Source: Symploca sp. SIO3C6 (lineage in GTDB: Bacteria > Cyanobacteriota > Cyanobacteriia > Cyanobacteriales > Coleofasciculaceae). From it: a stretch of 64,000 bases of DNA. The position numbers and the translations under genes were made by a program. Below, in pieces: positions 1-64,000 of this stretch. The number at the start of each line of letters is the position of its first letter. Within the stretch, counting starts at the first letter, position 1. The stretch is from NCBI GenBank assembly GCA_010692425.1, contig JAAHHJ010000033.1, positions 1 through 64,000 on the forward strand, given 5' to 3'. The notes beneath the pieces are model-generated. The model had not been told where the DNA came from. It saw nothing but the letters and a program-made list of their open reading frames with translations, and did no database searches.

Positions 1-140
1 TAAATGCCGCGCTTAACTTAGCAAGTGTGCCAATTGGTAAGTTAAAGCCATTAGAACCCTAGGCTATAGGGGGTTTGCCTGTGGACAAGTAGGAGCCGAC
101 TCCCTTGGTTGAAACAGGAAGAAAACAGCTTACATGCTAA
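1..140 (+). pseudogene. tnpB: tnpB 3' relic, cut by the window edge
   Basis: In the frame beginning at base 3 the plus strand reads NAALNLASVPIGKLKPLEP, a TAG at 60-62, AIGGLPVDK, a TAG at 90-92, then EPTPLVETGRKQLTC and TAA at 138-140. NAALNLA preceded by a codon ending in TA (Leu) fits the DRDLNAALNLA end of the third RuvC motif of TnpB nucleases, and PTPLVETGRK resembles the C-terminal tail of some cyanobacterial TnpB proteins. Two in-frame amber codons mean the copy is dead or already ends at base 62. It is not close to the intact tnpB at 55104. The family call rests on a short match remembered from the family. Confidence 0.55.
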
Positions 141-337
141 GGTTTATACACCTTTTAGCAGGTTTGAGTAGGTTTTTCGTAGCAGGATAATCTTTATATT
201 GTATGTTGTGTTTTTCTCGTGAATTGGATAATTTATTGCTTGGAGTTCCCTAAAAGAATTTCGCAAGCAAGGTATTAGATACGAGGTGCTAGGCTCAGAA
301 GATGGGAAGTGAACTCCTGACTCATGACTCCTGTTCA

Positions 338-3300
338 ATGAGCAATTATCAATATCAAGTCGGTGGTCGTTTGCCTATTAATGCACCTAGCTATGTCGTG
401 CGCCAAGCAGACGAACAACTCTATCAAGCCTTGAAAGCTGGGGAGTTTTGCTATGTACTCAACTCCCGTCAGATGGGCAAGTCCAGCTTACAGGTGCGAG
501 TTTGCCAAAAATTGCTCAATGAAGGTATTGCTTGTGGAGCCGTTGACCTCTCTAGCATTGGTAGTTATGAGACCACACCACAGCAGTGGTATGCCGACAT
601 CCTTCGCTGCCTAGTGCGCTCTTTTCGACTTCAGCACAAGTTCCATTTAGGCAATTGGTTACAACAAAATCAATATCTCTCGCCAGTTTCCCGCTTGGGT
701 GAGTTCCTAGAGCAAGTACTTCCAGAATTTATTGCTCAACCGATCGTGATTTTTATCGATGAAATCGATAGTATCCTGCGCCTACGGTTTAATAACGATG
801 ACTTTTTTGCTCTGATTAGAACTTGTCATCAATCTGGGCATTTGACCTTTGCCCTGTTGGGAGTGGCAACCCCCTCAGATTTGATTGGCAATAAAACTAT
901 GACCCCATTTAATATTGGTCAGGCAATTGAACTCAAAGGTTTTACTCGAAAAGAAGCCATGCCCTTAATAGCAGGATTAGAGGGCAAGGTTAAACATCCA
1001 CAGCAAGTGATGGAACAGGTATTGAGTTGGAGTGGGGGACAACCATTTCTGACTCAAAAATTATGCCAGTTGATTGTCAATGAAGTAGAGTGGGGCAGAT
1101 GGGAGGATTGGGAATCTTGTACTTCCAGAATCAGGCAGATTGTACACCAACAGATTATCGACCATTGGGTAGCCCGAGATGAACCCCCCCATTTAAGGAC
1201 GATACGTGACCGTATTCTTAAAGATGAGCAACATGCAGGGCGATTACTAGGAAAATATCAGATGCTGCTGCAAGGGCAGGAAGTGAAAGTAGATGACTCT
1301 GCTTCCCAAATGGAATTGCTGTTGAGCGGGTTGGTGGTAAGGGAAAAGGGAAAACTGAAGGTTCATAACCGCATTTATCAGGAGGTGTTCAACCTTTCAT
1401 GGGTGGAAATGCAATTAAGTTATTTGCGCCCCTACTCGCAGTTGCTGGAGGGTTGGGTAGCCTCGCAGCAGGGTGACGAATCGCGACTGTTGCGGGGGCA
1501 AGCCTTGAAGGAGGCGCAAGAGTGGGCATCGGGCAAAAGCTTGAGCAACATTGATTATCAGTTTTTGGCTGCTAGTCAACAGTTAGACCGACAAGAAGTT
1601 CAACAGGCTTTGGAGGCAGCCACAGAAGCATCTAAGATCCTAGCTCAGGCAAATCAGACCTTGAAGGAGGCGCAACGGCAAGCCAAGCAGGTAATTCGCG
1701 GAGGACTTGCTTTTACCGTATTTGTGGCAGTTGGCTTATTGGGATTAGCAGGCTCTCTATCATTGCAAGCTTTTGAAGACAAACACCAGGTTCTCATGAG
1801 CGAAATCAAGACTCTGAGCATCTCTTCGGAAGCACATTTGAAAGCAAATTACCAATTGGATGCCCTGTTGGAAGCTCTTAAAGCTGCAATCAAACTCCAA
1901 AATAAACATCAAAGCTTTCGCTTTCAACTGTCATTCTTTAAAAAAAGTTTATTAGCCGATATCGAGATTCACGAGCAGGCGGAAATCGCACTGCGGCAGG
2001 CAGTTTACTGGGTTAGAGAGGTAAACCGCTTGCAGGCACATACTCATGCAGTCAGGAGTATCAGTTTTAGCCCCGATGGTAAGCTTATTGCCACTGCTAG
2101 TGCCGACAAAACTGCTAAACTTTGGAGTCTTGAAGGCAAAAAACTACTCACCCTCTCAGGGCATAAAAATTGGGTTAACAGTGTCAGTTTTAGCCCCGAT
2201 GGTAAGCTCCTTGCTACTGCCAGTGCCGACAAAACTGCTAAACTCTGGAGTCTTGAAGGCAAAGAACTACTCACCCTCTCAGGGCATGAAAATCGAGTCA
2301 ATAGCGTCAGTTTTAGCCCTGACGGTAAAATCCTTGCCACTGCTAGTGGGGACAAAACTGCTAAACTCTGGAGCCAAGATGGTCGTTATCTCAATACCCT
2401 CCAAGGACATGAGGCAGCAGTGAGGAGTGTCAGTTTCAGCCCTGACGGTAAGTTTATTGCCACTGCTAGTGCCGACAAAACAGCCAAACTCTGGAGCAGA
2501 GATGGTCGCTATCTCAAAACTCTCAAGGGACATAGCGCCACAATCAGAAGTGTCAGTTTTAGCCCTGACGGTAAGCTTATTGCCACTGCTAGTGCCGACA
2601 AAACCGTCAAACTCTGGAGCCAGAATGGTCGCTATCTCAATACCCTCGAGGGACACACAGCTACCATCAGATGTATCAGTTTCAGCCCCGATGGTAAGCT
2701 CCTTGCCACTGCTAGTGCTGACAAAACCGTCAAACTCTGGAGCCGAGATGGTCATTACCTCAATACCTTCCAGGGGCATGATTCTCGCCTCAATAGAGTT
2801 AGTTTCAGCCCTGATGGTAAGCTCATTGCTACTGCTAGTGAGGACACGACTGTTAAACTTTGGAGCCGAAATGGTCACTACCTCAATACTCTTCAAGGAC
2901 ACGATGCTCGCATCGACAGCGTCAGTTTCAGCCCTGATGGCAAGCTCATTGCTACTGCTGGTGAGGACACGACTGTCAAGCTTTGGAACCAAGATGGTTA
3001 CTATCTCAACACCCTTAATGGTCATGATAATTTAGTCTGGAGTGTTAGTTTCAGCCCTGACGGTAAGACCATTGCCACTGCCGGTTGGGATAAAACGGTT
3101 AAATTCTGGAACCGACAGGGGAAAGAGTTACTCACCATTCAGGGGCATGATGATTGGATCTGGAGTGTCAGTTTCAGTCCTGATGGCAAGACCATTGCCA
3201 CTGCTAGTGAGGATAACACTGTCAAACTTTGGAACCAAGATGGTCAATATCTGAAAACCCTTGAGGGTCATGATGGGGCAGTTAGGAGTGTTAGTTTCAG

Positions 3301-3862
3301 CCCCAATGGCAAGCTCATTGCCACTGCTAGTGAGGATCATACTGCTAAACTCTGGAACCAAGATGGTCAATACCTGAAAACTCTATATGGACACGAGGCG
3401 GTAGTCAGGAGTGTCAGTTTCAGCCCCGATGGTGGGATAATTGCTACTGCTAGTGAGGACAAAACTGTCAAACTCTGGAACCGACAGGGGAAAGAGCTTC
3501 TAAGCCTCCAGGGGCATGATGAGCAAATCAACAGTTTCAGCTTTAGCCCTGACGGCGAAACCATGGCTACTGCCAGTAAGGATAAAACTGTTAGATTATG
3601 GAACCGACAGGGGAAAGAGGTCTTAATTCTCCGTGGACATAACGATGAAGTTAGAAGCCTCAGCTTCAGCCCTGATGGTCAAACTCTAGTTTCCTCCGAT
3701 GCTGGTGGCAGATTGATTCTGTGGAACTTGAATTTAGATATAAGTTTAAAATCTATGATGTTGCAGGCTTGCAACCAATTGCATAATTACCTAAAGTATA
3801 ATCCAGATGTTAACCAGAGCGATCGCCTTTTGTGCAAGGAAATCGATCAAAACCTGAGATGA
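338..3862 (+). CDS. AAA-like ATPase with 14 WD40 repeats
   Basis: Protein of 1174 residues. The start is set at 338 ([13 protein letters not shown]) because the downstream paralogue begins [13 protein letters not shown]; the ATG at 302 lies in repeat-like sequence and would add 12 unmatched residues. Order: AAA_35-type ATPase domain (about 1-380) with P-loop QMGKSS (residues 45-50) and Walker B-like FIDEID; coiled region about 420-450; one membrane segment about 451-478; 14 WD40 repeats from about residue 565 to 1135, enough for two seven-bladed propellers; a short Cys-containing tail. In cyanobacteria this ATPase domain is commonly fused to WD40 or signalling domains, and the role is probably a membrane-linked sensor or scaffold. 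The next gene starts 16 bases later, so the two probably form an operon. The ligand is unknown. Confidence 0.85.
2030..3735 (+). repeat. 14 WD40-coding repeats of about 123 bp
   Basis: Fourteen direct repeats of about 41 codons, each with the core [15 protein letters not shown] followed by D-K-T-x-K-L-W. Most units share near-identical core codons while the residues just after GH (for example NW, NR, AA, SR, AR) vary. High DNA identity between units suggests recent amplification or gene conversion within the gene. Confidence 0.9.
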
Positions 3863-3878
3863 CACCAATCTCTAAGCA

Positions 3879-6554
3879 ATGGACAATTATAAATATCAAG
3901 TGGGTGGTCGTTTACCTGTTGATGCACCAAGCTATGTCGTGCGCCAAGCTGACAAACAACTTTATCAAGCCTTGAAGACGGGGGAATTTTGCTATGTACT
4001 CAACTCCCGCCAGATGGGCAAGTCCAGTTTACAGGTGCGAGTTTGCCAGCAACTAACTAAAGATGGCATTGCCTGTGGGTTAGTTGATATATCAGGAATT
4101 GGCAGCCATGAGACAACTCAACAACATTGGTATGCTGATATCACCCGTTCTCTGGTGCGCTCTTTTAAGCTCCATCGATACTTTGTTTTAGGTCCATGGC
4201 TACAACAACGCCAATACCTCTCACCAGTACACTGTTTTAGTGAGTTCCTAGAGCAAGTACTGCCAGAATTGATTACCCAACCAATAGTGATTTTTATCGA
4301 TGAAATCGATAGTATCCTACGTTTACCTTTTAATAATGATGATTTTTTTGCCCTACTGCGCTCAATTCATCAAAATCGCCATCTCACTTTTGCCCTGTTG
4401 GGAGTAGCAACACCATTAGATTTAATTGCCAACAAAACCAGGACACCATTTAATATTGGTCAAGCAATTGAGCTGACAGGTTTTACTCAACTGGAATCTG
4501 AGCCTTTGTTTCAAGGATTAGTTGGTAAGGTAAAAGATCCTCAAGAAACTATTCAAGAGATATTAACTTGGACTGGGGGACAGCCATTTCTAACTCAAAA
4601 ATTGTGTCAGTTGATTGTTAACAATGCTGAGGGGGATAGTTGTAAAGAAGAAAAATTTTCTCAATCAAGAGTTAGCAGGATCGTTCGGGAACAACTAATA
4701 AACCACTGGGTAGCTCAGGATGAACCGCCCCATTTAAGGACAATACGCGCTCGCCTCCTTTCTAATGAACGACGAGCTGGGCGACTACTGGAACTATATC
4801 AGAAAATCCTGTACCGGGAGTCAGTACTAGCAGATGACAGTGCTGAGCAAATGGAATTGCTACTTTCAGGATTAGTGGTTAAACGACAGGGGCAGTTGAG
4901 GGTTTATAACCGCATTTATCAGGAGGTTTTCAACCCAGATTGGGTGAAAGCACAATTAGGTTACTTACGCCCATACTCTTATCTATTAGAGGGCTGGGTA
5001 GCCTCACAGCAGTGTGACGAATCACGGCTGTTGCGGGGAAAGACTTTGAGAGATGCCCAAGCTTGGGCATCGGGAAAAAACTTAAGCAATCTTGATTATC
5101 AATTTTTAGCTGCTAGCCAAGATTTAGACAGGAAGGAAGTGCAACAAGCTTTGGAGGCCCGACGGATCAAAGAAGTTGAAGCTCAAACTATTGAACTTGC
5201 TAAAACCAATGAGCTTTTAAAACAGGCACAGGCTGACTTGGAAAGCCGCTTGCGGCAGCAGAGTGTCTTATTGGAATTAGGTCAAAGTGCACTGGCAACA
5301 ACTAATCTAGATAAGCTGATGCAGACAGTAACCACTCTAGTTGCTCAAAGTCTGAATGTCGAGTACTGCAAAGTTTTAGAACTTCTCAATAATGGCAAGG
5401 AATTGCTCCTAAGAGCAGGGGTGGGCTGGCAACAGGGGCTTGTCGGCATGGCGACAGTAAGTACCGACATTAATTCCCAGGCTGGTTACACCCTGCTTGC
5501 CAATTCCCCGGTGATTGTTGAAGATTTGACTACAGAAAAGCGTTTTAATGGACCTCCTCTATTGCACAATCACGGTGTAATTAGTGGTATGAGCGTTATT
5601 ATCAATGGACCAAATCGCCCTTTTGGTGTTTTAGGCGCACACACTACCAAAAGGCGTCATTTCAGCCAGGATGATATCAATTTTCTTCAAGTTGTTTCTA
5701 ATATCTTAGCTACAGCCATTGAGCGGCAGCGGACAGAAATAGCGTTGCAAGTGAGCGAAGCCAAAAACCGAGCGCTGCTCAATGCTATACCAGATTTGAT
5801 GTTTCTTCTCAGCGGCGATGGTATCTATTTAGATTTTAAAGCCTCTAGAGTTGAGGAGCTGTTGGTCAGGCCCGATGAGTTTTTAGGGAAAACAGTATTG
5901 GAAGTAATGCCAACAGAGATAGCCCAGCAGACGATGTATTATGTCCAGCAGGCGCTACAAACTGGCAAAATCCAAATTTTTGAGAATCAGTTGCGTTTGA
6001 AGAACCAGATTCATAATTACGAGCTTCGTCTCGTTGTCAGTGGGGAAAACCAAGTTTTGTGTATTGTGCGCGATATTACTGAGCGCAAGCTGGCAGAAGA
6101 GGCTTTACGCCAGAGTGAGCAACGCTATCGCTTACTCTACAAAAACACACCTGTGATGTTACACTCAATCGACCGCAATGGTAGACTCATAAGTGTTAGT
6201 AACTATTGGTTAGAGAAGCTAGGCTATGAGCGCAGGGAAGTAATTGGTAGAAAATCTGTTGAATTTCTAACACCAGAATCGAGTCTTTATGCTCAAGAAG
6301 TCGTATTACCTCAATATTTCCAGACGGGAGTTTGCAAGGATGTTCCTTATCAAATGGTCTGTAAGAATGGCAAGATAATTGATGTGCTTCTTTCTGCCAC
6401 CGCTGAATGGGATGCCGCAGGTAAGATCATCCGCTCTCTGGCAGTTATGATCGATATCACCAACTACAAAATGGTAGAGAAAGCTCTAGAGGATAACAAG
6501 GGGAGATGGGGAAATGGAGAGATGGAAAGACAAGAAGAGAATGTGGGGATATAG
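3879..6554 (+). CDS. AAA-like ATPase with GAF and two PAS domains
   Basis: Protein of 891 residues. Residues 1-415 are a close paralogue of the upstream gene product: same P-loop QMGKSS, Walker B-like FIDEID and the same linker ([12 protein letters not shown]). Then come a coiled coil (about 415-462), a GAF domain (about 464-620), PAS 1 (about 630-740) and PAS 2 (about 742-865, ending [12 protein letters not shown]). Such chains usually lead into a histidine kinase, GGDEF or similar output domain, but here the protein stops about 25 residues after PAS 2. The last residues ([17 protein letters not shown]) are a translation of the GGGGAGAT-type intergenic repeat, so the output domain seems to have been lost. 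It probably acts as a sensory partner of the WD40 protein encoded 16 bases upstream. The start ATG at 3879 has no strong ribosome-binding site. Confidence 0.83.
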
Positions 6555-6727
6555 GGAAGACATCAGGGAATAAGTGTCTACAAAAATCCCCCCCCATTTC
6601 CCACGCCTCCCTATCCTTTTACTATGGGAGTGAGTTTTCTGAGAACGACCAAAAGTGAAATTTATGATGTACAACAGCTTAAGTCATAAGTTTTAAGCAA
6701 AAAAGTAGGAAATAGTAAACTTTATTG

Positions 6728-6776
6728 TTATTACTTATTACTTATTACTTATTACTTATTACTTATTACTTATTAC
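6728..6776. repeat. Heptamer tandem repeat (TTATTAC)x7
   Basis: Seven perfect copies of TTATTAC lie between convergent genes. This is the heptanucleotide STRR type of repeat known from heterocystous cyanobacteria such as Calothrix. No coding role is visible. Confidence 0.95.
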
Positions 6777-6814
6777 TCTTACTAAACTTGAGAAACTGTA
6801 ATTTTACTTTCCTA

Positions 6815-9112
6815 TTAATTTGGATTAAATAGGAATCTTGGTTTAAGTAATATCTTCAGCAACAGCCACAGAGCATGCAATTCTCCTGGCGTATTTTGGC
6901 GCTTCCATTGCCACGGGCGACAGAATAACATTTCCACTAGATGCCTTTCCTGAGAGAGGGTTAAATCTTCAAACATTATTTGCACAGTGGGGACTTTATC
7001 AATAAACCCAGTACCAGTATTAGTAATTTTTCCCTGTAAATAAATTTCTTCTTCCATAATTTCTAAGGTCACAGGTAGGCTTTCTCCTATCTTGACACCA
7101 GGTATTTTCCCCTTTGTCAGTATTACTTCAGCGCCAACTTCAGAAATACTATCAGTTATTCCCCATAATCTTCTGCTGTTACTATTTGGTATTTCTAATT
7201 TTTGGCTGTTTTGGTTATACTTATTAAGTTTAATTTCCACTAGCCGTTGTAGATTAAACCATTCGTACAAACTAGGTTTAGGTACATCTACCAAAACTAG
7301 TAAAGCAATACCAATCATTAGCAGGTTGTAGACATTCCAAATCCAAACAAAACCGGCAGCTTGATAGATTTGGGCTTCCTTGGAAGTCAAGGATATTGCT
7401 TCTAGATTGCCTGCTACTGCCATTTCTAAACTATGCCACAGACTCACTATTGTAGCCAGAAACAAAATAATTAGAGGCCAAGCCAATCTCCAATTGAAAT
7501 AAAAGCGATCGCTTTGAGTTCCTTTAGGTGTGACTTTGAAACCTTCTGAAAAAGGATTCAACATGGTTTGAATGACAGTTATTGCAATCGGAAAACACTG
7601 GGCTACAGAGTAAACATCTGATAGTAAAGCAGAGCGAGAGCGGTAATTTAGCCAAGAAAATGAAAATAACTGTACCAGATAATAAGGTACAAAGAAATAA
7701 AGCCATTCACCAGAGGTAGTCCACAAAGGAATCACACCTATAAATGTATAAGCTAACGGCATCAGCAGAAAAATAAGGCGGAATAGGCTAGTAAACCACT
7801 GAAATAATCCTTCAAAATGAGCAAGTCTTTGTGAAAGGGTGAGCCCAGGAATTGTTACGGGATTAGCATTAATAAAAAATGCCTGTAGACTGCCGCGAGT
7901 CCACCGCAATCTTTGACCAACATGAGCTGCCATATTTTCAGCAGACAAGCCGGCACTTAAACTTTCACCTAAGTAAATTACTCTATAGCCTTTGGCAGAT
8001 AAACGAATTCCTGTAAAATAGTCTTCGCTAAGGGACTCGGTTACAAAGCCGCCAGTTTCTTCAAGAGCGCTCCGCCTCGCCACGAAAGAACTACCATAAC
8101 ACAGGGCTGTTTCTAAACCATCACGCAGCAATTGGTAATGACGAGAAAAAATTTCTACTTCCTGTGTGATTACATTTTCTAGACCTAAATTTCTGGCGAC
8201 TGGATCAGGATTGTAAAAGCTTTGATGAGTTTGAACAAGGGCTATTTTTTGCTTTTGGAAAAATCCTATAGTGCGAGTCAAGAAGTTTGTGGTAGGAATA
8301 AAATCAGCATCAAATACAGCAATTAATTCACCAGAAGTTTTGGTAAGTGCGTGATTTAAGTTGCCAGCTTTAGCATGAAGATTATTGGCTCTGGTTATGT
8401 ACTCACAACCTAGTTCTTGCGCTAGAATTTTCATCTCTGGACGCCGTGTATCATCTAGGAGATATATTTTTTTGTTGGTATAATCTAAAGCTTGACAACC
8501 AATAATAGTGCGCCTGAGAATAGTAGTCGGTTCGTTATACGTGGGAATCAAAATGTCTACTGAAGGTGTATAACTGCCATCAATGACAGCAACTGCCATC
8601 CTATCTGCTTCGCGATGTCTAGGCTTCACCTTTAGGATTAAATACACCTGAAAACTATTACTCAAAATGAGTAATATTTCCATCAAAAGTAAACCCAAAC
8701 TGAAGGCACCATCAAGGGGATTTGACAGATTGAGTGTGGAGAGAGAGCGCCACAAAACGTAGCGAATAGTCAAAGCTAGTAGAATCGATACCACTACCAC
8801 CCTTGACCAAGTTTGAGGTTGGGGAGAAATTTTGGTGATGGCAATCACGATTAACAATAGCACGACTGTTGGTGCCAATAGATATTCGCCCATCACCATT
8901 GGCACTTCTAACCAAATGGGTGGGGTTTCTTGCAGGAGGTGGATTTGTTCAAAAAACTGCTCCACTATCCCTATCTCTGCAAACCACGCTGTGATAATTA
9001 AACTAAATGAAACTGTAATTCCTAGAAAGACTAGTGTTGCTAGTCGTGGTTTAGCCAGTCTCCTAAGTTTACCAATGCGTAAGGATTTGCTATTTAACCC
9101 AGAATCTGTCAT
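6815..9112 (-). CDS. Cellulose synthase-like GT2 with PilZ-like C-terminus
   Basis: Membrane glycosyltransferase of 765 residues. N-terminal membrane segments (about 25-45, 75-95, 105-125, 135-155) precede a GT2 domain with the processive signature: LLDDTRRPE, FDADF, a SED in LSEDYFTG, and GQRLRWTRG (the QxxRW motif). C-terminal membrane segments follow, with a gating-loop-like NPFSEGFKVTPKG, and then a PilZ-like beta-barrel region from about residue 640. In BcsA proteins PilZ binds cyclic di-GMP; here the RxxxR and D/NxSxxG motifs are not clear (SRRLWG is the closest), so c-di-GMP control is uncertain. It probably makes a beta-glucan or similar exopolysaccharide. No BcsB gene lies nearby. 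It is transcribed alone, convergent with the ATPase pair. Confidence 0.88.
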   Translation of the reverse strand: MTDSGLNSKSLRIGKLRRLAKPRLATLVFLGITVSFSLIITAWFAEIGIVEQFFEQIHLLQETPPIWLEVPMVMGEYLLAPTVVLLLIVIAITKISPQPQTWSRVVVVSILLALTIRYVLWRSLSTLNLSNPLDGAFSLGLLLMEILLILSNSFQVYLILKVKPRHREADRMAVAVIDGSYTPSVDILIPTYNEPTTILRRTIIGCQALDYTNKKIYLLDDTRRPEMKILAQELGCEYITRANNLHAKAGNLNHALTKTSGELIAVFDADFIPTTNFLTRTIGFFQKQKIALVQTHQSFYNPDPVARNLGLENVITQEVEIFSRHYQLLRDGLETALCYGSSFVARRSALEETGGFVTESLSEDYFTGIRLSAKGYRVIYLGESLSAGLSAENMAAHVGQRLRWTRGSLQAFFINANPVTIPGLTLSQRLAHFEGLFQWFTSLFRLIFLLMPLAYTFIGVIPLWTTSGEWLYFFVPYYLVQLFSFSWLNYRSRSALLSDVYSVAQCFPIAITVIQTMLNPFSEGFKVTPKGTQSDRFYFNWRLAWPLIILFLATIVSLWHSLEMAVAGNLEAISLTSKEAQIYQAAGFVWIWNVYNLLMIGIALLVLVDVPKPSLYEWFNLQRLVEIKLNKYNQNSQKLEIPNSNSRRLWGITDSISEVGAEVILTKGKIPGVKIGESLPVTLEIMEEEIYLQGKITNTGTGFIDKVPTVQIMFEDLTLSQERHLVEMLFCRPWQWKRQNTPGELHALWLLLKILLKPRFLFNPN

Positions 9113-9238
9113 AGTAACTATCTTTTATATAGCACCACTTGTATACTTAACTTATCTTAATGATTTTTTCCTGAGTCAAAAGTGAGACTTGGCTGAGAGA
9201 TAGCGCTTTTCAATGGAGTTAAGTTAAATCTTGTTGTA

Positions 9239-9270
9239 AGGGAGATGGGGAGATGGGGAGATGGGGAGAT
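9239..9270. repeat. Octamer tandem repeat (GGGGAGAT)n
   Basis: About four copies of GGGGAGAT upstream of the DM13 gene. The same octamer, in either orientation, recurs near 6500, 9890, 40264, 49530, 57464 and 58540, making it a genome-wide short repeat. Confidence 0.9.
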
Positions 9271-9397
9271 AAAGGGATGAGAATTATCTAGAGCAAAAAT
9301 AAGAATAATACCATCAATTTCTCAGCTGAAAATCATTCTTTAGCAACCAAATGCCTGAACAATAGTCGATAGAGTCCAGTTTTAAGGAACTAACGCT

Positions 9398-9859
9398 ATG
9401 AAACTTAACTATTTGGCAATTGTTGGTACCACTACTCTCTTAACTGCTAGCTTGCTAGGGAGTAATCCACTTAATCAGGCTTGGGCAAGGGAAACCTTTA
9501 CAAATTCAGCCACTTCAGTAGTTGCACAATCAACTAATGTTTCTAAAAATTTTGTGGGAGCGGCACATCCTACTCAAGGAAAAGTGCGTTTAACCACAGA
9601 AAATGGGCAACGTTACCTAGAGTTTGACGAAAATTTCAAAACAGACAGTGGACCAGATTTATTTGTCTTGTTACATCGTCAGCAAACGCCAGAATCATAC
9701 CGTAATTCAGATTATGTAAATCTTGGAGATTTAGAGCAAGTAAGTGGCACTCAAAGGTATGCTATTCCTGATGAGGTGAATTTAGCAGATTGGAAGTCTG
9801 TGGTGATTTGGTGTCGTCAATTTAATGTCACTTTTGGCTATGCGCCACTAGGTACTTAG
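9398..9859 (+). CDS. DM13 domain secreted protein
   Basis: Protein of 153 residues. A signal peptide (hydrophobic 5-22, cleavage likely after AWA near residue 30) is followed by a DM13 domain (about 52-150) with the typical GKVRL..G.RYLEF...F.T..GPDLFV.L pattern and a C-terminal VVIWC. DM13 domains have been proposed to carry out redox or electron-transfer roles at the cell surface through a conserved Cys; here that would be the Cys of VIWCRQF. The protein is likely periplasmic. It is monocistronic, preceded by octamer repeats and about 130 bases from the next gene. The start ATG follows AAGGAACTAACGCT, which contains a usable AAGGA ribosome-binding site. Confidence 0.8.
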   Translation: MKLNYLAIVGTTTLLTASLLGSNPLNQAWARETFTNSATSVVAQSTNVSKNFVGAAHPTQGKVRLTTENGQRYLEFDENFKTDSGPDLFVLLHRQQTPESYRNSDYVNLGDLEQVSGTQRYAIPDEVNLADWKSVVIWCRQFNVTFGYAPLGT

Positions 9860-9988
9860 TAAGGTACACCTTTATTGAGTTGGGAGGAGGAGATGGGGAG
9901 ATGGGGAGGCAAGAGGAAATTATTCTTTTGGGTTGCCCTTACCTATTTCTTTGCCTTAATTGTTAAGATACCGTTGTGAGTAAATTAA

Positions 9989-10693
9989 ATGGAAACAGCT
10001 GATTTTATTGCCTTAATACATCCAGCGATCGCAGTAACAGTGGTCTTCCCTATAATCGGTATGGTTGTTAACTTTGCCTGGCAGACTCGACAACGACGCC
10101 TACAAAATCTTGGTGGAGGCAAAAGCAAAATTCCACCAGTTGTAGGACGCGAACATGTTAAATTAGGCAAATGGCTATCTGGTTCAGTTGTAGGCATCAC
10201 GATCATCGCACTTGCTTACTCAGTAGTGTTTGGCTCTGGAGGGTTTATAGACCAGCAGAAGAAGAGCGAACTACAAAGTACCCAGGTAGTTTTGATTGCT
10301 CTCATGTTCGCTGTCACCATTGCTGCTTTTGTGTTACTTTATCGAGCTAGACCACCACTGTGGCGAGGTATTTTTGCCACTTTAACAGGTATTGGTTTAG
10401 TGGTTCTCGGTGCTCAAGATGGTGTCTATAGGCGAACCTTTGAGTGGTATTGGTCTCACTACTACATGGGAATAGGTGCAGCGCTACTGATGGTATTTTC
10501 TTTAGCGATTATCGAAGATATCTACAAAGATCGTTCCAATCGCTGGCGCAACGTTCATATTATTTTAAATTGCTTGGCTTTGCTACTGTTTCTTGGACAA
10601 GGAATGACTGGTGCTAGAGACCTATTAGAGATTCCTCTAAGTTGGCAGAAATCTGTTATCTATCAATGTGATTTTGAAAATCTAACTTGTTAG
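9989..10693 (+). CDS. DUF4079 family membrane protein
   Basis: Protein of 234 residues resembling the cyanobacterial DUF4079 family. It has hydrophobic segments at about 10-30, 63-83, 98-118, 125-143, 155-172 and 190-208, separated by basic loops (RQRRLQNLGG). The N-terminal IHPAIAV and the HVKLGKW segment carry conserved histidines of a cytochrome b561-like layout, so haem binding is possible but not shown. It is convergent with the caspase-like gene, with an inverted repeat between them. Confidence 0.7.
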   Translation: METADFIALIHPAIAVTVVFPIIGMVVNFAWQTRQRRLQNLGGGKSKIPPVVGREHVKLGKWLSGSVVGITIIALAYSVVFGSGGFIDQQKKSELQSTQVVLIALMFAVTIAAFVLLYRARPPLWRGIFATLTGIGLVVLGAQDGVYRRTFEWYWSHYYMGIGAALLMVFSLAIIEDIYKDRSNRWRNVHIILNCLALLLFLGQGMTGARDLLEIPLSWQKSVIYQCDFENLTC

Positions 10694-10706
10694 TTAAAGC
10701 CTGATA

Positions 10707-10743
10707 GTTCATAGTTCATTGCCATGAACCATGAACTATGAAC
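10707..10743. terminator. Bidirectional terminator-like inverted repeat
   Basis: GTTCATAGTTCAT (10707-10719) pairs perfectly with ATGAACTATGAAC (10731-10743) across an 11-base spacer, between the 3' ends of two convergent genes. There is no long T-run. The same ATGAACTATG words recur near 19750, so it may also be a dispersed repeat. Confidence 0.5.
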
Positions 10744-10771
10744 AGCTAATAACTAAAAACACTAAGAAATT

Positions 10772-13252
10772 TCAAACCACCTGATAAATAAAACTCAAAG
10801 TTGCCCAAGCATTAACATCCAACGCATAAGCATCAGAAACTGTACCGAGGGGATTCGAGAGGTTGGCACTGGCTTGATGTAAATCTTCCAAAACTGCTTG
10901 TGCTACCTCCAGAGGCTGATTTAAATCATCAACTCTATCTTCATCTCCTACAGGAAGCCCAGAAGCTTCTAGTGCCATACTCGTCTTTGTAAAAGGTGCT
11001 AAGCTGCAAATCAATTGAATTTCCCACAATCCAGCAGAACCTCGGATTAACCAATCAAAAGCAGCAGAAGGTTTTGGTATTGTCAAGCTTGCACCTGATG
11101 GCAGTGCCCCATCTTTAAGTAATGGTTGGTTAGTATATTTACTCTTATAAAGGGCGATCGCATTGCTACTGCTATCAAAACCGAGTAAGATAAAGTAAAC
11201 TGGGTCATTACTGTAGTTTTCTAACCGATATTGAATACGACTCCCTATGGGCACGGTAGAAATACTACCCTCAGAACCAGGAAGTATCAGGTTTTGGTTG
11301 CTCTTGTTATCTAAAGAGAACCCAGAAGCAATTTTCCCCTCTTGTTCTTTTGGAGGATTACAAAAAGGTGGGCATGGTTGGCGTGAGGTTAAGGCTCGCC
11401 AAGTAGATCTTTGCATCACTAGCTGGCGCTTAGGTTCCACCACCTCCAGTGAAGCCCGCACCCCTAAGCGTGAAGAACCTTCATTTGCCGTCAAACGCAG
11501 TAACTTTGCTGCTAGTAAGGTTTCAAGTTGGGGAGTTAGTCGATTAGTAGCTGACTTGACTGCCTCTCCAATTTCCCCAGCGGTGTTAGGAATCGGTTCG
11601 TTAGCAAGAGATAGAAGTCCATAGCCTTTTGTTTCTGTTTCCGATTTGCTGCCCGAATCACTAGTTTTTTTAGAATTAGCTGCTGAATCTTCAGATACCT
11701 GTGCCTTAGATTGAGACTTACTCACTTTACCAAACATGTAATCGGCGGATTGCTCCCCAGCGATGACTACTGAAGACACAGAAGGGATATTAGCAAAGGC
11801 ACTAGTAGCATCGACGCGTTCAATTCTTTGCAAGTCTAAATCAAGAGCAATAGCCAAACCAAGATTACGAGGCAAAACGCGAATCGCTTCTTGCAACAAT
11901 TGTCCTACTCGTATTGGATAACTCTCAGTAGCAGGATCATCAACCACTCGTGCCTTGGCTCTCAAACCTTCTCTAGAGCGTATTTGCAGTTGTAGTGATT
12001 GATCCTTGGTAGAAGCTTGAGAATTAGAAGCTTGCTCATCGGAGTCCTGGGACAAAGGTAACTCAGAACTTCCCACTTTTAACTCTTGTGACCCAGACCT
12101 CGGTAAGTTAGCACCGACTACTTGCACAATAGAATTGGCTTGATAGTACTCCAAAACCTGAGCGGGAAGTCCTGCCAACCACAATTTTGTGGTTTTCCCC
12201 TTTTCTTCTACTGCCGTCACCACGCCATCTGCCCCCATGCTGGGATCAGGCGGTAAGTAATAGGCAAGCAGAGGATTGAGCCTTTTTTCTCCCATAAGTC
12301 TAGGCTGTTGCTCTTTGCCCACCAACTGATTTACTGTACTAGCAGTGCGAGACAAGCTAATTTGAACAGTTGTTGCTGGCAGAGCTTGCCACAGATACTG
12401 AGTAAGGGCGTAGGTAAATAAACCAGCACTGAAGCCATCCCAATTAGTCTCCGTTGCCATTTGATTAGAACCAGCTGCTGCTAGAACCACCCCTGGCATT
12501 TGATTGAGAGTAGGAGAATTAGACCATTGTCGCCCTGCATCTTTGAGGCGACGCCGGATTTGTTCTTGGAAAGCCAATTCTCCCTTAGAGGGAGCTTCTG
12601 CTGGTGGATTCGGACAGGATCTAACCCGCAGATTCCCTTGTAGCAGTTTACTAGCTTGCCTGTGACTAGTATCAAGTACTGTCGTCACATGATCTGTAGC
12701 CAAGGTACGCATCAGCAAAACTAGTGTTTCTTCGAGTAAATCATTGGTTGCAGGTATCCCTTTGTTTGGTAAGATGCCATCTACTGGTACTAAAGTTTTT
12801 TGAATGTTGGCAGGTCTATTTGTGTCCGATTCCTGGGCAATTTTAACTTGGCTACCATAACCACTAAAGTGGAAGAGGACAACATCACCAGTTGAGGCTT
12901 GTTCACTCAGATGCTCAACAAAAGCCTCTTCAATATTTTCCCTACTGGCTTGGCTATTTGTCAGCACCAAAATATCGCTAGCTTTAACCCCAAAACGGTT
13001 AATTAACAGCTCTTGTTGTAATTCCACATCGGTGAGGCAACCATTCAAAGCTGTACTGCGAGGATACTGGTTAATTCCTACCAGCAGCGCCAATTTCCGC
13101 ACACCAGGTTGTGCTAGCGCCTGGAAATAGCGGTCTAAGGCTGGCACTGCTAAACTTTTAGCACCTAGGAGTGATAGCGCAGTTTCACTCACTCCCAGTG
13201 CTGCCAGCCCTAAACCAGCTTTTTGTAAAAAAGTCCGCCGATCAAGTCCCAT
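10772..13252 (-). CDS. Caspase-like (C14/orthocaspase) protein with altered dyad
   Basis: Protein of 826 residues. It starts MGLDRRTFLQKAGLGLAALG, a twin-arginine-like export signal. Residues about 50-330 form a peptidase C14 caspase fold: LALLVGINQYP, then HFSGYGS where active members have SGHG, then VLDTSHRQ where active members have D-x-C-H-S-G. Both catalytic residues therefore look replaced (His to Tyr, Cys to Ser). A C-terminal region (about 640-790: NQNLILPGSEG, RIQYRLENYSNDPVYFILLGFDSS) resembles DUF4384. It is probably an exported, proteolytically inactive pseudo-caspase. The middle (about 380-560) is Ser/Lys-rich linker. Tyr-Ser variants of cyanobacterial orthocaspases are known, which supports the alignment. 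Confidence 0.85.
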   Translation of the reverse strand: MGLDRRTFLQKAGLGLAALGVSETALSLLGAKSLAVPALDRYFQALAQPGVRKLALLVGINQYPRSTALNGCLTDVELQQELLINRFGVKASDILVLTNSQASRENIEEAFVEHLSEQASTGDVVLFHFSGYGSQVKIAQESDTNRPANIQKTLVPVDGILPNKGIPATNDLLEETLVLLMRTLATDHVTTVLDTSHRQASKLLQGNLRVRSCPNPPAEAPSKGELAFQEQIRRRLKDAGRQWSNSPTLNQMPGVVLAAAGSNQMATETNWDGFSAGLFTYALTQYLWQALPATTVQISLSRTASTVNQLVGKEQQPRLMGEKRLNPLLAYYLPPDPSMGADGVVTAVEEKGKTTKLWLAGLPAQVLEYYQANSIVQVVGANLPRSGSQELKVGSSELPLSQDSDEQASNSQASTKDQSLQLQIRSREGLRAKARVVDDPATESYPIRVGQLLQEAIRVLPRNLGLAIALDLDLQRIERVDATSAFANIPSVSSVVIAGEQSADYMFGKVSKSQSKAQVSEDSAANSKKTSDSGSKSETETKGYGLLSLANEPIPNTAGEIGEAVKSATNRLTPQLETLLAAKLLRLTANEGSSRLGVRASLEVVEPKRQLVMQRSTWRALTSRQPCPPFCNPPKEQEGKIASGFSLDNKSNQNLILPGSEGSISTVPIGSRIQYRLENYSNDPVYFILLGFDSSSNAIALYKSKYTNQPLLKDGALPSGASLTIPKPSAAFDWLIRGSAGLWEIQLICSLAPFTKTSMALEASGLPVGDEDRVDDLNQPLEVAQAVLEDLHQASANLSNPLGTVSDAYALDVNAWATLSFIYQVV

Positions 13253-13257
13253 ATTTG

Positions 13258-13288
13258 CTATCAGCTATCAGCCTTCAGCTATCAGCCT
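13258..13288. repeat. Short tandem repeat (TATCAGC-like)
   Basis: GCTATCAGCTATCAGCC followed by TTCAGCTATCAGCC directly upstream of the caspase-like gene start. This is a heptamer STRR-type repeat lying in its leader. Confidence 0.75.
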
Positions 13289-13335
13289 ACCAGGAATCAA
13301 GTGAGGTATTTGCTTTCTATTTCAGGTTAACTAGA

Positions 13336-14415
13336 CTATAGAGTGATTTTATCAGCACGGGCGGCAGAAAGCTCAATGATCCCCCCACCTAAAAGAATTT
13401 CCTCATCGTACAACACTGCTGCTTGCCCTGGAGTAATACTAAATTGTGGTTCGTCAAATACTAGTTTGATTTGAGCATCTTCCAGAGGGATCACTGTTAC
13501 TGGTACTGCACTAGAACGATAGCGAATCTGCACTAATGCCCGAATCGGGCTAGTAGGAGCAGGGATCGATACCCAGTTAACTCGAACCGCATTACATTCT
13601 GTCTGGTTGGCACTGTCGCGATTACCCACAATTACCTGGTTGCGTTTCGCATCTAGAGCAATTACATACAGAGGTTCAGCCGCAGCAATACCTAATCCTC
13701 GACGCTGTCCAATAGTGTAATGGTGAATGCCTTGATGTTTACCTAAAACCTCTCCTTGGAGATTAACAATGTCACCTAAGGTTGGAGTGATATATTTATC
13801 AAGGAATTTTTGCATTGAGCCATGAGATTCAATTAAGCACAAATCCTGACTTTCTGGTTTATCAGCAGTCTTAAGTTTGTACTCAGCAGCAAGGCTTCGG
13901 GTTTCTGTTTTCTTGAGTTCTCCTAAAGGAAATACTGTTGCTGCTAATAACTCTTGAGTTAAGTCATAGAGGAAGTAAGACTGGTCTTTTGTCAAGTCTA
14001 GTGCTCTGTGTAATTGATAGCGATCGCTGTGGTGATCATAACTAATTCGTGCGTAATGACCTGTAGCGATTTTGTCAATGCCCAACTGTTGGCGTGAATA
14101 GTTGAGCATCGGAGCAAATTTCACTGCCCTATTGCACTGAGAGCAGGGCAGGGGAGTAATTCCGGCTTCGTAACCAGAAACTAGATAATCAACAATATTT
14201 TTCTGAAATAGATCGCGGCTATCAATAATATGATGAGGAATGCCCAGTTGTTCGCAAATAAAGGCAGCATCAACCATGCCTTCAGAGCAACACTGACCTT
14301 TCCCTTTCATTAACCACAGGGTTAGACCAACTACTTCATATCCTTGACGATGGAGGATGGCGGCGGCAACGGAACTGTCAACCCCACCAGAAAGACCAAC
14401 AACGATCTTGGTCAT
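13336..14415 (-). CDS. mnmA: tRNA-specific 2-thiouridylase MnmA
   Basis: Protein of 359 residues, normal length for MnmA, which puts the 2-thio group on U34 of tRNA-Lys, -Glu and -Gln using persulfide sulfur and ATP. The PP-loop SGGVDSS is at residues 9-15, the catalytic CxxC-type site PCSQCN is around 91-94, ATGHYARI and the KDQSYFLY motif follow, and the second catalytic Cys is in [10 protein letters not shown]-terminal beta-barrel ends the protein ([11 protein letters not shown]). The start ATG at 14415 gives the canonical [13 protein letters not shown] beginning. It is a stand-alone gene, 83 bases downstream of the caspase-like gene on the same strand. Confidence 0.96.
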
Positions 14416-14825
14416 GAAATCACAATTGAACGGATTTGAAATACGATAGTTCTTTTAGGTTAACATCCGCTCTCGTTAGTAGGTGAGATATCAAGGTTGA
14501 AGTTGGATTTGAAAAATTGTTGTAGTTTCTAGTAGAAAATATGTGGATAAAGATGTCGTCAATTACTCTGAGCAGTTATTATCCATAGGCTTTGAGCAAA
14601 TATCAGACAAAAAGTTTGATCTAAAGGTGTTTTAGCAATGTGATTCGTGTAGTTGTGAATAATTTTGACAGCAATGCCCAATTCGCTTCCAATATTTCTT
14701 TAGTTTGACTTCAGGCTGAGATGGGAGTTGTTTATCTATTCTCCATTAGCTTAATATATACAATAATTTAGTCTTATTGAGCCAAAGTACAAAATACGAT
14801 AATCCCAAATAATTTAGCTTCAATC
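14416..14825. other. Intergenic region between divergent genes
   Basis: About 410 AT-rich bases between mnmA (minus) and the SPOR gene (plus). It must hold both promoters. No repeat, RNA gene or confident operator was recognised. Confidence 0.6.
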
Positions 14826-15614
14826 ATGACCAGAGTGTTTCAACTATTCAGGCATCAGATCACACTAATCAATGCTATAACTGGGCCTGCTTTGCTACTA
14901 ATTGAAAGTGTAGTGTTCTCTATTGTTGCCCCAGCCATTGCCCAAACTCCACCAGAGCAAAGAATTTTTGGGGAGGAATTACCACCGCCCTCGCCTCCAT
15001 CAATCCCAACATTAACATTTCCTGCCTCGCCCCTACCTACAGCTTTACCCAGTAATCCTAACAATGAACGCGAGTTTAACTTCCAGGCACCAAACCCACC
15101 TGCCATACCCAGGATGCCAACTCAACCTCCTAATCTCTACCGGGTTGAAGTTTTTGGGGATAATTCTTTGCTGTTGTCACAAGTCCAGCAGTTAGAATCA
15201 GAAGCTTTTATCAGAAGGAGAGAAGGAGTAATTCAGGCGGGGGTGTTTGCCGATAAGTTTAAAGCTCAATCTCTTGCCAGATCCTTAATATCCCAGGGCT
15301 TTCAGGCGCGAGTCACTGAAGTTAATTTTACTGCTAGTACTGATGTAATTAATTCCAATAATCCCAATAATTCCAGAGAAATCTTTCGCCGTCGCTCCTA
15401 CTTTGTTGTCATTCCTGGAAACCAAAGGGATTTACCAGATATTACTGCTCAAGTGGTTCAACTAGGGGTTGCTAGGTACATTGTCACTCAAAGAAGTTCT
15501 CCCAGAGGAACACACGTTGCGGTTGGACCTTTCTCAGCAAGGGAAGAAGCAAATCGCTGGAGCAGCTATTTACAATCTTCTGGTTTAGATGCACGAGTTT
15601 ATTTTGGTAACTAA
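14826..15614 (+). CDS. Exported SPOR-like domain protein
   Basis: Protein of 262 residues. A long N-terminal signal (hydrophobic about 15-38, ending APAIAQ) is followed by a Pro-rich linker (about 45-105, PPPSPPSIPTLTFPASPLP) and a C-terminal part with two SPOR-like segments: VIQAGVFADKFKAQSLARSL (about 136-156) and HVAVGPFSAREEANRW (about 226-241). SPOR domains bind denuded peptidoglycan in cell-division proteins, so a periplasmic cell-wall role is likely. It stands alone, divergent from mnmA. Confidence 0.7.
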   Translation: MTRVFQLFRHQITLINAITGPALLLIESVVFSIVAPAIAQTPPEQRIFGEELPPPSPPSIPTLTFPASPLPTALPSNPNNEREFNFQAPNPPAIPRMPTQPPNLYRVEVFGDNSLLLSQVQQLESEAFIRRREGVIQAGVFADKFKAQSLARSLISQGFQARVTEVNFTASTDVINSNNPNNSREIFRRRSYFVVIPGNQRDLPDITAQVVQLGVARYIVTQRSSPRGTHVAVGPFSAREEANRWSSYLQSSGLDARVYFGN

Positions 15615-15848
15615 GAGGGATTTGGCTCTAATGTCAAAAGCTTGCACAATAGCTTAGAGTTTCTCAAACAACCTGGTTCATCTTTTTAATTTTATAGTAC
15701 ATTTATACTAAAATGGTCTTATACTAGAGAAGCGGACACGAAGGAGCAGTACTGCTTAAAGCATTGCTCTCAATGGCTTTTAACTTTTGATTTGCATCGG
15801 CGTCAAAAGCTAACACCGTTCCTAGAATTACTATCTCTGGAGGCAACT

Positions 15849-16259
15849 ATGACGGCAGCGCCTAACATATCAGAATCCCAATTTAATAGCTTAACCCCAA
15901 TCCTTAATGTAGGGAATATCCCTAATAGTATTAATTATTACGTTAATATTCTTGGATTTAAGAAAGATTGGGATTGGGGAGAGCCGCCAACCTTTGCATC
16001 AGTATCAAGAGATGATGTCTGCATATTTTTGTGTCAGGGTGCACAAGGTCAGCCGGGAACATGGATGTCAATTTTCGTGGACAATGTCGATTTTTTGTAC
16101 GAAAATTATAAGGCTAAAGGTGCCATTATTCGCCAAGCACCTACGAATTTTCCCTGGGGTATGAGAGAAATGAATATTGAAGATCCAGATGGTCATCGCT
16201 TGCGGATGAGTTCTGAGACTAATGAACCAAGCGATGAGATTTCTTTGTGTGAGGATTGA
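15849..16259 (+). CDS. VOC (glyoxalase/bleomycin resistance) family protein
   Basis: Protein of 136 residues with one VOC fold: LTPILNVGNIPNSINYYVNILGF at the start and MREMNIEDPDGHRLRM at the end, with putative metal ligands in the EDPDGH segment. The start is set at 15849 because GGAGG at 15839-15843 sits five bases upstream; the in-frame ATG at 15792 would add 19 residues with no family counterpart. The substrate cannot be told. These proteins act as dimers in dioxygenase, lyase or antibiotic-binding roles. Confidence 0.78.
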   Translation: MTAAPNISESQFNSLTPILNVGNIPNSINYYVNILGFKKDWDWGEPPTFASVSRDDVCIFLCQGAQGQPGTWMSIFVDNVDFLYENYKAKGAIIRQAPTNFPWGMREMNIEDPDGHRLRMSSETNEPSDEISLCED

Positions 16260-16346
16260 ACAGTGTGACGACAATTCCTGTCTTCAGAAGATCCTTGGTA
16301 GTTCATAATAGTAATTGGTTAGTTATGACTCCAAGGTCATCGGAAC

Positions 16347-17906
16347 TTGAGACAATCGAACAATAGGCGAGAGTTAATTGAGAAAGTAGTGGTGAGCGCC
16401 CAGCAAATGCGTGAGATTGAAGAGCGCATGTTTGAGGCTGGGATGCCAGTTGCCGCTTTGATGGAAAAGGTTGCAGGGCTAATTTACCGTCGAATTCAAA
16501 AGCTTTATCCTCGTTCTCACCAACGTCGAGTCGGTATTTTAGTTGGACCTGGTCATAATGGTGGTGATGCTTTGGTGGTAGCACGTGAGCTGCATTTGCA
16601 GGGTGATGAGGTATTGATTTATCGCCCCCTCTCTCAACTTAAGGAACTAACCTCTAAACATGCCCAATATGCTGCTAGTTTGGGTATTCCCTTTTATGAA
16701 CAAATTGAATCCCTAGCTGATTGTGACCTCATTATTGATGGTTTATTTGGATTTGGGTTAACTAGATCAATCTCAGGAGACGTTGCTAGTGCCATTGAAA
16801 ATTTGAATCAGCACTCGCAACCTATAGTTAGTATTGACTTGCCTTCTGGCATCCACACCGATACAGGAGAGGTACTAGGAACAGCTATTCGTGCCACCCA
16901 AACACTGTGCTTGGGGCTGTGGAAACTGGCATTTTTGCAAGACCAAGCTTTGGCATATATCGGAAAAGCACAGTTAGTTGATTTTAATATACCTTTAGGG
17001 GATATTTGGTCAGTCTTAGGTCAGCCTCCAGCAATAATGCAGATGAGAGCTAATGCTGCCCGAGATTATTTGCCTTTGCCAAGAGTAGCAGTAACGCACA
17101 AGTATAAAGAGGGGCATTTACTACTGATTTGTGGCTCAAAACGCTATGCTGGCGGAGCAATTCTGACTGGATTGGGAGCGCGTGCCAGCGGTGTTGGTAT
17201 GCTATCTATCGCCGTGCCAGAATCCCTCAAACCCCTATTAGTGAATCATTTGCCAGAGGCACTCATCATTGCTTGCCAAGAAACAGAGACAGGAGCGATC
17301 GCTAAACTTCCAGATACTGTAGATTGGAATAGTTATAATGCGATCGCCTGTGGTCCTGGTCTAACTAGGGATGCTAAATTGGTAGTGCAAGAAGCGCTGG
17401 GTGTTAAATGTCCTCTGGTTTTAGATGCTGATGGCTTAAATATTTTGTCGGAATTTAGAACTATCCCCACCCTGTTAAGGCGTAAGGAACCTACAGTGCT
17501 AACGCCTCATGTTGGTGAGTTCAAGCGTCTATTTCCAGATTCAGCACAACTGCTTCCGGATCGAATTAGTGCAGTGCGCAAAGCCTCTCATTTGAGTAAG
17601 GCTGTGGTGCTATTAAAAGGAGCAAGGACAGCTATTGCTGAGGCTCACTCTGGAGGCTCTTTGTGGCTGATTCCTGAGAGTACACCAGCTCTGGCGCGGG
17701 GTGGTAGTGGGGATGTTCTTACAGGACTGATGGGGGGCTTGTTAGCGCAGCCAGGTTTGAGTGAACAGACTCTAAGTGCAACCGTGGCAACTGCTGCTTG
17801 GTGGCATGCTCAAGCAGGAATCTTGGCAGCTCAAGAACGTACTGAGCTTGGAGTAGATGCATTTACTTTATCACAGTATTTGATTTCAGTGCTATTAGAA
17901 ATTTAA
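16347..17906 (+). CDS. nnrD: Bifunctional NAD(P)H-hydrate epimerase/dehydratase
   Basis: Protein of 519 residues that repairs damaged NADHX and NADPHX. The N-terminal YjeF_N epimerase domain (about 15-220) carries VGPGHNGGDALVVAREL and IDLPSGIHTDTG. The C-terminal ADP-dependent dehydratase domain (about 235-515) carries KEGHLLLICGSKRYAGGA, DADGLN, TPHVGEFKRLF and ARGGSGDVLTG. A TTG at 16347 gives an N-terminus (MRQSNNRRELIEKVVVSAQQM) like that of homologues; GTG codons at 16389 and 16392 are alternatives and no good ribosome-binding site decides. It is monocistronic. Confidence 0.93.
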   Translation: MRQSNNRRELIEKVVVSAQQMREIEERMFEAGMPVAALMEKVAGLIYRRIQKLYPRSHQRRVGILVGPGHNGGDALVVARELHLQGDEVLIYRPLSQLKELTSKHAQYAASLGIPFYEQIESLADCDLIIDGLFGFGLTRSISGDVASAIENLNQHSQPIVSIDLPSGIHTDTGEVLGTAIRATQTLCLGLWKLAFLQDQALAYIGKAQLVDFNIPLGDIWSVLGQPPAIMQMRANAARDYLPLPRVAVTHKYKEGHLLLICGSKRYAGGAILTGLGARASGVGMLSIAVPESLKPLLVNHLPEALIIACQETETGAIAKLPDTVDWNSYNAIACGPGLTRDAKLVVQEALGVKCPLVLDADGLNILSEFRTIPTLLRRKEPTVLTPHVGEFKRLFPDSAQLLPDRISAVRKASHLSKAVVLLKGARTAIAEAHSGGSLWLIPESTPALARGGSGDVLTGLMGGLLAQPGLSEQTLSATVATAAWWHAQAGILAAQERTELGVDAFTLSQYLISVLLEI

Positions 17907-17936
17907 GAGTTCAGAATTTACAGGAGTGCCTCGGAG

Positions 17937-18030
17937 CCTCCTGACTGGAAATAGGGTGTAGGGTGTGGGGTGTAGGGGAAGTAACCCTCTTTTAATGCTT
18001 GATGATGAAAAATTTTTTTCATCGGGACTA
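17937..18030. repeat. Dispersed repeat A, copy 1
   Basis: Near-identical to 19507-19604: both contain AGGGTGTAGGGTGTGGGGT, then AACCCTC, TTTAATGCTTGATG and TTTTTTCATCGGGACT. A partial inverted copy (CAGTCCCGATGAAAAAATTT) lies at 37245-37264. It is not part of any gene. Confidence 0.85.
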
Positions 18031-18054
18031 CCTCGGAGCCCCCTGCCTCCTTCT

Positions 18055-18087
18055 GAGGAGCTACGCTAACGGAGGAGCTACGCTAAC
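18055..18087. repeat. 16-bp tandem duplication
   Basis: GAGGAGCTACGCTAAC is repeated twice in a row with one extra base between copies. GCTACGC-type words recur in the small dispersed repeats of cyanobacteria. Confidence 0.7.
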
Positions 18088-18310
18088 ATTAGTTCAGAGA
18101 TGAATTAGGAATTATTGATTTTTGACAGCAGCAACGCACAGGAAAAAAATCTGCTAAAGTTTTTATAGCTGCGGTTTCCGTGAATATTTGAGTAGAAACT
18201 TTGTTTGAGATTAGCTTGTTGAAGGCAAGTACAAGTTCTCCTGCTCAACCTTCCCGGACACCACACATAGGATGTCGGATGTAGAAAAGGTGGAGGCACC
18301 TTAATAATTA

Positions 18311-18337
18311 CCCTCGGCTTAGAGTCTGGGGGTTTTT
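18311..18337 (+). terminator. Intrinsic terminator-like hairpin
   Basis: CCCTCGG (18311-18317) pairs, with two wobbles, with CTGGGGG (18326-18332), followed by TTTTT. It lies 43 bases upstream of the gene at 18380 and 400 bases past the previous stop, so it could end an unseen short transcript or act as a leader attenuator. Confidence 0.35.
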
Positions 18338-18379
18338 GCGCGAAAGGAGTACTCATACCTCTATTATTGTTCCTTAATT

Positions 18380-19420
18380 ATGTCTAATTGGTTCTGGTTA
18401 TCGAAAGTAGGATTATTTGGCTTGTTGGGAACAGCGGGAGCAGTTATTCTGTTATTCCCCTTTTCCCCTAAACTGAATAAGGGTAATAGTGACCCACAAC
18501 AGGTGATTGCGATTACTCCAGAAAATCTCGAGCCCTTTCAAATACCTGTACCTCCGCCACCTTCTCTACCGCAAACTAACCAAAAGCGTCAAGACAAAAA
18601 ATCAGAAAACGAGATCAAAGCTACTAACCAAAAGAGTTTGAAGAGTAAGATAGATGTCTCTTCTAAGGCAAACTTGAAAGGCAAGCAAACTATCCCTAGC
18701 AGCAACAAATTAGCCAGTGATGCTAAATTCCCGGTTCGTCCTTTTAATCTTCGGAAAAGCCTGACTAATGTCTCTCCTCTTTTTGCTACCCCTGTATCTC
18801 TAGGTATGCTGGCAATTGGTGTGGCAGAGGGAAATTATCGAGTCTACATTAAACAAGGTATTCTCTACGTCGAACAAACCGCCAACTACTTTGGACATAC
18901 TGATCCTGGTAACTTATCGTGGGGTGAAGTTGTAACTAATTATGGTCCATGTAGTGACCAAGGTCGTAGTGGAGGCGATATCGCTATTGCTGAAAAACTG
19001 TGCTTACAAAGAGCCGTATCTGCACTTCCCACCCACTTAGTTGATCTACATACAGCAGGTATTGATCCTAACCTTGACGTAGAAGCCTTACTCAATACTG
19101 CAGACCTCTATAATCAAGCTAGTCCAATTCATTCCCGCAGATTACCACAAGCCTTAGCCATAGCACGACAAGGTGGTTTAAGCGGAGTTGAAGCTGTTGC
19201 CTGGGCAAGAACAGCATCCTTCTATCTTAACTCAAATCGGGAGCTTGACCTTGAACAAGGTGAAAACAAAGCTAGCGGATTAATAGGCATATGTGCCAGA
19301 GAAAATCTTAGTATAACTGAGTGGCAATGCGTTCATCGGGATCAACTCCGACGAGCCAAAGCAATTTCAGATGTTTTAAAAAAATATATACAAATAGCCC
19401 AGCTTGAAGAAAGAGCCTGA
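18380..19420 (+). CDS. Membrane-anchored protein, unknown function
   Basis: Protein of 346 residues that I do not recognise as a named family. An N-terminal membrane anchor (about 10-32, LFGLLGTAGAVILLFPF) is followed by a Lys/Pro/Ser-rich spacer (about 40-125) and a conserved-looking soluble domain (about 145-340) starting AIGVAEGNYRVYIKQG with YFGHTDPGNLSWGEV and four cysteines (GPC, KLCLQ, GICAR, WQCVH). The AIGVAEG and YFGHTDPG motifs recall cyanobacterial proteins with a lysozyme-like or muramidase-like head, but no catalytic residue can be assigned. The domain is probably periplasmic. It stands alone between repeat-rich gaps. Confidence 0.7.
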   Translation: MSNWFWLSKVGLFGLLGTAGAVILLFPFSPKLNKGNSDPQQVIAITPENLEPFQIPVPPPPSLPQTNQKRQDKKSENEIKATNQKSLKSKIDVSSKANLKGKQTIPSSNKLASDAKFPVRPFNLRKSLTNVSPLFATPVSLGMLAIGVAEGNYRVYIKQGILYVEQTANYFGHTDPGNLSWGEVVTNYGPCSDQGRSGGDIAIAEKLCLQRAVSALPTHLVDLHTAGIDPNLDVEALLNTADLYNQASPIHSRRLPQALAIARQGGLSGVEAVAWARTASFYLNSNRELDLEQGENKASGLIGICARENLSITEWQCVHRDQLRRAKAISDVLKKYIQIAQLEERA

Positions 19421-19506
19421 GCAGATAAGATGTCACTCATTTAACTTGCATTTTTAGATAGATGGGGAGAAGATTTTAATTAACCTTACTATCCTGAATC
19501 CATCTA

Positions 19507-19604
19507 CCTCCTGACTTGAAAGAGGGTGTAGGGTGTGGGGTTTACGGTGCAAGGGAAATAACCCTCTTTAATGCTTGATGAAAAAAATTTTTTCATCGGG
19601 ACTG
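19507..19604. repeat. Dispersed repeat A, copy 2
   Basis: Second copy of the element at 17937-18030, with small indels, ending at the same CATCGGGACT word. Confidence 0.85.
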
Positions 19605-19613
19605 CCTTCTGTT

Positions 19614-19722
19614 ATAGCAGTACGTATTAAGGTTAGGACAAGCTAAATCGCTAAAACTTTGTCAAATTCACCCCTTCTGCCTTGGAGCCTTCTGCCCTGG
19701 AGCCTTGCGCGTAGCACTATAT
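19614..19722. repeat. 109-bp dispersed repeat B, copy 1
   Basis: Matches 24056-24164 over 109 bases with about four differences. It begins ATAGCAGTACGTATTAAGG, contains CTTGGAGCCTTCTG twice in near-tandem form and ends in GCGCGTAGC followed by CTATAT. Both copies are intergenic and in the same orientation. Confidence 0.9.
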
Positions 19723-19803
19723 AGTTCATCTTTGTTGTGCTAACCATCAACAATGAACTATGAGTAATCAACCATGAACCATGAACTATTGTATTTTTAA
19801 TTC

Positions 19804-20433
19804 CTAAAATCTTCTGGCACAATGAGTAATTGAATCAAATTCAAATCGCATGGAAGAGTTAGTTTCGCCATAAAGATTGAAAGTAATTGTTGGCTCATCT
19901 CCCATGGCTTCCACACAATGAATTGCATCAGAAGTAAAGCTAATAATATCTCCAGGAAATATAATTTGTTCTCCCACTAGTTCAATTTTATCTTTGCACT
20001 CAGTTTTATCTTTGAAATCAGCAGTAATAGTCGGTTTCCAAAATGTATTTTTTTCCTGACCTTTTAACATCGCTACCACTCCCCAAGTACCATGATTGTG
20101 AATCGTCGATGTTACTCCTGGCAAAAATTTGACTATCTGAACTGTCAAAGGAAAACCTAATTCATCATAAAGCAATTTAACAGAAGTACCAGTTTTGTTA
20201 CAAGGTTCTAGATCCTGAATTTGCCACCAGTAGGAGTTAGTTATCAATTGTCGTACAAGCGTGCGGATTTTTGGGAGGAAAGCGTATTCATTTTCAGTAG
20301 TGCTGAGTATATCTTCTACTTCTGTAAGGAAACGATATAGTCGATAATTCTCCCTTAAAAAATCCCACTCTCTTAAAGATTGGCAAACTTGCAATTGACC
20401 GTTACCAGTTACAAATATATCTTTACTTCCCAT
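19804..20433 (-). CDS. Cysteine dioxygenase-like cupin
   Basis: Protein of 209 residues with a cupin fold. Motif 1 is STIHNHGTWGVVAMLKGQE (about 119-137), with His-x-His metal ligands and a Glu; motif 2 is FTSDAIHCVEAMGDEPTITF, with the third His. The family includes cysteine dioxygenases and related Fe(II) thiol dioxygenases (PF05995-like); the substrate is not certain. It is convergent with the gene at 18380 and followed by repeats. Confidence 0.72.
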   Translation of the reverse strand: MGSKDIFVTGNGQLQVCQSLREWDFLRENYRLYRFLTEVEDILSTTENEYAFLPKIRTLVRQLITNSYWWQIQDLEPCNKTGTSVKLLYDELGFPLTVQIVKFLPGVTSTIHNHGTWGVVAMLKGQEKNTFWKPTITADFKDKTECKDKIELVGEQIIFPGDIISFTSDAIHCVEAMGDEPTITFNLYGETNSSMRFEFDSITHCARRF

Positions 20434-20832
20434 GCTATCTTCAACCCTGATTCTTTACTTTAGCATTGTATATTTTGTACTCAATCTTCTTGAGTAGGCT
20501 TAAACTATACGTTACGACACAGGCAATTTTTGTCCACTTATAACCTCAGTGCTTGAAGTGACTCTATTGCGATTAAAGCCCCACTGTGCATACAATACGG
20601 AGATTCTGGTTTGTGTTTCATTTTTGATTGTTCATTGACATAAACAACTAACAATCAAAGATAAACCTATGAAAGCTAGTGCATCCTCTTATTATCCTCA
20701 AGCCTTAGCTGTACCTCTTAGGTCAATATCAATTGTTATAATTTATTGACCAACAGCACATAAAAACATTGAATAGTAAAAGAAATTAAAGAAAGTTCTT
20801 ATAGTTGATGATCAGCGGTAGCTTGAGAGGTC
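20434..20832. other. Intergenic region, nothing recognised
   Basis: About 400 AT-rich bases between two minus-strand genes. It contains promoter sequence for the cupin gene by position only. A 26-codon open frame at about 20668 has no ribosome-binding site and was not called. Confidence 0.5.
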
Positions 20833-21885
20833 TCATTTTGTCTTATAGTCTTGCCTATTAGTAGACATCGTATCGCCAATGGCTAGAGGAATAAAAGGTA
20901 CAACCCAACATAAGTATTGTCGAAATAACACTGAATTAAAATCTACAAATACAAACATTGTTAGCAAAACGCTAGTATAGATGCCAATTTGGCGCTTAAT
21001 AGCACCAATAAAGACCAAGCTCATAATCAGCAACATTGGCAACTTGGCTTTAATGCCAACAAATTCTGGTATTACTAATCCAATTAACTCATCTATTGAA
21101 GGGACTCCTAAATGTCCTGCAGGACTTCTGGTAGCTGAAAATATAATAGACTTAAAGAAGCCTTCAGCATTCCAAATGATGAAGGGTAGTGATGTAATTA
21201 TAGGAATAATTAGTATTAGCAACAGTGACTTAACAGTGGATTCTAATTTATTTTTTTCTGATTCTTGCCAAGTCCAAATCAGATAAAGAGGTAGTAAAAA
21301 TATAGCAATCTGTTTTAATGATAAAGACAACCCAAATAGCAGAAATGATAAGCGTTTGTGTTTATGGAAAATTGCCAGAGAAAATAACAAAAAAAATAAG
21401 CCTACAAAGTCTATATGGGCAATTTGAGTAACATGGATTGTCCATCTGTTTAGCAGCCAAAAAAATGATGCAAAAAAACCAAAGATCAACATCATCTTGT
21501 TGTAAAACTGATAAAAAATTAAATATGATATGCCAAGATTAAAAAATAGGAATACATGTCGCCATAGATAAACCCAAGCTGAGTATTCCTTAAATCCTAA
21601 CAACTGAGTCAGAGCTGAAAGCAAATAAAAAAGTGGGAAATATGTAGCATATTTATCATTATCCCTCATATCTCCAAGTAGTATTCTAGCGTAAGGATTC
21701 TCACCGGATAAAATTCGTTTTCCTTCTAACCAAATGTAGTAAATATCTTCTCTTTCAGTGTTATAGTCCCAAATCGGTGTACTAAAAACTACTCCAATCC
21801 CTACAAGAGTAATTATAAATAAACAAGTGAATACCACAAGCTTTTGTTTATTCAAAAACTTGAAGATGCGAGGTTCTATTTGCAT
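20833..21885 (-). CDS. GT-C type membrane glycosyltransferase (GT87-like)
   Basis: Protein of 350 residues with about nine hydrophobic segments (for example 15-35, 83-100, 108-125, 130-145, 155-180, 183-200, 215-235). The first loop, after FSTPIWDYNTEREDIYYIW, has acidic residues and GENPY, typical of DUF2029/GT87 polyprenyl-phosphate mannosyltransferase-like enzymes, whose catalytic Asp/Glu lie in the first periplasmic loop. It probably transfers a sugar from a lipid carrier. C-terminal charged residues (MSTNRQDYKTK) follow the last segment. It is somewhat AT-richer than its neighbours. Confidence 0.68.
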   Translation of the reverse strand: MQIEPRIFKFLNKQKLVVFTCLFIITLVGIGVVFSTPIWDYNTEREDIYYIWLEGKRILSGENPYARILLGDMRDNDKYATYFPLFYLLSALTQLLGFKEYSAWVYLWRHVFLFFNLGISYLIFYQFYNKMMLIFGFFASFFWLLNRWTIHVTQIAHIDFVGLFFLLFSLAIFHKHKRLSFLLFGLSLSLKQIAIFLLPLYLIWTWQESEKNKLESTVKSLLLILIIPIITSLPFIIWNAEGFFKSIIFSATRSPAGHLGVPSIDELIGLVIPEFVGIKAKLPMLLIMSLVFIGAIKRQIGIYTSVLLTMFVFVDFNSVLFRQYLCWVVPFIPLAIGDTMSTNRQDYKTK

Positions 21886-21931
21886 ATAAAATCATAGCTG
21901 TATAATGCCGATTCTAACAGAAACAATTATC

Positions 21932-21964
21932 AGTTGTCAGTGTTAACTGTTAACACTGACAACT
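21932..21964 (-). terminator. Terminator-like inverted repeat
   Basis: A perfect 15-base stem (AGTTGTCAGTGTTAA against its complement) with a 3-base loop, 30 bases beyond the stop of the minus-strand gene at 21994-22245. The weak T-run (GATAATTGTTT) makes it only a fair intrinsic terminator. Confidence 0.55.
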
Positions 21965-21993
21965 CACGATTGTTCGCTAACCTACAACAGGGA

Positions 21994-22245
21994 CTAAGGG
22001 GCTGACAGACTAGTTTGAGAGTTTTCCTCTTCAGACTCTAAACCTGGAGACCATTGGGATTGTAAATGTTGTGACAAATAAGAAATTGGGGCGACAATTG
22101 GCCAGAAAGCAGTTGCCACAATTAAGACTTTTAGGGAAAAGGCTTGTTCCTGTTTAGACAAGTTAGTATCTTGACAGAAAGCAGTAAACCAAATTGAGAA
22201 AAAGTAGAGTGCCACTGAAAAGTAAAGCGCTGGTAAGACTGCCAT
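21994..22245 (-). CDS. Small conserved membrane protein
   Basis: Protein of 83 residues with two hydrophobic segments (about 4-24, LPALYFSVALYFFSIWFTAF; about 40-58, VLIVATAFWPIVAPISYLS) and an acidic, Ser-rich C-terminus. Proteins of this layout are widespread in cyanobacteria without a known function. The gene has its own hairpin downstream. Confidence 0.65.
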   Translation of the reverse strand: MAVLPALYFSVALYFFSIWFTAFCQDTNLSKQEQAFSLKVLIVATAFWPIVAPISYLSQHLQSQWSPGLESEEENSQTSLSAP

Positions 22246-22460
22246 GGTTATACAGAAGGGTGATGTGCGGTTTGAATTAAGCCTTATTAATTACTACAAC
22301 TCTACAAAGATTTTTCCGGTCGCCTTTGCAACATTATGCCGATTTCTCAAATGGCTATTGACTGTGAAGGCTTAAACTCAAAGCATGGGGATTACTGGAA
22401 TAATAGATGTAGACGATTTGCTAAGCGTCTACTCTGCAAGCCAATAGTTGAGAACTAGAT

Positions 22461-23177
22461 ATGAGTGAAGCTAAAGTTGCTGTAGTCTTAGGTGTCGGGC
22501 CTGGGCTCGGTGGTGCGATTGTACGCCGCTTTGCCCGCGAAAACTTTGCTGTGGCAATGATGGCAAGGAATGAGGATATGCTCAAAGCTATTCAACAAGA
22601 AGTTGAGGAATTTGGAGGAGTTGCCTTGCCAGTTGCTACCGATGCTACCAATCCCAACTCAGTGATAGACGCTTTTGCTCAAGTTAAAGAAAAGCTAGGA
22701 ACACCCGAAGTCTTTGTCTACAATGCTGGCACTTTGTTGATGGGCGGCATTCTTGAGTTAACCCCAGAACAATTTGAAAACAGCTGGAAGATCAATTGTT
22801 TAGGTGCTTTTCTGGCAGTGCAGCAGGTATTGCCTGCCATGGTTGAGCGTGGCAGTGGCGCTATCCTATTAACAGGTGCTACAGCTTCTCTAAGGGGTGG
22901 GGCTAGATTTGCTGGTTTAGCAGTTGGTAAATTTGGGTTGCGAGCCTTGGCACAGTCTCTAGCCCGCGAATTCTCACCCCAGGGAATTCACGTCGCTCAC
23001 ATCATAATTGATGGTTTGATCAACACTCCCAGAGTACAAGCCATGGCTCCAGAGCGAGAGTCACATACAATGCTCTCACCTGAAGCAATCGCTCAGACTT
23101 ATTGGCAGCTGTATCTACAGGAACCAACAGCTTGGACTTTGGAACTAGATTTAAGACCAGCTGTGGAGAAATTTTGA
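22461..23177 (+). CDS. SDR family oxidoreductase, catalytic Tyr replaced
   Basis: Protein of 238 residues with a Rossmann fold: VVLGVGPGLGGAIVRRFA (about 8-25) for NAD(P), MMARNED, and YNAGTLLMGG (NAG motif). The active-site stretch reads LLTGATASLRGGARFAGLAVGKFGLRALAQS: the Ser/Thr and Lys are there, but the position four before Lys is Leu instead of the Tyr of YxxxK. Related cyanobacterial and proteobacterial SDRs also lack this Tyr, so it may be a distinct class or have little reductase activity. The substrate is unknown. The start ATG at 22461 is preceded by a weak GAGAAC. Confidence 0.83.
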   Translation: MSEAKVAVVLGVGPGLGGAIVRRFARENFAVAMMARNEDMLKAIQQEVEEFGGVALPVATDATNPNSVIDAFAQVKEKLGTPEVFVYNAGTLLMGGILELTPEQFENSWKINCLGAFLAVQQVLPAMVERGSGAILLTGATASLRGGARFAGLAVGKFGLRALAQSLAREFSPQGIHVAHIIIDGLINTPRVQAMAPERESHTMLSPEAIAQTYWQLYLQEPTAWTLELDLRPAVEKF

Positions 23178-23298
23178 CGGTAATTTTTAAGCTTGGTTTT
23201 AGCTTTCTACGAAAAGAGCATATCTATAAAAAAAGTACATCTTTAATACAAAGATGTACTGAAATTAATTTACAGCTTTCTTACCCCTAATGAGTTTT

Positions 23299-23580
23299 TC
23301 ATAGCATAGTTACGTGGTATTTGTGACGTGAACTACCTTCTGCAATTTTGACTTTTGCACCTACTTGCTGAAGCTCTCTATGCCGCCAGACTTCTCCCCA
23401 ATCTAGATACTCACTGATGTGATTGCGAAGCTGATGCTCTGACATAGATTTTGTTTCTAAAATTTCTTCTAGATCTGGCACTTCTAGGTGACAATGACGG
23501 CAAAACCAGTAAATTCCTCTATGGGAGATATGGCGAAGTAGAGGTTCTGAGCAACAACAAGGACACAAATGTTTATTCAT
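23299..23580 (-). CDS. Small zinc-ribbon-like protein
   Basis: Protein of 93 residues. It starts MNKHLCPCCCSEPLLRHI and then has YWFCRHCHLEVP, giving two Cys-x-x-Cys knuckles (residues 6-9 and about 28-31) that could bind one zinc. The rest is a helical, charged tail. Small proteins like this are common in cyanobacteria with no assigned function; regulation or protein binding is a guess. Convergent with the SDR gene. Confidence 0.65.
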   Translation of the reverse strand: MNKHLCPCCCSEPLLRHISHRGIYWFCRHCHLEVPDLEEILETKSMSEHQLRNHISEYLDWGEVWRHRELQQVGAKVKIAEGSSRHKYHVTML

Positions 23581-23900
23581 AAGCTAAATCCACGGCAGAA
23601 TACACCCAATGCGCTTCGACAAATTAGTTGTAGTAAGTAGTGCCGTGCCTCCATGTAAATTGAAGTTCTTAAAATGTTCTGACAGTTATAGATAGAAATT
23701 ATCGAGTCTGTAGACTTGGTAATTTCTATCCATATTTATATTTTCTTTCTTTTTTATAGTAAGAAACATATATTTTTGCAACTTTTAGTAAACGATTGTT
23801 AATTATTGGACATGATTAATCAATTTAAATTAGTCAGTTTAAAGCACTTAAAAACGTCTATGGCTCATAGTAATTATCAATGAACCATAAACTGGAGGTT

Positions 23901-24034
23901 AATAAGTAGTCGGACATAAACAAAAGCAACTGTGTAAACAATTATGAAACAGCCCGGAGTTCCCTTACACCCTACACCCCACACCCCACACCCTGCCTCA
24001 ACCAGTAACCTTTATCAATATCGCAGGTACTTAC
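23901..24034 (+). repeat. About 130-bp dispersed repeat C, copy 1
   Basis: Runs from AAGTAGTCGGACATAAA through ACTGTGTAAACAATTATGAAA and CACCCCACACCCCACACCCT to ATCGCAGGTACTTA. An inverted copy lies at 62435-62565 and a shorter, diverged one at 48072-48153. Confidence 0.88.
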
Positions 24035-24055
24035 AGAGCCTACTATGAACCAGAG

Positions 24056-24164
24056 ATAGCAGTACGTATTAAGGTTAGGACAAGCTAAATCGCTAGAACT
24101 TTGTCAAATTCACCCCTTCTGCCTTGGAGCCTTCTGCACTGGAGCCTTGCGCGTAGCGCTATAT
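24056..24164. repeat. 109-bp dispersed repeat B, copy 2
   Basis: Same element as 19614-19722, same orientation and length, with about four substitutions. Confidence 0.9.
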
Positions 24165-24361
24165 CTGCGATCGCGATGACTCTATTGTGGTTAGTTTATA
24201 GAAAACTTCACAAGCATCCAAGCTCTTCTCTAAGTTTGCGCTTTAAATCATTCGGAATGGTTAGCGGGGTGAAACTAGCCCAAGTGTGAGCTAACCCTGT
24301 CTCTTCTCACAAAATTTCTGCAAAAATGGGACTAACCCGTTTCAGGATCTAAACTTAACTT

Positions 24362-24688
24362 ATGAACCAACCAAACGATTGGCAAGCAAGACAAGGTGAT
24401 TCAACTTCTGTCGAACCTGAAGTTGAATCCTCAGAAAAAGTAAACGTAGAGGAATTTGAAATTAGCGGTGATAACCTAGTTGATAAGGTTAAAGAACTGA
24501 TTCATCAAGGTAATATTCGTCGGATTACCATCAAAAATGCGCAAGGGCAGATTCTTTTGGAAATTCCCCTCACAGTTGGGGTGGTAGGGGGTTTGATCAG
24601 CGTTACATTTTTCCCAATTTTAGCAGCCCTAGGAGCGATTGGAGCTCTTGTAGCTCGTCTGAAGATAGTCATAGAAAGAAAAGCTTGA
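24362..24688 (+). CDS. DUF4342 domain protein
   Basis: Protein of 108 residues. An acidic N-terminus (about 1-40) is followed by the DUF4342 core: DKVKELIHQGNIRRITIKN and ILLEIPLTVGVVGGLISVTF, with a hydrophobic hairpin (about 72-98) that is probably membrane-embedded. The family is small and of unknown role. Its stop TGA overlaps the TTG proposed as start of the next gene (4-base overlap), suggesting translational coupling. Confidence 0.78.
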   Translation: MNQPNDWQARQGDSTSVEPEVESSEKVNVEEFEISGDNLVDKVKELIHQGNIRRITIKNAQGQILLEIPLTVGVVGGLISVTFFPILAALGAIGALVARLKIVIERKA

Positions 24689-25641
24689 CTTATACCCAGT
24701 TTTTCCAAGTTCCCCTTCTAGACGACTTAAGCGCCACTGCTATACTTAGCCGGCGCCTTGATCGCTATCTTTCTCAGCAATTACCCGAGATTTCTCGCTC
24801 TCGCCTCCAAAAACTGATTGAACAGGGCAAGGTCGAGATTAACGGTAAAATTTGCACTTCTAAAAAGGTAACGTTACAACCAGGGGATCACATTTCCCTA
24901 ACTATACCCGATGTCCAACCTCTAGATTTGCAGCCCGAAGCCATCCCCTTGGACATTCTTTACGAGGATGACTCCCTAATTATTATCAACAAACCTGCTG
25001 ACTTAGTAGTCCATCCAGCACCGGGTCATGCTAGTGGCACTCTCGTCAATGCTCTCCTTGCTCACTGTCAAAATCTTGCTGGCATTGGTGGGGTTGAACG
25101 TCCTGGAATTGTCCACCGCTTAGATAAAGATACCACTGGCGCGATCGCGATCGCTAAAACTGACCAAGCCCATCAAAGTTTGCAAGCCCAAATCCAAGCT
25201 AAAACTGCTCAACGGGAATACCTAGGTGTAGTGTATGGTGCCCCTAAAACTGAGCAGGGTATAGTTAACCAACCAATTGGGCGTCATCCTCTAGACCGCA
25301 AAAAAATGGCAGTAGTGCCGGTATCCAAAGGAGGACGCCCAGCTGTAACTCACTGGCAAGTTAGAGAAAGATTGGGAAACTATACCTTGGTTCACTTTCA
25401 GCTAGAAACTGGTCGTACTCACCAGATCCGCGTCCATAGTGCCTATATGGGTCATCCCCTTGTCGGCGATCCTGTTTACAGTAACGGGCGCTCTTTAGGT
25501 GTCAAACTAAGCGGTCAAGCACTTCATGCTTGGCGACTGAGGTTACAGCATCCAGTCTCTGAGGAGTGGCTCGAGTTAATCGCTCCTCTACCTCCAGTCT
25601 TGACAACTCTTTTGAGCATTCTACGCCTGCGTTGTAGCTAG
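24685..25641 (+). CDS. RluA-family pseudouridine synthase
   Basis: Protein of 318 residues that isomerises uridine to pseudouridine in rRNA or tRNA (RluD/RluC type). The N-terminal S4 RNA-binding domain (about 28-80, [19 protein letters not shown]) precedes the catalytic domain with [10 protein letters not shown] (about 148-157, catalytic Asp), [15 protein letters not shown] and the C-terminal [10 protein letters not shown]. No ATG or GTG fits near the expected N-terminus; the TTG at 24685, overlapping the previous stop, gives the normal length. It is convergent with cpcG and their 3' ends overlap by 21 bases. Confidence 0.92.
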
Positions 25642-26397
25642 CTCACTCTTGCGATATGGCACAGAAGCTTCGATATTGATATTTTGAGCTGAAACCCTTG
25701 GTAGAGGATTCTTTGGTATAGAAAGTGCCCTTGCCATATCCGCGTACAGAGCTGGGTCTCCCGCCTTGGGCTTCTTGTCTTGTGGCTTGTAGCTGGTGAT
25801 TTGTGTCTGCCAAATGATTTGGGGGAAGCCCAAGATGGAGCGATAGTATCCATCGTAGCGTGGGGATTTAATATTGAAGGGTAATTCACCCTGACTGCGA
25901 CCAGGCAGCACTCGACGACGTTGATAGGGAACCGTATTGTACCCGAAGTTGTCAAGGTACTCATCGCTGCCTAGCAGTTCATCGACGAAACCTTCAATGC
26001 CTTTAGTCGCAACTATAATTGCCCAGGCTCGTTTTTCCTGCTCGCCATGGATATCGCGCCCCAAAATCCGCTGCACACACTGCTCAACAAAGCGATAGTT
26101 GCTGTTTTTTTCATAGAAGCTGCTCTTGAAAGTCTCAGAAAGCAGCAACCCCTGAATGAAGTCCCGCACAGTAATTTGACCAAAGCGTAGTTGGGACTCT
26201 AGAAAAGGTTCGCGATCTGAAGCAAAGGCATGGAAGAAGATTTGACGGTATGCGGCTTCGATCAGAGTACCAATGTCTCCAGGGGAGAGCAGGTTCTCGG
26301 TTGAAAAAATTCTGGGTTGGTCATCACCTGCTATTTCATAGCCACCTACTCGCGGATTTTGAGTTACTAGAGGGTAGTTTAATAAAGGTATAGCCAC
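25621..26397 (-). CDS. cpcG: Phycobilisome rod-core linker CpcG
   Basis: Protein of 258 residues. It starts [24 protein letters not shown], the characteristic CpcG N-terminus, then the pfam00427 linker domain (about 20-180: [85 protein letters not shown]) and a C-terminal segment that in CpcG docks to the allophycocyanin core. It attaches antenna rods to the core. It stands apart from any cpc operon. An IS-type hairpin lies 55 bases upstream of its ATG, so its leader has been remodelled. Confidence 0.95.
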
Positions 26398-26829
26398 TTT
26401 TGAATCTCCCTAATCTTAGAAAACCTTACAAAGCTTTACTTTAGAATATTTGACACCTCCCGGACTAAACTTCGCTGAAGCCCGGGTATCCTTGGCTCAT
26501 CGACTCGACCTAACTAGCGCAGGATTTCCCCAACTGAGTTCAAAGGTCAAATCTCCCCAAGTTTAATTTTCTTTGTGCCGATCGCATCTTAAGTTTTCAT
26601 AGGCTCCCAATCGCCAGATTGGTTCACGCACTAGGCAATCTTAGGCACTGCTTTCTGCATTTGCCTACTTATTCTTAAGATTTGTAGATTTGTTGAATGA
26701 AAGTAGTATATCAAACAAAAGCTACTTTCAAAGTTGGTCAAAACCCTTTAGTGTGATGTTTATCCCTAAGAAATATCTAGCCTCAATTTGACAGGCATAT
26801 TCATAAATTTAATATTTCTTAACTTAAAT
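26398..26829. other. cpcG upstream region with IS end
   Basis: A 432-base gap between two minus-strand genes. The cpcG-proximal side holds an IS200/IS605-like end (26452-26487), and the sequence beyond it to about 26560 may be part of the same relic. The far side (26600-26829) is AT-rich with nothing recognised. Confidence 0.55.
26452..26487 (-). mobile_element. IS200/IS605-type right-end remnant
   Basis: On the minus strand this reads a CCCGGG...CCGGG hairpin (arms 26481-26486 and 26459-26463) with inner CTTC/GAAG pairing, ending GGGAGGTGTCA. The right end of the intact TnpB element at 56351-56391 has the same layout and ends GGGAGGATGTCA. No transposase or tnpB remains beside it. Confidence 0.6.
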
Positions 26830-27528
26830 TTACTGATGGCAGCCCATCCAAAAGGCTAGTGGATTGGCTGTTGAGGCGCAGTGGGGCCAATTTCTCAGGT
26901 AAGCTTCCAGAGCAGGCTGTGGCTGTGGAGGTTCCAAACCTAATCCCAAACACAGATGGGTAATCACATCAAAAAAACGCTGATCATGACCAGGGACACC
27001 TAGATGAGCATGAGCGTATTCGTGGACAACAATACTTAACCAATCCTGCGGTGCGGTTCTTCCCACATCAACTAGAATGACTACAGGGTTACTTGATACA
27101 TTACACAAACCATCTATACCATAGTTTTGAGCTAAAGGGGCTGCTAGGATGCGCATTGGTCGGCGTGCAAATTCGTGAAAGCAGCTATGGCAAGCTTCTA
27201 GATAAGCATTAAGTTCAGCATTGATCTCATCAATGTGATTACCAACCCATTTGTATATGCGATCGCTTAGCGCTACCCCCTTGGGGTAATCGCTTAGCGC
27301 TACCCCCTTGGGGTAATCGCTTAGCGCTACCCCCTTGGGGTAATCGCTTTTAGCGCTGCCCCCTGGGCAATTGCCCTCACTCAAACTATCAATCACATCG
27401 AGCATGCCAGGCTCTAGGGCAAACTGACGCACAGCCTTAAGATATTTATACCCACGTATCCAAGGGTCTCTACTAACGGTGAACTCACCAGCCCAGGATT
27501 GAGTAGGATTGTCTGTTTGCCTGGACAT
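26830..27528 (-). CDS. Zincin-like metallopeptidase with repeat insertion
   Basis: Protein of 232 residues. IVVHEYAHAHLGVPGHDQRFF (about 166-186) is an HExxH zinc site with a third His in GHDQRF, as in SprT/WLM-type zincins. Residues about 56-89 are an inserted low-complexity stretch: a degenerate copy (CPGGSAKS) and three perfect DYPKGVALS units, encoded by 27-bp tandem repeats. Removing it leaves a continuous domain, so this is a small mobile repeat inserted in frame. The start overlaps the 3' end of the lyase gene by 44 bases, so the two are cotranscribed. Whether it acts on phycobilisome proteins is unknown. Confidence 0.75.
   Translation of the reverse strand: MSRQTDNPTQSWAGEFTVSRDPWIRGYKYLKAVRQFALEPGMLDVIDSLSEGNCPGGSAKSDYPKGVALSDYPKGVALSDYPKGVALSDRIYKWVGNHIDEINAELNAYLEACHSCFHEFARRPMRILAAPLAQNYGIDGLCNVSSNPVVILVDVGRTAPQDWLSIVVHEYAHAHLGVPGHDQRFFDVITHLCLGLGLEPPQPQPALEAYLRNWPHCASTANPLAFWMGCHQ
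27262..27370. repeat. 27-bp tandem repeat inside a CDS
   Basis: Three perfect 27-bp units (27262-27288, 27289-27315, 27316-27342), each with AGCGCT and CCCCCTTGGGG palindromic words, plus a degenerate fourth copy to about 27370. A HIP1 octamer GCGATCGC sits at the junction. The size and in-frame location fit the small dispersed repeats described in Nostoc punctiforme. Confidence 0.93.
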
Positions 27529-28099
27529 CGAGGGCTTGTTTAGGGTTTACATCTACGCTGAGAGAATTATCTATATCAGAACCAATGCGGGTTTCTAGGC
27601 AAAACGATGCTGTGCTAAACCCACCAAAGCGCTTGACAGTGCTAGTGCGCATGCGCAAATCCTGGCTAGCAAAGGAGAAACGTTCTTCAGAACTCATGGT
27701 CTCGTATTCAGTCAGCAGTACCAGCCCATCTTGAGCATCCATGAGGTAGCGACCTGACACTGGCACAATTTCAGCATAGCCCTTTTCTCGTAATAAGTTA
27801 CCTTGCTGGGAATTGCCAAGATCAGGTACAAGCACCATTACTGTCGAATCTTGATGATTCTCATCAGTTTTATCCCAAGCCATCGTACCCTGCCAACTAA
27901 CTAAGGCCCCACCTGCCGCCAAGCTGGGTTCAACTTGGTGTAACTGGCAGATTTCTACAACCCTGGGATGGTCTGCACTTAAAGTCCCTACAGTAATCTC
28001 TGACTCCCCAGATTCGGCTCTCCTAAAGGGCAGATGATGGGTTGTGCGCTGCGATCGCCACTTGCCAGCACTCAACTCAAAAAATTCCATTGCGTCCAT
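27485..28099 (-). CDS. Phycobiliprotein lyase, CpcS/CpeS family
   Basis: Protein of 204 residues. It starts MDAMEFFELSAGKWRSQRTTHH, the family signature, with GYAEIVPVSGRYLMDAQDGL and a late SSEERFSFASQDLRMRTS motif. CpcS/CpeS lyases are lipocalin-like barrels that attach bilins to Cys82 of phycobiliproteins. Its place beside cpeBA makes phycoerythrobilin attachment to CpeA or CpeB a reasonable guess, but allophycocyanin or phycocyanin clients are possible and the CpcS/CpeS subclass cannot be fixed by eye. Overlaps the downstream zincin gene. Confidence 0.88.
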   Translation of the reverse strand: MDAMEFFELSAGKWRSQRTTHHLPFRRAESGESEITVGTLSADHPRVVEICQLHQVEPSLAAGGALVSWQGTMAWDKTDENHQDSTVMVLVPDLGNSQQGNLLREKGYAEIVPVSGRYLMDAQDGLVLLTEYETMSSEERFSFASQDLRMRTSTVKRFGGFSTASFCLETRIGSDIDNSLSVDVNPKQALDVQANRQSYSILGW

Positions 28100-28771
28100 A
28101 AATACATCTCCGTTACATAAGACTTACCCAAAGCTACCCGCATCTGGACTTTCCTATACCGGACAACTAATCCCAAGGTAACATCAGAGCTTACTTCCCA
28201 CTTCATCCTGAAGGCGAAGGCGCTACTCCAGTCCGTAGGGCTTACACGACGTAACTCGCCGCGTATAAGTTTAAGGTTTTTAATTTGAGTACTTCGCTAC
28301 CTATCCGTTGTTGCCAATTTCAAACTGACACCTAATCCTCAGTTACCTGTAAGGGCTCAGCTGTTTGACGGGTTTTGTTGAGGTTCTCAAGCCGTAAGTT
28401 TTCAAGCTTGGTTTTCGCTTTTTACTAAAGTACCACATCTGTACAAAAACTCAAGCAATGGGTAGCTTTGTCCAACCATTAAGTTACAGTTTCAAACCCT
28501 CGGAAGACAGGTAACAAATTGCCTTTTTTTCAGATTCTGTGTTATTTGCCTGATTTTACCATTTTTGCCAGAGGTCTATGAAAGACCAAGCAGACAGGAT
28601 AAAATTTATCTCACTAGCATTATTAATATTTGTTGCTTTGATTAATTATCGCTTGACAAGTTGCGCTTTTGTTACACAGATGCTAGATTAGTTTATAACG
28701 ACTAAGGCATAAGCAGTGAGGGCATTAGTCCTTCCGTCCCGTTTAATCGAAGTAATCTAAGGAGTTAACTC
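28100..28771. other. Divergent intergenic region, lyase to nblA
   Basis: A 672-base gap that must hold the promoters of the lyase gene (minus) and nblA (plus). A possible 37-codon frame is at 28578-28691. I searched by eye for an NtcA-type GTA-N8-TAC palindrome ahead of nblA and found none convincing. Confidence 0.5.
28578..28691 (+). CDS. Possible 37-residue membrane peptide
   Basis: The ATG at 28578 is preceded by AGAGG at 4-base spacing. The product begins MKDQADRIKF and continues as a hydrophobic helix (ISLALLIFVALI) and a short polar tail. It lies 80 bases upstream of nblA. No homologue is recognised; it may be fortuitous. Confidence 0.2.
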   Translation: MKDQADRIKFISLALLIFVALINYRLTSCAFVTQMLD

Positions 28772-28939
28772 ATGGAAATGCCAGGAAAGCTAAGCTTGGA
28801 GCAACAGTTTAAGCTCAAAGTTTACCAAGAGCAGGTGAAGAGTTTGAGTAGAGACCAGGCTCAGGAATATTTACTGGAGGTTTTACGGCAAATGATGGTG
28901 AAAGATAATTTAGTAAAGCAACTGCTAAAAGGTGCTTAA
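28772..28939 (+). CDS. nblA: Phycobilisome degradation protein NblA
   Basis: A 55-residue protein, the normal NblA length. It starts MEMPGKLSLEQQFKLKVYQE, with the family segment LSRDQAQEYLLEVLRQMMVK and an LLKGA end. NblA is a helical adaptor that binds phycobiliproteins and brings them to the Clp protease during nitrogen or sulfur starvation. AAGGAG at 28759-28764 gives a strong ribosome-binding site eight bases before the ATG. It lies 447 bases upstream of cpeB on the same strand, so the degradation factor sits beside the antenna genes. Confidence 0.93.
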   Translation: MEMPGKLSLEQQFKLKVYQEQVKSLSRDQAQEYLLEVLRQMMVKDNLVKQLLKGA

Positions 28940-29941
<1,002 letters not shown>

Positions 29942-29965
29942 TAGCTAATAGATATTAGCCATTGA

Positions 29966-30514
<549 letters not shown>

Positions 30515-30552
30515 TGAGATGGATTGACTCAATAGTCATTACTTAATTTTCT

Positions 30553-30619
30553 ACCAGGGGACTCTCAGTCTATTGCTTTGCCTGAATTCGGTTGAGCAAT
30601 TCACCAAGAGTCCCTTGGT
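30553..30619 (+). terminator. Strong hairpin after cpeA (attenuator or stabiliser)
   Basis: ACCAGGGGACTCT (30553-30565) pairs over 13 positions (one G-T) with AGAGTCCCTTGGT (30607-30619); the loop holds a second pairing ATTGCT/AGCAAT. No T-run follows, only CGTTCTT. It probably protects the abundant cpeBA mRNA from 3' decay and/or lowers read-through into cpeZ. Confidence 0.7.
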
Positions 30620-30707
30620 CGTTCTTGGAATGTATGGGTAATATTTAATAATAAATAATTCAGTAGTCAATAATTTTAATTAAATTAAACTAAACAGCAA
30701 CAAACCC

Positions 30708-31331
30708 ATGACCAGAGATTCTCTATTTGAACAACTTAAACACCCTAACCCCAATCTACGGGAACGGGCGATGCTGGAAATGGTCGAGAGTCGTGATGAA
30801 AATACTATTCCTCGTTTGATGGGTATTCTGGGAGAGGAAAATGTTACCTATCGGCGGGCAGCTGTAAAGGCACTGGGTTTCATTGGAACAGATAGTGTGC
30901 CACCACTAGTAGATTTATTGCTCAACAGCGACAATGTGACTATTCAGGCAAGTTGTGCTAAAGCTTTAGCGCAGGTTGCCTATAACCATCCAGAAGTTAC
31001 CTTCCCCAGCGAGGGTATTGAGGGCTTGAAAAAAGCACTCGATGATCCAAATCCCGTTGTTCATATTGCCTCAGTGATGGCTTTGGGTGAGATTGGTTCC
31101 CCTGTGCTAGAGATTTTGATAGAGGCGCTGAATACGACGGATAATGTAGCACTGGCGGTGGCAATTGTTAATGCACTTGGTTCCATTGCTGATAATCGGG
31201 CAACGGAAGTACTGACAAGATTTAGCAATGATGAATCTGCCGACTCCTATGTGCGTGAATCAGCAACAAGTGCATTATCTCGTTTGGAGCAGGTGATTAA
31301 GTTTCAGGAAGTTAATGCTCAGAGAGCTTAG
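30708..31331 (+). CDS. cpeZ: HEAT-repeat phycoerythrin chaperone/lyase factor CpeZ
   Basis: A 207-residue protein of PBS-lyase HEAT-like repeats (for example NLRERAMLEMVE, TYRRAAVKALGFIG, TIQASCAKALAQVA, VVHIASVMALGEIG, YVRESATSALSRL). Length and position behind cpeBA match CpeZ, which assists the lyase CpeY and stabilises CpeB in Fremyella-type cyanobacteria. No cpeY is in this window. It could be another small E/F-type lyase subunit, but synteny favours CpeZ. Confidence 0.8.
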   Translation: MTRDSLFEQLKHPNPNLRERAMLEMVESRDENTIPRLMGILGEENVTYRRAAVKALGFIGTDSVPPLVDLLLNSDNVTIQASCAKALAQVAYNHPEVTFPSEGIEGLKKALDDPNPVVHIASVMALGEIGSPVLEILIEALNTTDNVALAVAIVNALGSIADNRATEVLTRFSNDESADSYVRESATSALSRLEQVIKFQEVNAQRA

Positions 31332-31373
31332 CTCATTCATGGTTGATGGTTTATAGGTCATAGACCAATGAAC

Positions 31374-31408
31374 CATTAACCATCAACCATCAACCATCAA
31401 CCATCAAC
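31374..31408. repeat. Heptamer tandem repeat (CATCAAC)x4
   Basis: Four perfect CATCAAC units plus a leading CATTAAC, downstream of cpeZ. The preceding 40 bases contain an imperfect complement (GGTTGATGGTT), so a hairpin could form that ends the cpe transcript. Confidence 0.85.
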
Positions 31409-31586
31409 CATCTGGAACCCTAAGCAGGTGAATAGAGCAGTACGAGATCTAAATTTTCTCGTTAACTAGAATAGACACAGAAGGCAATGCTTTGACAATC
31501 TTTGTCCGACCCCTAAAGTATCTGGATTTAGCTTGGCAGGTATTGTAGATCAAAGTGTGGAATCTTGAAAAGACTGCTAAATCACC

Positions 31587-33059
31587 TTGTTATTTAACTC
31601 TTACGAATTCATTTTTTGCTTTTTGCCGATTACCCTGGTGGTCTTTTTTGGCTTAGCCAGGTTTCGCTTGGTAGCAGTCGCGACAGTCTGGCTACTGCTA
31701 ACATCAGTATTTTTCTATGGTTATTGGAAAATCACTTATCTGCCCCTACTGCTAATATCTGTTATCGGTAACTTCTATTTTGGAAAATATATTAACCTCG
31801 CCAAAACAGCAAGTAAGCAAGCTAAAGTCTTATTGTGGTTAGGGGTCTGCTTTAATCTGGGAATACTGGGTTACTATAAATACGCTGGTTTTTTCGTAAG
31901 TTCCCTCAACCAGCTATTGCAAACGACTTGGGACGTCCCCGAGATTCTCCTACCGCTAGCTATTTCATTCTACAGCTTTACCCAAATTGCCTACCTTGTG
32001 GATGCCTATCGTGGCGAGACTAAAGGCAACCAATATGATTTACTCTCTTATTCTTTATTCGTGATCTTTTTTCCCCAGCTAATTGCTGGACCAATTCTGC
32101 GTCATGATGAACTCATTCCCCAGTTTCAAAAGCTGCGTAATTTCGTCTTTTCACAGAAAAACATAGCTCTGGGTCTAACCCTATTTACTTTGGGATTATC
32201 CAAGAAAGTATTAATTGCCGATAACGTTTCGCCTTGGGTGGGAGCAGTATTTGATAATGCCGATAATGTCAGCTTTATAGAAGCTTGGGTAGGTGCCTTC
32301 AGTTATACCTTTCAGCTGTATTTTGATTTTTCTGGCTACTCAGATATGGCGATTGGCTTGGGGTGGATGTTTAATATTCGCTTGCCAATTAACTTTAACT
32401 CTCCCTACAAAGCAATTTCTATTGTTGACTTCTGGCGTCGGTGGCACATCACGCTTTCCAACTTTCTGCGGGATTACCTCTATATTCCCCTAGGTGGTAG
32501 CCGTCGGGGTGAATTTCGCCGCTATGTCAACCTTGTGACAACCATGCTGTTAGGAGGACTGTGGCACGGCGCTGGTTGGACTTATGTTGTGTGGGGCGGT
32601 TTACATGGAACCTTTCTAGCAATTAACCATGGATGGCGTAAGTCGGGACTCAAGTTACCTGCATTATTAGGATGGGTGATGACTTTTACTGCCGTTATGT
32701 TTAGTTGGGTAGTATTTCGAGCCTCTAGCTTTAATGATGCTACAGAACTTTTAAAAGCTATGATTGGGATGAAAGGCATCGTTTTGTTGAGCAATTGGCA
32801 AAGTTTGTTGCCAGGGCTAAAGGAGATAGGTGTGCAGTTTAAAGATGCCAAAGAACTTATTTATCTGCCGCCTAATTATAACCAAAGTATAATTCTACTG
32901 GCAGGATTATTACTAGCTGTAAGCTTACTACCGAATACCCAGGAAATTATGCAGAAGTTTAAACCAACTTGGTGGTGGGCTTTGTCAATTAGTGGTTTAG
33001 CTCTTGGCTGTTTACTGGCACTCAACCGTGTTTCTGAGTTTCTTTACTTCCAGTTCTAA
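31587..33059 (+). CDS. MBOAT-family O-acyltransferase (AlgI-like)
   Basis: A 490-residue polytopic membrane protein. The TTG at 31587 is chosen because MLFNSYEFIFCFLPI is the conserved family start and no ATG is near. Landmarks: SFYSFTQIAYLVDAYRG, FPQLIAGPILRH, FDFSGYSDMAIGLG, DFWRRWHITLSNFLRDYLYIPLGG and GGLWHGAGWTYVVWGGLHG with the catalytic His. These enzymes carry acyl groups across the membrane to modify polysaccharides (alginate type). It is 12 bases from the SGNH-like gene, a classic pair. Confidence 0.93.
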   Translation: MLFNSYEFIFCFLPITLVVFFGLARFRLVAVATVWLLLTSVFFYGYWKITYLPLLLISVIGNFYFGKYINLAKTASKQAKVLLWLGVCFNLGILGYYKYAGFFVSSLNQLLQTTWDVPEILLPLAISFYSFTQIAYLVDAYRGETKGNQYDLLSYSLFVIFFPQLIAGPILRHDELIPQFQKLRNFVFSQKNIALGLTLFTLGLSKKVLIADNVSPWVGAVFDNADNVSFIEAWVGAFSYTFQLYFDFSGYSDMAIGLGWMFNIRLPINFNSPYKAISIVDFWRRWHITLSNFLRDYLYIPLGGSRRGEFRRYVNLVTTMLLGGLWHGAGWTYVVWGGLHGTFLAINHGWRKSGLKLPALLGWVMTFTAVMFSWVVFRASSFNDATELLKAMIGMKGIVLLSNWQSLLPGLKEIGVQFKDAKELIYLPPNYNQSIILLAGLLLAVSLLPNTQEIMQKFKPTWWWALSISGLALGCLLALNRVSEFLYFQF

Positions 33060-33071
33060 TTAAAATTACAA

Positions 33072-34202
33072 ATGAAAAAACATCGTCGCTTCAATATGAC
33101 TTTTATGGCAGTCACTCTACCTAGTTTAGTGACTGTTGGCTTGTTTAATCTGGCTATTGATCCCTATGGCGTTATCGATAGTCCAGAAATCTCTGGTTTA
33201 AACGAACTCAGAACCCAAAAATTTCACAACGTTAGATTATTTAAGGCGATCGATGTTACCCGCGTAGAGCCTAAAACCCTACTATTAGGCTCATCAAGAA
33301 CTGATCTAGGTCTAGATCCCACACACCCGGCACTAACAAATAAACAACCGGCTTATAATTTAGGACTAGTAGGACCAAATATCTATGAAGTAAAGCGCTA
33401 TTTTGAGCATTCTTTGGCAAATCAGCCAGAATTAAAAACAGTAGTTCTTGGTATTGATTTATTCATGTTCAATGAATACAAAATCAATGAAGTAGATTTT
33501 AGCGAAGACAGATTAGAAAAAGAAAATTTAACAGCACAAGAATTGCTAAATGTTACCCTTTCTACAAGCGCAATTCAATCTAGTGCTAAAACAATTAAAT
33601 CTAGTATTGATTCTGATGCTTACTATCTTTACCGCCCCGATGGCATGCGTTATGTTTATGGTAATGAACCCAATGAACCAATACCCAAAAAATTTAAGGG
33701 TTCGATTGGTGGCTTGAGAAAAGGTGAAGGATACTATAAAAAGTACCAGCTATCAGAAGAATTTTTGGTGAACTTGCAAGAGATTGTTGATATCTGTAAG
33801 CAACAAAACATAGAACTAAAAGTTTTTATTTCACCCTCCCACGCCAGTCAATGGGAAAATTTGCGTGCAGCTGAACTCTGGTCGGTTTTTGAAGAATGGA
33901 AGCGCCAACTAGTTAAAATTACACCAGTGTGGGATTTTTCCGGCTATAACACTATTACAACCGAAGCGATTAGCAAAGATATGGAAAATTACTGGGATAG
34001 TTCCCACTATCGTAAGGAGGTTGGCGATTTAGTACTTAATCGTATTTTCGATTATCAAAAAGACAAAGTTCCTACTGATTTTGGAGTTCTACTCACACAG
34101 GAAAATATTGAATCTAATTTAGCTAAAATTAATACCCAACGGGAAATATGGTCAAACAAGAATTCTGATGTAGTCGAGTTTGTGGAAAGTTTACAGCCTT
34201 AG
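33072..34202 (+). CDS. SGNH-like partner of the MBOAT acyltransferase
   Basis: A 376-residue protein with an N-terminal signal anchor (about 9-27). LLLGSSRTDLGLDP (about 75-88) fits SGNH block I, with Ser in GSSR, and DSSHYRKEVGDLVLNRIF (about 314-331) fits block V with the Asp-x-x-His pair. Such AlgJ/AlgX-like proteins finish acyl transfer to the polysaccharide on the periplasmic side. The start ATG is 12 bases after the MBOAT stop; they are cotranscribed. Confidence 0.78.
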   Translation: MKKHRRFNMTFMAVTLPSLVTVGLFNLAIDPYGVIDSPEISGLNELRTQKFHNVRLFKAIDVTRVEPKTLLLGSSRTDLGLDPTHPALTNKQPAYNLGLVGPNIYEVKRYFEHSLANQPELKTVVLGIDLFMFNEYKINEVDFSEDRLEKENLTAQELLNVTLSTSAIQSSAKTIKSSIDSDAYYLYRPDGMRYVYGNEPNEPIPKKFKGSIGGLRKGEGYYKKYQLSEEFLVNLQEIVDICKQQNIELKVFISPSHASQWENLRAAELWSVFEEWKRQLVKITPVWDFSGYNTITTEAISKDMENYWDSSHYRKEVGDLVLNRIFDYQKDKVPTDFGVLLTQENIESNLAKINTQREIWSNKNSDVVEFVESLQP

Positions 34203-34267
34203 TTTAATAGTTTCAATAAAATAGCATTCTTGTCTGGATTTTGAGGGTCAAATGACATAGTGATTTA

Positions 34268-35839
34268 ATGAAAGACCAATTTACTATTAACTTAGCACTC
34301 CCCCCACTTTGGTTACGAAGGTTAATCATTATTCTCTTAGTACTAGGAGTGTTTTTTCGACTTGTGAATCTTGATCGCAAAGTTTACTGGACTGACGAAA
34401 CTTACACTTCACTAAGATTAGTTGGTTACCAAATCAGACAAGTAAGTCAGAATATATTTAATGGTCAAATAATTGGTGTTGATGATTTACAAAACTATCA
34501 ACGTCTAGATTCTGAAAAAGGCTTGAGAGACACTATAAGAGTTTTAGCAGTAGAAGATTCTCAACATCCACCTCTTTATTACATACTGACCAGATACTGG
34601 GTTCAGTGGTGGGGCGATTCAATTATGGTAACGAGAAGTCTATCAGCCTTGTTAAGTTTGTTGGCATTTCCTTCTATTTATTGGCTCTGCCTAGAATTAT
34701 TTGGAACACCTCTAGTAGGATGGATCTCGGTTGCCATCATTGCGGTTTCACCTTTGCATATTGTGTATGCACAGGAAGCACGAGAATACGGTTGGTGGAC
34801 TGTGACTATTTTACTTTCAAGTGCATCCTTTCTATCGGCAATTCGATTGGGAACTAAGCTGAGTTGGAGCCTCTATACCCTAACTCTCACTATAGGATTA
34901 TACACTTTTCCGTTTACTGCTTTAGTTGCTATTGGACATGGTCTTTACTTGCTAGTCAATGAGGGCTTTAGACTAACTCGAACTTTAAAGGCTTATGTAC
35001 TTGCTTCTCTGGCAGGATTAGTCGCTTTCGCTCCCTGGCTTTGGGTAAGTATTATCGGACTCACTAACATCAGTAATTCAACTTCTTGGACTTCTGAATC
35101 AATATCAATAATATCTTTAGTTAAAATTTGGGTACTGAACCTGACCCGTGCTTTTCTGGATGTAGATTTTGATATTGCTAATCCTCTTACTTATTTAATC
35201 TTACTAATAGTAATTTTGGTTGGGCATTCCATTTACTGTCTTACTCGCACTAGCCCCCAAAGGGTTTGGTTATTCCTCTTGTTATTAATGGGGTTAACAG
35301 CAGGTGCTTTAGTATTACCTGACTTAATTTTGGGAGGGAGACGATCTACTCCTCCTAGGTTACTAATGCCTACTTATTTAGGTCTTCAGATTGCTGTTAG
35401 TTATCTTTTTGCTACTAAAATTAGTACTCACTCACTTAGTAATAAAGGACAAAAAACTTGGTCTGTAATTATGGTCATACTGCTATCCCTCGGCATTGTA
35501 TCAGATCTTACTTATTCACAAGCAAAAACTTGGTGGAATAAATACAAGAGTAATGACAACTTAGAAATTACTGAAATTATCAATAATACTAACAACCCCT
35601 TGATTATTAGTGATAATCCTAGTATCGGAGATGCTCTATCTCTCAGTTATTATCTTGATGCTAAAGTTAAATTAAAATTCATGAAGATACCACAATTACC
35701 AATAAATATTAGTGGTTATACTGATGTCTTTGTCTTTAATCCTTCTAAAGAGTTAGTAAAAATCATTCAAGAGAAGTACAAAACTGTACCTATTTACAAC
35801 AATCAACTTAAACTATTAAAACTAGCAGATAAAACTTGA
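34268..35839 (+). CDS. GT39-type membrane glycosyltransferase
   Basis: A 523-residue protein with about 11 membrane segments. VYWTDETYTSLR (about 38-49) in the first periplasmic loop holds the Asp-Glu pair typical of GT39/ArnT-like GT-C enzymes; HPPLYYILTRYWVQWWGDS and YAQEAREYGWW are further family motifs. It uses polyprenyl-phosphate sugars. It is the third gene of the plus-strand run starting with the MBOAT gene and ends before a convergent hairpin. Confidence 0.85.
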   Translation: MKDQFTINLALPPLWLRRLIIILLVLGVFFRLVNLDRKVYWTDETYTSLRLVGYQIRQVSQNIFNGQIIGVDDLQNYQRLDSEKGLRDTIRVLAVEDSQHPPLYYILTRYWVQWWGDSIMVTRSLSALLSLLAFPSIYWLCLELFGTPLVGWISVAIIAVSPLHIVYAQEAREYGWWTVTILLSSASFLSAIRLGTKLSWSLYTLTLTIGLYTFPFTALVAIGHGLYLLVNEGFRLTRTLKAYVLASLAGLVAFAPWLWVSIIGLTNISNSTSWTSESISIISLVKIWVLNLTRAFLDVDFDIANPLTYLILLIVILVGHSIYCLTRTSPQRVWLFLLLLMGLTAGALVLPDLILGGRRSTPPRLLMPTYLGLQIAVSYLFATKISTHSLSNKGQKTWSVIMVILLSLGIVSDLTYSQAKTWWNKYKSNDNLEITEIINNTNNPLIISDNPSIGDALSLSYYLDAKVKLKFMKIPQLPINISGYTDVFVFNPSKELVKIIQEKYKTVPIYNNQLKLLKLADKT

Positions 35840-35888
35840 AATAATAAGCATTCAGAGTCTATTTTACTGAAAAATTGCAACACAGTAA

Positions 35889-35915
35889 GTTGGGTTGGCT
35901 TATGCTTAACCCAAC
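35889..35915. terminator. Bidirectional terminator-like hairpin
   Basis: GTTGGGTT (35889-35896) pairs with AACCCAAC (35908-35915) with an 11-base loop, between convergent genes at 35839 and 35963. Confidence 0.6.
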
Positions 35916-35962
35916 CTCAGACTTTTCCAGAACACCCCTTTAAAAAATTGGTATTAAATCAT

Positions 35963-37177
35963 TTATTTTTTCAGATCAGTGACTCGCCAACTGAGCTTCA
36001 AATTGATCCAAAAGTTCCAGAGAGTGACAGCAGCGATCGCGCTCAGGTTTGCTACATATCGGTTAATGCCAAAGACATTAAAGAGTAAATTCAACAACAA
36101 GACATTTAGGATCAAACCACCAAGACAGATAATATTGAATTTCCATAGTCTTTTCAAGCGTTGACGCCTTCCTGGTTGCTGACGGGCAATATCACCAAAA
36201 GTCCAAAAATCATTCCACAAGAAATTATTAATAATCGCCAACTCTGAGGCAATGATTTTACTGCGAGTCAGTGGTAAACCCACAGTCATGGGGTCACTGA
36301 GCAGATAAAGAACAATCATATCGACGAAGACACCACTAAAACCAACCAGTCCAAACCGGAGCAATCGGCCAATTGGTCCAAGGGAAAAACGTAGGCGGAT
36401 GAGGTGTCGCAGATAATCCACATACTGTTTTGAAGTTACCTTACTCTCACCCTCTTGGCGCTCTTGAAACACATAGCCTACCTCTCCAATCCAAGGCACT
36501 GTTCCTCTAGCAAGTACCTCAATCAGAATTTTATAGCCTAAGGGGTTCAGTTTTTGGCCGACAAGACACTTGCGACGAACCATAAAGTAGCCACTCATCG
36601 GGTCTGAAACACGACCTACAATTCCTGGTAGTATGATTAACCCCAAAGTTTGGGCTCCACGAGATAAAAATCGCCTGACAACACTCCAGTCACTAACGCC
36701 GCCACCTTCAACGTGACGACTAGCTACCGCCATATCCCCCCCTCGTTTGATTTCACCCCAAAGTTTTAACAATAACTCTGGGGGATGCTGTAAATCAGCA
36801 TCAATAACTCCCAAAACTTCTCCCCTCGATGCTTGCCAGCCACGAATTACCGCGCTGGAAAGTCCCCGCTCATCTACCCGTCGCATCACCTGCAATTGAG
36901 GGTATTTTGACATTAACTCCTGAGCAATTTTCCAGGTTTCATCGGGACTATTGTCGTCTACAATAATCAGCTCGTAGGCTTGAGGGAGAGCTTCATCGAG
37001 CAAACTACTAAGTTGATCAACAATTGTTTGGACGCTTGCCGCTTCTTTATAAGTTGGAATGATCAAGGAAAACTTAATTGGAGCTTCCTCAATAGAATTA
37101 GAGGGTGTTGGCAATTCAGGAATCTGCAAAGTACCAGAGGGAACTGGTAAAAGAGAATTGGATCGACTCAAGTTCAT
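35963..37177 (-). CDS. GT2 (Dpm1-like) fused to GtrA domain
   Basis: A 404-residue protein. The N-terminal GT2 domain (about 30-260) has FSLIIPTYKEAASV, IIVDDNSPDETW and GVIDADLQHPPE (DxD-like), as in dolichyl/polyprenyl-phosphate mannose or glucose synthases. The C-terminal GtrA membrane domain (about 272-395, LLRFGLVGFSGVFVDMIVLYLL) has four hydrophobic segments and probably helps flip the lipid-linked sugar. It likely supplies the sugar-phospholipid donor for the GT39 enzyme on the opposite strand. Confidence 0.92.
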   Translation of the reverse strand: MNLSRSNSLLPVPSGTLQIPELPTPSNSIEEAPIKFSLIIPTYKEAASVQTIVDQLSSLLDEALPQAYELIIVDDNSPDETWKIAQELMSKYPQLQVMRRVDERGLSSAVIRGWQASRGEVLGVIDADLQHPPELLLKLWGEIKRGGDMAVASRHVEGGGVSDWSVVRRFLSRGAQTLGLIILPGIVGRVSDPMSGYFMVRRKCLVGQKLNPLGYKILIEVLARGTVPWIGEVGYVFQERQEGESKVTSKQYVDYLRHLIRLRFSLGPIGRLLRFGLVGFSGVFVDMIVLYLLSDPMTVGLPLTRSKIIASELAIINNFLWNDFWTFGDIARQQPGRRQRLKRLWKFNIICLGGLILNVLLLNLLFNVFGINRYVANLSAIAAVTLWNFWINLKLSWRVTDLKK

Positions 37178-37752
37178 TAGTTACTTTATGTATTGTTGTT
37201 AGTAAGCTGTCACACATTTAAGTTGCACCTTGGAAAATAGAAGGCAGTCCCGATGAAAAAATTTCACCACTAATGGATGTAAGTAGATTCTTTCGATTTT
37301 CCCTATTCCCTGTTAAGATTTCCCTACTTAGAAGTCAGAGGGCAAAGGGAATTGAGAGTCCTTATAAATCGCAAAAGTATGCAATTTAGAGGTATCTTAG
37401 CTCAGTATAACGGAGTTAGTTGATAGTTAGTTTGAATTAGTTTCAATAATTTTTTGAATAATATGCAATTCTAAAATAAAAAATGCGTTTATTCCATACT
37501 TAGTATGCTCAATTGCAGCTAACTCATGCCTGATGCCCCACCCCTCATATATCTCATATATATGTACCACTTCACCCCTCAAACTCTCTTAATATTAAGG
37601 ATGTAGCGATTAGGTCTAAAAAATCTGTACCCATGTAGGTTCTGGCTTGATGTTTGCAATCGTGGTACTATCTAAAAAATAGTGATTAGACTTAAGTCCA
37701 CTGCGCTTTGCGCAATCGCTTCAAGTCATTTTTAGCAAGTCCTGCAAGAAGC

Positions 37753-38157
37753 CCCACGTCTGTACCCGGAGGGTCAGCGTGGGACGGTGCGTTTAAACGC
37801 ACCGAAATGAATTCGGTGCGACAGCCCCTCATGAATTGCCTGTGTGAGTGGCACAGCCACATGATCTACCTCTGGTCTGGTATAATTATCCCAAGTACCT
37901 TTGCCCTAAAATGCTGGCTACACGTAGTACCTAGACAACTGAAGATCTGGGGTTTTACAGGGAAATTGCCTCCTGTAAGTAAAATCTTCTCCGAACGTAG
38001 GCGAGTAGTACTAATACTATTCAAGTGGGGCTGGGCATGTTCGCCACTATAAAACGCCCCCTGTGGGAAAGAGGGAGTACCACGAAGGAAGTTCACTGAA
38101 TCCTTGCGGAGTCAGAAGCCCACACCTTAATCTATGATTCGCTGTGGGAGATGTCAC
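37753..38157 (+). mobile_element. TnpB-less IS200/IS605-like element
   Basis: The left hairpin (37753-37783; CCCACG pairs with CGTGGG, with inner CTG/CAG and ACCC/GGGT) has the same layout as the left hairpin of the intact TnpB element (54984-55013). The right hairpin (38119-38148; CCCACA pairs with TGTGGG) is followed by AGATGTCAC, matching the AGGATGTCAC end at 56382-56391. The roughly 330 bases between do not encode a recognisable protein but read like the omega-RNA region found before TnpB right ends (GTGGGAAAGAGGGAGTACC, GGAGTCAGAAGCCC). Also inside: a perfect 20-base palindrome at 37785-37804. Confidence 0.55.
37785..37804. repeat. Perfect 20-bp palindrome
   Basis: CGGTGCGTTTAAACGCACCG, followed nine bases later by another CGGTGCG, so alternative hairpins are possible. 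It lies just inside the left hairpin of the IS-like element. Confidence 0.9.
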
Positions 38158-38395
38158 GAGCTGCTTTCAACTTTACCCAGTAGCGGCAGCTTAAAAATGG
38201 TTAAAAGCTTTTCTAGGTAGGAGCGTTGTCAATAACTCTGGGGGGAACTTCACTCATGCTGAAAGCTAGTAGTTGAGGAGGTAACAAGCACCCTCAACCT
38301 ATGAAGGGAAGAGCTTTACAGCCATCGGAGTCCCCACTCAAATAGTGAAATTTTCCGGGCTTATTGAGAATGAACAGCCAACCCCCTAGGTAAGT

Positions 38396-38414
38396 GATAA
38401 TGATAATCATTCTT
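38396..38414. promoter_or_regulatory. Fur-box-like site without an obvious gene
   Basis: GATAATGATAATCATTCTT matches the classical Fur box GATAATGATAATCATTATC at 16 of 19 positions. The only gene start downstream in either direction is the GT2-GtrA gene, 1.2 kb away behind the IS-like element. Confidence 0.6.
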
Positions 38415-38562
38415 TGGGTGTGACTGAGTTGACTCTTTCTTGATTTATTTTGAGTAGACCCCAATAGCTGAAAAGTAGCTCTGAAAGGGGGTTGAGGAAG
38501 CTTGTTGCCCCCTCACCCCCTACACTCTATTGGTTTCCCTAGCTGTGCGCTGCTGGTTCCTA

Positions 38563-40215
38563 CTAACCAACTGAAACTGATGCCTTCACCAATGGCTTGC
38601 CATCCATATATTCTGGAATCGGTGCTCCCATTAATTCCAGCAGAGTAGGAGTCAAGTCAACACTATGACTATCAGGTAAACTAGAACCAGGCTCGATACC
38701 AGGACCCTTAACACTCAAAAATCCTCTAGCGCGGTGGCTGCCTGTGCGTCGGTAAGGGACTGGTCCCATACGCCCCAAGTCGGGGTGTTCAATCACATCG
38801 GCTGGTTGGTCTTTCCAGATCACTACCAAATCGGCATCTGGTAGTTTAGGATCTCTATCATCAGCAGATTGGCGTGTCTGCACCACTTTCTTTACTACCG
38901 TCTCTCCTGTACGAGGGTTCTTGAGTTGGTAGAGTTTTTCTGTAAGTTCTTCACACAGAGCATTATATTCAGATGGTTTGACAATACCTTGTGGCTCTCT
39001 TCCTTGAAGATTGATGCGGATATAACCTTCCGAGAAGCTGGGCAAGGCAAAAGCCTTCATGTTAGCCCAGTGTTGTTGATACCACATTACTGGTAGCCAA
39101 ACCAAGTCGCCTTTTGGTCTGCTGATACAAGATAATAAGGGCGGTTGTGACCCTTTATTAAGCTTACGCCAAACTCGGTCTAGCTGACTATTAAACTCAT
39201 CAGAAGCCCAGCGCCTGAGCCAGCGCTTAATGGGATTTGGGTGATAGACTCGCCGCCAAACTTCCTCTTGCCAATTGAGTCGCTGAGGAGAAGTTACTGG
39301 TGGTGGTACTGGTGTTCCTAGTTTGCCTGCTGACAACAGAGATTTTCCTGGGAAGCTGAAGCGGTAGAGAAGTTCAGCCAAAAGCAGCATACTGGGGACA
39401 TCAGTAGTATTATTGTCACTACCGTGGGCAGCAAATACCACAACATAGCTTTCTTCCGGTACTCCCTCGATAATTTCTCCTATGGCTTGATCAACCTTTT
39501 CAAAAACCTCCAGCATGGAATCACCAGCTTCCTGCTTGTAAGGATAAAGGGGATTATCCGGCTGACTCAAGAACCAGAAATCGTGCCCTGCTGAGTGAGT
39601 TTCACCAAACACTGTCAAAAACAGATCCCACTTCTGTTGCTTTAGCATGTCTCGACAGATGTTCACACGTCGCTCAATACCAGTCTCCAAGGCTTGCTTG
39701 AGGCGTTGTAAATAGGCCTTATCCCACCAATCTCCATGATCTTTATGGAGGGCAGGATGTTTCCCGTATTTCTTATTGATGTCTTTGAGGAGTGAGGCTG
39801 GTAGGGAATGGGAGGGTGTTTGGGGGGAATGAGCCCCCCAAGCCAAAACCTGTAAGCCATTAACATCTTCTGAGAGCTTCGACTGAGGCATGTCAAAGAC
39901 AGCTACTTGGTAGTCTTCTCCCAAGGCATAAAAAGGCGGATACTCGTTAAAGTCGTAGGCTTCAACTTTTTGAGCTTGATAAGTACCTTCGCAAAACTTA
40001 ATTGGTGCCCAATACCCAGTTTTGTGGGGCAAGCATCCGGTTAAAAAGGTCGTCCAAGGTGTCTCAGCTTTATAGTATTCAATATTACTTAGACGTCCAT
40101 ATGCTCCCATCTCCCGCAAACGCTTGAGATTTTTCAAGTGTCCTTGAGATATCCACTTATCTAGCAAAATGGGGTCTGCAGCGTCTAGTCCAATCGCAAT
40201 AACGGAATTTTTCAT
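38563..40215 (-). CDS. Alkaline-phosphatase-superfamily protein, copy 1
   Basis: About 550 residues; the start at 40215 (MKNSVIAIGLDAADP) is chosen because the paralogue at 45035-46702 begins MNKPVIAIGLDAADP, while the ATG at 40248 adds 11 unmatched residues. It resembles type I phosphodiesterase/nucleotide pyrophosphatases: GLDAADP (metal ligand), ETPWTTFLTGCLP (nucleophile Thr/Ser region), HSAGHDFW and FAAHGSDNNTTD, and a late GSHRARGFLSVKGPG. The usual SDHG reads AAHG, so one metal ligand may come from SDNNTTD. It sits among polysaccharide genes; removal or transfer of a phospho- or sulfo-group is a guess. Confidence 0.82.
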   Translation of the reverse strand: MKNSVIAIGLDAADPILLDKWISQGHLKNLKRLREMGAYGRLSNIEYYKAETPWTTFLTGCLPHKTGYWAPIKFCEGTYQAQKVEAYDFNEYPPFYALGEDYQVAVFDMPQSKLSEDVNGLQVLAWGAHSPQTPSHSLPASLLKDINKKYGKHPALHKDHGDWWDKAYLQRLKQALETGIERRVNICRDMLKQQKWDLFLTVFGETHSAGHDFWFLSQPDNPLYPYKQEAGDSMLEVFEKVDQAIGEIIEGVPEESYVVVFAAHGSDNNTTDVPSMLLLAELLYRFSFPGKSLLSAGKLGTPVPPPVTSPQRLNWQEEVWRRVYHPNPIKRWLRRWASDEFNSQLDRVWRKLNKGSQPPLLSCISRPKGDLVWLPVMWYQQHWANMKAFALPSFSEGYIRINLQGREPQGIVKPSEYNALCEELTEKLYQLKNPRTGETVVKKVVQTRQSADDRDPKLPDADLVVIWKDQPADVIEHPDLGRMGPVPYRRTGSHRARGFLSVKGPGIEPGSSLPDSHSVDLTPTLLELMGAPIPEYMDGKPLVKASVSVG

Positions 40216-40556
40216 GGTTGTTGTCTGTGGCTTAGCAATAAAGGACATCGGTGTAGATTGTTAAGGGGAGATGGGGAGACGGGGAGACGGGGGGATAGGG
40301 AGATGGGGAGATGTAACTAACGATTAACTGAATACTGGGCAATAATGACTACAGGTTTTGATAGTTTGATCATTATCTTAGGTGGAAAATCAGGAAAAAA
40401 AACATGCTGTCTTGTAAAGTTTTAGGAGAATCTTTCTATGTTTTGCCTAAACTAGTGTGTATTTAAAACTTATAGTTTCCTGTTGTACGAAAATTCTCTG
40501 ACATCCTCCCCCCATCTTTCCATCTCCCTCTCCTGTAATACACAAATCAAGAATCT
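40216..40556. other. Intergenic region with octamer repeats
   Basis: A 341-base gap. 40264-40313 is a GGGGAGAT/GGGGAGAC tandem array; the rest is AT-rich upstream sequence of the phosphatase-like gene with nothing else recognised. Confidence 0.6.
40264..40313. repeat. Octamer tandem repeat (GGGGAGAT/C)
   Basis: About six imperfect copies of the genome-wide GGGGAGAT octamer in the upstream region of the phosphatase-like gene. Confidence 0.88.
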
Positions 40557-41588
40557 TTATTTAGTATATTCTGTAATTTGTTTGAGGTTTGATTTTGGTA
40601 ACTGATTGCTCAACTCTCTAGAGAGCGAATGGCGAAACCATACTTGGAAAAAATAACCCCAACACCTAGCTCGCCAAGCCTTTGCTGCCACCTGAATTTT
40701 GCTCTCAGGCGACACTAAGGCTAACAGTTTCTGGCGATTGATAAATTTCAAGAAACTATCCCACCACTGTCGTTTTAGGGATTTTCCTACCATCTGGTCA
40801 ACTACAGCTTCTGAGCGTCCTTGCCAGTAACTGCGGCGAATTACCCAGTCGGAAGTAGTGCGTTCTTTGGGAATAAAATGTTTAACTGATGCTTGAGGAT
40901 TGTAGTAGAATTTACCTCCTTGTTTGGTCAGAGTTTTATTGAGTAGATACTCTTCACACGAGAGTAAACTTCCACCCTTGCGACCTAGATTCTCATTGAA
41001 GCCGCCTACTTGGCAGAGGGCATCTCTTCGGTAGCTCATATTAGCTCCAAAGGGAAATTTTGGAAATTTCAACCAGTGGGCCTCATTGCCACAATCTAGG
41101 ATACTAAATAGAAAACTCATCTCTTCCTGCATCCACTCCGGCTTTCCCGATTCCCACAAAGGATAAATCGGGCCTCCTACACCAACTGGTATTGGCTTAA
41201 GAGTTTGGAAAGTCTGGAGAAGTTCTTCAATCCAGATATCACAGGGAATAGCATCATCATCTAAAAAGGAGATAAATTCACCCCGTGCTTGTTCTATTGC
41301 CGTATTGCGTGCCTTGGAAAGTCCTTGCACTGGCTCATATATATAGCGCAAATTAGGCAATTTTTCTTGGTAGGGAGTACATGCTTGTTGAGTATTGTCT
41401 GTAGAAGCATTGTCGATTACTAGAATCTCAAAGTACTCAATTGGTAAAGACTGCTGGCAAAGAGCATCTAGAGCTAAAACTAAACGATCCGCACGGTTAT
41501 ATGTGCAAATGGCAACTGAAATTAGGGGATGAGAGTTGCTTTCTCGATCATTTTCAGATTTGGTAACAGTTGTATTTAAATCTTTCAT
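40557..41588 (-). CDS. GT2 family glycosyltransferase
   Basis: A 343-residue protein with a GT-A fold: VAICTYNRADRLVLALDAL, LVIDNASTDNTQQA, and FISFLDDDAIPCDIWIEEL with the DDD metal-binding site; an EEYLLN motif further on (about 210) can be the catalytic acid region. It lacks membrane segments apart from a hydrophobic patch near the C-terminus. It is one of several cytosolic glycosyltransferases in the cluster; donor and acceptor are unknown. Confidence 0.88.
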   Translation of the reverse strand: MKDLNTTVTKSENDRESNSHPLISVAICTYNRADRLVLALDALCQQSLPIEYFEILVIDNASTDNTQQACTPYQEKLPNLRYIYEPVQGLSKARNTAIEQARGEFISFLDDDAIPCDIWIEELLQTFQTLKPIPVGVGGPIYPLWESGKPEWMQEEMSFLFSILDCGNEAHWLKFPKFPFGANMSYRRDALCQVGGFNENLGRKGGSLLSCEEYLLNKTLTKQGGKFYYNPQASVKHFIPKERTTSDWVIRRSYWQGRSEAVVDQMVGKSLKRQWWDSFLKFINRQKLLALVSPESKIQVAAKAWRARCWGYFFQVWFRHSLSRELSNQLPKSNLKQITEYTK

Positions 41589-41813
41589 TGTTAGTTTACA
41601 GTGCTATCAATACAGATTTTTATTAGCAATAATTTCATCCCTACCTATTACTGTAGCTTGGACTTAGAAGTAAACCATAAGACCGATAGTTAAGAAAAGA
41701 TAAAATCTTTAAGGTAGTGACTTTAGTTTTAACAACTAAGCGTTTAACAATTGAGCGATCGCCTTATTTGTAGTATTCAATTAAGTGAGCTACCAATAGT
41801 ATTTTCACTAGTG

Positions 41814-43097
41814 CTACTTACAGGTGGAATTATCTCTGATTACTTTCTTGTACATTTCAGCAATATCTTTCCAAGTGAGAACAATTCCCTGAGCTCTTAA
41901 GGTAGAGTTATTCAGATTTTCAATCAGCAAATTTTCTATTTCTAGAATTTCTTCACTACTAGGTATTTTTTGGAAAAATTCTCTGTAACTTTCTACTTCA
42001 TTCTCAACCAAAAAACCATATTCACCTTTGCTTAGTAAATGCTCCATTCGTTCACAGGGAATAGTCAGTACTGGACGACCACAGGCTAGATATTCACAGA
42101 CTTTGAGGCTAGCACTTGTAAATTTACCTTCTGGGAACAGAGCTTTGTTATAAGGGGCAAGACAAAGATTTGCTGCTCCGACGTATAGAGCCGCTTCTGG
42201 CTGCGGCAGTCTACCTTTAAAAACAACTGATGCGCCAAATTTACTAGCAATATTTTCTAGTTCTTTGCGCTTATTACCATCACCAATGACATACAATACT
42301 ACATCCTTAGGTTGTTGGCGCCCCAAGGCTTCAATAATTGGTCCTGGCTCTTGAATAAAGCGATTTAAAGAACCTACATAGGTAAGAACAAGACTATCTT
42401 GACTAATTCCTAACTGTTGGCGACAAGCATGGCGATCGCGGGGAAAGAAAATCTGAGGCTCAATGCCATTTGGTATCGAGTAGATGGGCTTATTATAGCT
42501 GGCATATTTTTTTTCAATCAGAAAGGATTTCATCTGCTCAGTCTCGACAACAATGCCACTGGAATTCCTAATCCATTGCCGTCTTACCTGAGGAAGTAAA
42601 TTGGTAAATAAAGAAGTTGAAGCTTGCTTAACAGGATGACTTCGCCAGTCAATTTTAGCCTGTCTTGTCGTGTAAAATTCAGCTTCTACTACAAAAATAG
42701 CTGGCACGCCATAGCGCCTAAAAGTATTAGATAAAGAACCCACTAATGACCACTGTCTTTCTATGACTAAATCAAAATCTTTAGCGTGAGCTTTGGGGAA
42801 TTTATCTAAAATTTTTAGATATTTCCAAGCACTAAAAAAGCCAGTGGGGCTAAAGTTAGCAGTACTTTGTTTTTTTTCTGCCTCTGAAAGTTGATTCGAG
42901 TCGAGGATAGTCAGGTAGTCGCACTCAAGTTGCGGTTTTCCCAAAGCTTTCCTCAAAACCAGTGTCACCTCAAAATCCTCTGCCAAGTAAGGAAGCAGGG
43001 GCAATGTATTAGCAAATAAAAGAGGGGCATGGGGGACATAATCAGTTCCCGGTAATGCCATACAGATTCGGGGCTTTTGGGAATTAGTTGTGATCAT
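41814..43097 (-). CDS. GT4 family glycosyltransferase
   Basis: A 427-residue GT-B enzyme. The C-terminal Rossmann half shows LTYVGSLNRFIQEPGPIIEAL, LYVIGDGNKRKELENIA and the donor-binding FTSASLKVCEYLACGRPVLT, with Glu (KVCEYLA) in the ExxxxxxxE-like position. The N-terminal half (about 1-210) has NGIEPQIFFP at the domain junction. It probably adds a sugar to the repeat unit of the exopolysaccharide. It lies 63 bases upstream in the coding direction of nothing else; the next gene on the same strand begins at 43925. Confidence 0.88.
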   Translation of the reverse strand: MITTNSQKPRICMALPGTDYVPHAPLLFANTLPLLPYLAEDFEVTLVLRKALGKPQLECDYLTILDSNQLSEAEKKQSTANFSPTGFFSAWKYLKILDKFPKAHAKDFDLVIERQWSLVGSLSNTFRRYGVPAIFVVEAEFYTTRQAKIDWRSHPVKQASTSLFTNLLPQVRRQWIRNSSGIVVETEQMKSFLIEKKYASYNKPIYSIPNGIEPQIFFPRDRHACRQQLGISQDSLVLTYVGSLNRFIQEPGPIIEALGRQQPKDVVLYVIGDGNKRKELENIASKFGASVVFKGRLPQPEAALYVGAANLCLAPYNKALFPEGKFTSASLKVCEYLACGRPVLTIPCERMEHLLSKGEYGFLVENEVESYREFFQKIPSSEEILEIENLLIENLNNSTLRAQGIVLTWKDIAEMYKKVIRDNSTCK

Positions 43098-43160
43098 TAT
43101 CTATAAAGAAAGAGGTGTAAATCTTGGAGTGACTATAATTCCTACCTGCCAAGAGGCTGC

Positions 43161-43925
43161 TTAAACTGCTTCTTCCTGTCGGATAACTGCAACTGCTTTG
43201 CTAATCTCATCAGCTGGTTTTCCAGCCACAACTTTGCGGTGAGAAACTACCTTAGCTGGCACGCCAACTGCCACCGAGTAAGGTGGAATATCTTTAGTTA
43301 CCACTGCTCCTGCACCAATAACACTTCCCTTAGCAATAGTTACTCCATCTAATACTCTGACGCCACTGCCTAACCAGCAATCATCCTCAATCACAATTCC
43401 TTTAAAACTACTCTCTTGATCTCTAATTAGACGCAGGGGATCAGCAAAACCATGATTATTAGCGTAGATCCCTGAATGGGATGCAATTAAACAGTTATCG
43501 CCAATTTTAATATCACCACCAGATAGACAGGTATAAGGACCAATATAAGTTTGCTTGCCTATAGCAATTTCACCGCGATTTGATTTGATATCAACACCAC
43601 GATCTAGAGATACCTTATCTGCCATAACTATCGTACTATTCTGATTAAGGCTTCTGATGCGAACACCAGGGTGAATGCTAAGCAAATTCCCCATTTTGAT
43701 CCGAGACGCCCCCTCAAAGTGAACACCAACTCGAATGTAAGCAGACTTACCTAGCTGTGCAAAAATAGTGCGGTATCCTAGTCTGCGGATTACTCTACCT
43801 AGTGGGGTTGGTATTCCTTCAAGTAGGAAAAAAATTATAGCTTCTTGCCAAGATAACCACCGTGATATTACCGCTTGTTTCCAGCGATGCCAGCGTGAAG
43901 TAGATGTCATTTTTTTAGCATTCAT
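43161..43925 (-). CDS. Hexapeptide-repeat (LbH) acyltransferase
   Basis: A 254-residue protein. Residues about 70-225 form a left-handed beta-helix with hexapeptide turns (IKIGDNCLIASHSGIYANNH, IVIEDDCWLGSGVRVLDGV, IAKGSVIGAGAVVTKDIPP), typical of maltose/WbbJ-type O-acetyltransferases; the His in ASHSGIYANNHGF is the likely catalytic base. It adds acetyl or another acyl group from acyl-CoA to a sugar. 63 bases from the GT4 gene on the same strand, so likely one operon. Confidence 0.9.
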   Translation of the reverse strand: MNAKKMTSTSRWHRWKQAVISRWLSWQEAIIFFLLEGIPTPLGRVIRRLGYRTIFAQLGKSAYIRVGVHFEGASRIKMGNLLSIHPGVRIRSLNQNSTIVMADKVSLDRGVDIKSNRGEIAIGKQTYIGPYTCLSGGDIKIGDNCLIASHSGIYANNHGFADPLRLIRDQESSFKGIVIEDDCWLGSGVRVLDGVTIAKGSVIGAGAVVTKDIPPYSVAVGVPAKVVSHRKVVAGKPADEISKAVAVIRQEEAV

Positions 43926-44017
43926 AGCTTTCTTCAGTCACTAAATCTAGAGACAAATAAAGAACCTTGACTAAATCAATTTGACTCTAAAAACTGTATT
44001 ATTTTCTTCTAGAATTC

Positions 44018-44890
44018 TTAAAGCAATTCCTGATAATTCCAAATACTTTCCCTTTGACGTTGAGATAGCATATCCTTCATAAAAGGTACACCTTTTCGCC
44101 AAGGGGAATGCTTACACATTTCTGGTCGTTTGGGATTTCGATAGGCATAGGCATAAAATATGGTATATCTATCTACCAAAGGAGTCTTGCCATGATGAAA
44201 GAACTTAGCATTGTCAGCGATGATCACTGTACCAGCAGCTCCAGTACAAGACTTCCACTTTAAAGCTGGTACAACCTTTTTCATATCTTCATCCAAAATT
44301 GTGCCGTTTTTAAAGGCTTTGTAGGAGGGAGTTAAACCCATAGGAATATACTCAAACGGACCGCCATTTTCATCGACATCGTTCAAGTAAATGCTAATTT
44401 TAACAACTTTACGGTCTTCTCCATCCATGTGCCATAGCTTGGTACCATTCTGTTGACCATCAGCTAAATCTCTACGCATATTTATCCCAATGCAGGAAAC
44501 AGGAGCACCATAATAATTTTCCAGGATGTCGAGAATACGGTTTTCTAAACCCCACAGAAAAATTACTGGGTACTCTTTGGCGATAGTAACGGGATTGCCG
44601 TAGAGACAGTGGCTAGAAGCAGCTCTTCGATTGGTAGACAAGTTGCCAGCAACAGCAGTTTGTTGGAGTTGTGGCAATAAACTTTTAGTGGCTTCTAGAA
44701 GCTGCGGTGTTGAAGGGATTGACAAAGCATCTAAAGAGGTAATAGCAATTCCCTCTCGTTTGAGTTCTTCCACAATTTTGCGATCAGCTGGAGAAAGTTT
44801 GGGTAACTTATTTGCATATTTGACTAGTTCTGCTCTGTAGTTAAGCTCAGAAGCAATGGCAGATAGAGTTTTTCCAATTTTTGTAGGCAT
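44018..44890 (-). CDS. 2OG-Fe(II) dioxygenase-like (PhyH-type) protein
   Basis: A 290-residue protein. LWHMDGEDRKVVKISIYLND holds the His-x-Asp and FHHGKTPLVDRYTIFYAY the distal His and the Arg for 2-oxoglutarate, as in the phytanoyl-CoA dioxygenase superfamily. Such enzymes hydroxylate small molecules or sugar-linked groups. Its location between an acyltransferase and a phosphatase-like gene suggests it modifies a part of the surface polysaccharide or its lipid carrier, but this is inferred from context only. Confidence 0.72.
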   Translation of the reverse strand: MPTKIGKTLSAIASELNYRAELVKYANKLPKLSPADRKIVEELKREGIAITSLDALSIPSTPQLLEATKSLLPQLQQTAVAGNLSTNRRAASSHCLYGNPVTIAKEYPVIFLWGLENRILDILENYYGAPVSCIGINMRRDLADGQQNGTKLWHMDGEDRKVVKISIYLNDVDENGGPFEYIPMGLTPSYKAFKNGTILDEDMKKVVPALKWKSCTGAAGTVIIADNAKFFHHGKTPLVDRYTIFYAYAYRNPKRPEMCKHSPWRKGVPFMKDMLSQRQRESIWNYQELL

Positions 44891-45034
44891 AGATTTTTTT
44901 ACTTTAGCTGTAGGGTTGATAAGTCCTTCTGCTGAATCAGAGGACTGATGCGAAATTAAGGAGACTACACAGCCAGCTCTGAAGCTGGCTTACTTAGTAC
45001 TGGATTTTACAAGTTTGTAGCGAGAGGGATTAGC

Positions 45035-46702
45035 TCAAGCCTTGGTCAGCACCTCAGCACTTTGGTGACAAACAACTAAGGGCTTGCCATCCATATATTC
45101 AGGAATCGGCGCACCCATCAAATCCAGAATCGTTGGTGCTAAATCAACTCCATGACCTTCTGCTAGAGTAGAACCAGCAGTAATACCAGGGCCTTTGACA
45201 CTCAAAAACCCTCTGCCTCGGTGAGAGCCGGTACGACGATAAGGCACTGGGCCAATGCGTCCTAACTTAGGAGAATCAACTACATCGGTAGGCTGGTCAT
45301 GCCAAATTACCACTAAATCAGCATCCGGTAGCTTAGGATTATTATCAGCTGCTAAGGTACGAGTCCGCACTACTTTCTTAACTACAGCTTCTCCTGTACG
45401 AGCATCCTTAAGTTGATAAAGGTGTTGCGTCAGTTCTTCACAAACCTGATCATATTCAGATGGTGCCACAATACCCTGTGGCTCCCTGCCCTGAAGATTA
45501 ATGCGGATATAACCTTCTGAGAAGCTGGGGAGGGCAAAAGCTTTCATCTTCGGCCATAGGGAGCTATACCACATCGTCGGCTGCCAGAAGAATTCATGTT
45601 TTTGTGCCCGCAACTGCTCAGGAGAAAAGATATCTTCTGCCCTAGCACCGAAAAACTTATCTAAGTATTTGTGAAACTTAGTGGGTAGTTGATTTCTCAG
45701 GAAGCGTTTAATTAGGTTAGGCTCGTATTTGCGCTGCCAGATTTCACCTGTCCAAGTTTTCCGCTTCGGAGATTTAATTATTGGTGGTGGGGTTTTCCCT
45801 AATTTTCCAGGAGCAATCATCACTTTGCCTGGGAAACTAAATCTATAGAGCAACTCAGGCAAAAGTAGCATGCTAGAAACGTCAGTGGTGTTGTTATCAC
45901 TACCATGGGCGGCAAATACCACCACGTAGGTATCATCTGGAACATCAGCGATAATTTCCCCAATCGCTTTATCCACTGCTTCAAAGGTTTGTAGCATGGG
46001 ATCAAAAGTCCAACTTTTATCCTTATAGGGATGGAGGGGATGATTCGGTTGACTTAGATACCAGAAGTCATGCCCTGCTGAGTGAGGTTCACCAAAAACA
46101 GTCAAAAACAAGTCCCACTTCTGCTGCTTGAGCCAATCCCGACAGAGGGTAATGCGCCGCTCAATACCAGTATTCATCGCTTTCTGGAGGCGAGTCAGAT
46201 AACCTTGATCCCACCAATCTCCATGATCTTTGTGGAGTGCAGGATGTTTACCGTATTCTTTGTTAATTTCAGCCAGTAGCGATTCTGGTAGAGAGTGACT
46301 GGGGGTTTGAGGAGAGTGAGCGCCCCAAGCCAAAACTTGCTTACCATTAACTTGCTCACAGAGTTTAGACTGAGGCATGTCGAATACTCCTACCTGATAG
46401 TCTTCTCCTAGAGCATAGAAAGGCTTATATTCTTTGAAGTCGTAGGCTTCTATGTATTCAACCTCATAGGTACCTTCGTGGAACTTAATGGGAGCCCAAT
46501 ATCCTGTCTTTTCAGGTAAGCAACCGGTGAGGAAGGTTGTCCACGGCAGCTCCGCTTTGTAGTACTCTAGGTTAGTCAAGCGTCCATAGGCTCCCTGCTC
46601 CCGGAGGCGCTGGAGATTCTTGAGATATCCTTGAGACATCCAGTTTTCTAGTAATACTGGATCTGCTGCATCTAGTCCAATGGCAATCACAGGTTTGTTC
46701 AT
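45035..46702 (-). CDS. Alkaline-phosphatase-superfamily protein, copy 2
   Basis: A 555-residue paralogue of the product of 38563-40215 over the whole length (for example WTTFLTGCLP, GEPHSAGHDFWYL, VFAAHGSDNNTTDVSS, SLPESLL). GGAGAG lies seven bases before the ATG at 46702, supporting that start. Like copy 1 it reads AAHG where most family members have SDHG. The two copies flank the GT2-GT4-acyltransferase-oxygenase set, as if from duplication of an ancestral unit. Confidence 0.84.
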   Translation of the reverse strand: MNKPVIAIGLDAADPVLLENWMSQGYLKNLQRLREQGAYGRLTNLEYYKAELPWTTFLTGCLPEKTGYWAPIKFHEGTYEVEYIEAYDFKEYKPFYALGEDYQVGVFDMPQSKLCEQVNGKQVLAWGAHSPQTPSHSLPESLLAEINKEYGKHPALHKDHGDWWDQGYLTRLQKAMNTGIERRITLCRDWLKQQKWDLFLTVFGEPHSAGHDFWYLSQPNHPLHPYKDKSWTFDPMLQTFEAVDKAIGEIIADVPDDTYVVVFAAHGSDNNTTDVSSMLLLPELLYRFSFPGKVMIAPGKLGKTPPPIIKSPKRKTWTGEIWQRKYEPNLIKRFLRNQLPTKFHKYLDKFFGARAEDIFSPEQLRAQKHEFFWQPTMWYSSLWPKMKAFALPSFSEGYIRINLQGREPQGIVAPSEYDQVCEELTQHLYQLKDARTGEAVVKKVVRTRTLAADNNPKLPDADLVVIWHDQPTDVVDSPKLGRIGPVPYRRTGSHRGRGFLSVKGPGITAGSTLAEGHGVDLAPTILDLMGAPIPEYMDGKPLVVCHQSAEVLTKA

Positions 46703-47062
46703 AACTCTCTCCGCTCAAGCATTTAAAAAGATAGTTAGCCTAGATTTTGATACTACTGACACCGCCGTAATTTCCTAATTGGTTGGTAGTCGCCCTGGGC
46801 GAAGTGAAAGTTCCAGCTAGGTTGCCTCTGCAATGTATACAATTGACAGTTGTTGCTCCTAAGTCTTCCTCAGATTTAACTTCTGCCCTTTCACCTATAA
46901 TTTCGGCAGTCTTAACACATCTTCACAAAAGAAGGCGAGAAGCCTATCTTTTGATCAGCATAGGAGAAATCGCTCAGTAGGGCATGAGGCTCCGGGGCGA
47001 ATAGTTTATGTTTATGCCCTATTGCCGTAAAGCCTCCTGATTTCTTGCTTTCGTTAACTCAC
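46703..47062. other. Intergenic region, nothing recognised
   Basis: A 360-base gap between minus-strand genes. A 65-codon plus-strand frame at 46783 has no ribosome-binding site or recognisable content. Confidence 0.5.
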
Positions 47063-48031
47063 TCACCTTCGAGAGCCCGCAAACTTATCTTGCACACTCT
47101 TGCTTAAAAAGAAGAAGGGACTTGCCATGCTGCTTAATAAAAATTCCATTTCGCAGGCGGCAATCAGATCCGTTTTAACTTGCCACTTGTACTTGATGAG
47201 ATGCAATACTGTGCGGCGTAGGCTGCCTAACCAGATCTTAGCCATAATTAGAGGTTTTTGCCAACCTGTACTATTGAGCAAGCGCAGATGACAAATACAC
47301 AAGCCAGCGCCGCGACACAAAGACATTAAGTAATCTTTTTCTAGGCGTCGGCGCGGTATTTGGTGATAGGAATGCATTTCGGGGCTATACCAGATTTCCC
47401 ATCCAGCTTTGTAAATATGTAATAAAGCTTCATAATCCTCCCCTGCTAGCATGATGCCATTAACTCTACCGATTAAAGTAAGGTTACGTGGTACATGCTC
47501 ACACCAAGCTTGTTTGCGAACAACTAATCCTCCTCCTGGCGGCATACTTAATTTTTCCGGCTGATAGAGATGGGGTTTTGAGCCCCGTTCTCTAATTGCC
47601 AAAAAAGATTTAATTCTGTTAAAGTTTTCAGGAGGTTGTACTTCAAACTCACCGTGTACTTGACCACCGTAGGCTCCAGCTTGGGGATATTCTTTGCCAA
47701 AGTTGTAGGCAGCCGCTACCCACTCCGGTGCTAGCAGCAAATCGTCGTCTACGAAACCAACAAAATCCCCTTGGGCTTCGTCAATAGCTCTTTGGCGTGC
47801 AAAAGCTAAACCCTGCTGTGTTTCTTGGCAGTACTTTAAAGGATAGACATCAGACCAATTGGCTTGATATTCTTCCACAACCTTTGCCGTATTATCTTTA
47901 CTGTTATTGTCAACTACAATAATTTCCCAGGAGAAGGATTCAGTATTAACCTGCGATCGCAGTTTATCCAGAACCTTAGGTAAGCGACTTTCCCCATTGT
48001 AGGTTGGTATAGCAACAGTGAAGTCAACCAT
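47063..48031 (-). CDS. hpsE: HpsE-like GT2 glycosyltransferase, copy 1
   Basis: A 322-residue GT2 protein: FTVAIPTYNGESRLPKVLDK, WEIIVVDNNSKDNTA, QGLAFARQRAIDEAQGDFVGF, VDDDLLLAPEW (DDD). The chain matches the cyanobacterial HpsE family, first defined in the Nostoc punctiforme hps locus for the hormogonium motility polysaccharide. Same length and about half-identical by eye to the next gene upstream, hence a tandem duplicate. Confidence 0.8.
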   Translation of the reverse strand: MVDFTVAIPTYNGESRLPKVLDKLRSQVNTESFSWEIIVVDNNSKDNTAKVVEEYQANWSDVYPLKYCQETQQGLAFARQRAIDEAQGDFVGFVDDDLLLAPEWVAAAYNFGKEYPQAGAYGGQVHGEFEVQPPENFNRIKSFLAIRERGSKPHLYQPEKLSMPPGGGLVVRKQAWCEHVPRNLTLIGRVNGIMLAGEDYEALLHIYKAGWEIWYSPEMHSYHQIPRRRLEKDYLMSLCRGAGLCICHLRLLNSTGWQKPLIMAKIWLGSLRRTVLHLIKYKWQVKTDLIAACEMEFLLSSMASPFFFLSKSVQDKFAGSRR

Positions 48032-48071
48032 AATGTTTTTACTTTAATACTAAGGATAAACAAACAAGTTT

Positions 48072-48153
48072 TGGGTGTAGGGTATAGGGTGTAAAATCAC
48101 TTCAGGCGATTTTATAATTTTTTACACAGTCAAATTTATTGATACCCGACTAA
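48072..48153 (-). repeat. Dispersed repeat C, diverged partial copy
   Basis: GGGTGTAGGGTATAGGGTGT, then GGCGATTTTATAATTTTTTACACAG and ATACCCGACTAACTTA follow the order of blocks in repeat C (62435-62565) with many substitutions. Confidence 0.6.
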
Positions 48154-48204
48154 CTTATCTAACTATTTTCCCCCTCTCCCTCTTTCCCCATCTCCCCCTC
48201 TCCA

Positions 48205-49173
48205 CTAACCCTTGTGTTCCAACCAATCCAGATATCTTTTTTTCCAGAGAAAAAATGGACTAATCAGGATACTTAACAACAGTTGTTGTTCACAGGCTTC
48301 TACTACCTCATGTTTCCTTTGTTTAGACTGTTTGAATCGGTATGCCAACAGCTGGCGCAGATCATTGATGATGTATAAAGGAGTGAAAAATGGTCTTTGC
48401 CAGTTGGGGAGTCTGAGCATACGGATATAATGCCTACTTAAGCCAACACAGCGTACTAGAGAAACCAGGTAATCCTTTTCTAAGCGCCAGGGGGGTATTT
48501 TGTGTTCAATCTCCATTTCCGGGTTGTACCAAATTTCCCAACCAGCGTTTTGGATATGTAAAACTACTTCTAAATCTTCACTAGCTAATCCAGCCCCTCG
48601 CCCTTGGTGATTCAAAAACAGGGATTTAGGTACTGACTGTTGCCAAGCCTGTTTGCGGAGCACTAAACCAGCCCCTGGCGGTAACATCTTCTGTTTGGGT
48701 TCATAGTAGCGTGGCTTTGGGCCTCGCTCGATGATAGCTAAGTAAGTACCAATACTTTTGATGTATTCTGGCGGCTTGACTTCAAACTTACCGTGAATTT
48801 GGCTGCCATAAGCTCCTGCTTGGGGATGAGTTTCACCAAAAGTGCGGGCAGCAGCTACCCAATTTGGTGTGGGCAGATTGTCATCATCGAGACAACCGAT
48901 TAATTTTCCTCTGGCTTCCTCAATGCCTCGCTGCCTTGCAAATGCCGCTCCTTGTTGCTTCTCCAAGATATATGTAAGCGGGCTATCACTTCGCCAATTA
49001 GCTTGGTAGTCGCGAACCACTTGGGCTGTATCGTCAGTACTATTATTATCAACGACAATTACTTCCCAAGACAAGTTTTCTGGACAAACTTGCGATCGCA
49101 GTTGTTCTAGAAGCTCTGGTAAATGACTTGCTCCATTATATGTAGGAATGACTACACTAAAGTCAACGCTCAT
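48205..49173 (-). CDS. hpsE: HpsE-like GT2 glycosyltransferase, copy 2
   Basis: A 322-residue GT2 protein: FSVVIPTYNGASHLPELLEQ, WEVIVVDNNSTDDTAQVV, FARQRGIEEARGKLIGC, LDDDNLPTPNW. Same family as copy 1, with matching late motifs (LEKDYLVSLVRCVGLS and LEKDYLMSLCRGAGLC). Copies may use different acceptors. It is the first gene of the minus-strand run. Confidence 0.8.
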   Translation of the reverse strand: MSVDFSVVIPTYNGASHLPELLEQLRSQVCPENLSWEVIVVDNNSTDDTAQVVRDYQANWRSDSPLTYILEKQQGAAFARQRGIEEARGKLIGCLDDDNLPTPNWVAAARTFGETHPQAGAYGSQIHGKFEVKPPEYIKSIGTYLAIIERGPKPRYYEPKQKMLPPGAGLVLRKQAWQQSVPKSLFLNHQGRGAGLASEDLEVVLHIQNAGWEIWYNPEMEIEHKIPPWRLEKDYLVSLVRCVGLSRHYIRMLRLPNWQRPFFTPLYIINDLRQLLAYRFKQSKQRKHEVVEACEQQLLLSILISPFFLWKKRYLDWLEHKG

Positions 49174-49838
49174 TTTTCTTCGCGCACTCCCTTGTCAATT
49201 GCCCAGTTTTCATTAGCTTCTGTTTAGTGATAAATTTTGATAGTGGTGTAGCTTATTGAGTAACTATTCTCGATAAGAGTATCTAGTTAACAGTCTACCT
49301 ATACTAATACAGTTAATAATTCCATAGTAGGCTGTAAAATTCCGGAAAGTGACAGAACCTGGCGGAATTCTACAACTACATTTAACTCGCATATTTTTGG
49401 AGGATGAACGACGGGCGAGACGCCCATCCCACAGTTATCCCATATTTTTATACCAATTTTCTAAATGCCTGCTATACATTAATCTCCGCGTCTCCGCGTC
49501 TCCGTGTCTCCGCGTCTCCGCGTCTCCCCATCTCCCCATCTCCCCATCCTGTCTGCAACTCACGGATTCTGCCATCCTTCCACAATTGCCGTGCCGATAT
49601 TGACCAAAAATATGGGATTCAAGCCCCGTCCTTCGCTTGACGGCTTTTTGTGGGAGCAATATTGATAAACAATGGAATTGATAGTAGAATAGCATTAGCG
49701 GTAAAGCGCACATATTAAGACGAAGTAGGTCAAGCGGACTATTCCTGATCCGGAGCCCTGGTAGTATAAATCCTAAATCTTGTACAAATGTGGGAATCGT
49801 TAGGCGAGAATTCGACAAATCTCGATACATCAATACTG
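49174..49838. other. Intergenic region with repeats
   Basis: A gene-free stretch. It holds a GGGCG/CGCCC hairpin word near 49414, a CTCCGCGT/CTCCCCAT octamer array (49484-49550), and from about 49700 sequence that probably belongs to the IS relic ending at 49980. Confidence 0.6.
49484..49550. repeat. Octamer tandem repeat (CTCCGCGT/CTCCCCAT)
   Basis: About five CTCCGCGT-like units run into three CTCCCCAT units, showing two variants of the same octamer family joined. Confidence 0.88.
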
Positions 49839-49839
49839 T

Positions 49840-49980
49840 GGGACACACAGGAATTTAAGCTTGAGGAGTGAGTTGAAAGGCTCAAGTATGCTCTGTAAGA
49901 CCAAAAGCTAGTTCAAGGAAGCTAGTAGTTTGGCAAGATCAGCCCAAGAATCCCCGTACCTTCAGGTCGGGGAGTGTCAA
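49840..49980 (+). mobile_element. IS200/IS605-type right end with omega-RNA-like sequence
   Basis: The plus strand ends in a hairpin CCCCG...CGGGG with inner ACCT/AGGT (49952-49972), then AGTGTCAA, the usual form of an IS605-family right end. The preceding 100 bases (TTGGCAAGATCAGCCCAAG and upstream) look like the omega-RNA part beside such ends. No tnpB frame survives. The end lies inside the last codons of the disrupted NTPase gene. Confidence 0.6.
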
Positions 49981-50556
49981 ATAGGGATTATCCAAGAATT
50001 CTTTTAGTGCCTCTTTACCACCAGCTTGCAAGGCACTGACAAGTCTTTGTCTAGTATTGGCTGGCATCGATAATTTAACAAAGGCGGCTTTTTCGGTATC
50101 AGTGGCGTTGGGGTTGGTTTCTTCTAATTGTTTCAATAATCGTTGGATTTCTGCAGCGGCTTCGGCTAGGGTTTGCTTTTGCTCCGGCGCATAATTATTT
50201 TGAATTGCTCTAAATTCTTGCTTCCCGCCACTTTGAGTAGCATCGACAAAGCTATTTTGAGAATGACGTTGATCGTATTTGGAGCGATAGGAGTCTGACA
50301 TAAATTCACTTACCGCTTTATTCTCAACATTAATAAGTCGGCTTGCCTGTAGTCTAGCAATTTCCATTAAGTTCTGGTTTTGCTGCTGATAAAGGGCAAT
50401 CATCTTATCCTTGGCTGAAGTGAAGGTTAACTCTGGACGAGAATTAAAGCGCTGGATAAATTGATCACTAACTACATGGTCTTTGGTTTCAGCAGCACAT
50501 TGAATTAGAGTTTCCCTTAATACCAAAGCTTGCTCAAAGTTTAATAAAGTTGCCAA
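49939..50556 (-). pseudogene. C-terminal fragment of the HEAT-NACHT gene
   Basis: A 205-codon frame with no real start (first codon TTG), starting LATLLNFEQALVLRETLIQC. It continues the upstream fragment after a one-base insertion at 50560/50561: removing one A joins VYL to LLATLLNFEQ without a gap. The last residues (TLPDLKVRGFLG) are translated from the IS right-end hairpin, so the native C-terminus has been replaced. The helical, Gln/Lys-rich content has no catalytic motif. Confidence 0.75.
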
Positions 50557-51148
50557 CAGTTAGGTAAACACCGCGAAATCTGGGATCCTGAAGGTGCTGT
50601 TGTTGGCGCTGTTGATTATCTTCCTTAAGGAAAGTTTGGACAATAAAGAATTCTTGGATTTTATCGTGGCGGAAATACCATTCTCGATAACTTTTACCTG
50701 AAGCATCCCGAAACTGGCGCGTCAGTACCATTTTGTGCCTTTCCATGCATTGCAATTCCTCCCGCCAAGGTTCTTCTGGGATAGTAATTTGGTCATTAAG
50801 GCGCATTTGGTAGACGGTTTCGGCAAATTTGGAGAGGGGAAAAGGGCGAAAGTAAAGCTGTTGGTATTCAGCAGCCATAATCTCATACTGCTGTTGTTGG
50901 AGCTTGAGTAAGTCTGGTTCTTTTCCCTGGGCTAATAGTTGTGCCACTAGGGTTAAATCCATGGGATTGGAAAGAAGCCGACGCACTGCTGCTAACTCAT
51001 CTTTCGATTGTTGTTGGTTAAGTTGGGTTTTTAAATAATCTTCACAAGCTTGCTCGTATTCCACACCTAATACTGGTGCATCTTCCGGCAAAATAGCTTG
51101 ACGAGAGATAAGGAATTCTAGAATTTGTTGGCGCTTGAGGGGTTGCAA
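50534..51148 (-). pseudogene. Middle fragment of the HEAT-NACHT gene
   Basis: A 204-codon frame in the same reading frame as the large upstream piece, separated from it only by a TGA at 51185-51187. The sequence after the TGA reads EWTPPATAKTYVLQPLKRQQ, natural continuation of the NTPase (TTQP then EW.PPAT). It holds the helical region that follows a NACHT-type core, including WYFRHDKIQEFFIVQTFL, a typical STAND motif. It ends early through the frameshift at 50560. Confidence 0.78.
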
Positions 51149-51184
51149 GACATAGGTTTTTGCTGTCGCTGGCGGCGTCCATTC

Positions 51185-54100
51185 TCAAGGTTGCGTGGTA
51201 ATAATAATATGCCCTTGGAAGTGACGCTCGACAAAACTGCTAATCGTGGCGCGGGTATCAGGGGTGACTTCGTTGAGTCCGTCTATACAGATATCAAGGG
51301 TATTGTAGTCAATTAGACTTTGCAGGAATTTAGAGTCATGGGCAGATATGGGTAATTTGGCTTGAATCGCTTCAATGACACCAGCAGTGCATTTACTGGC
51401 TGGGAGGTAAACAGCCAATCGCCCAGAGGTTTTGACCAAGTTGCGTAGAAATATGGATTTGCCCAAGCCTGATTCCCCTTCTAAAACTATGGGTGATTGG
51501 AGTTGGGAAATAACAGTTTGAATGGGTTGGGTATGGATTGCTCTTTTGATTTGGATGTGGGAGTTGGGAAAGTAAGCTTGGGTATCAAAGCTATCTAAGT
51601 TGGCATCGGCAAGGAGAATTTTGCTAAAGGGAGCGAGTAATCGGTAGCGCAAAAAGGGAATAGCAGTGAGAGCAATGCCGATATAGCCTAAGCCGAAAAG
51701 TTGGCGAGTTTTTCGGTTCCAAATGAGGGTTTGGACTTGGCGAGAATGGGGATAAGCTGTGATCAGAATCAGCCATAAACTGAGATGGGCTAGCCAAAGT
51801 TTGAAGAAAATCAGAAACCACTGCTTTCCTTCTAAGGCGATAATTTTGGGGTTGACGACGGCAGCAAGTCTAGAGTCTTTAGATTTAAGATTCTGGTAGT
51901 GCTCTTTGAGCAGAGGCATATCTGCCGGTTTCCAGTTAACCTGGTTAACAACTACGGCAATCTGTTTTTGTAAATCATCGTGCAGTGTAGGAAAAGATTT
52001 ACTAGGTTCCCATACTTGGGCAAATAGCCGGAGAACTTTTACCCCCTCTTGGCGATTTAGGGGACTAATTTCATCAGGATATTTTTTAGGTAAGCCCAGC
52101 CACTTGATTAACAGAAGTGAGTCTTTTTCGCCGCTACTGAGTAAATAGGAGAGAAAACGTAGTATTGGTGCTTCTCCCTGGTAGCAGCGGTAAACTTCAT
52201 TTAATACAGCAAGTAAGTCTTTTAACTCTAATGTTCCCATCTCCCCCAGAGCTTCTGCTGCACTGTAACGGACAGGCCTATCTGAGTGGTTCAAAAGTTT
52301 AACCATATCGGGAGCAAATTTAGAGTCAGCTGCACCTATGTTCCCCAGAGTTCTTGCTGCCCTATCACGGACCCTCGAATCTGAGTCGCTCAAAAGTTTA
52401 ACGATATCGGGAGCAAATTTAGAGCCAGCTGCACCCATCTTCCCCAGAGCATATGCTGCATGAAAACGGACCCTCGAATCTGAGTCGCTCAAAAGTTTAA
52501 CGATATCGGGAGCAAATTTAGAGCCAGCTGCACCCATCTTCCCCAGAGCATATGCTGCCCTAAAACGGACCCTCGAATCTGAGTCGCTCAAAAGTTTAAC
52601 GATATCGGGAGCAAATTTAGAGCCAGCTGCACCTATGTTCCCCAGAGCTTCTGCTGCCCTAAAACGGACATTCCCATCTGAGTGGCTCAAAAGTTTAACG
52701 ATATCGGGAGCAAATTTAGAGCCAGCTGCACCCATCTTCCCCAGAGCATATGCTGCCCTAGAACGGACATCACTATCTGAGTGGCTCAAAAGTTTAACGA
52801 TATCGGGAGCAAATTTAGAGCCAGCTGCACCCATCTTCCCCAGAGCTTCTGCTGCACTATCACGGACATACCTATCTGAGTGGCTCAAAAGTTTAACCAT
52901 ATCGGGAGCAAATTTAGAGTCAGCTGCACCTATGTTCCCCAGAGCATATGCTGCACTATCACGGACATACCTATCTGAGTGGCTCAAAAGTTTAACCATA
53001 TCGGGAGCAAATTTAGAGCCAGCTGCACCCATCTTCCCCAGAGCTTCTGCTGCACTATCACGGACATAGCTATCTGAGTCGCTCAAAAGTTTAACCATAT
53101 CGGGAGCATACTTAGAGCCAGCTGCACCCATGTTCCCCAGAGCTTCTGCTGCATGAAAACGGACCCTCGAATCTGAGTGGCTCAAAAGTTTAACGATATC
53201 GGGAGCAAATTTAGAATCAGCTGCACCCATGTTCCTCAGAGCTTCTGCTGCACTTTTACTGACATCCCAATCTGAGTCGCTCAAAAGTTTAACGATATCG
53301 GGAGCATACTTAGAGCCAGCTGCACCCATCTTCCCCAGAGCTTCTGCTGCACTTTTACGGACAAAGCGATCTGAGTCGCTCAAAAGTTTAACCATATCGG
53401 GAGCATACTTAGAGCCAGCTGCACCCATCTTCCCCAGAGCTTCTGCTGCATGAGAACGGACCCTCCTATCTGAGTCGCTCAAAAGTTTAACCATATCGGG
53501 AGCAAATTTAGAGCCAGCTGCACCTATGTTCCCCAGAGCTTCTGCTGCCCTAAAACGGACATTCCCATCTGAGTCGCTCAAAAGTTTAACCATATCGGGA
53601 GCAAATTTAGAGCCAGCTGCACCCATCTTCCCCAGAGCATATGCTGCCCTAAAACGGACCCTCGAATCTGAGTCGCTCAAAAGTTTAACGATATCGGGAG
53701 CAAATTTAGAATCAGCTGCACCCATCTTCCCCAGAGCTTCTGCTGCATGAGAACTGACATCACTATCTGAGTCGCTCAAAAGTTTAACGATATCGGGAGC
53801 ATACTTAGAGCCAGCTGCACCCATCTTCCCCAGAGCTTCTGCTGCACCAGAACGGACCCTCGAATCTGAGTGGCTCAAAAGTTTAACGATATCGGGAGCA
53901 AATTTAGAATCAGCTGCACCCATCGTCATCAGAGCATATCCTGCACTAAAACTGACATCCCAATTTGAGTCGCTCAAAAGTTTAACGATATCGGGAGCAA
54001 ATTTAGAGCCAGCTGCACCCATATTCCCCAGAGCATATGCTGCACTAGAACGGACATAGCTATCTGAGTCGCTCAAAAGTTTAACGATATCGGGAGCAAA

Positions 54101-54796
54101 TTTAGAGCCAGCTGCACCCATCTTCCCCAGAGCAACTGCTGCATGAGAACGGACATAGCTATCTGAGTCGCTCAAAAGTTTAACGATATCGGGAGCAAAT
54201 TTAGAGCCAGCTGCACCCATCTTCCCCAGAGCTTCTGCTGCACTAGAACGGACATCAATATCTGAGTCGCTCAAAAGTTTAACGATATCGGGAGCAAATT
54301 TAGAGCCAGCTGCACCCATCTTCCCCAGAGCTTCTTGTGCACTATAACGGACATCACTATCTGAGTGGCTCAAAAGTTTAACGATATCGGGAGCAAATTT
54401 AGAGCCAGCTGCACCCATCTTCCCCAGAGCTTCTTGTGCACTATAACGGACTCTGAACTGAATCGACTCATTCTCATTCTCATAGGCCAATAACTTTGCA
54501 ATCTGCTCAACTTTGTCATTGCGAATCTCTAGGGGTTGCTCGAGTTCATCCAATTTATATTCAGACAATTTGTTCAAAGCTTCAACCCATACCAAGGGAT
54601 CTGAGTCATCGAGTGCTGCTACAATCCCCTTTATCTGCCCAGGTTCTGGCTCAGGCGGTGATCCTTGAGCGTGACTCCAATTAACAATCAAAAGTAGAGC
54701 TAATAGCAGTGCTAACAACTGAGATAGCCACCGTTTTATAAAAGTCTGAAGAGTTGGGCGCAGTTTTCGTCCCTTGGTATAGCCTCGATGGGTCAT
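51185..54796 (-). CDS. HEAT-repeat NACHT-like NTPase, prematurely stopped
   Basis: 1203 residues as read, originally about 1600. Order: hydrophobic N-terminal segment ending SHAQG (about 22-45, signal peptide or anchor); about 22 HEAT-like units of 33 residues (about 115-845; core AAEALGKMGAAGSKFAPDIVKLL); a helical linker; two hydrophobic segments (about 1000-1022 and 1040-1062); then a P-loop GESGLGKS (about 1108-1115) and Walker B LDICIDGLNEV, as in NACHT/STAND ATPases. It stops at TGA 51185-51187 within the NTPase domain, right after ITTQP. STAND proteins switch by nucleotide exchange and serve in signalling and conflict systems. Whether the shortened protein is made is unknown. Confidence 0.85.
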   Translation of the reverse strand: MTHRGYTKGRKLRPTLQTFIKRWLSQLLALLLALLLIVNWSHAQGSPPEPEPGQIKGIVAALDDSDPLVWVEALNKLSEYKLDELEQPLEIRNDKVEQIAKLLAYENENESIQFRVRYSAQEALGKMGAAGSKFAPDIVKLLSHSDSDVRYSAQEALGKMGAAGSKFAPDIVKLLSDSDIDVRSSAAEALGKMGAAGSKFAPDIVKLLSDSDSYVRSHAAVALGKMGAAGSKFAPDIVKLLSDSDSYVRSSAAYALGNMGAAGSKFAPDIVKLLSDSNWDVSFSAGYALMTMGAADSKFAPDIVKLLSHSDSRVRSGAAEALGKMGAAGSKYAPDIVKLLSDSDSDVSSHAAEALGKMGAADSKFAPDIVKLLSDSDSRVRFRAAYALGKMGAAGSKFAPDMVKLLSDSDGNVRFRAAEALGNIGAAGSKFAPDMVKLLSDSDRRVRSHAAEALGKMGAAGSKYAPDMVKLLSDSDRFVRKSAAEALGKMGAAGSKYAPDIVKLLSDSDWDVSKSAAEALRNMGAADSKFAPDIVKLLSHSDSRVRFHAAEALGNMGAAGSKYAPDMVKLLSDSDSYVRDSAAEALGKMGAAGSKFAPDMVKLLSHSDRYVRDSAAYALGNIGAADSKFAPDMVKLLSHSDRYVRDSAAEALGKMGAAGSKFAPDIVKLLSHSDSDVRSRAAYALGKMGAAGSKFAPDIVKLLSHSDGNVRFRAAEALGNIGAAGSKFAPDIVKLLSDSDSRVRFRAAYALGKMGAAGSKFAPDIVKLLSDSDSRVRFHAAYALGKMGAAGSKFAPDIVKLLSDSDSRVRDRAARTLGNIGAADSKFAPDMVKLLNHSDRPVRYSAAEALGEMGTLELKDLLAVLNEVYRCYQGEAPILRFLSYLLSSGEKDSLLLIKWLGLPKKYPDEISPLNRQEGVKVLRLFAQVWEPSKSFPTLHDDLQKQIAVVVNQVNWKPADMPLLKEHYQNLKSKDSRLAAVVNPKIIALEGKQWFLIFFKLWLAHLSLWLILITAYPHSRQVQTLIWNRKTRQLFGLGYIGIALTAIPFLRYRLLAPFSKILLADANLDSFDTQAYFPNSHIQIKRAIHTQPIQTVISQLQSPIVLEGESGLGKSIFLRNLVKTSGRLAVYLPASKCTAGVIEAIQAKLPISAHDSKFLQSLIDYNTLDICIDGLNEVTPDTRATISSFVERHFQGHIIITTQP
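52262..54452 (-). repeat. 22 near-identical 99-bp HEAT-coding repeats
   Basis: Direct repeats of 99 bp, most identical at more than 85 of 99 positions by eye. Variation is concentrated in the codons after SDSD and VR (for example RYVRDS, SRVRFR, SDVSSH, GNVRFR), on the first helix, while the AAxALGKMGAAGSK and APDIVKLL parts hardly change. Clear sign of recent amplification and unequal recombination. Confidence 0.95.
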
Positions 54797-55103
54797 GATT
54801 GTAATTTTCCAAGCAGCTACTAGCTATTTTATACTCTGCTCATTTATACTCTGCTCACTATTAATTCCTTTGCCTGCCTGGGGTTCAAACCCCAGCCTAA
54901 TAGCTTAAGTCCTCTACAAGAGGACTAAAAGCTGGCTCTACATCAATTTAACTTGCGGTGGGGGTCTGGGGGAGGCGATAAGTCCCACGTCCTACCCGTA
55001 AGGGAGGCGTGGGATACATGGACATCCCCCAGGCGGATTTTATCCGGTCGATTCCGGTAAAATCAGCTTTTACCGTAACCTAAAATTAGGGTAAGATACT
55101 TCT
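54797..55103. other. Intergenic region with left end of the TnpB element
   Basis: Holds three hairpins: 54878-54895 (CTGGGGTT/AACCCCAG), 54908-54926 (AGTCCTCT/AGAGGACT) and 54984-55013 (CCCACG/CGTGGG). The last and probably the others belong to the element's left end. Confidence 0.7.
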
Positions 55104-56391
55104 ATGCTTACCCTCAACTACACCTACCGCCTATATCCCGATGATTTGCAAGTCGAGCTACTCAATGAATGGCTCGAAATTTGCCGCAGTGCCTATAACT
55201 ATGCACTTAGGGAACTAAAGGATTGGATTGCTTCAAGGAAGTGTCCAGTAGATCGGTGTAGTTTGGAGTCGGAGTACATCATGAGTGCTGATTATCCTTT
55301 CCCTGGATATCAGCAACAACAGAATAACCTGCCCAAGGCAAAAAAAGAGTTCCCACGACTGGCGGCAGCGCCTTCCCAGGTATTGCAAACAACCATCAGG
55401 AGATTGCACGATGCTTGGGACTTTTTTCGGAAACGAGGTTATGGATTTCCTCGTTTCAAGAAGTATCGACAGATCAAGTCGATACTTTTTCCTCAGTTCT
55501 CCACCAATCCAATTACAGGATGGCAAATCAAGTTAGCCAAACTGGGAAAAGTTCAAATCAACTTGCACAGACCAATACCCGATGGTTTTGTGGTTAAGCA
55601 AGTTAGGATACTCAAAAAAGCAATGGGCTGGTTTGCTGTTATTAGTATTCAGTCTGACATCTCTATGCCAGACCCAGTACCGCACGGTCACTTCATTGGA
55701 GTAGATGTTGGGCTGAATAATTATCTAGCTACCAGTGATGGTTTCCTAGAGCCTGGTCGCAAGCTTTTCAAGACAGAGCATCGTCGGCTGAAAGTGCTAC
55801 AACGTAGACTGTCGAAGAAAAATAAACGTTCTAAGAACTACGATAAATCCAGAATCAAGGTAGAACATCAACATAACCACATCGCATTCAAGCGTAAAGA
55901 CTATCAGTTCAAATTGGCTCATAAATTGTGCGATATGGCTGATACCATCTTCGTCGAAGATATTGACTTCCGAATCATGGCCAAAGGGTTCCTAGGCAAG
56001 CACACCATTGATGCTGCCTTTGGACAATTCAGGACTATCCTTTCTTATGTAGGCAAGCAACGAGGTGTGTATGTTGCTGAAGTTAACCACAAGGGGACGT
56101 CTCAAACCTGTCCAAATTGCCGCATTGAAGTCAGCAAAGAACTCAAAGATAGATGGCACAGTTGTCCAGAATGTGGTTATGAAGCAGATAGAGACATAGC
56201 CTCGGCACAGGAAATCTGCAACCGAGGTTATGAGCAACTTAGTACCCAGGGACTCTGGGGGAAAGAAATTGGCTGTCAAGTCGGGCTGTCGGGGGCAATG
56301 AGCCTAGACAAGTGGCGCAGGGCAGCAATGTCTAACAGCGATGTTGGAAGCCCGCGCTGTAATCTCTGATTCAGCGCCGGGAGGATGTCAC
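54870..56391 (+). mobile_element. Stand-alone IS605-family TnpB element (no tnpA)
   Basis: Left end with imperfect palindromes (54878-54926 and 54984-55013), an intact tnpB (55104-56369) and a right-end hairpin (56351-56381) followed by AGGATGTCAC. No tnpA (Y1 transposase) lies in the element, so movement would need one in trans, as for IS1341-group elements. The left boundary is approximate. Confidence 0.75.
55104..56369 (+). CDS. tnpB: TnpB RNA-guided endonuclease
   Basis: A 421-residue protein. The N-terminal WED-like part (MLTLNYTYRLYPDDLQ, SAYNYALRE) precedes a RuvC domain with all three acidic motifs: Asp201 in GVDVGLNNYLA, Glu285 in FVEDIDF, and Asp364 in DRDIASAQ. A zinc ribbon has CPNC and CPECG (about 334-356). 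The protein is thus likely active as a guided DNA nuclease. Its last roughly 40 codons overlap the predicted omega RNA and right-end hairpin, as usual for TnpB. Confidence 0.95.
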   Translation: MLTLNYTYRLYPDDLQVELLNEWLEICRSAYNYALRELKDWIASRKCPVDRCSLESEYIMSADYPFPGYQQQQNNLPKAKKEFPRLAAAPSQVLQTTIRRLHDAWDFFRKRGYGFPRFKKYRQIKSILFPQFSTNPITGWQIKLAKLGKVQINLHRPIPDGFVVKQVRILKKAMGWFAVISIQSDISMPDPVPHGHFIGVDVGLNNYLATSDGFLEPGRKLFKTEHRRLKVLQRRLSKKNKRSKNYDKSRIKVEHQHNHIAFKRKDYQFKLAHKLCDMADTIFVEDIDFRIMAKGFLGKHTIDAAFGQFRTILSYVGKQRGVYVAEVNHKGTSQTCPNCRIEVSKELKDRWHSCPECGYEADRDIASAQEICNRGYEQLSTQGLWGKEIGCQVGLSGAMSLDKWRRAAMSNSDVGSPRCNL

Positions 56392-56412
56392 TATAAATTA
56401 TATTGCTAGTTA
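56230..56412 (+). ncRNA. Predicted omega RNA with guide
   Basis: By analogy with known TnpB elements, the scaffold RNA overlaps the 3' end of tnpB and ends at the right-end hairpin (56351-56381), and the next about 20 bases past the element edge act as guide. The 5' limit is only an estimate. Such guide would be the flanking sequence beginning TATAAATTATATTGC. Confidence 0.5.
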
Positions 56413-56431
56413 AAATGGCAAAGATCTGACT

Positions 56432-57289
56432 ATGCAACCTCCTGAAGGTTTCAGGATAACCGAAAAAGATAATCCTCAAGCGATTGAAGCTCTAGCCGAG
56501 TTCATCAAAAACTCGCAGAGTAAAGAAAGCCAGGGGCAAACCCCGCCAAATCTAGGAGAAACCGGGCAAGGAAACAACAGCGCTATAGATCCACTAGCTG
56601 AATTTTTCGGGAATAACCACAATCAAAATAGCTGGGGGCAAGCCTCACCCAATTTAGGAGGTACTCCACAAAATACCCCTATAAGTGGTAATGCTTATGT
56701 CGGTTCCACTTACGATCATTTTGGCGACTTTAGTCAATCTAGAAATACTCCCGACATCCCCAGGCTCAACCTCGCTCAACTACCACAATTACTATCTGTT
56801 GCGCTTGCAGAGAAACAAAATTTAGCCTCTATTCAGCTTATTTGTATCGACGGTAGTAAATTTATTGACCGCGATAACCCCGCAACCAAGATTTACAATG
56901 AGATGCGCAGACAGGGTTGCCCCACTAGGGAAGAAAGCAAACCCAAAACCATGATTGAACTGCAAGACTATTGGGATGAACTTATCCTAGAAAGCGATAA
57001 CCTAATAGTTATGGTGTTCTATCACAGACCATCACCATCAAAATCACCAATATTTAGCCAGACTTTCCTTGATGCCCTGAGCAAGTTTGAGGGAGCAATT
57101 TGTGTGGTGATTTCTCTGTCAGAGTTGTTGTCAGCAACGCCAGAAAGCAACATTGAGCCAGACAACCCTAGCTCCTTACACTCAGAAGAGATTAGGGAAT
57201 GGAATTCACTGCAATTATTCTCCCCCACTCAGCCCAAATTAGTAGATAATATCGTCGGCTGGATTAGTGCGATCGCACTCGAGCTATAG
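56432..57289 (+). CDS. Unrecognised protein downstream of TnpB
   Basis: A 285-residue protein that I cannot assign. The N-terminal third (about 1-105) is Gln/Asn/Gly/Pro-rich and holds two related blocks (IEALAEFIKNSQ and IDPLAEFFGNNH, each followed by WGQASPNLGG-like sequence). The C-terminal part (about 110-285) looks alpha/beta: LASIQLICIDGSKFI, NLIVMVFYHR, GAICVVISLSELL. No signal peptide. The ATG at 56432 lies 41 bases past the TnpB right end. It may have been associated with the broken NTPase before the element inserted, but this is speculation. Confidence 0.6.
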   Translation: MQPPEGFRITEKDNPQAIEALAEFIKNSQSKESQGQTPPNLGETGQGNNSAIDPLAEFFGNNHNQNSWGQASPNLGGTPQNTPISGNAYVGSTYDHFGDFSQSRNTPDIPRLNLAQLPQLLSVALAEKQNLASIQLICIDGSKFIDRDNPATKIYNEMRRQGCPTREESKPKTMIELQDYWDELILESDNLIVMVFYHRPSPSKSPIFSQTFLDALSKFEGAICVVISLSELLSATPESNIEPDNPSSLHSEEIREWNSLQLFSPTQPKLVDNIVGWISAIALEL

Positions 57290-57463
57290 TAGGCTGATGC
57301 ACAGTTGCATATTTTAAATCAGGGGGAGATAGGGAGACAAGTCTGATCAGGATTTGAAGAAGGAGTCAGGAGTTAGGAGTCTGTGAGCCAGTAAAGAATA
57401 TTCAGAATTAGTTAATGACCACACTTAGCTTTAGTGTTGGAGTATCCTGTCTATCAATTCTTT

Positions 57464-57511
57464 CTCCCCATCTCCCCATCTCCCCATCTCCCCATCTCCC
57501 CATCTCCCCAC
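57464..57511. repeat. Octamer tandem repeat (CTCCCCAT)x5
   Basis: Five perfect copies of CTCCCCAT and a sixth partial, immediately downstream of the lipoprotein gene. Confidence 0.92.
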
Positions 57512-57521
57512 CTCTTCTCTT

Positions 57522-58385
57522 CTATCGCCTTCTTCGTCCACCACTAAAAGAGCGACGGCGTGTACCACTGCTGCCAAAACTACTGTTTGAACGTCTAGTG
57601 CGGCTGGAGCTGGAGTTGCCAGATTGACGTAGATTGCTGCTACCGAAACCAGAGCCTGTAGACTTATTACTGTTTGCCGAGTTTCTGCCAGCAGTACTAC
57701 GCTGACCAGATGAACCAGAGTTTCTTAAACGCCCAGTTGTGCGCAAAGCTTGGCGATTGCTAACTGCTGGTGGCGGCGCTTGATAGCGGGTTTGGTATCG
57801 ATCCACTGCTTGATTATAGGTGCTGCCATACCCACCGTAACCAGTCAAAATTCCCCCTGGTTGGTAAACTGGCGGTACATAGTACTGAGGTCTGAACAGT
57901 AAAGAACCAAGGGCTTGACCAGCTAATGCCCCAGCAAAAGGAGCCCAGAAACTAGACTGTTGTCGCACAATTACAGTTTCTTGCTGACCAGTTTGAGGAT
58001 TTGTCTGAGTTTCAGCGACGTTATGGACATATTCAATCTTGAAGTCCTCCGTCAGATACATAACTGGCTGATTGTCATCTATCTTTAGATAAGTTTTTTC
58101 TCCGGCAGCTACCTCTTCATCTGTCAAGCGAGCCATCTGTAAATTTTCTGTGCTAAACACTGGTGGGGTTCCAGCTGGAGTATTGAGCAACATCAGAGAA
58201 TATTGCCCATCAACATCATTATAGGTAGCTTGTTGCACTGGATATTTTCCATCGCTCAACCGTGTCGAAGCAGATGCATTGCCAAGGTTCCGGTTTGAAG
58301 AGGACGTTGTTTCAGGAGAACTACAAGCTAGTGTAGTCCAACACAACGTTATTGACATTAACAGGATGACAAATTTGCGTAACAT
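57522..58385 (-). CDS. Lipoprotein with Ser/Gly/Arg-rich tail
   Basis: A 287-residue protein. Hydrophobic start (about 4-20) and lipobox TLAC (Cys about 21), so probably a membrane-anchored lipoprotein. The middle (about 45-125) holds a conserved-looking domain (PVQQATYNDVDGQYSLML, YLKIDDNQPVMYLTEDF). A short Gly/Ala stretch (AGALAGQALGSLL) follows, then a long low-complexity tail rich in Ser, Arg, Gly and Asn ending SGGRRRR. Function unknown. It is followed by a DUF1517 gene upstream on the same strand. Confidence 0.7.
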   Translation of the reverse strand: MLRKFVILLMSITLCWTTLACSSPETTSSSNRNLGNASASTRLSDGKYPVQQATYNDVDGQYSLMLLNTPAGTPPVFSTENLQMARLTDEEVAAGEKTYLKIDDNQPVMYLTEDFKIEYVHNVAETQTNPQTGQQETVIVRQQSSFWAPFAGALAGQALGSLLFRPQYYVPPVYQPGGILTGYGGYGSTYNQAVDRYQTRYQAPPPAVSNRQALRTTGRLRNSGSSGQRSTAGRNSANSNKSTGSGFGSSNLRQSGNSSSSRTRRSNSSFGSSGTRRRSFSGGRRRR

Positions 58386-58584
58386 AAAATTGGGAAATCG
58401 TTTTGACGATTTTTTGACAACTACTAGCTGTTAACTTATAGCAGTTCTCACTCTTGATGAGATAAAAGCTTATTCTGTGTATTCAGTTATTGAACAAAGG
58501 GATTATATCAGAGCACTCCAAAAGAAAAATTTCTTCTTGTCTCCCTATCTCCCCCTCTCCCCATCTCCCTATTTCCCCCTCTCT

Positions 58585-59190
58585 TTACAGGGGAATGAGC
58601 TCGGGGAAATTAAGCAGCAGTTGATCATTGGTTAGTTCATCACCCAACTGTGCTGGGGAAAACTGAACTTGAATAGCTCGATATTTCTCTTGATAGTGGA
58701 GATTAATCAAAGCTTTTAGACCATCTTCTAGGGCATCGACACTGGTAAGAGAGGTTTCGAGTTGAGGAACTTCTCCCTCAAACGCTACTGCGATCATAAC
58801 AATCAAGTTGCTAGTAATGGGTAAAGAAAACCGTTCCTCTTCTCTAGCAAAGGTGTTGTCGAAATCAGGTTCACTCAGGTAGCGGCTAGCAGAGTCAGTA
58901 AACAGTTCATTGGCATAGTCTCCAGCTTCCCCCTCATTCCAGAAAACATCACCTTCATTGGCTGCCGATTGCCAATAGGTATTCAGTTGTAAGAGGTTTT
59001 GGCAAATATCAACTAGTCCTTCTCCTAAAACCTCTAAGTCACCATCAGCCTCGATGGCCTGCCTGCCGGCCTGATTGAGAATACCCAGCATCGGGGCAAC
59101 CTCTGAGCCTCCCAAGTGGATAAACAAACGACAGACTACAAATCGAGTTTTGCCAGTAAATCGATTAAAGCTATCGCGTAAAGGATTCAT
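58585..59190 (-). CDS. DUF1517 family protein
   Basis: About 201 residues from the ATG at 59190 (MNPLRDSFNRFTGKTRFVVCR); a TTG at 59202 could add four more. It contains a DUF1517-like core: EDGLKALINLHYQEKYRAIQVQFSP and ITSNLIVMIAVAFEGEVP. In plants and cyanobacteria the family is of unknown function and may be membrane linked; here it seems soluble. It lies 200 bases upstream of the lipoprotein gene and could be in one transcript. Confidence 0.68.
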   Translation of the reverse strand: MNPLRDSFNRFTGKTRFVVCRLFIHLGGSEVAPMLGILNQAGRQAIEADGDLEVLGEGLVDICQNLLQLNTYWQSAANEGDVFWNEGEAGDYANELFTDSASRYLSEPDFDNTFAREEERFSLPITSNLIVMIAVAFEGEVPQLETSLTSVDALEDGLKALINLHYQEKYRAIQVQFSPAQLGDELTNDQLLLNFPELIPL

Positions 59191-59358
59191 TGTGTTTAGC
59201 AATTATTTGTTAACAACAAGCCAAATATAGCTACAATTACGCTCAATTTCTAGCAGTTTATCTAAATGTGGGGAGCAAACGACACGGAGGGAAAATTCTT
59301 GTATACATATTCCTCCCACCCTTCCCACACCCCCTACACTTCCCCCTCTCTCTTGTAT

Positions 59359-62079
59359 CTACTTTGTGGTTATGGTGTGGACGCCATCCCAAGAGTCCGA
59401 GGGTGGTTGTTCCATATAGTTTTCCAATCGTTTTAGGTGAGTGATAACAGCTTTATCCTTTGGTTTTAACTCATGAGCTTGAGTAAAATGTCCATGGGCT
59501 TTCCCAAAGTTTCTGTTGGTGTAAGCACAGCGCCCTGCTTCATAAACTTCTAAGAACTCTTCTTCTTTACCATTGAGGGGTATATCTTTGCTGCCAATCA
59601 ATTCATAAATACTGACTGCTTGATGTTTGCCCTTAACTCTAATTTTGTCGAGTTCTCGCGCCCAAATATGATCGCTGCACAGCTTATAGGTATACTCACT
59701 CAAGATAATATCGCAGTTATATTCTTTAGTAACACTTTCTAAACGAGAACTCAGGTTAACCCCATCACCAATCACAGTGTAATCCATCCGTTTTTGCGAA
59801 CCGATATTCCCTGAGACAACTTCTCCAGAGCTAATCCCAATACCAATACGGATTAGGGGCTGTTTGGTGCAGATACGATCCTGGTTAAACTCTGCCAAGC
59901 GCCAACGCATCTCTAGGGCTGACTTAACAGCCATCCAGGCATGATTGTCCCTGAGCGGTAGTGGAGCCCCAAAAACTGCCATCAGAGCATCCCCGATAAA
60001 CTTATCCAAAGTGCCGTCATGGTTGAAGACTGCTTCAACCATGGTCTCAAAATACTTGTTGAGCAACGATACCACCTCCGATGCTCCCAAGTTCTCCGTC
60101 AGGGTAGTGTAGCCACGGATATCAGAAAATAAAATAGTTACATCCTTACGTTCACCCTCCATCATCATATCTTCACCCAAGGCCAAAACCTGTTCAGCGA
60201 CCCCTGGTGTTAGGTAGCGATACATAGTGGTTTTCATGCGCTTTTCGCGGCTAATGTCTTCGAGTACCACTAAACCACCCCTCACATTTCCCTCTGGATT
60301 AGTCAGGGGGTTAACTGTCAGATTAATACTGCGTTCAATAATTTGAACTTGATCTGAAGACAAGTAGGTTGAGGTGTTTGAATCCCAAGGTAGCTCATTC
60401 CAAGGTACATAAATATCGGGATTATCGCTTTTAGGAATTGCCAGGATGTAAACAATATTGCCATCGCTAGAATTAGAGTTGCAAGCTTGTGGGGTGAAGC
60501 TTTTGTGGTCAGTTTGCTGAGCAGTTGGCTTAGAGGCTTGACCATGTTCTGGAGATGGTGAAACTTCAGTCAAATCAGGAGCATCGCTGTCAACTTTCAA
60601 CTGTTGCTCTTGCCATTTATCAGACTCTTGTTCACTTTTAAACAAACCAACTTTTAGGTTTTGTTCTGGTAAATAGTGCTTGGCACCTTTATTTAAACTT
60701 GCCTGCAAGCGCCCCTGGAGATTTTCTATGGGTACCACTTCCCACACGTATCGACCTGTGAGTTTGCATTCCCACAACTGCCGATTTTTACTATCTATTT
60801 GCTTAATTGGACAACCAAGCAATCCCATAGCCGCATCATTGATAGTGACAATTTGCCCCTGCATGTCTGTAGAAATCACGGCATCTGATAGGCTTTGCAG
60901 AATATCCTTCTGATATTGTTTCTCAATGAGAACATTTTCAAAGAGCTTGGCATTTTCCAGAGCAATTCCAGCCTGAATATTAAAAGCTTTCATAAACTCC
61001 TCATCAGAAGAGGTAAAGCTACCTTGGCGCTTGTTAATCAGTTGGGTAACACCAATCAAGTCCCCTGATGAATTGAATACTGGCATACAGAGAATATTGC
61101 GAGTCACATAGCCTGTTTGTTTATCAGTACTAGGATCAAAGCGAGGGTCTTTGTAGGCATCAGGAATATTCAGCAGTTTGCGGTTAGAAGCCACGTAACC
61201 GGCAATCCCACGATTAACTGGAATGCGAATTTCCATGGTATTGATACCATCAGCCGTAGCTACTTTGCTCCACAGCTCACCCGTCTCTTTAGAGAGCATA
61301 AATAGGGTAGAGCGCTCTGCCTTCATCAAATCACGGGCCTGAGCCATTACCATGCGCAATGTTGCTTCCAAGTCTAGACTCTGCCCAAGGGATGCTGTCG
61401 CCTTGAGAAGAGCGGCAGCTCCTCGCTGATTGCGAGCAGCCATATAAAAGGATTGGCAGGTTTCTAAGATAATGCCAATGGAGTCAGTAAAGTCGCGGAA
61501 GCGCTGTTCATCCGTGCTGTCAAAAGGTTTATCCCCAGCTTTATTAAGCAACTGCACCACAGCAACTACCTGGTTACTCCTGCTCAAAATTGGCATGCAC
61601 AGGAGTGTGTGGGTATGATACCCAGGGCGCTCATCAGTTTCTTTATGGAATAGTGGGTGGTTGTAAGCATCGGTAATATTGAGAGAGCAGCCAGTTCTAG
61701 CTACATAGCCTATAATACCCATATTGAGAGGCATCCGGATTTCTCTGGCTTTTTTGGTATCATTTTGGGAAATTTTTGCCCAAAGCTGAGATTTATCGAC
61801 ATCAACTAAGAAAATAGTTGTGCGATCTGCCTGTAGGATCTGACCAATTTTCAGGGTTAAGGCATCAATCGCTTGCTCTAGCATATTTTCTAGAGCTTCG
61901 TGATTAATCATCTCCAGAGCCCGCAGAAATTGCTGGAATTCAGCAGTGATAAAGTCCAACAAACAGATGAATTCTGGAACAGATAAGTCTTTGACTCTAT
62001 GAGTCAAAACGCTCGTCCGATTGAGAGAGGTTAACTGAGTCAATGTAGCCAGAATGCTACCAGTGTTGGAAAGTGTCAT
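59359..62079 (-). CDS. GAF-GAF-PAS class III adenylate cyclase (CyaB-like)
   Basis: About 906 residues from the ATG at 62079 (a TTG at 62106 would add nine). Domains: two GAF domains (about 60-215 and 235-395), PAS (about 405-480), a low-complexity stretch, then a class III cyclase domain (about 610-800): metal Asp in FSDIRGYTTLTENL, second Asp in GDALMAVFG, adenine-binding Lys-Asp in KRMDYTVIGD and transition-state residues in NLSSRLES. A C-terminal TPR-like tail follows. Layout equals Anabaena CyaB1/CyaB2, where GAF domains bind cAMP and give positive feedback. It probably makes cAMP. Confidence 0.9.
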   Translation of the reverse strand: MTLSNTGSILATLTQLTSLNRTSVLTHRVKDLSVPEFICLLDFITAEFQQFLRALEMINHEALENMLEQAIDALTLKIGQILQADRTTIFLVDVDKSQLWAKISQNDTKKAREIRMPLNMGIIGYVARTGCSLNITDAYNHPLFHKETDERPGYHTHTLLCMPILSRSNQVVAVVQLLNKAGDKPFDSTDEQRFRDFTDSIGIILETCQSFYMAARNQRGAAALLKATASLGQSLDLEATLRMVMAQARDLMKAERSTLFMLSKETGELWSKVATADGINTMEIRIPVNRGIAGYVASNRKLLNIPDAYKDPRFDPSTDKQTGYVTRNILCMPVFNSSGDLIGVTQLINKRQGSFTSSDEEFMKAFNIQAGIALENAKLFENVLIEKQYQKDILQSLSDAVISTDMQGQIVTINDAAMGLLGCPIKQIDSKNRQLWECKLTGRYVWEVVPIENLQGRLQASLNKGAKHYLPEQNLKVGLFKSEQESDKWQEQQLKVDSDAPDLTEVSPSPEHGQASKPTAQQTDHKSFTPQACNSNSSDGNIVYILAIPKSDNPDIYVPWNELPWDSNTSTYLSSDQVQIIERSINLTVNPLTNPEGNVRGGLVVLEDISREKRMKTTMYRYLTPGVAEQVLALGEDMMMEGERKDVTILFSDIRGYTTLTENLGASEVVSLLNKYFETMVEAVFNHDGTLDKFIGDALMAVFGAPLPLRDNHAWMAVKSALEMRWRLAEFNQDRICTKQPLIRIGIGISSGEVVSGNIGSQKRMDYTVIGDGVNLSSRLESVTKEYNCDIILSEYTYKLCSDHIWARELDKIRVKGKHQAVSIYELIGSKDIPLNGKEEEFLEVYEAGRCAYTNRNFGKAHGHFTQAHELKPKDKAVITHLKRLENYMEQPPSDSWDGVHTITTK

Positions 62080-62566
62080 GGTAAATCTGACCCGGTGTGT
62101 AGACAATTCTAAGGGTTTTGTGATTGTGGTTGATAATTGCCCCTTTGAGAATTTGCCCTAGGCATGGGAGTTGAAAGATGAAAAATAACTTCAGTCTACA
62201 CCCTCTCAAAAAATAGCTTGTGTCTGTAGTCAGCTAAAAATTGCCATACCAAAAAACAACTTTTGGTTTCTTTGAGCACTGAAGTACTCTCAAAGATTTC
62301 TACAAAGTTACTTAAGATTAGATCATTTTATGCTAGTTGACACTCCCCCTTTTAGAAAAAGGAAGATTCCTGAGGAAGCCAGAGAACTTAACAGAAGTGA
62401 AGTTCTCTTGATTGCCAGCTACCAACAAAGACATTAAGTACCTGCGACATTGATAAAGGTTACTGGTTGAGGCAGGGTGTGGGATGTGGGGTGTTGGGTG
62501 TAAGGGAACTCCGGGCGATTTCATAATTGTTTACACAGTTGCTTTTATTTATGTCCGACTACTTAA
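62080..62566. other. Intergenic region with repeat C
   Basis: About 490 bases between minus-strand genes. 62435-62565 is an inverted copy of repeat C. The cyclase promoter should lie within the first 200 bases; nothing specific was recognised. Confidence 0.6.
62435..62565 (-). repeat. About 130-bp dispersed repeat C, copy 2
   Basis: Inverted, near-identical copy of 23901-24034: TAAGTACCTGCGA, TTGATAAAGGTTACTGGTTG, GGCAGGGTGTGGG, ATAATTGTTTACACAGTTGC and TATGTCCGACTACTTA in order. Confidence 0.88.
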
Positions 62567-63700
62567 CTAGGCTGCTGATGACAGAGATTGGGCTCGGAGT
62601 ACACTTCTGTAGTAATTTTGCAATTGACGTGTTGCTGCTGCCCAACTCCAGCGTTCTGCTTCGGCTCGTGCATTTTGACGCAGGGTTTCCCTTTCTTGTT
62701 GTCCTTGAAGCAGACGTTCTGTGGCAACAATTGCTCCACACTGATCTTGAGGATCAAACAAATATCCATTTACACCATCGGTGACGATATCGGGAATTCC
62801 TCCAGAACGCGCTGCCACTACAGGGCAACCTGCTGCCATCGCTTCTAATAGCACTAATCCTAGGGTTTCTGTCTGTGAAGGAAAGATAAAAGCATCAGCA
62901 GAGGCAAAGGCAGTTGCTAGTTCTAAACCAATGAGATAACCAACAAAATTGGTAGGTGTTCCAGCAAAATGCTTTTCAAGTGTACTGCGGTGGGGCCCAT
63001 CACCGACTAAAGCTAGACGAGCACCAGGGATAGCTTCGAGTATAGGCTTGATGCGTTCAATTTCTTTTTCTGCTGAAAGACGCCCAACGTAGAGTAGCAG
63101 AGGTTTTTCAGGATTTCCTTTAGAAAGGCGTACTCTCATTTTCTTGCAGTTAAGATGGGGCTGGAACATTTCTGTATCCACTCCCCGTTGCCACAAGTCC
63201 AACCTTTCAATACCGCGCTCTCTCAATTCCTGTACCATAGCTGTTGAGGTACATAAATTTAACTCAGCTTGGTTATGACCAGCTTTAATTAATTCCCACA
63301 TCAATCCTTCCAGCATTCCCAATCCATAGTGTTGGAGGTACTGGGGTAGATGAGTGTGGTAAGAAGCTACCAAGGGAACTTCCATCATTTTGGCATAGTA
63401 AAGACCAGCCAAGCCTAGGATGGCCGGGTTAACCACATGAATTAAGTGCGGCCTAAATTCTTCTAATGCTACACCAATAGAGGGCCTGGGCAAAGCTAAC
63501 TTTAATTCTGGGTACAGAGGCAGCGGAAAGCCAGAGACTCCGTAAATTTTCGCTCCTTTGTATTCTTTGAGTCCTCCATCGGGAGAAATAACCAGTACCT
63601 GATCACCGTTGCGCTGTAAATGTTCAACTGTATGGCGCAAACGCGTCACAATACCATCAACTTTAGGCAAAAAGGTTTCGGTAAACAGAGCAATTCGCAT
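62567..63700 (-). CDS. sqdX: Sulfolipid synthase SqdX (sulfoquinovosyltransferase)
   Basis: A 377-residue GT4 enzyme that moves sulfoquinovose from UDP-sulfoquinovose to diacylglycerol. Landmarks: MRIALFTETFLPKVDGIVTR, VASYHTHLPQYLQHYGLG, LLLYVGRLSAEKEIERIKP, and the donor motif FPSQTETLGLVLLEAMAAGCPVV (E-x7-E). Length and start match cyanobacterial SqdX. The next gene upstream on the same strand is the sqdB end, so it lies in the usual sqdB-sqdX order. Confidence 0.95.
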   Translation of the reverse strand: MRIALFTETFLPKVDGIVTRLRHTVEHLQRNGDQVLVISPDGGLKEYKGAKIYGVSGFPLPLYPELKLALPRPSIGVALEEFRPHLIHVVNPAILGLAGLYYAKMMEVPLVASYHTHLPQYLQHYGLGMLEGLMWELIKAGHNQAELNLCTSTAMVQELRERGIERLDLWQRGVDTEMFQPHLNCKKMRVRLSKGNPEKPLLLYVGRLSAEKEIERIKPILEAIPGARLALVGDGPHRSTLEKHFAGTPTNFVGYLIGLELATAFASADAFIFPSQTETLGLVLLEAMAAGCPVVAARSGGIPDIVTDGVNGYLFDPQDQCGAIVATERLLQGQQERETLRQNARAEAERWSWAAATRQLQNYYRSVLRAQSLSSAA

Positions 63701-63936
63701 AAAAGGCTAAGAGTTATCTTGTCGTCAACTACAGTTGAAGGGTATCGATTCCTAAAATCAGAAGGGGGCTTGATGGTTCATGGTTCATGGCTTATGGCAA
63801 TCAACAATGAGCGAAGAGAAAGGGGAAGTTTGTTAAGGGTGAAAGGGTAATGGTTTTCCTTTTCCCTTCCTGTTTTAACTTTTTCCCCAACAAGATTGTC
63901 TATTGCCTCTGTTGTAGAGAGCCATTAACTAAAGAG

Positions 63937-64000
63937 CTATCGACGCCAAGCAACTGTTGGCAGGATTTGGTTTTGATCGACGCGCTTGTCATACTTTTTG
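63937..64000 (-). CDS. sqdB: C-terminus of UDP-sulfoquinovose synthase SqdB (partial)
   Basis: The minus strand from 63999 reads KKYDKRVDQNQILPTVAWRR followed by TAG (63937-63939). The RVD-x-x-I-x-P-x-V-x-W pattern is the C-terminus of SqdB/SQD1, which makes UDP-sulfoquinovose from UDP-glucose and sulfite. Only 20 residues are inside the window. Its position upstream of sqdX fits the pathway. Confidence 0.75.
   Translation of the reverse strand, partial: KKYDKRVDQNQILPTVAWRR

Follow-up and report, generated by a model that had tools for sequence, protein, structure and literature searches.

The repeats of fungal NLRs are C-terminal and cytosolic, and bacterial bNACHT and Avs defence proteins, in which a NACHT-like switch carries an attached sensor, sense phage proteins in the cytosol. 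Fungal NLRs with conserved WD, ANK or TPR repeats, the Podospora NWD genes among others, join a STAND NTPase to internally conserved repeats, which change in number, evolve in concert and are positively selected at a small number of surface sites in each repeat; the sequenced Podospora repeat set also took in HEAT repeats (PMC4986451). The DGR-diversified antigen sensors that occur with NACHT systems combine a variable sensor with a constant NTPase in multicellular hosts, the variation being introduced into CLec domains by a reverse transcriptase, and some DGR targets are predicted to be periplasmic (PMC10907252). Artificial alphaRep binders are built from HEAT-like units (PMC3754942). Repetitive prokaryotic WD40 proteins, which are enriched in Cyanobacteria, show high internal identity and variability at predicted interaction sites; they are beta-propellers, and the parts of that paper drawn on here describe no membrane receptor architecture for them (PMC5587647).

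A gene of the filamentous cyanobacterium Symploca sp. SIO3C6, located in a stretch of 64,000 nucleotides (the window), and its relatives have features of each of these systems. With the fungal NLRs the family shares the STAND NTPase, the internally conserved repeats and their mode of evolution, whereas its repeats precede the ATPase and are predicted to be periplasmic, set off by a signal peptide and a membrane helix. The bNACHT and Avs proteins have a comparable switch and attached sensor, but the array here is homogenised and predicted to be extracytoplasmic, and Pfam detected no effector domain of a known kind. A variable sensor, a constant NTPase and multicellular hosts recur as in the DGR systems, yet here it is units that turn over; a DGR target or cassette donor was considered and rejected, as Pfam found no CLec domain and a two-unit query (198 bases) gave 18 matches in its own genome, every one within the array. 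The alphaRep proteins, which vary at the same six positions, account for most of the solved structures nearest to the array, although they are a man-made library of shorter units and the natural arrays sit in a receptor-like protein. High internal identity and variability at predicted interaction sites are shared with the WD40 proteins. No description of a signal-peptide/HEAT/membrane/NACHT protein was found among the open-licence papers listed by the literature searches. The locus is read here as a receptor-like STAND protein gene, broken in this copy, with a variable ectodomain and a constant switch, diversified by recombination, at a probability of roughly 0.55.

Gene layout

The receptor gene and all its parts lie on the reverse strand. 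The main frame (51185–54796) encodes 1203 amino acids (aa), ends at an in-frame TGA (51185–51187) and takes in a signal peptide, the HEAT array, a linker, a membrane helix and the first half of an ATPase. The predicted Sec signal peptide (aa 1–43; 54668–54796), assigned by eye from hydropathy and the N-termini of relatives, has a basic start, a Leu/Ala stretch and an SHA cleavage-like site. The 22 HEAT units of 33 aa or 99 bp each occupy aa 127–852 (52241–54418) and are followed by a linker (aa 853–993; 51818–52240), which evolves fast in relatives, and by a transmembrane helix predicted from hydropathy and the structure model (aa 994–1012; 51761–51817). Alignment of family members locates the Walker A motif or P-loop GESGLGKS at aa 1107–1114 (51455–51478) and the Walker B region DICIDGLNEV at aa 1168–1177 (51266–51295). 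Beyond the TGA, at which the intact relatives compared are open, the ATPase half continues in the unchanged frame (50534–51148), homology leaving that frame near its 3′ end, and the C-terminal part of the gene lies in another frame (49939–50556), its counterpart in L011 being a single frame. The first-pass annotation of this DNA had recorded the HEAT array, which stands, and had overlooked the signal peptide, the membrane helix and the interruption downstream.

Just upstream of the receptor gene, on the forward strand, lies an IS200/IS605-type TnpB-like gene (55104–56369), which is missing from the syntenic place in the congener. A neighbouring gene with an NCAB1 domain (56432–57289) was considered as a conserved operon partner and rejected, since only 6 of the 19 family genomes, its own included, match it at E ≤ 0.001; short pieces aside, identity exceeds 50% only in G001 (87%, full length) and G019 (54%, residues 106–228).

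The HEAT array

Tandem Repeats Finder reports the array at 52236–54451, with a period of 99, 22.4 copies, 89% matches, 1% indels and a score of 3169. All 22 units are exactly 33 aa long, in frame and stop-free, and Pfam HEAT_2 scores 504.6 bits against a cut-off of 27.7, which identifies them as HEAT repeats. Among the 21 units compared, mean identity is 88.7% at the nucleotide level (range 82–98%) and 79.9% at the amino acid level, with no DNA-identical pair; the earlier description of about 22 almost identical units thus holds for their tandem number but is too strong for their identity. The model of the leader and about seven units (pLDDT 89) is a helical solenoid of paired helices. At least 15 of the 23 PDB matches to a six-unit piece are named alphaRep, and among the 50 Foldseek matches listed for the array model the query TM ranges from 0.43 to 0.57, the alphaRep complex 6bzx ranking fourth. 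Units of alphaRep are 31 aa long, and those of the natural arrays 31, 33 or 35 aa. NCBIfam and PADLOC match the receptor proteins in generic HEAT stretches (for two proteins the PADLOC matches lie within the HEAT region), and these matches were set aside.

Variable positions and selection

Six of the 33 positions in the unit (21, 22, 25, 26, 29 and 33) have the highest entropy, namely two residues on each side of VR, the x of AAxAL and the one that follows ALG, and they bear out the earlier observation that differences are grouped after SDSD and around VRxxA. Across relatives, entropy was computed in 15 arrays of at least eight units, with G002 omitted. The six positions are also, spacing included, the six randomised in alphaRep (PMC3754942), and the structure model places all six of one unit on one helix.

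Differences between the window units are mostly nonsynonymous (pN/pS about 3), and 72% of the nonsynonymous differences fall at the six positions, where pN is 0.506 against a framework pN of 0.048 and a pS of 0.028. The positions were tested in 17 of the 26 proteins by simple counting, not by a phylogenetic codon model; left out were G049 (4 units), the paralogues G016par, G014par, G013b and G012b, and G011, G012, G318 and G338 (too few anchors). In 16 of the 17 arrays they score above randomly drawn sets of positions (p < 0.05), in a test that was not blind, the alphaRep match having been noticed after the entropies were seen. Their pN also lies above overall pS in 16 of the 17, tenfold in the window array, which has the largest such ratio. 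Rather than even or mostly synonymous variation, there are clustered, nonsynonymous hot spots on one helix per unit, and the excess at few positions per repeat is that of fungal-type diversifying NLRs.

For whole arrays, pN/pS is below 1 in 17 of the 22 compared (of 26 proteins; G011, G012, G318 and G338 dropped), and its bootstrap lower bound is above 1 in only three, the window, G302 and G086, these intervals being rough, as units share ancestry. Such overall ratios, together with the decay of several family copies, would suit a neutral tandem expansion in which units are kept alike by slippage and gene conversion and six exposed positions are merely unconstrained, and the same positions vary across HEAT-like repeats generally, alphaRep residue choices mirroring natural frequencies (PMC3754942). 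Relaxed constraint alone, however, should not raise pN at these positions above overall pS, and this explanation is considered unlikely. Among the control HEAT frames of the same genome (L002, L003, L006 and L007 were read; L008 gave no array), L006 and L007 are without the enrichment, in a weak test of three units each.

Damage to the window copy

The window gene is interrupted twice, by the in-frame TGA and then by the change of frame. Recoding at the TGA was considered and rejected: the stop counted for L057, L058, L061, L062 and L076 proves to be the normal end of the protein, and L063 and L070 each carry their own internal stops (the ends of L064, L065, L069, L072 and L073 were left unread). 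The TGA has the appearance of a lesion, and the window copy is probably inactive as a switch and no longer signalling. Both interruptions would also fit decaying junk in which nothing functional can be read and unit number and order are partly products of assembly; the assembly is a 289-contig draft in which array length may be mis-assembled, and in G012 and G338 the array is cut off by the end of a contig. Yet 22 of 22 units have kept their frame, the six-position ratio is largest in this very copy, and the same design recurs in genomes of one to five contigs (G302, G370, G399, G324, G086 and G143), so that decay of this kind appears a rather doubtful account of the locus.

The ATPase and membrane topology

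The motifs GxSGxGKS and DICIDGLNE are invariant across 20 aligned members. Pfam NACHT is matched at E ≤ 0.01 in 17 of these 20, its curated cut-off of 26.7 not being reached in the members shown (one scores 17.5), and the domain is therefore labelled NACHT-like STAND. A profile search with the ATPase placed NLRC4 first (E 0.0019). The ATPase model (pLDDT 77) shows, by eye, a P-loop fold, a helical region and a winged-helix-like strand pair; its best Foldseek match is NOD2 (1.2e-7, TMq 0.46), with NLRP3 also among the best and Avs4 (8dgf) among the fold matches. The predicted switch thus resembles that of immune receptors in animals. The attached STAND/NACHT ATPase proposed in the first-pass annotation is thus supported, as a NACHT-like domain, by profile, Pfam and fold matches.

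Signal-peptide-like N-termini, judged by eye, are present in all 22 proteins in which the N-terminus is available (of 26; window included) and often end in VSA, VNA, SHA or ALA; Sec-like N-termini also occur in Calothrix and in rhizobial plasmid relatives, the rhizobial ones at about 33% identity. From the order of signal peptide, HEAT array, one membrane helix and ATPase, the array is therefore predicted to face the periplasm. Downstream of the membrane helix is a second hydrophobic stretch (aa 1033–1051), weaker and containing proline, which lies above the hydropathy threshold in 6 of 9 proteins and would leave the topology ambiguous if it spanned. The array would be cytosolic, like the repeats of classical NACHT proteins, if both hydrophobic stretches before the ATPase crossed the membrane or if the N-terminal stretch were not a signal peptide, an arrangement judged quite improbable, as the N-termini are uniformly Sec-like even in rhizobia. 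Moreover, the second stretch has worse insertion scores than the first (4.5 to 6.5 against −0.3 to 4.2, on a simple scale) and is modelled as short helices, and evolutionary rates differ between ectodomain and cytosolic half, with the break near the membrane helix.

Turnover and distribution

In nine species pairs, hand-picked and sharing genomes (window versus G016 and G006 left out), the ATPase is 81–99% identical and the array is less alike in nine of nine, often by whole units, so that no identical arrays were found between species. Between G016 and G014, for example, 264 of 377 array residues match with 99 gap residues, against 139 of 140 in the ATPase core; for the same-layout paralogue with heterogeneous HEATs the figure is 258 of 300 with 2 gaps. 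In several pairs the divergence of leader and linker is close to that of the array, and thus the whole ectodomain evolves fast, not the binding positions alone. Unit numbers differ between species (one genome per species), and adjacent units are DNA-identical in 4 of 16 arrays of relatives. The earlier idea of a changing array is supported by this turnover between species; however, the only congener has lost the array instead of carrying another version, and within the window array similarity between neighbouring units does not significantly exceed that between distant units (lag 1 p = 0.06). Higher-order blocks were also sought in this array and rejected, the best non-overlapping matches of 2, 3 and 4 units being no better than in shuffles (p 0.82, 0.86 and 0.98). 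Unequal crossing-over may underlie the change between species.

Of 386 cyanobacterial genomes sampled, 19 contain the family. Every one of these carries hetR and none of the 306 genomes without hetR is positive, in keeping with the link to multicellular bacteria drawn before; relatives are found also on a Calothrix plasmid and, more diverged, on rhizobial plasmids. Restriction to hetR-bearing cyanobacteria in the sample, and an array predicted to face the periplasm, would suit the same architecture serving self/non-self or kin recognition between filaments, or the binding of diverse extracellular ligands, instead of defence against phages or predators, and in fungi, NLRs with repeats of this kind function in incompatibility (PMC4986451). 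This role is rather doubtful: no link to filament contact or fusion was found in this analysis, and mobile defence would account at least equally well for the plasmid carriage and the rhizobial relatives.

Proposed mechanism and significance

For the receptor-like STAND protein, the layout suggests a fast-changing recognition system, with a putative role in defence or in telling self from non-self. In intact relatives the Sec signal peptide would send the HEAT solenoid to the periplasm, one helix would cross the inner membrane, and the cytosolic NACHT-like ATPase would act as an ATP-dependent switch. Six side chains per unit, displayed on one helix, would make the array a long modular binding surface. 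Recombination within the array would duplicate, delete and homogenise units while selection maintains differing binding residues, and specificity could therefore change with the switch untouched. Ligand binding would, by analogy with NLRs, relieve or nucleate the ATPase. More tentatively, the family may be a bacterial transmembrane NLR whose periplasmic, alphaRep-like HEAT array, continually rebuilt by recombination, reads extracellular proteins of phages, predators or neighbours and signals through the cytosolic switch; filamentous cyanobacteria would then have a germline-encoded surface receptor that changes fast and has relatives on plasmids.

If true, this would be a bacterial receptor class that is laid out from outside to inside like surface receptors and uses an NLR-type switch, its binding face diversified at the same places that protein engineers picked for artificial binders, and a bacterial counterpart to the repeat diversification of fungal NLRs. 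Given the pattern of six positions, a search for ligands with purified ectodomains would be directly testable, and the distribution of the family, confined within the cyanobacterial sample to hetR-bearing genomes, bears on the idea of an immune-like investment by multicellular bacteria.

Architecture of the array-bearing protein

The array of about 22 HEAT units of 99 bp reported in the first-pass annotation is real: a tandem repeat with a period of 99 and 22.4 copies occupies positions 52236-54451 of the window, within a 1203-aa minus-strand frame (54796-51185) that encodes 22 HEAT units, each exactly 33 aa long, in the register MGAAGSKFAPDIVKLLSDSD-xx-VR-xx-AA-x-ALG-x. Among the 21 units compared, mean unit-to-unit identity is 88.7% in bases (82-98%) and 79.9% in residues, and the six most variable unit positions are 21, 22, 25, 26, 29 and 33.

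The N-terminus of the protein is basic and then leucine-rich, ending in SHA-QG. The N-terminus is present in 22 proteins of a set of 26 that includes the window protein and paralogues (G018b is partly masked), and by eye its start is alike in all 22. A similar start occurs in a Calothrix plasmid copy and, at about 33% identity, in three rhizobial plasmid copies; in L098, one of these three, the annotated start appears to be placed too late. In the window protein one strong hydrophobic helix occupies aa 994-1012, and a second, weaker one lies at aa 1033-1051. A P-loop ATPase follows the membrane helix, and its motifs GxSGxGKS and DICIDGLNE are invariant in the 20 aligned members. Scores in the members shown lie below the curated Pfam NACHT cut-off; the first match of a profile search is NLRC4 (E 0.0019), and the predicted ATPase structure resembles NOD2, NLRP3, NAIP5 and Avs4.

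Two further genes of the window are of note. At 302-3862 (plus strand) a 1186-aa frame encodes a second repeat-array protein, built of roughly 12.5 WD40 units with a period of 123 bp (77% matches). The gene at 56432-57289 (plus strand), divergent from the receptor gene, encodes a stand-alone protein whose C-terminal domain is NCAB1 (Pfam: NACHT C-terminal alpha/beta 1); it is retained in the congener and is not conserved across the wider family.

Variable positions and their likeness to alphaRep

In the alphaRep binder library (PMC3754942), positions 18, 19, 22, 23, 26 and 30 have exactly the spacing of the six variable positions of the window; this match was noticed after the entropies had been seen, and was then checked. 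The same paper describes a complex in which 19 of 19 interface residues of alphaRep A3 are at randomised positions, against only 11 of 22 for its partner (PMC3754942). A phmmer search of PDB sequences with a six-unit piece gave 23 matches, at least 15 of them named alphaRep. In a structure model of aa 44-365 (pLDDT 89, from four sequences), the six positions of a unit, mapped by arithmetic, share a single helix (one such set is 104, 105, 108, 109, 112 and 116, within helix 104-117), and by analogy with alphaRep the face bearing them may be the concave binding face. When 15 arrays are aligned, variability is highest at positions -1, +2, +6 and +3, counted from the V of VR.

Nonsynonymous (pN) and synonymous (pS) differences between units were compared at the six alphaRep positions, the choice of which was not blind, as the entropies had been seen beforehand. 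In the window, pN at the six is 0.506 versus 0.048 for the framework, with a pS of 0.028; the six carry 72% of the nonsynonymous differences, a share equalled by none of 20,000 random six-position sets. Enrichment over random sets reached p<0.05 in 16 of 17 arrays (all but G143, at 0.0516), and pN at the six exceeds overall pS in 16 of 17, G002 being the exception. Counted over all codons, pN/pS exceeds 1 in the window (2.80; bootstrap over columns 1.27-7.79), G302 (3.32), G217 (2.17), G086 (1.54) and G143 (1.24). It falls below 1 in the other 17 of 22 arrays, and three alone have a lower bootstrap bound above 1, namely the window, G302 and G086; these figures are descriptive, since units are related by descent and counts are uncorrected for multiple hits. 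The excess is clearest where array pS is low, and such arrays we read as young.

Besides the window protein, two HEAT-array P-loop proteins were recognised by eye in the same genome, L002 (G000:C68) and L003 (G000:C224). As controls, L003, with homogeneous HEATs, has the same six-position enrichment (p 0.002) and L002 a weak one (p 0.024); enrichment is absent from the short own-genome HEAT frames L006 and L007 (p 0.20 and 0.52, three units each).

Turnover between species

Genomes G016 and G014 agree at 139/140 residues of the ATPase core and 66/68 of the membrane block, at 264/377 of the array with 99 gap residues, and at 98/134 of the linker and 101/123 of the leader. A paralogue that shares this layout and has heterogeneous HEATs gives, for the same two genomes, 258/300 identical HEAT residues (two gap residues) and 134/139 identical ATPase residues; across six pairs of four genomes its HEAT part is identical at a fraction of 0.847-0.957, and each alignment has either no gaps or 2. 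Array identity is below ATPase identity in all nine pairs computed (0.585-0.826 versus 0.814-0.994), and array gap totals are whole-unit multiples in seven. The leader and the linker frequently equal the array in divergence, so the pattern is more faithfully described as rapid evolution of the ectodomain and slow evolution of the membrane-ATPase portion.

Lineages differ in framework and in unit length, which is 31, 33 or 35 aa. In 12 of 16 arrays units are closer to each other than to those of the nearest other array (exceptions G013, G393, G370 and G324; G018a and G018b nearly tie), and adjacent DNA-identical units occur in four of 16 (G302, G086, G143 and G061).

Broken and decayed copies

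An in-frame TGA at 51185-51187 interrupts the window ATPase, and homology shifts frame downstream of it; the three window pieces jointly align to one continuous frame of Symploca sp. SIO2E9 (L011), the sole congener compared. L011 is syntenic on both flanks (DNA identity about 89-93%) and has the ATPase half in a single frame; missing from it are the array, the N-terminus and the TnpB gene upstream, where some 235 bp that include G-rich repeats stand instead. The G017 array contains an IS607-like element (named by eye) and has lost most of its length. G318 has a stop between membrane helix and P-loop, and G061 has several stops; in G109 the leader continues in frame into about one unit, and one stop is counted in the ATPase match. 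Loss and decay are thus frequent in the copies examined.

Short tandem repeats of 7-8 bp, many of them G/C-rich and GGGAGATG-like, occur in the window at 6728, 9240, 31371, 40265, 49483, 57463 and 58540; one with a 16-bp unit occupies the place of the missing array half in L011 (5808-5931). Directly upstream of the intact G014 receptor gene lies a foreign-looking block (L033 565-5684; G014:C1), with transpeptidase-like, protein-kinase-like, FHA-like and serine-hydrolase-like frames (named by eye) and an N run near its start, which may be either acquired DNA or contamination.

Distribution

Of the 386 cyanobacterial genomes sampled, 19 are positive with the ATPase profile (E<=1e-20); in G203, G269 and G307 the match is a C-terminal piece. 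PF03574, which we take to be the HetR family, matches in 80 genomes of a same-sized draw; hetR is a marker of filamentous cyanobacteria. The two draws were treated as one sample because the handles visible in both agree. All 19 positives are among the 80 and none among the 306 genomes without a PF03574 match (Fisher 1.6e-14, a value that ignores shared ancestry and genome size). A C-terminal query matches 12 of 20 family genomes, the window's own included, some in the linker only.

Plasmid relatives comprise four records: Calothrix PCC 7716, two Rhizobium leguminosarum and one Mesorhizobium. At the rhizobial loci (L098-L100), the encoded proteins are related to the membrane-ATPase core and begin with a signal-peptide-like stretch, and each gene has next to it, on its downstream side, one of about 500 bp whose annotation is hypothetical; Pfam finds no repeats in the N-terminal region of L098 and L099, the two scanned.

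Proposed mechanism

We take the protein to be a receptor in which a periplasmic binding array would be joined by a membrane helix to a cytosolic ATPase switch. The array would diversify by gain and loss of units together with homogenisation, and selection would keep the contact residues different. We infer that such a receptor would bind a target, respond to a trigger and give an output, with a role that may lie in defence or in self/non-self recognition.
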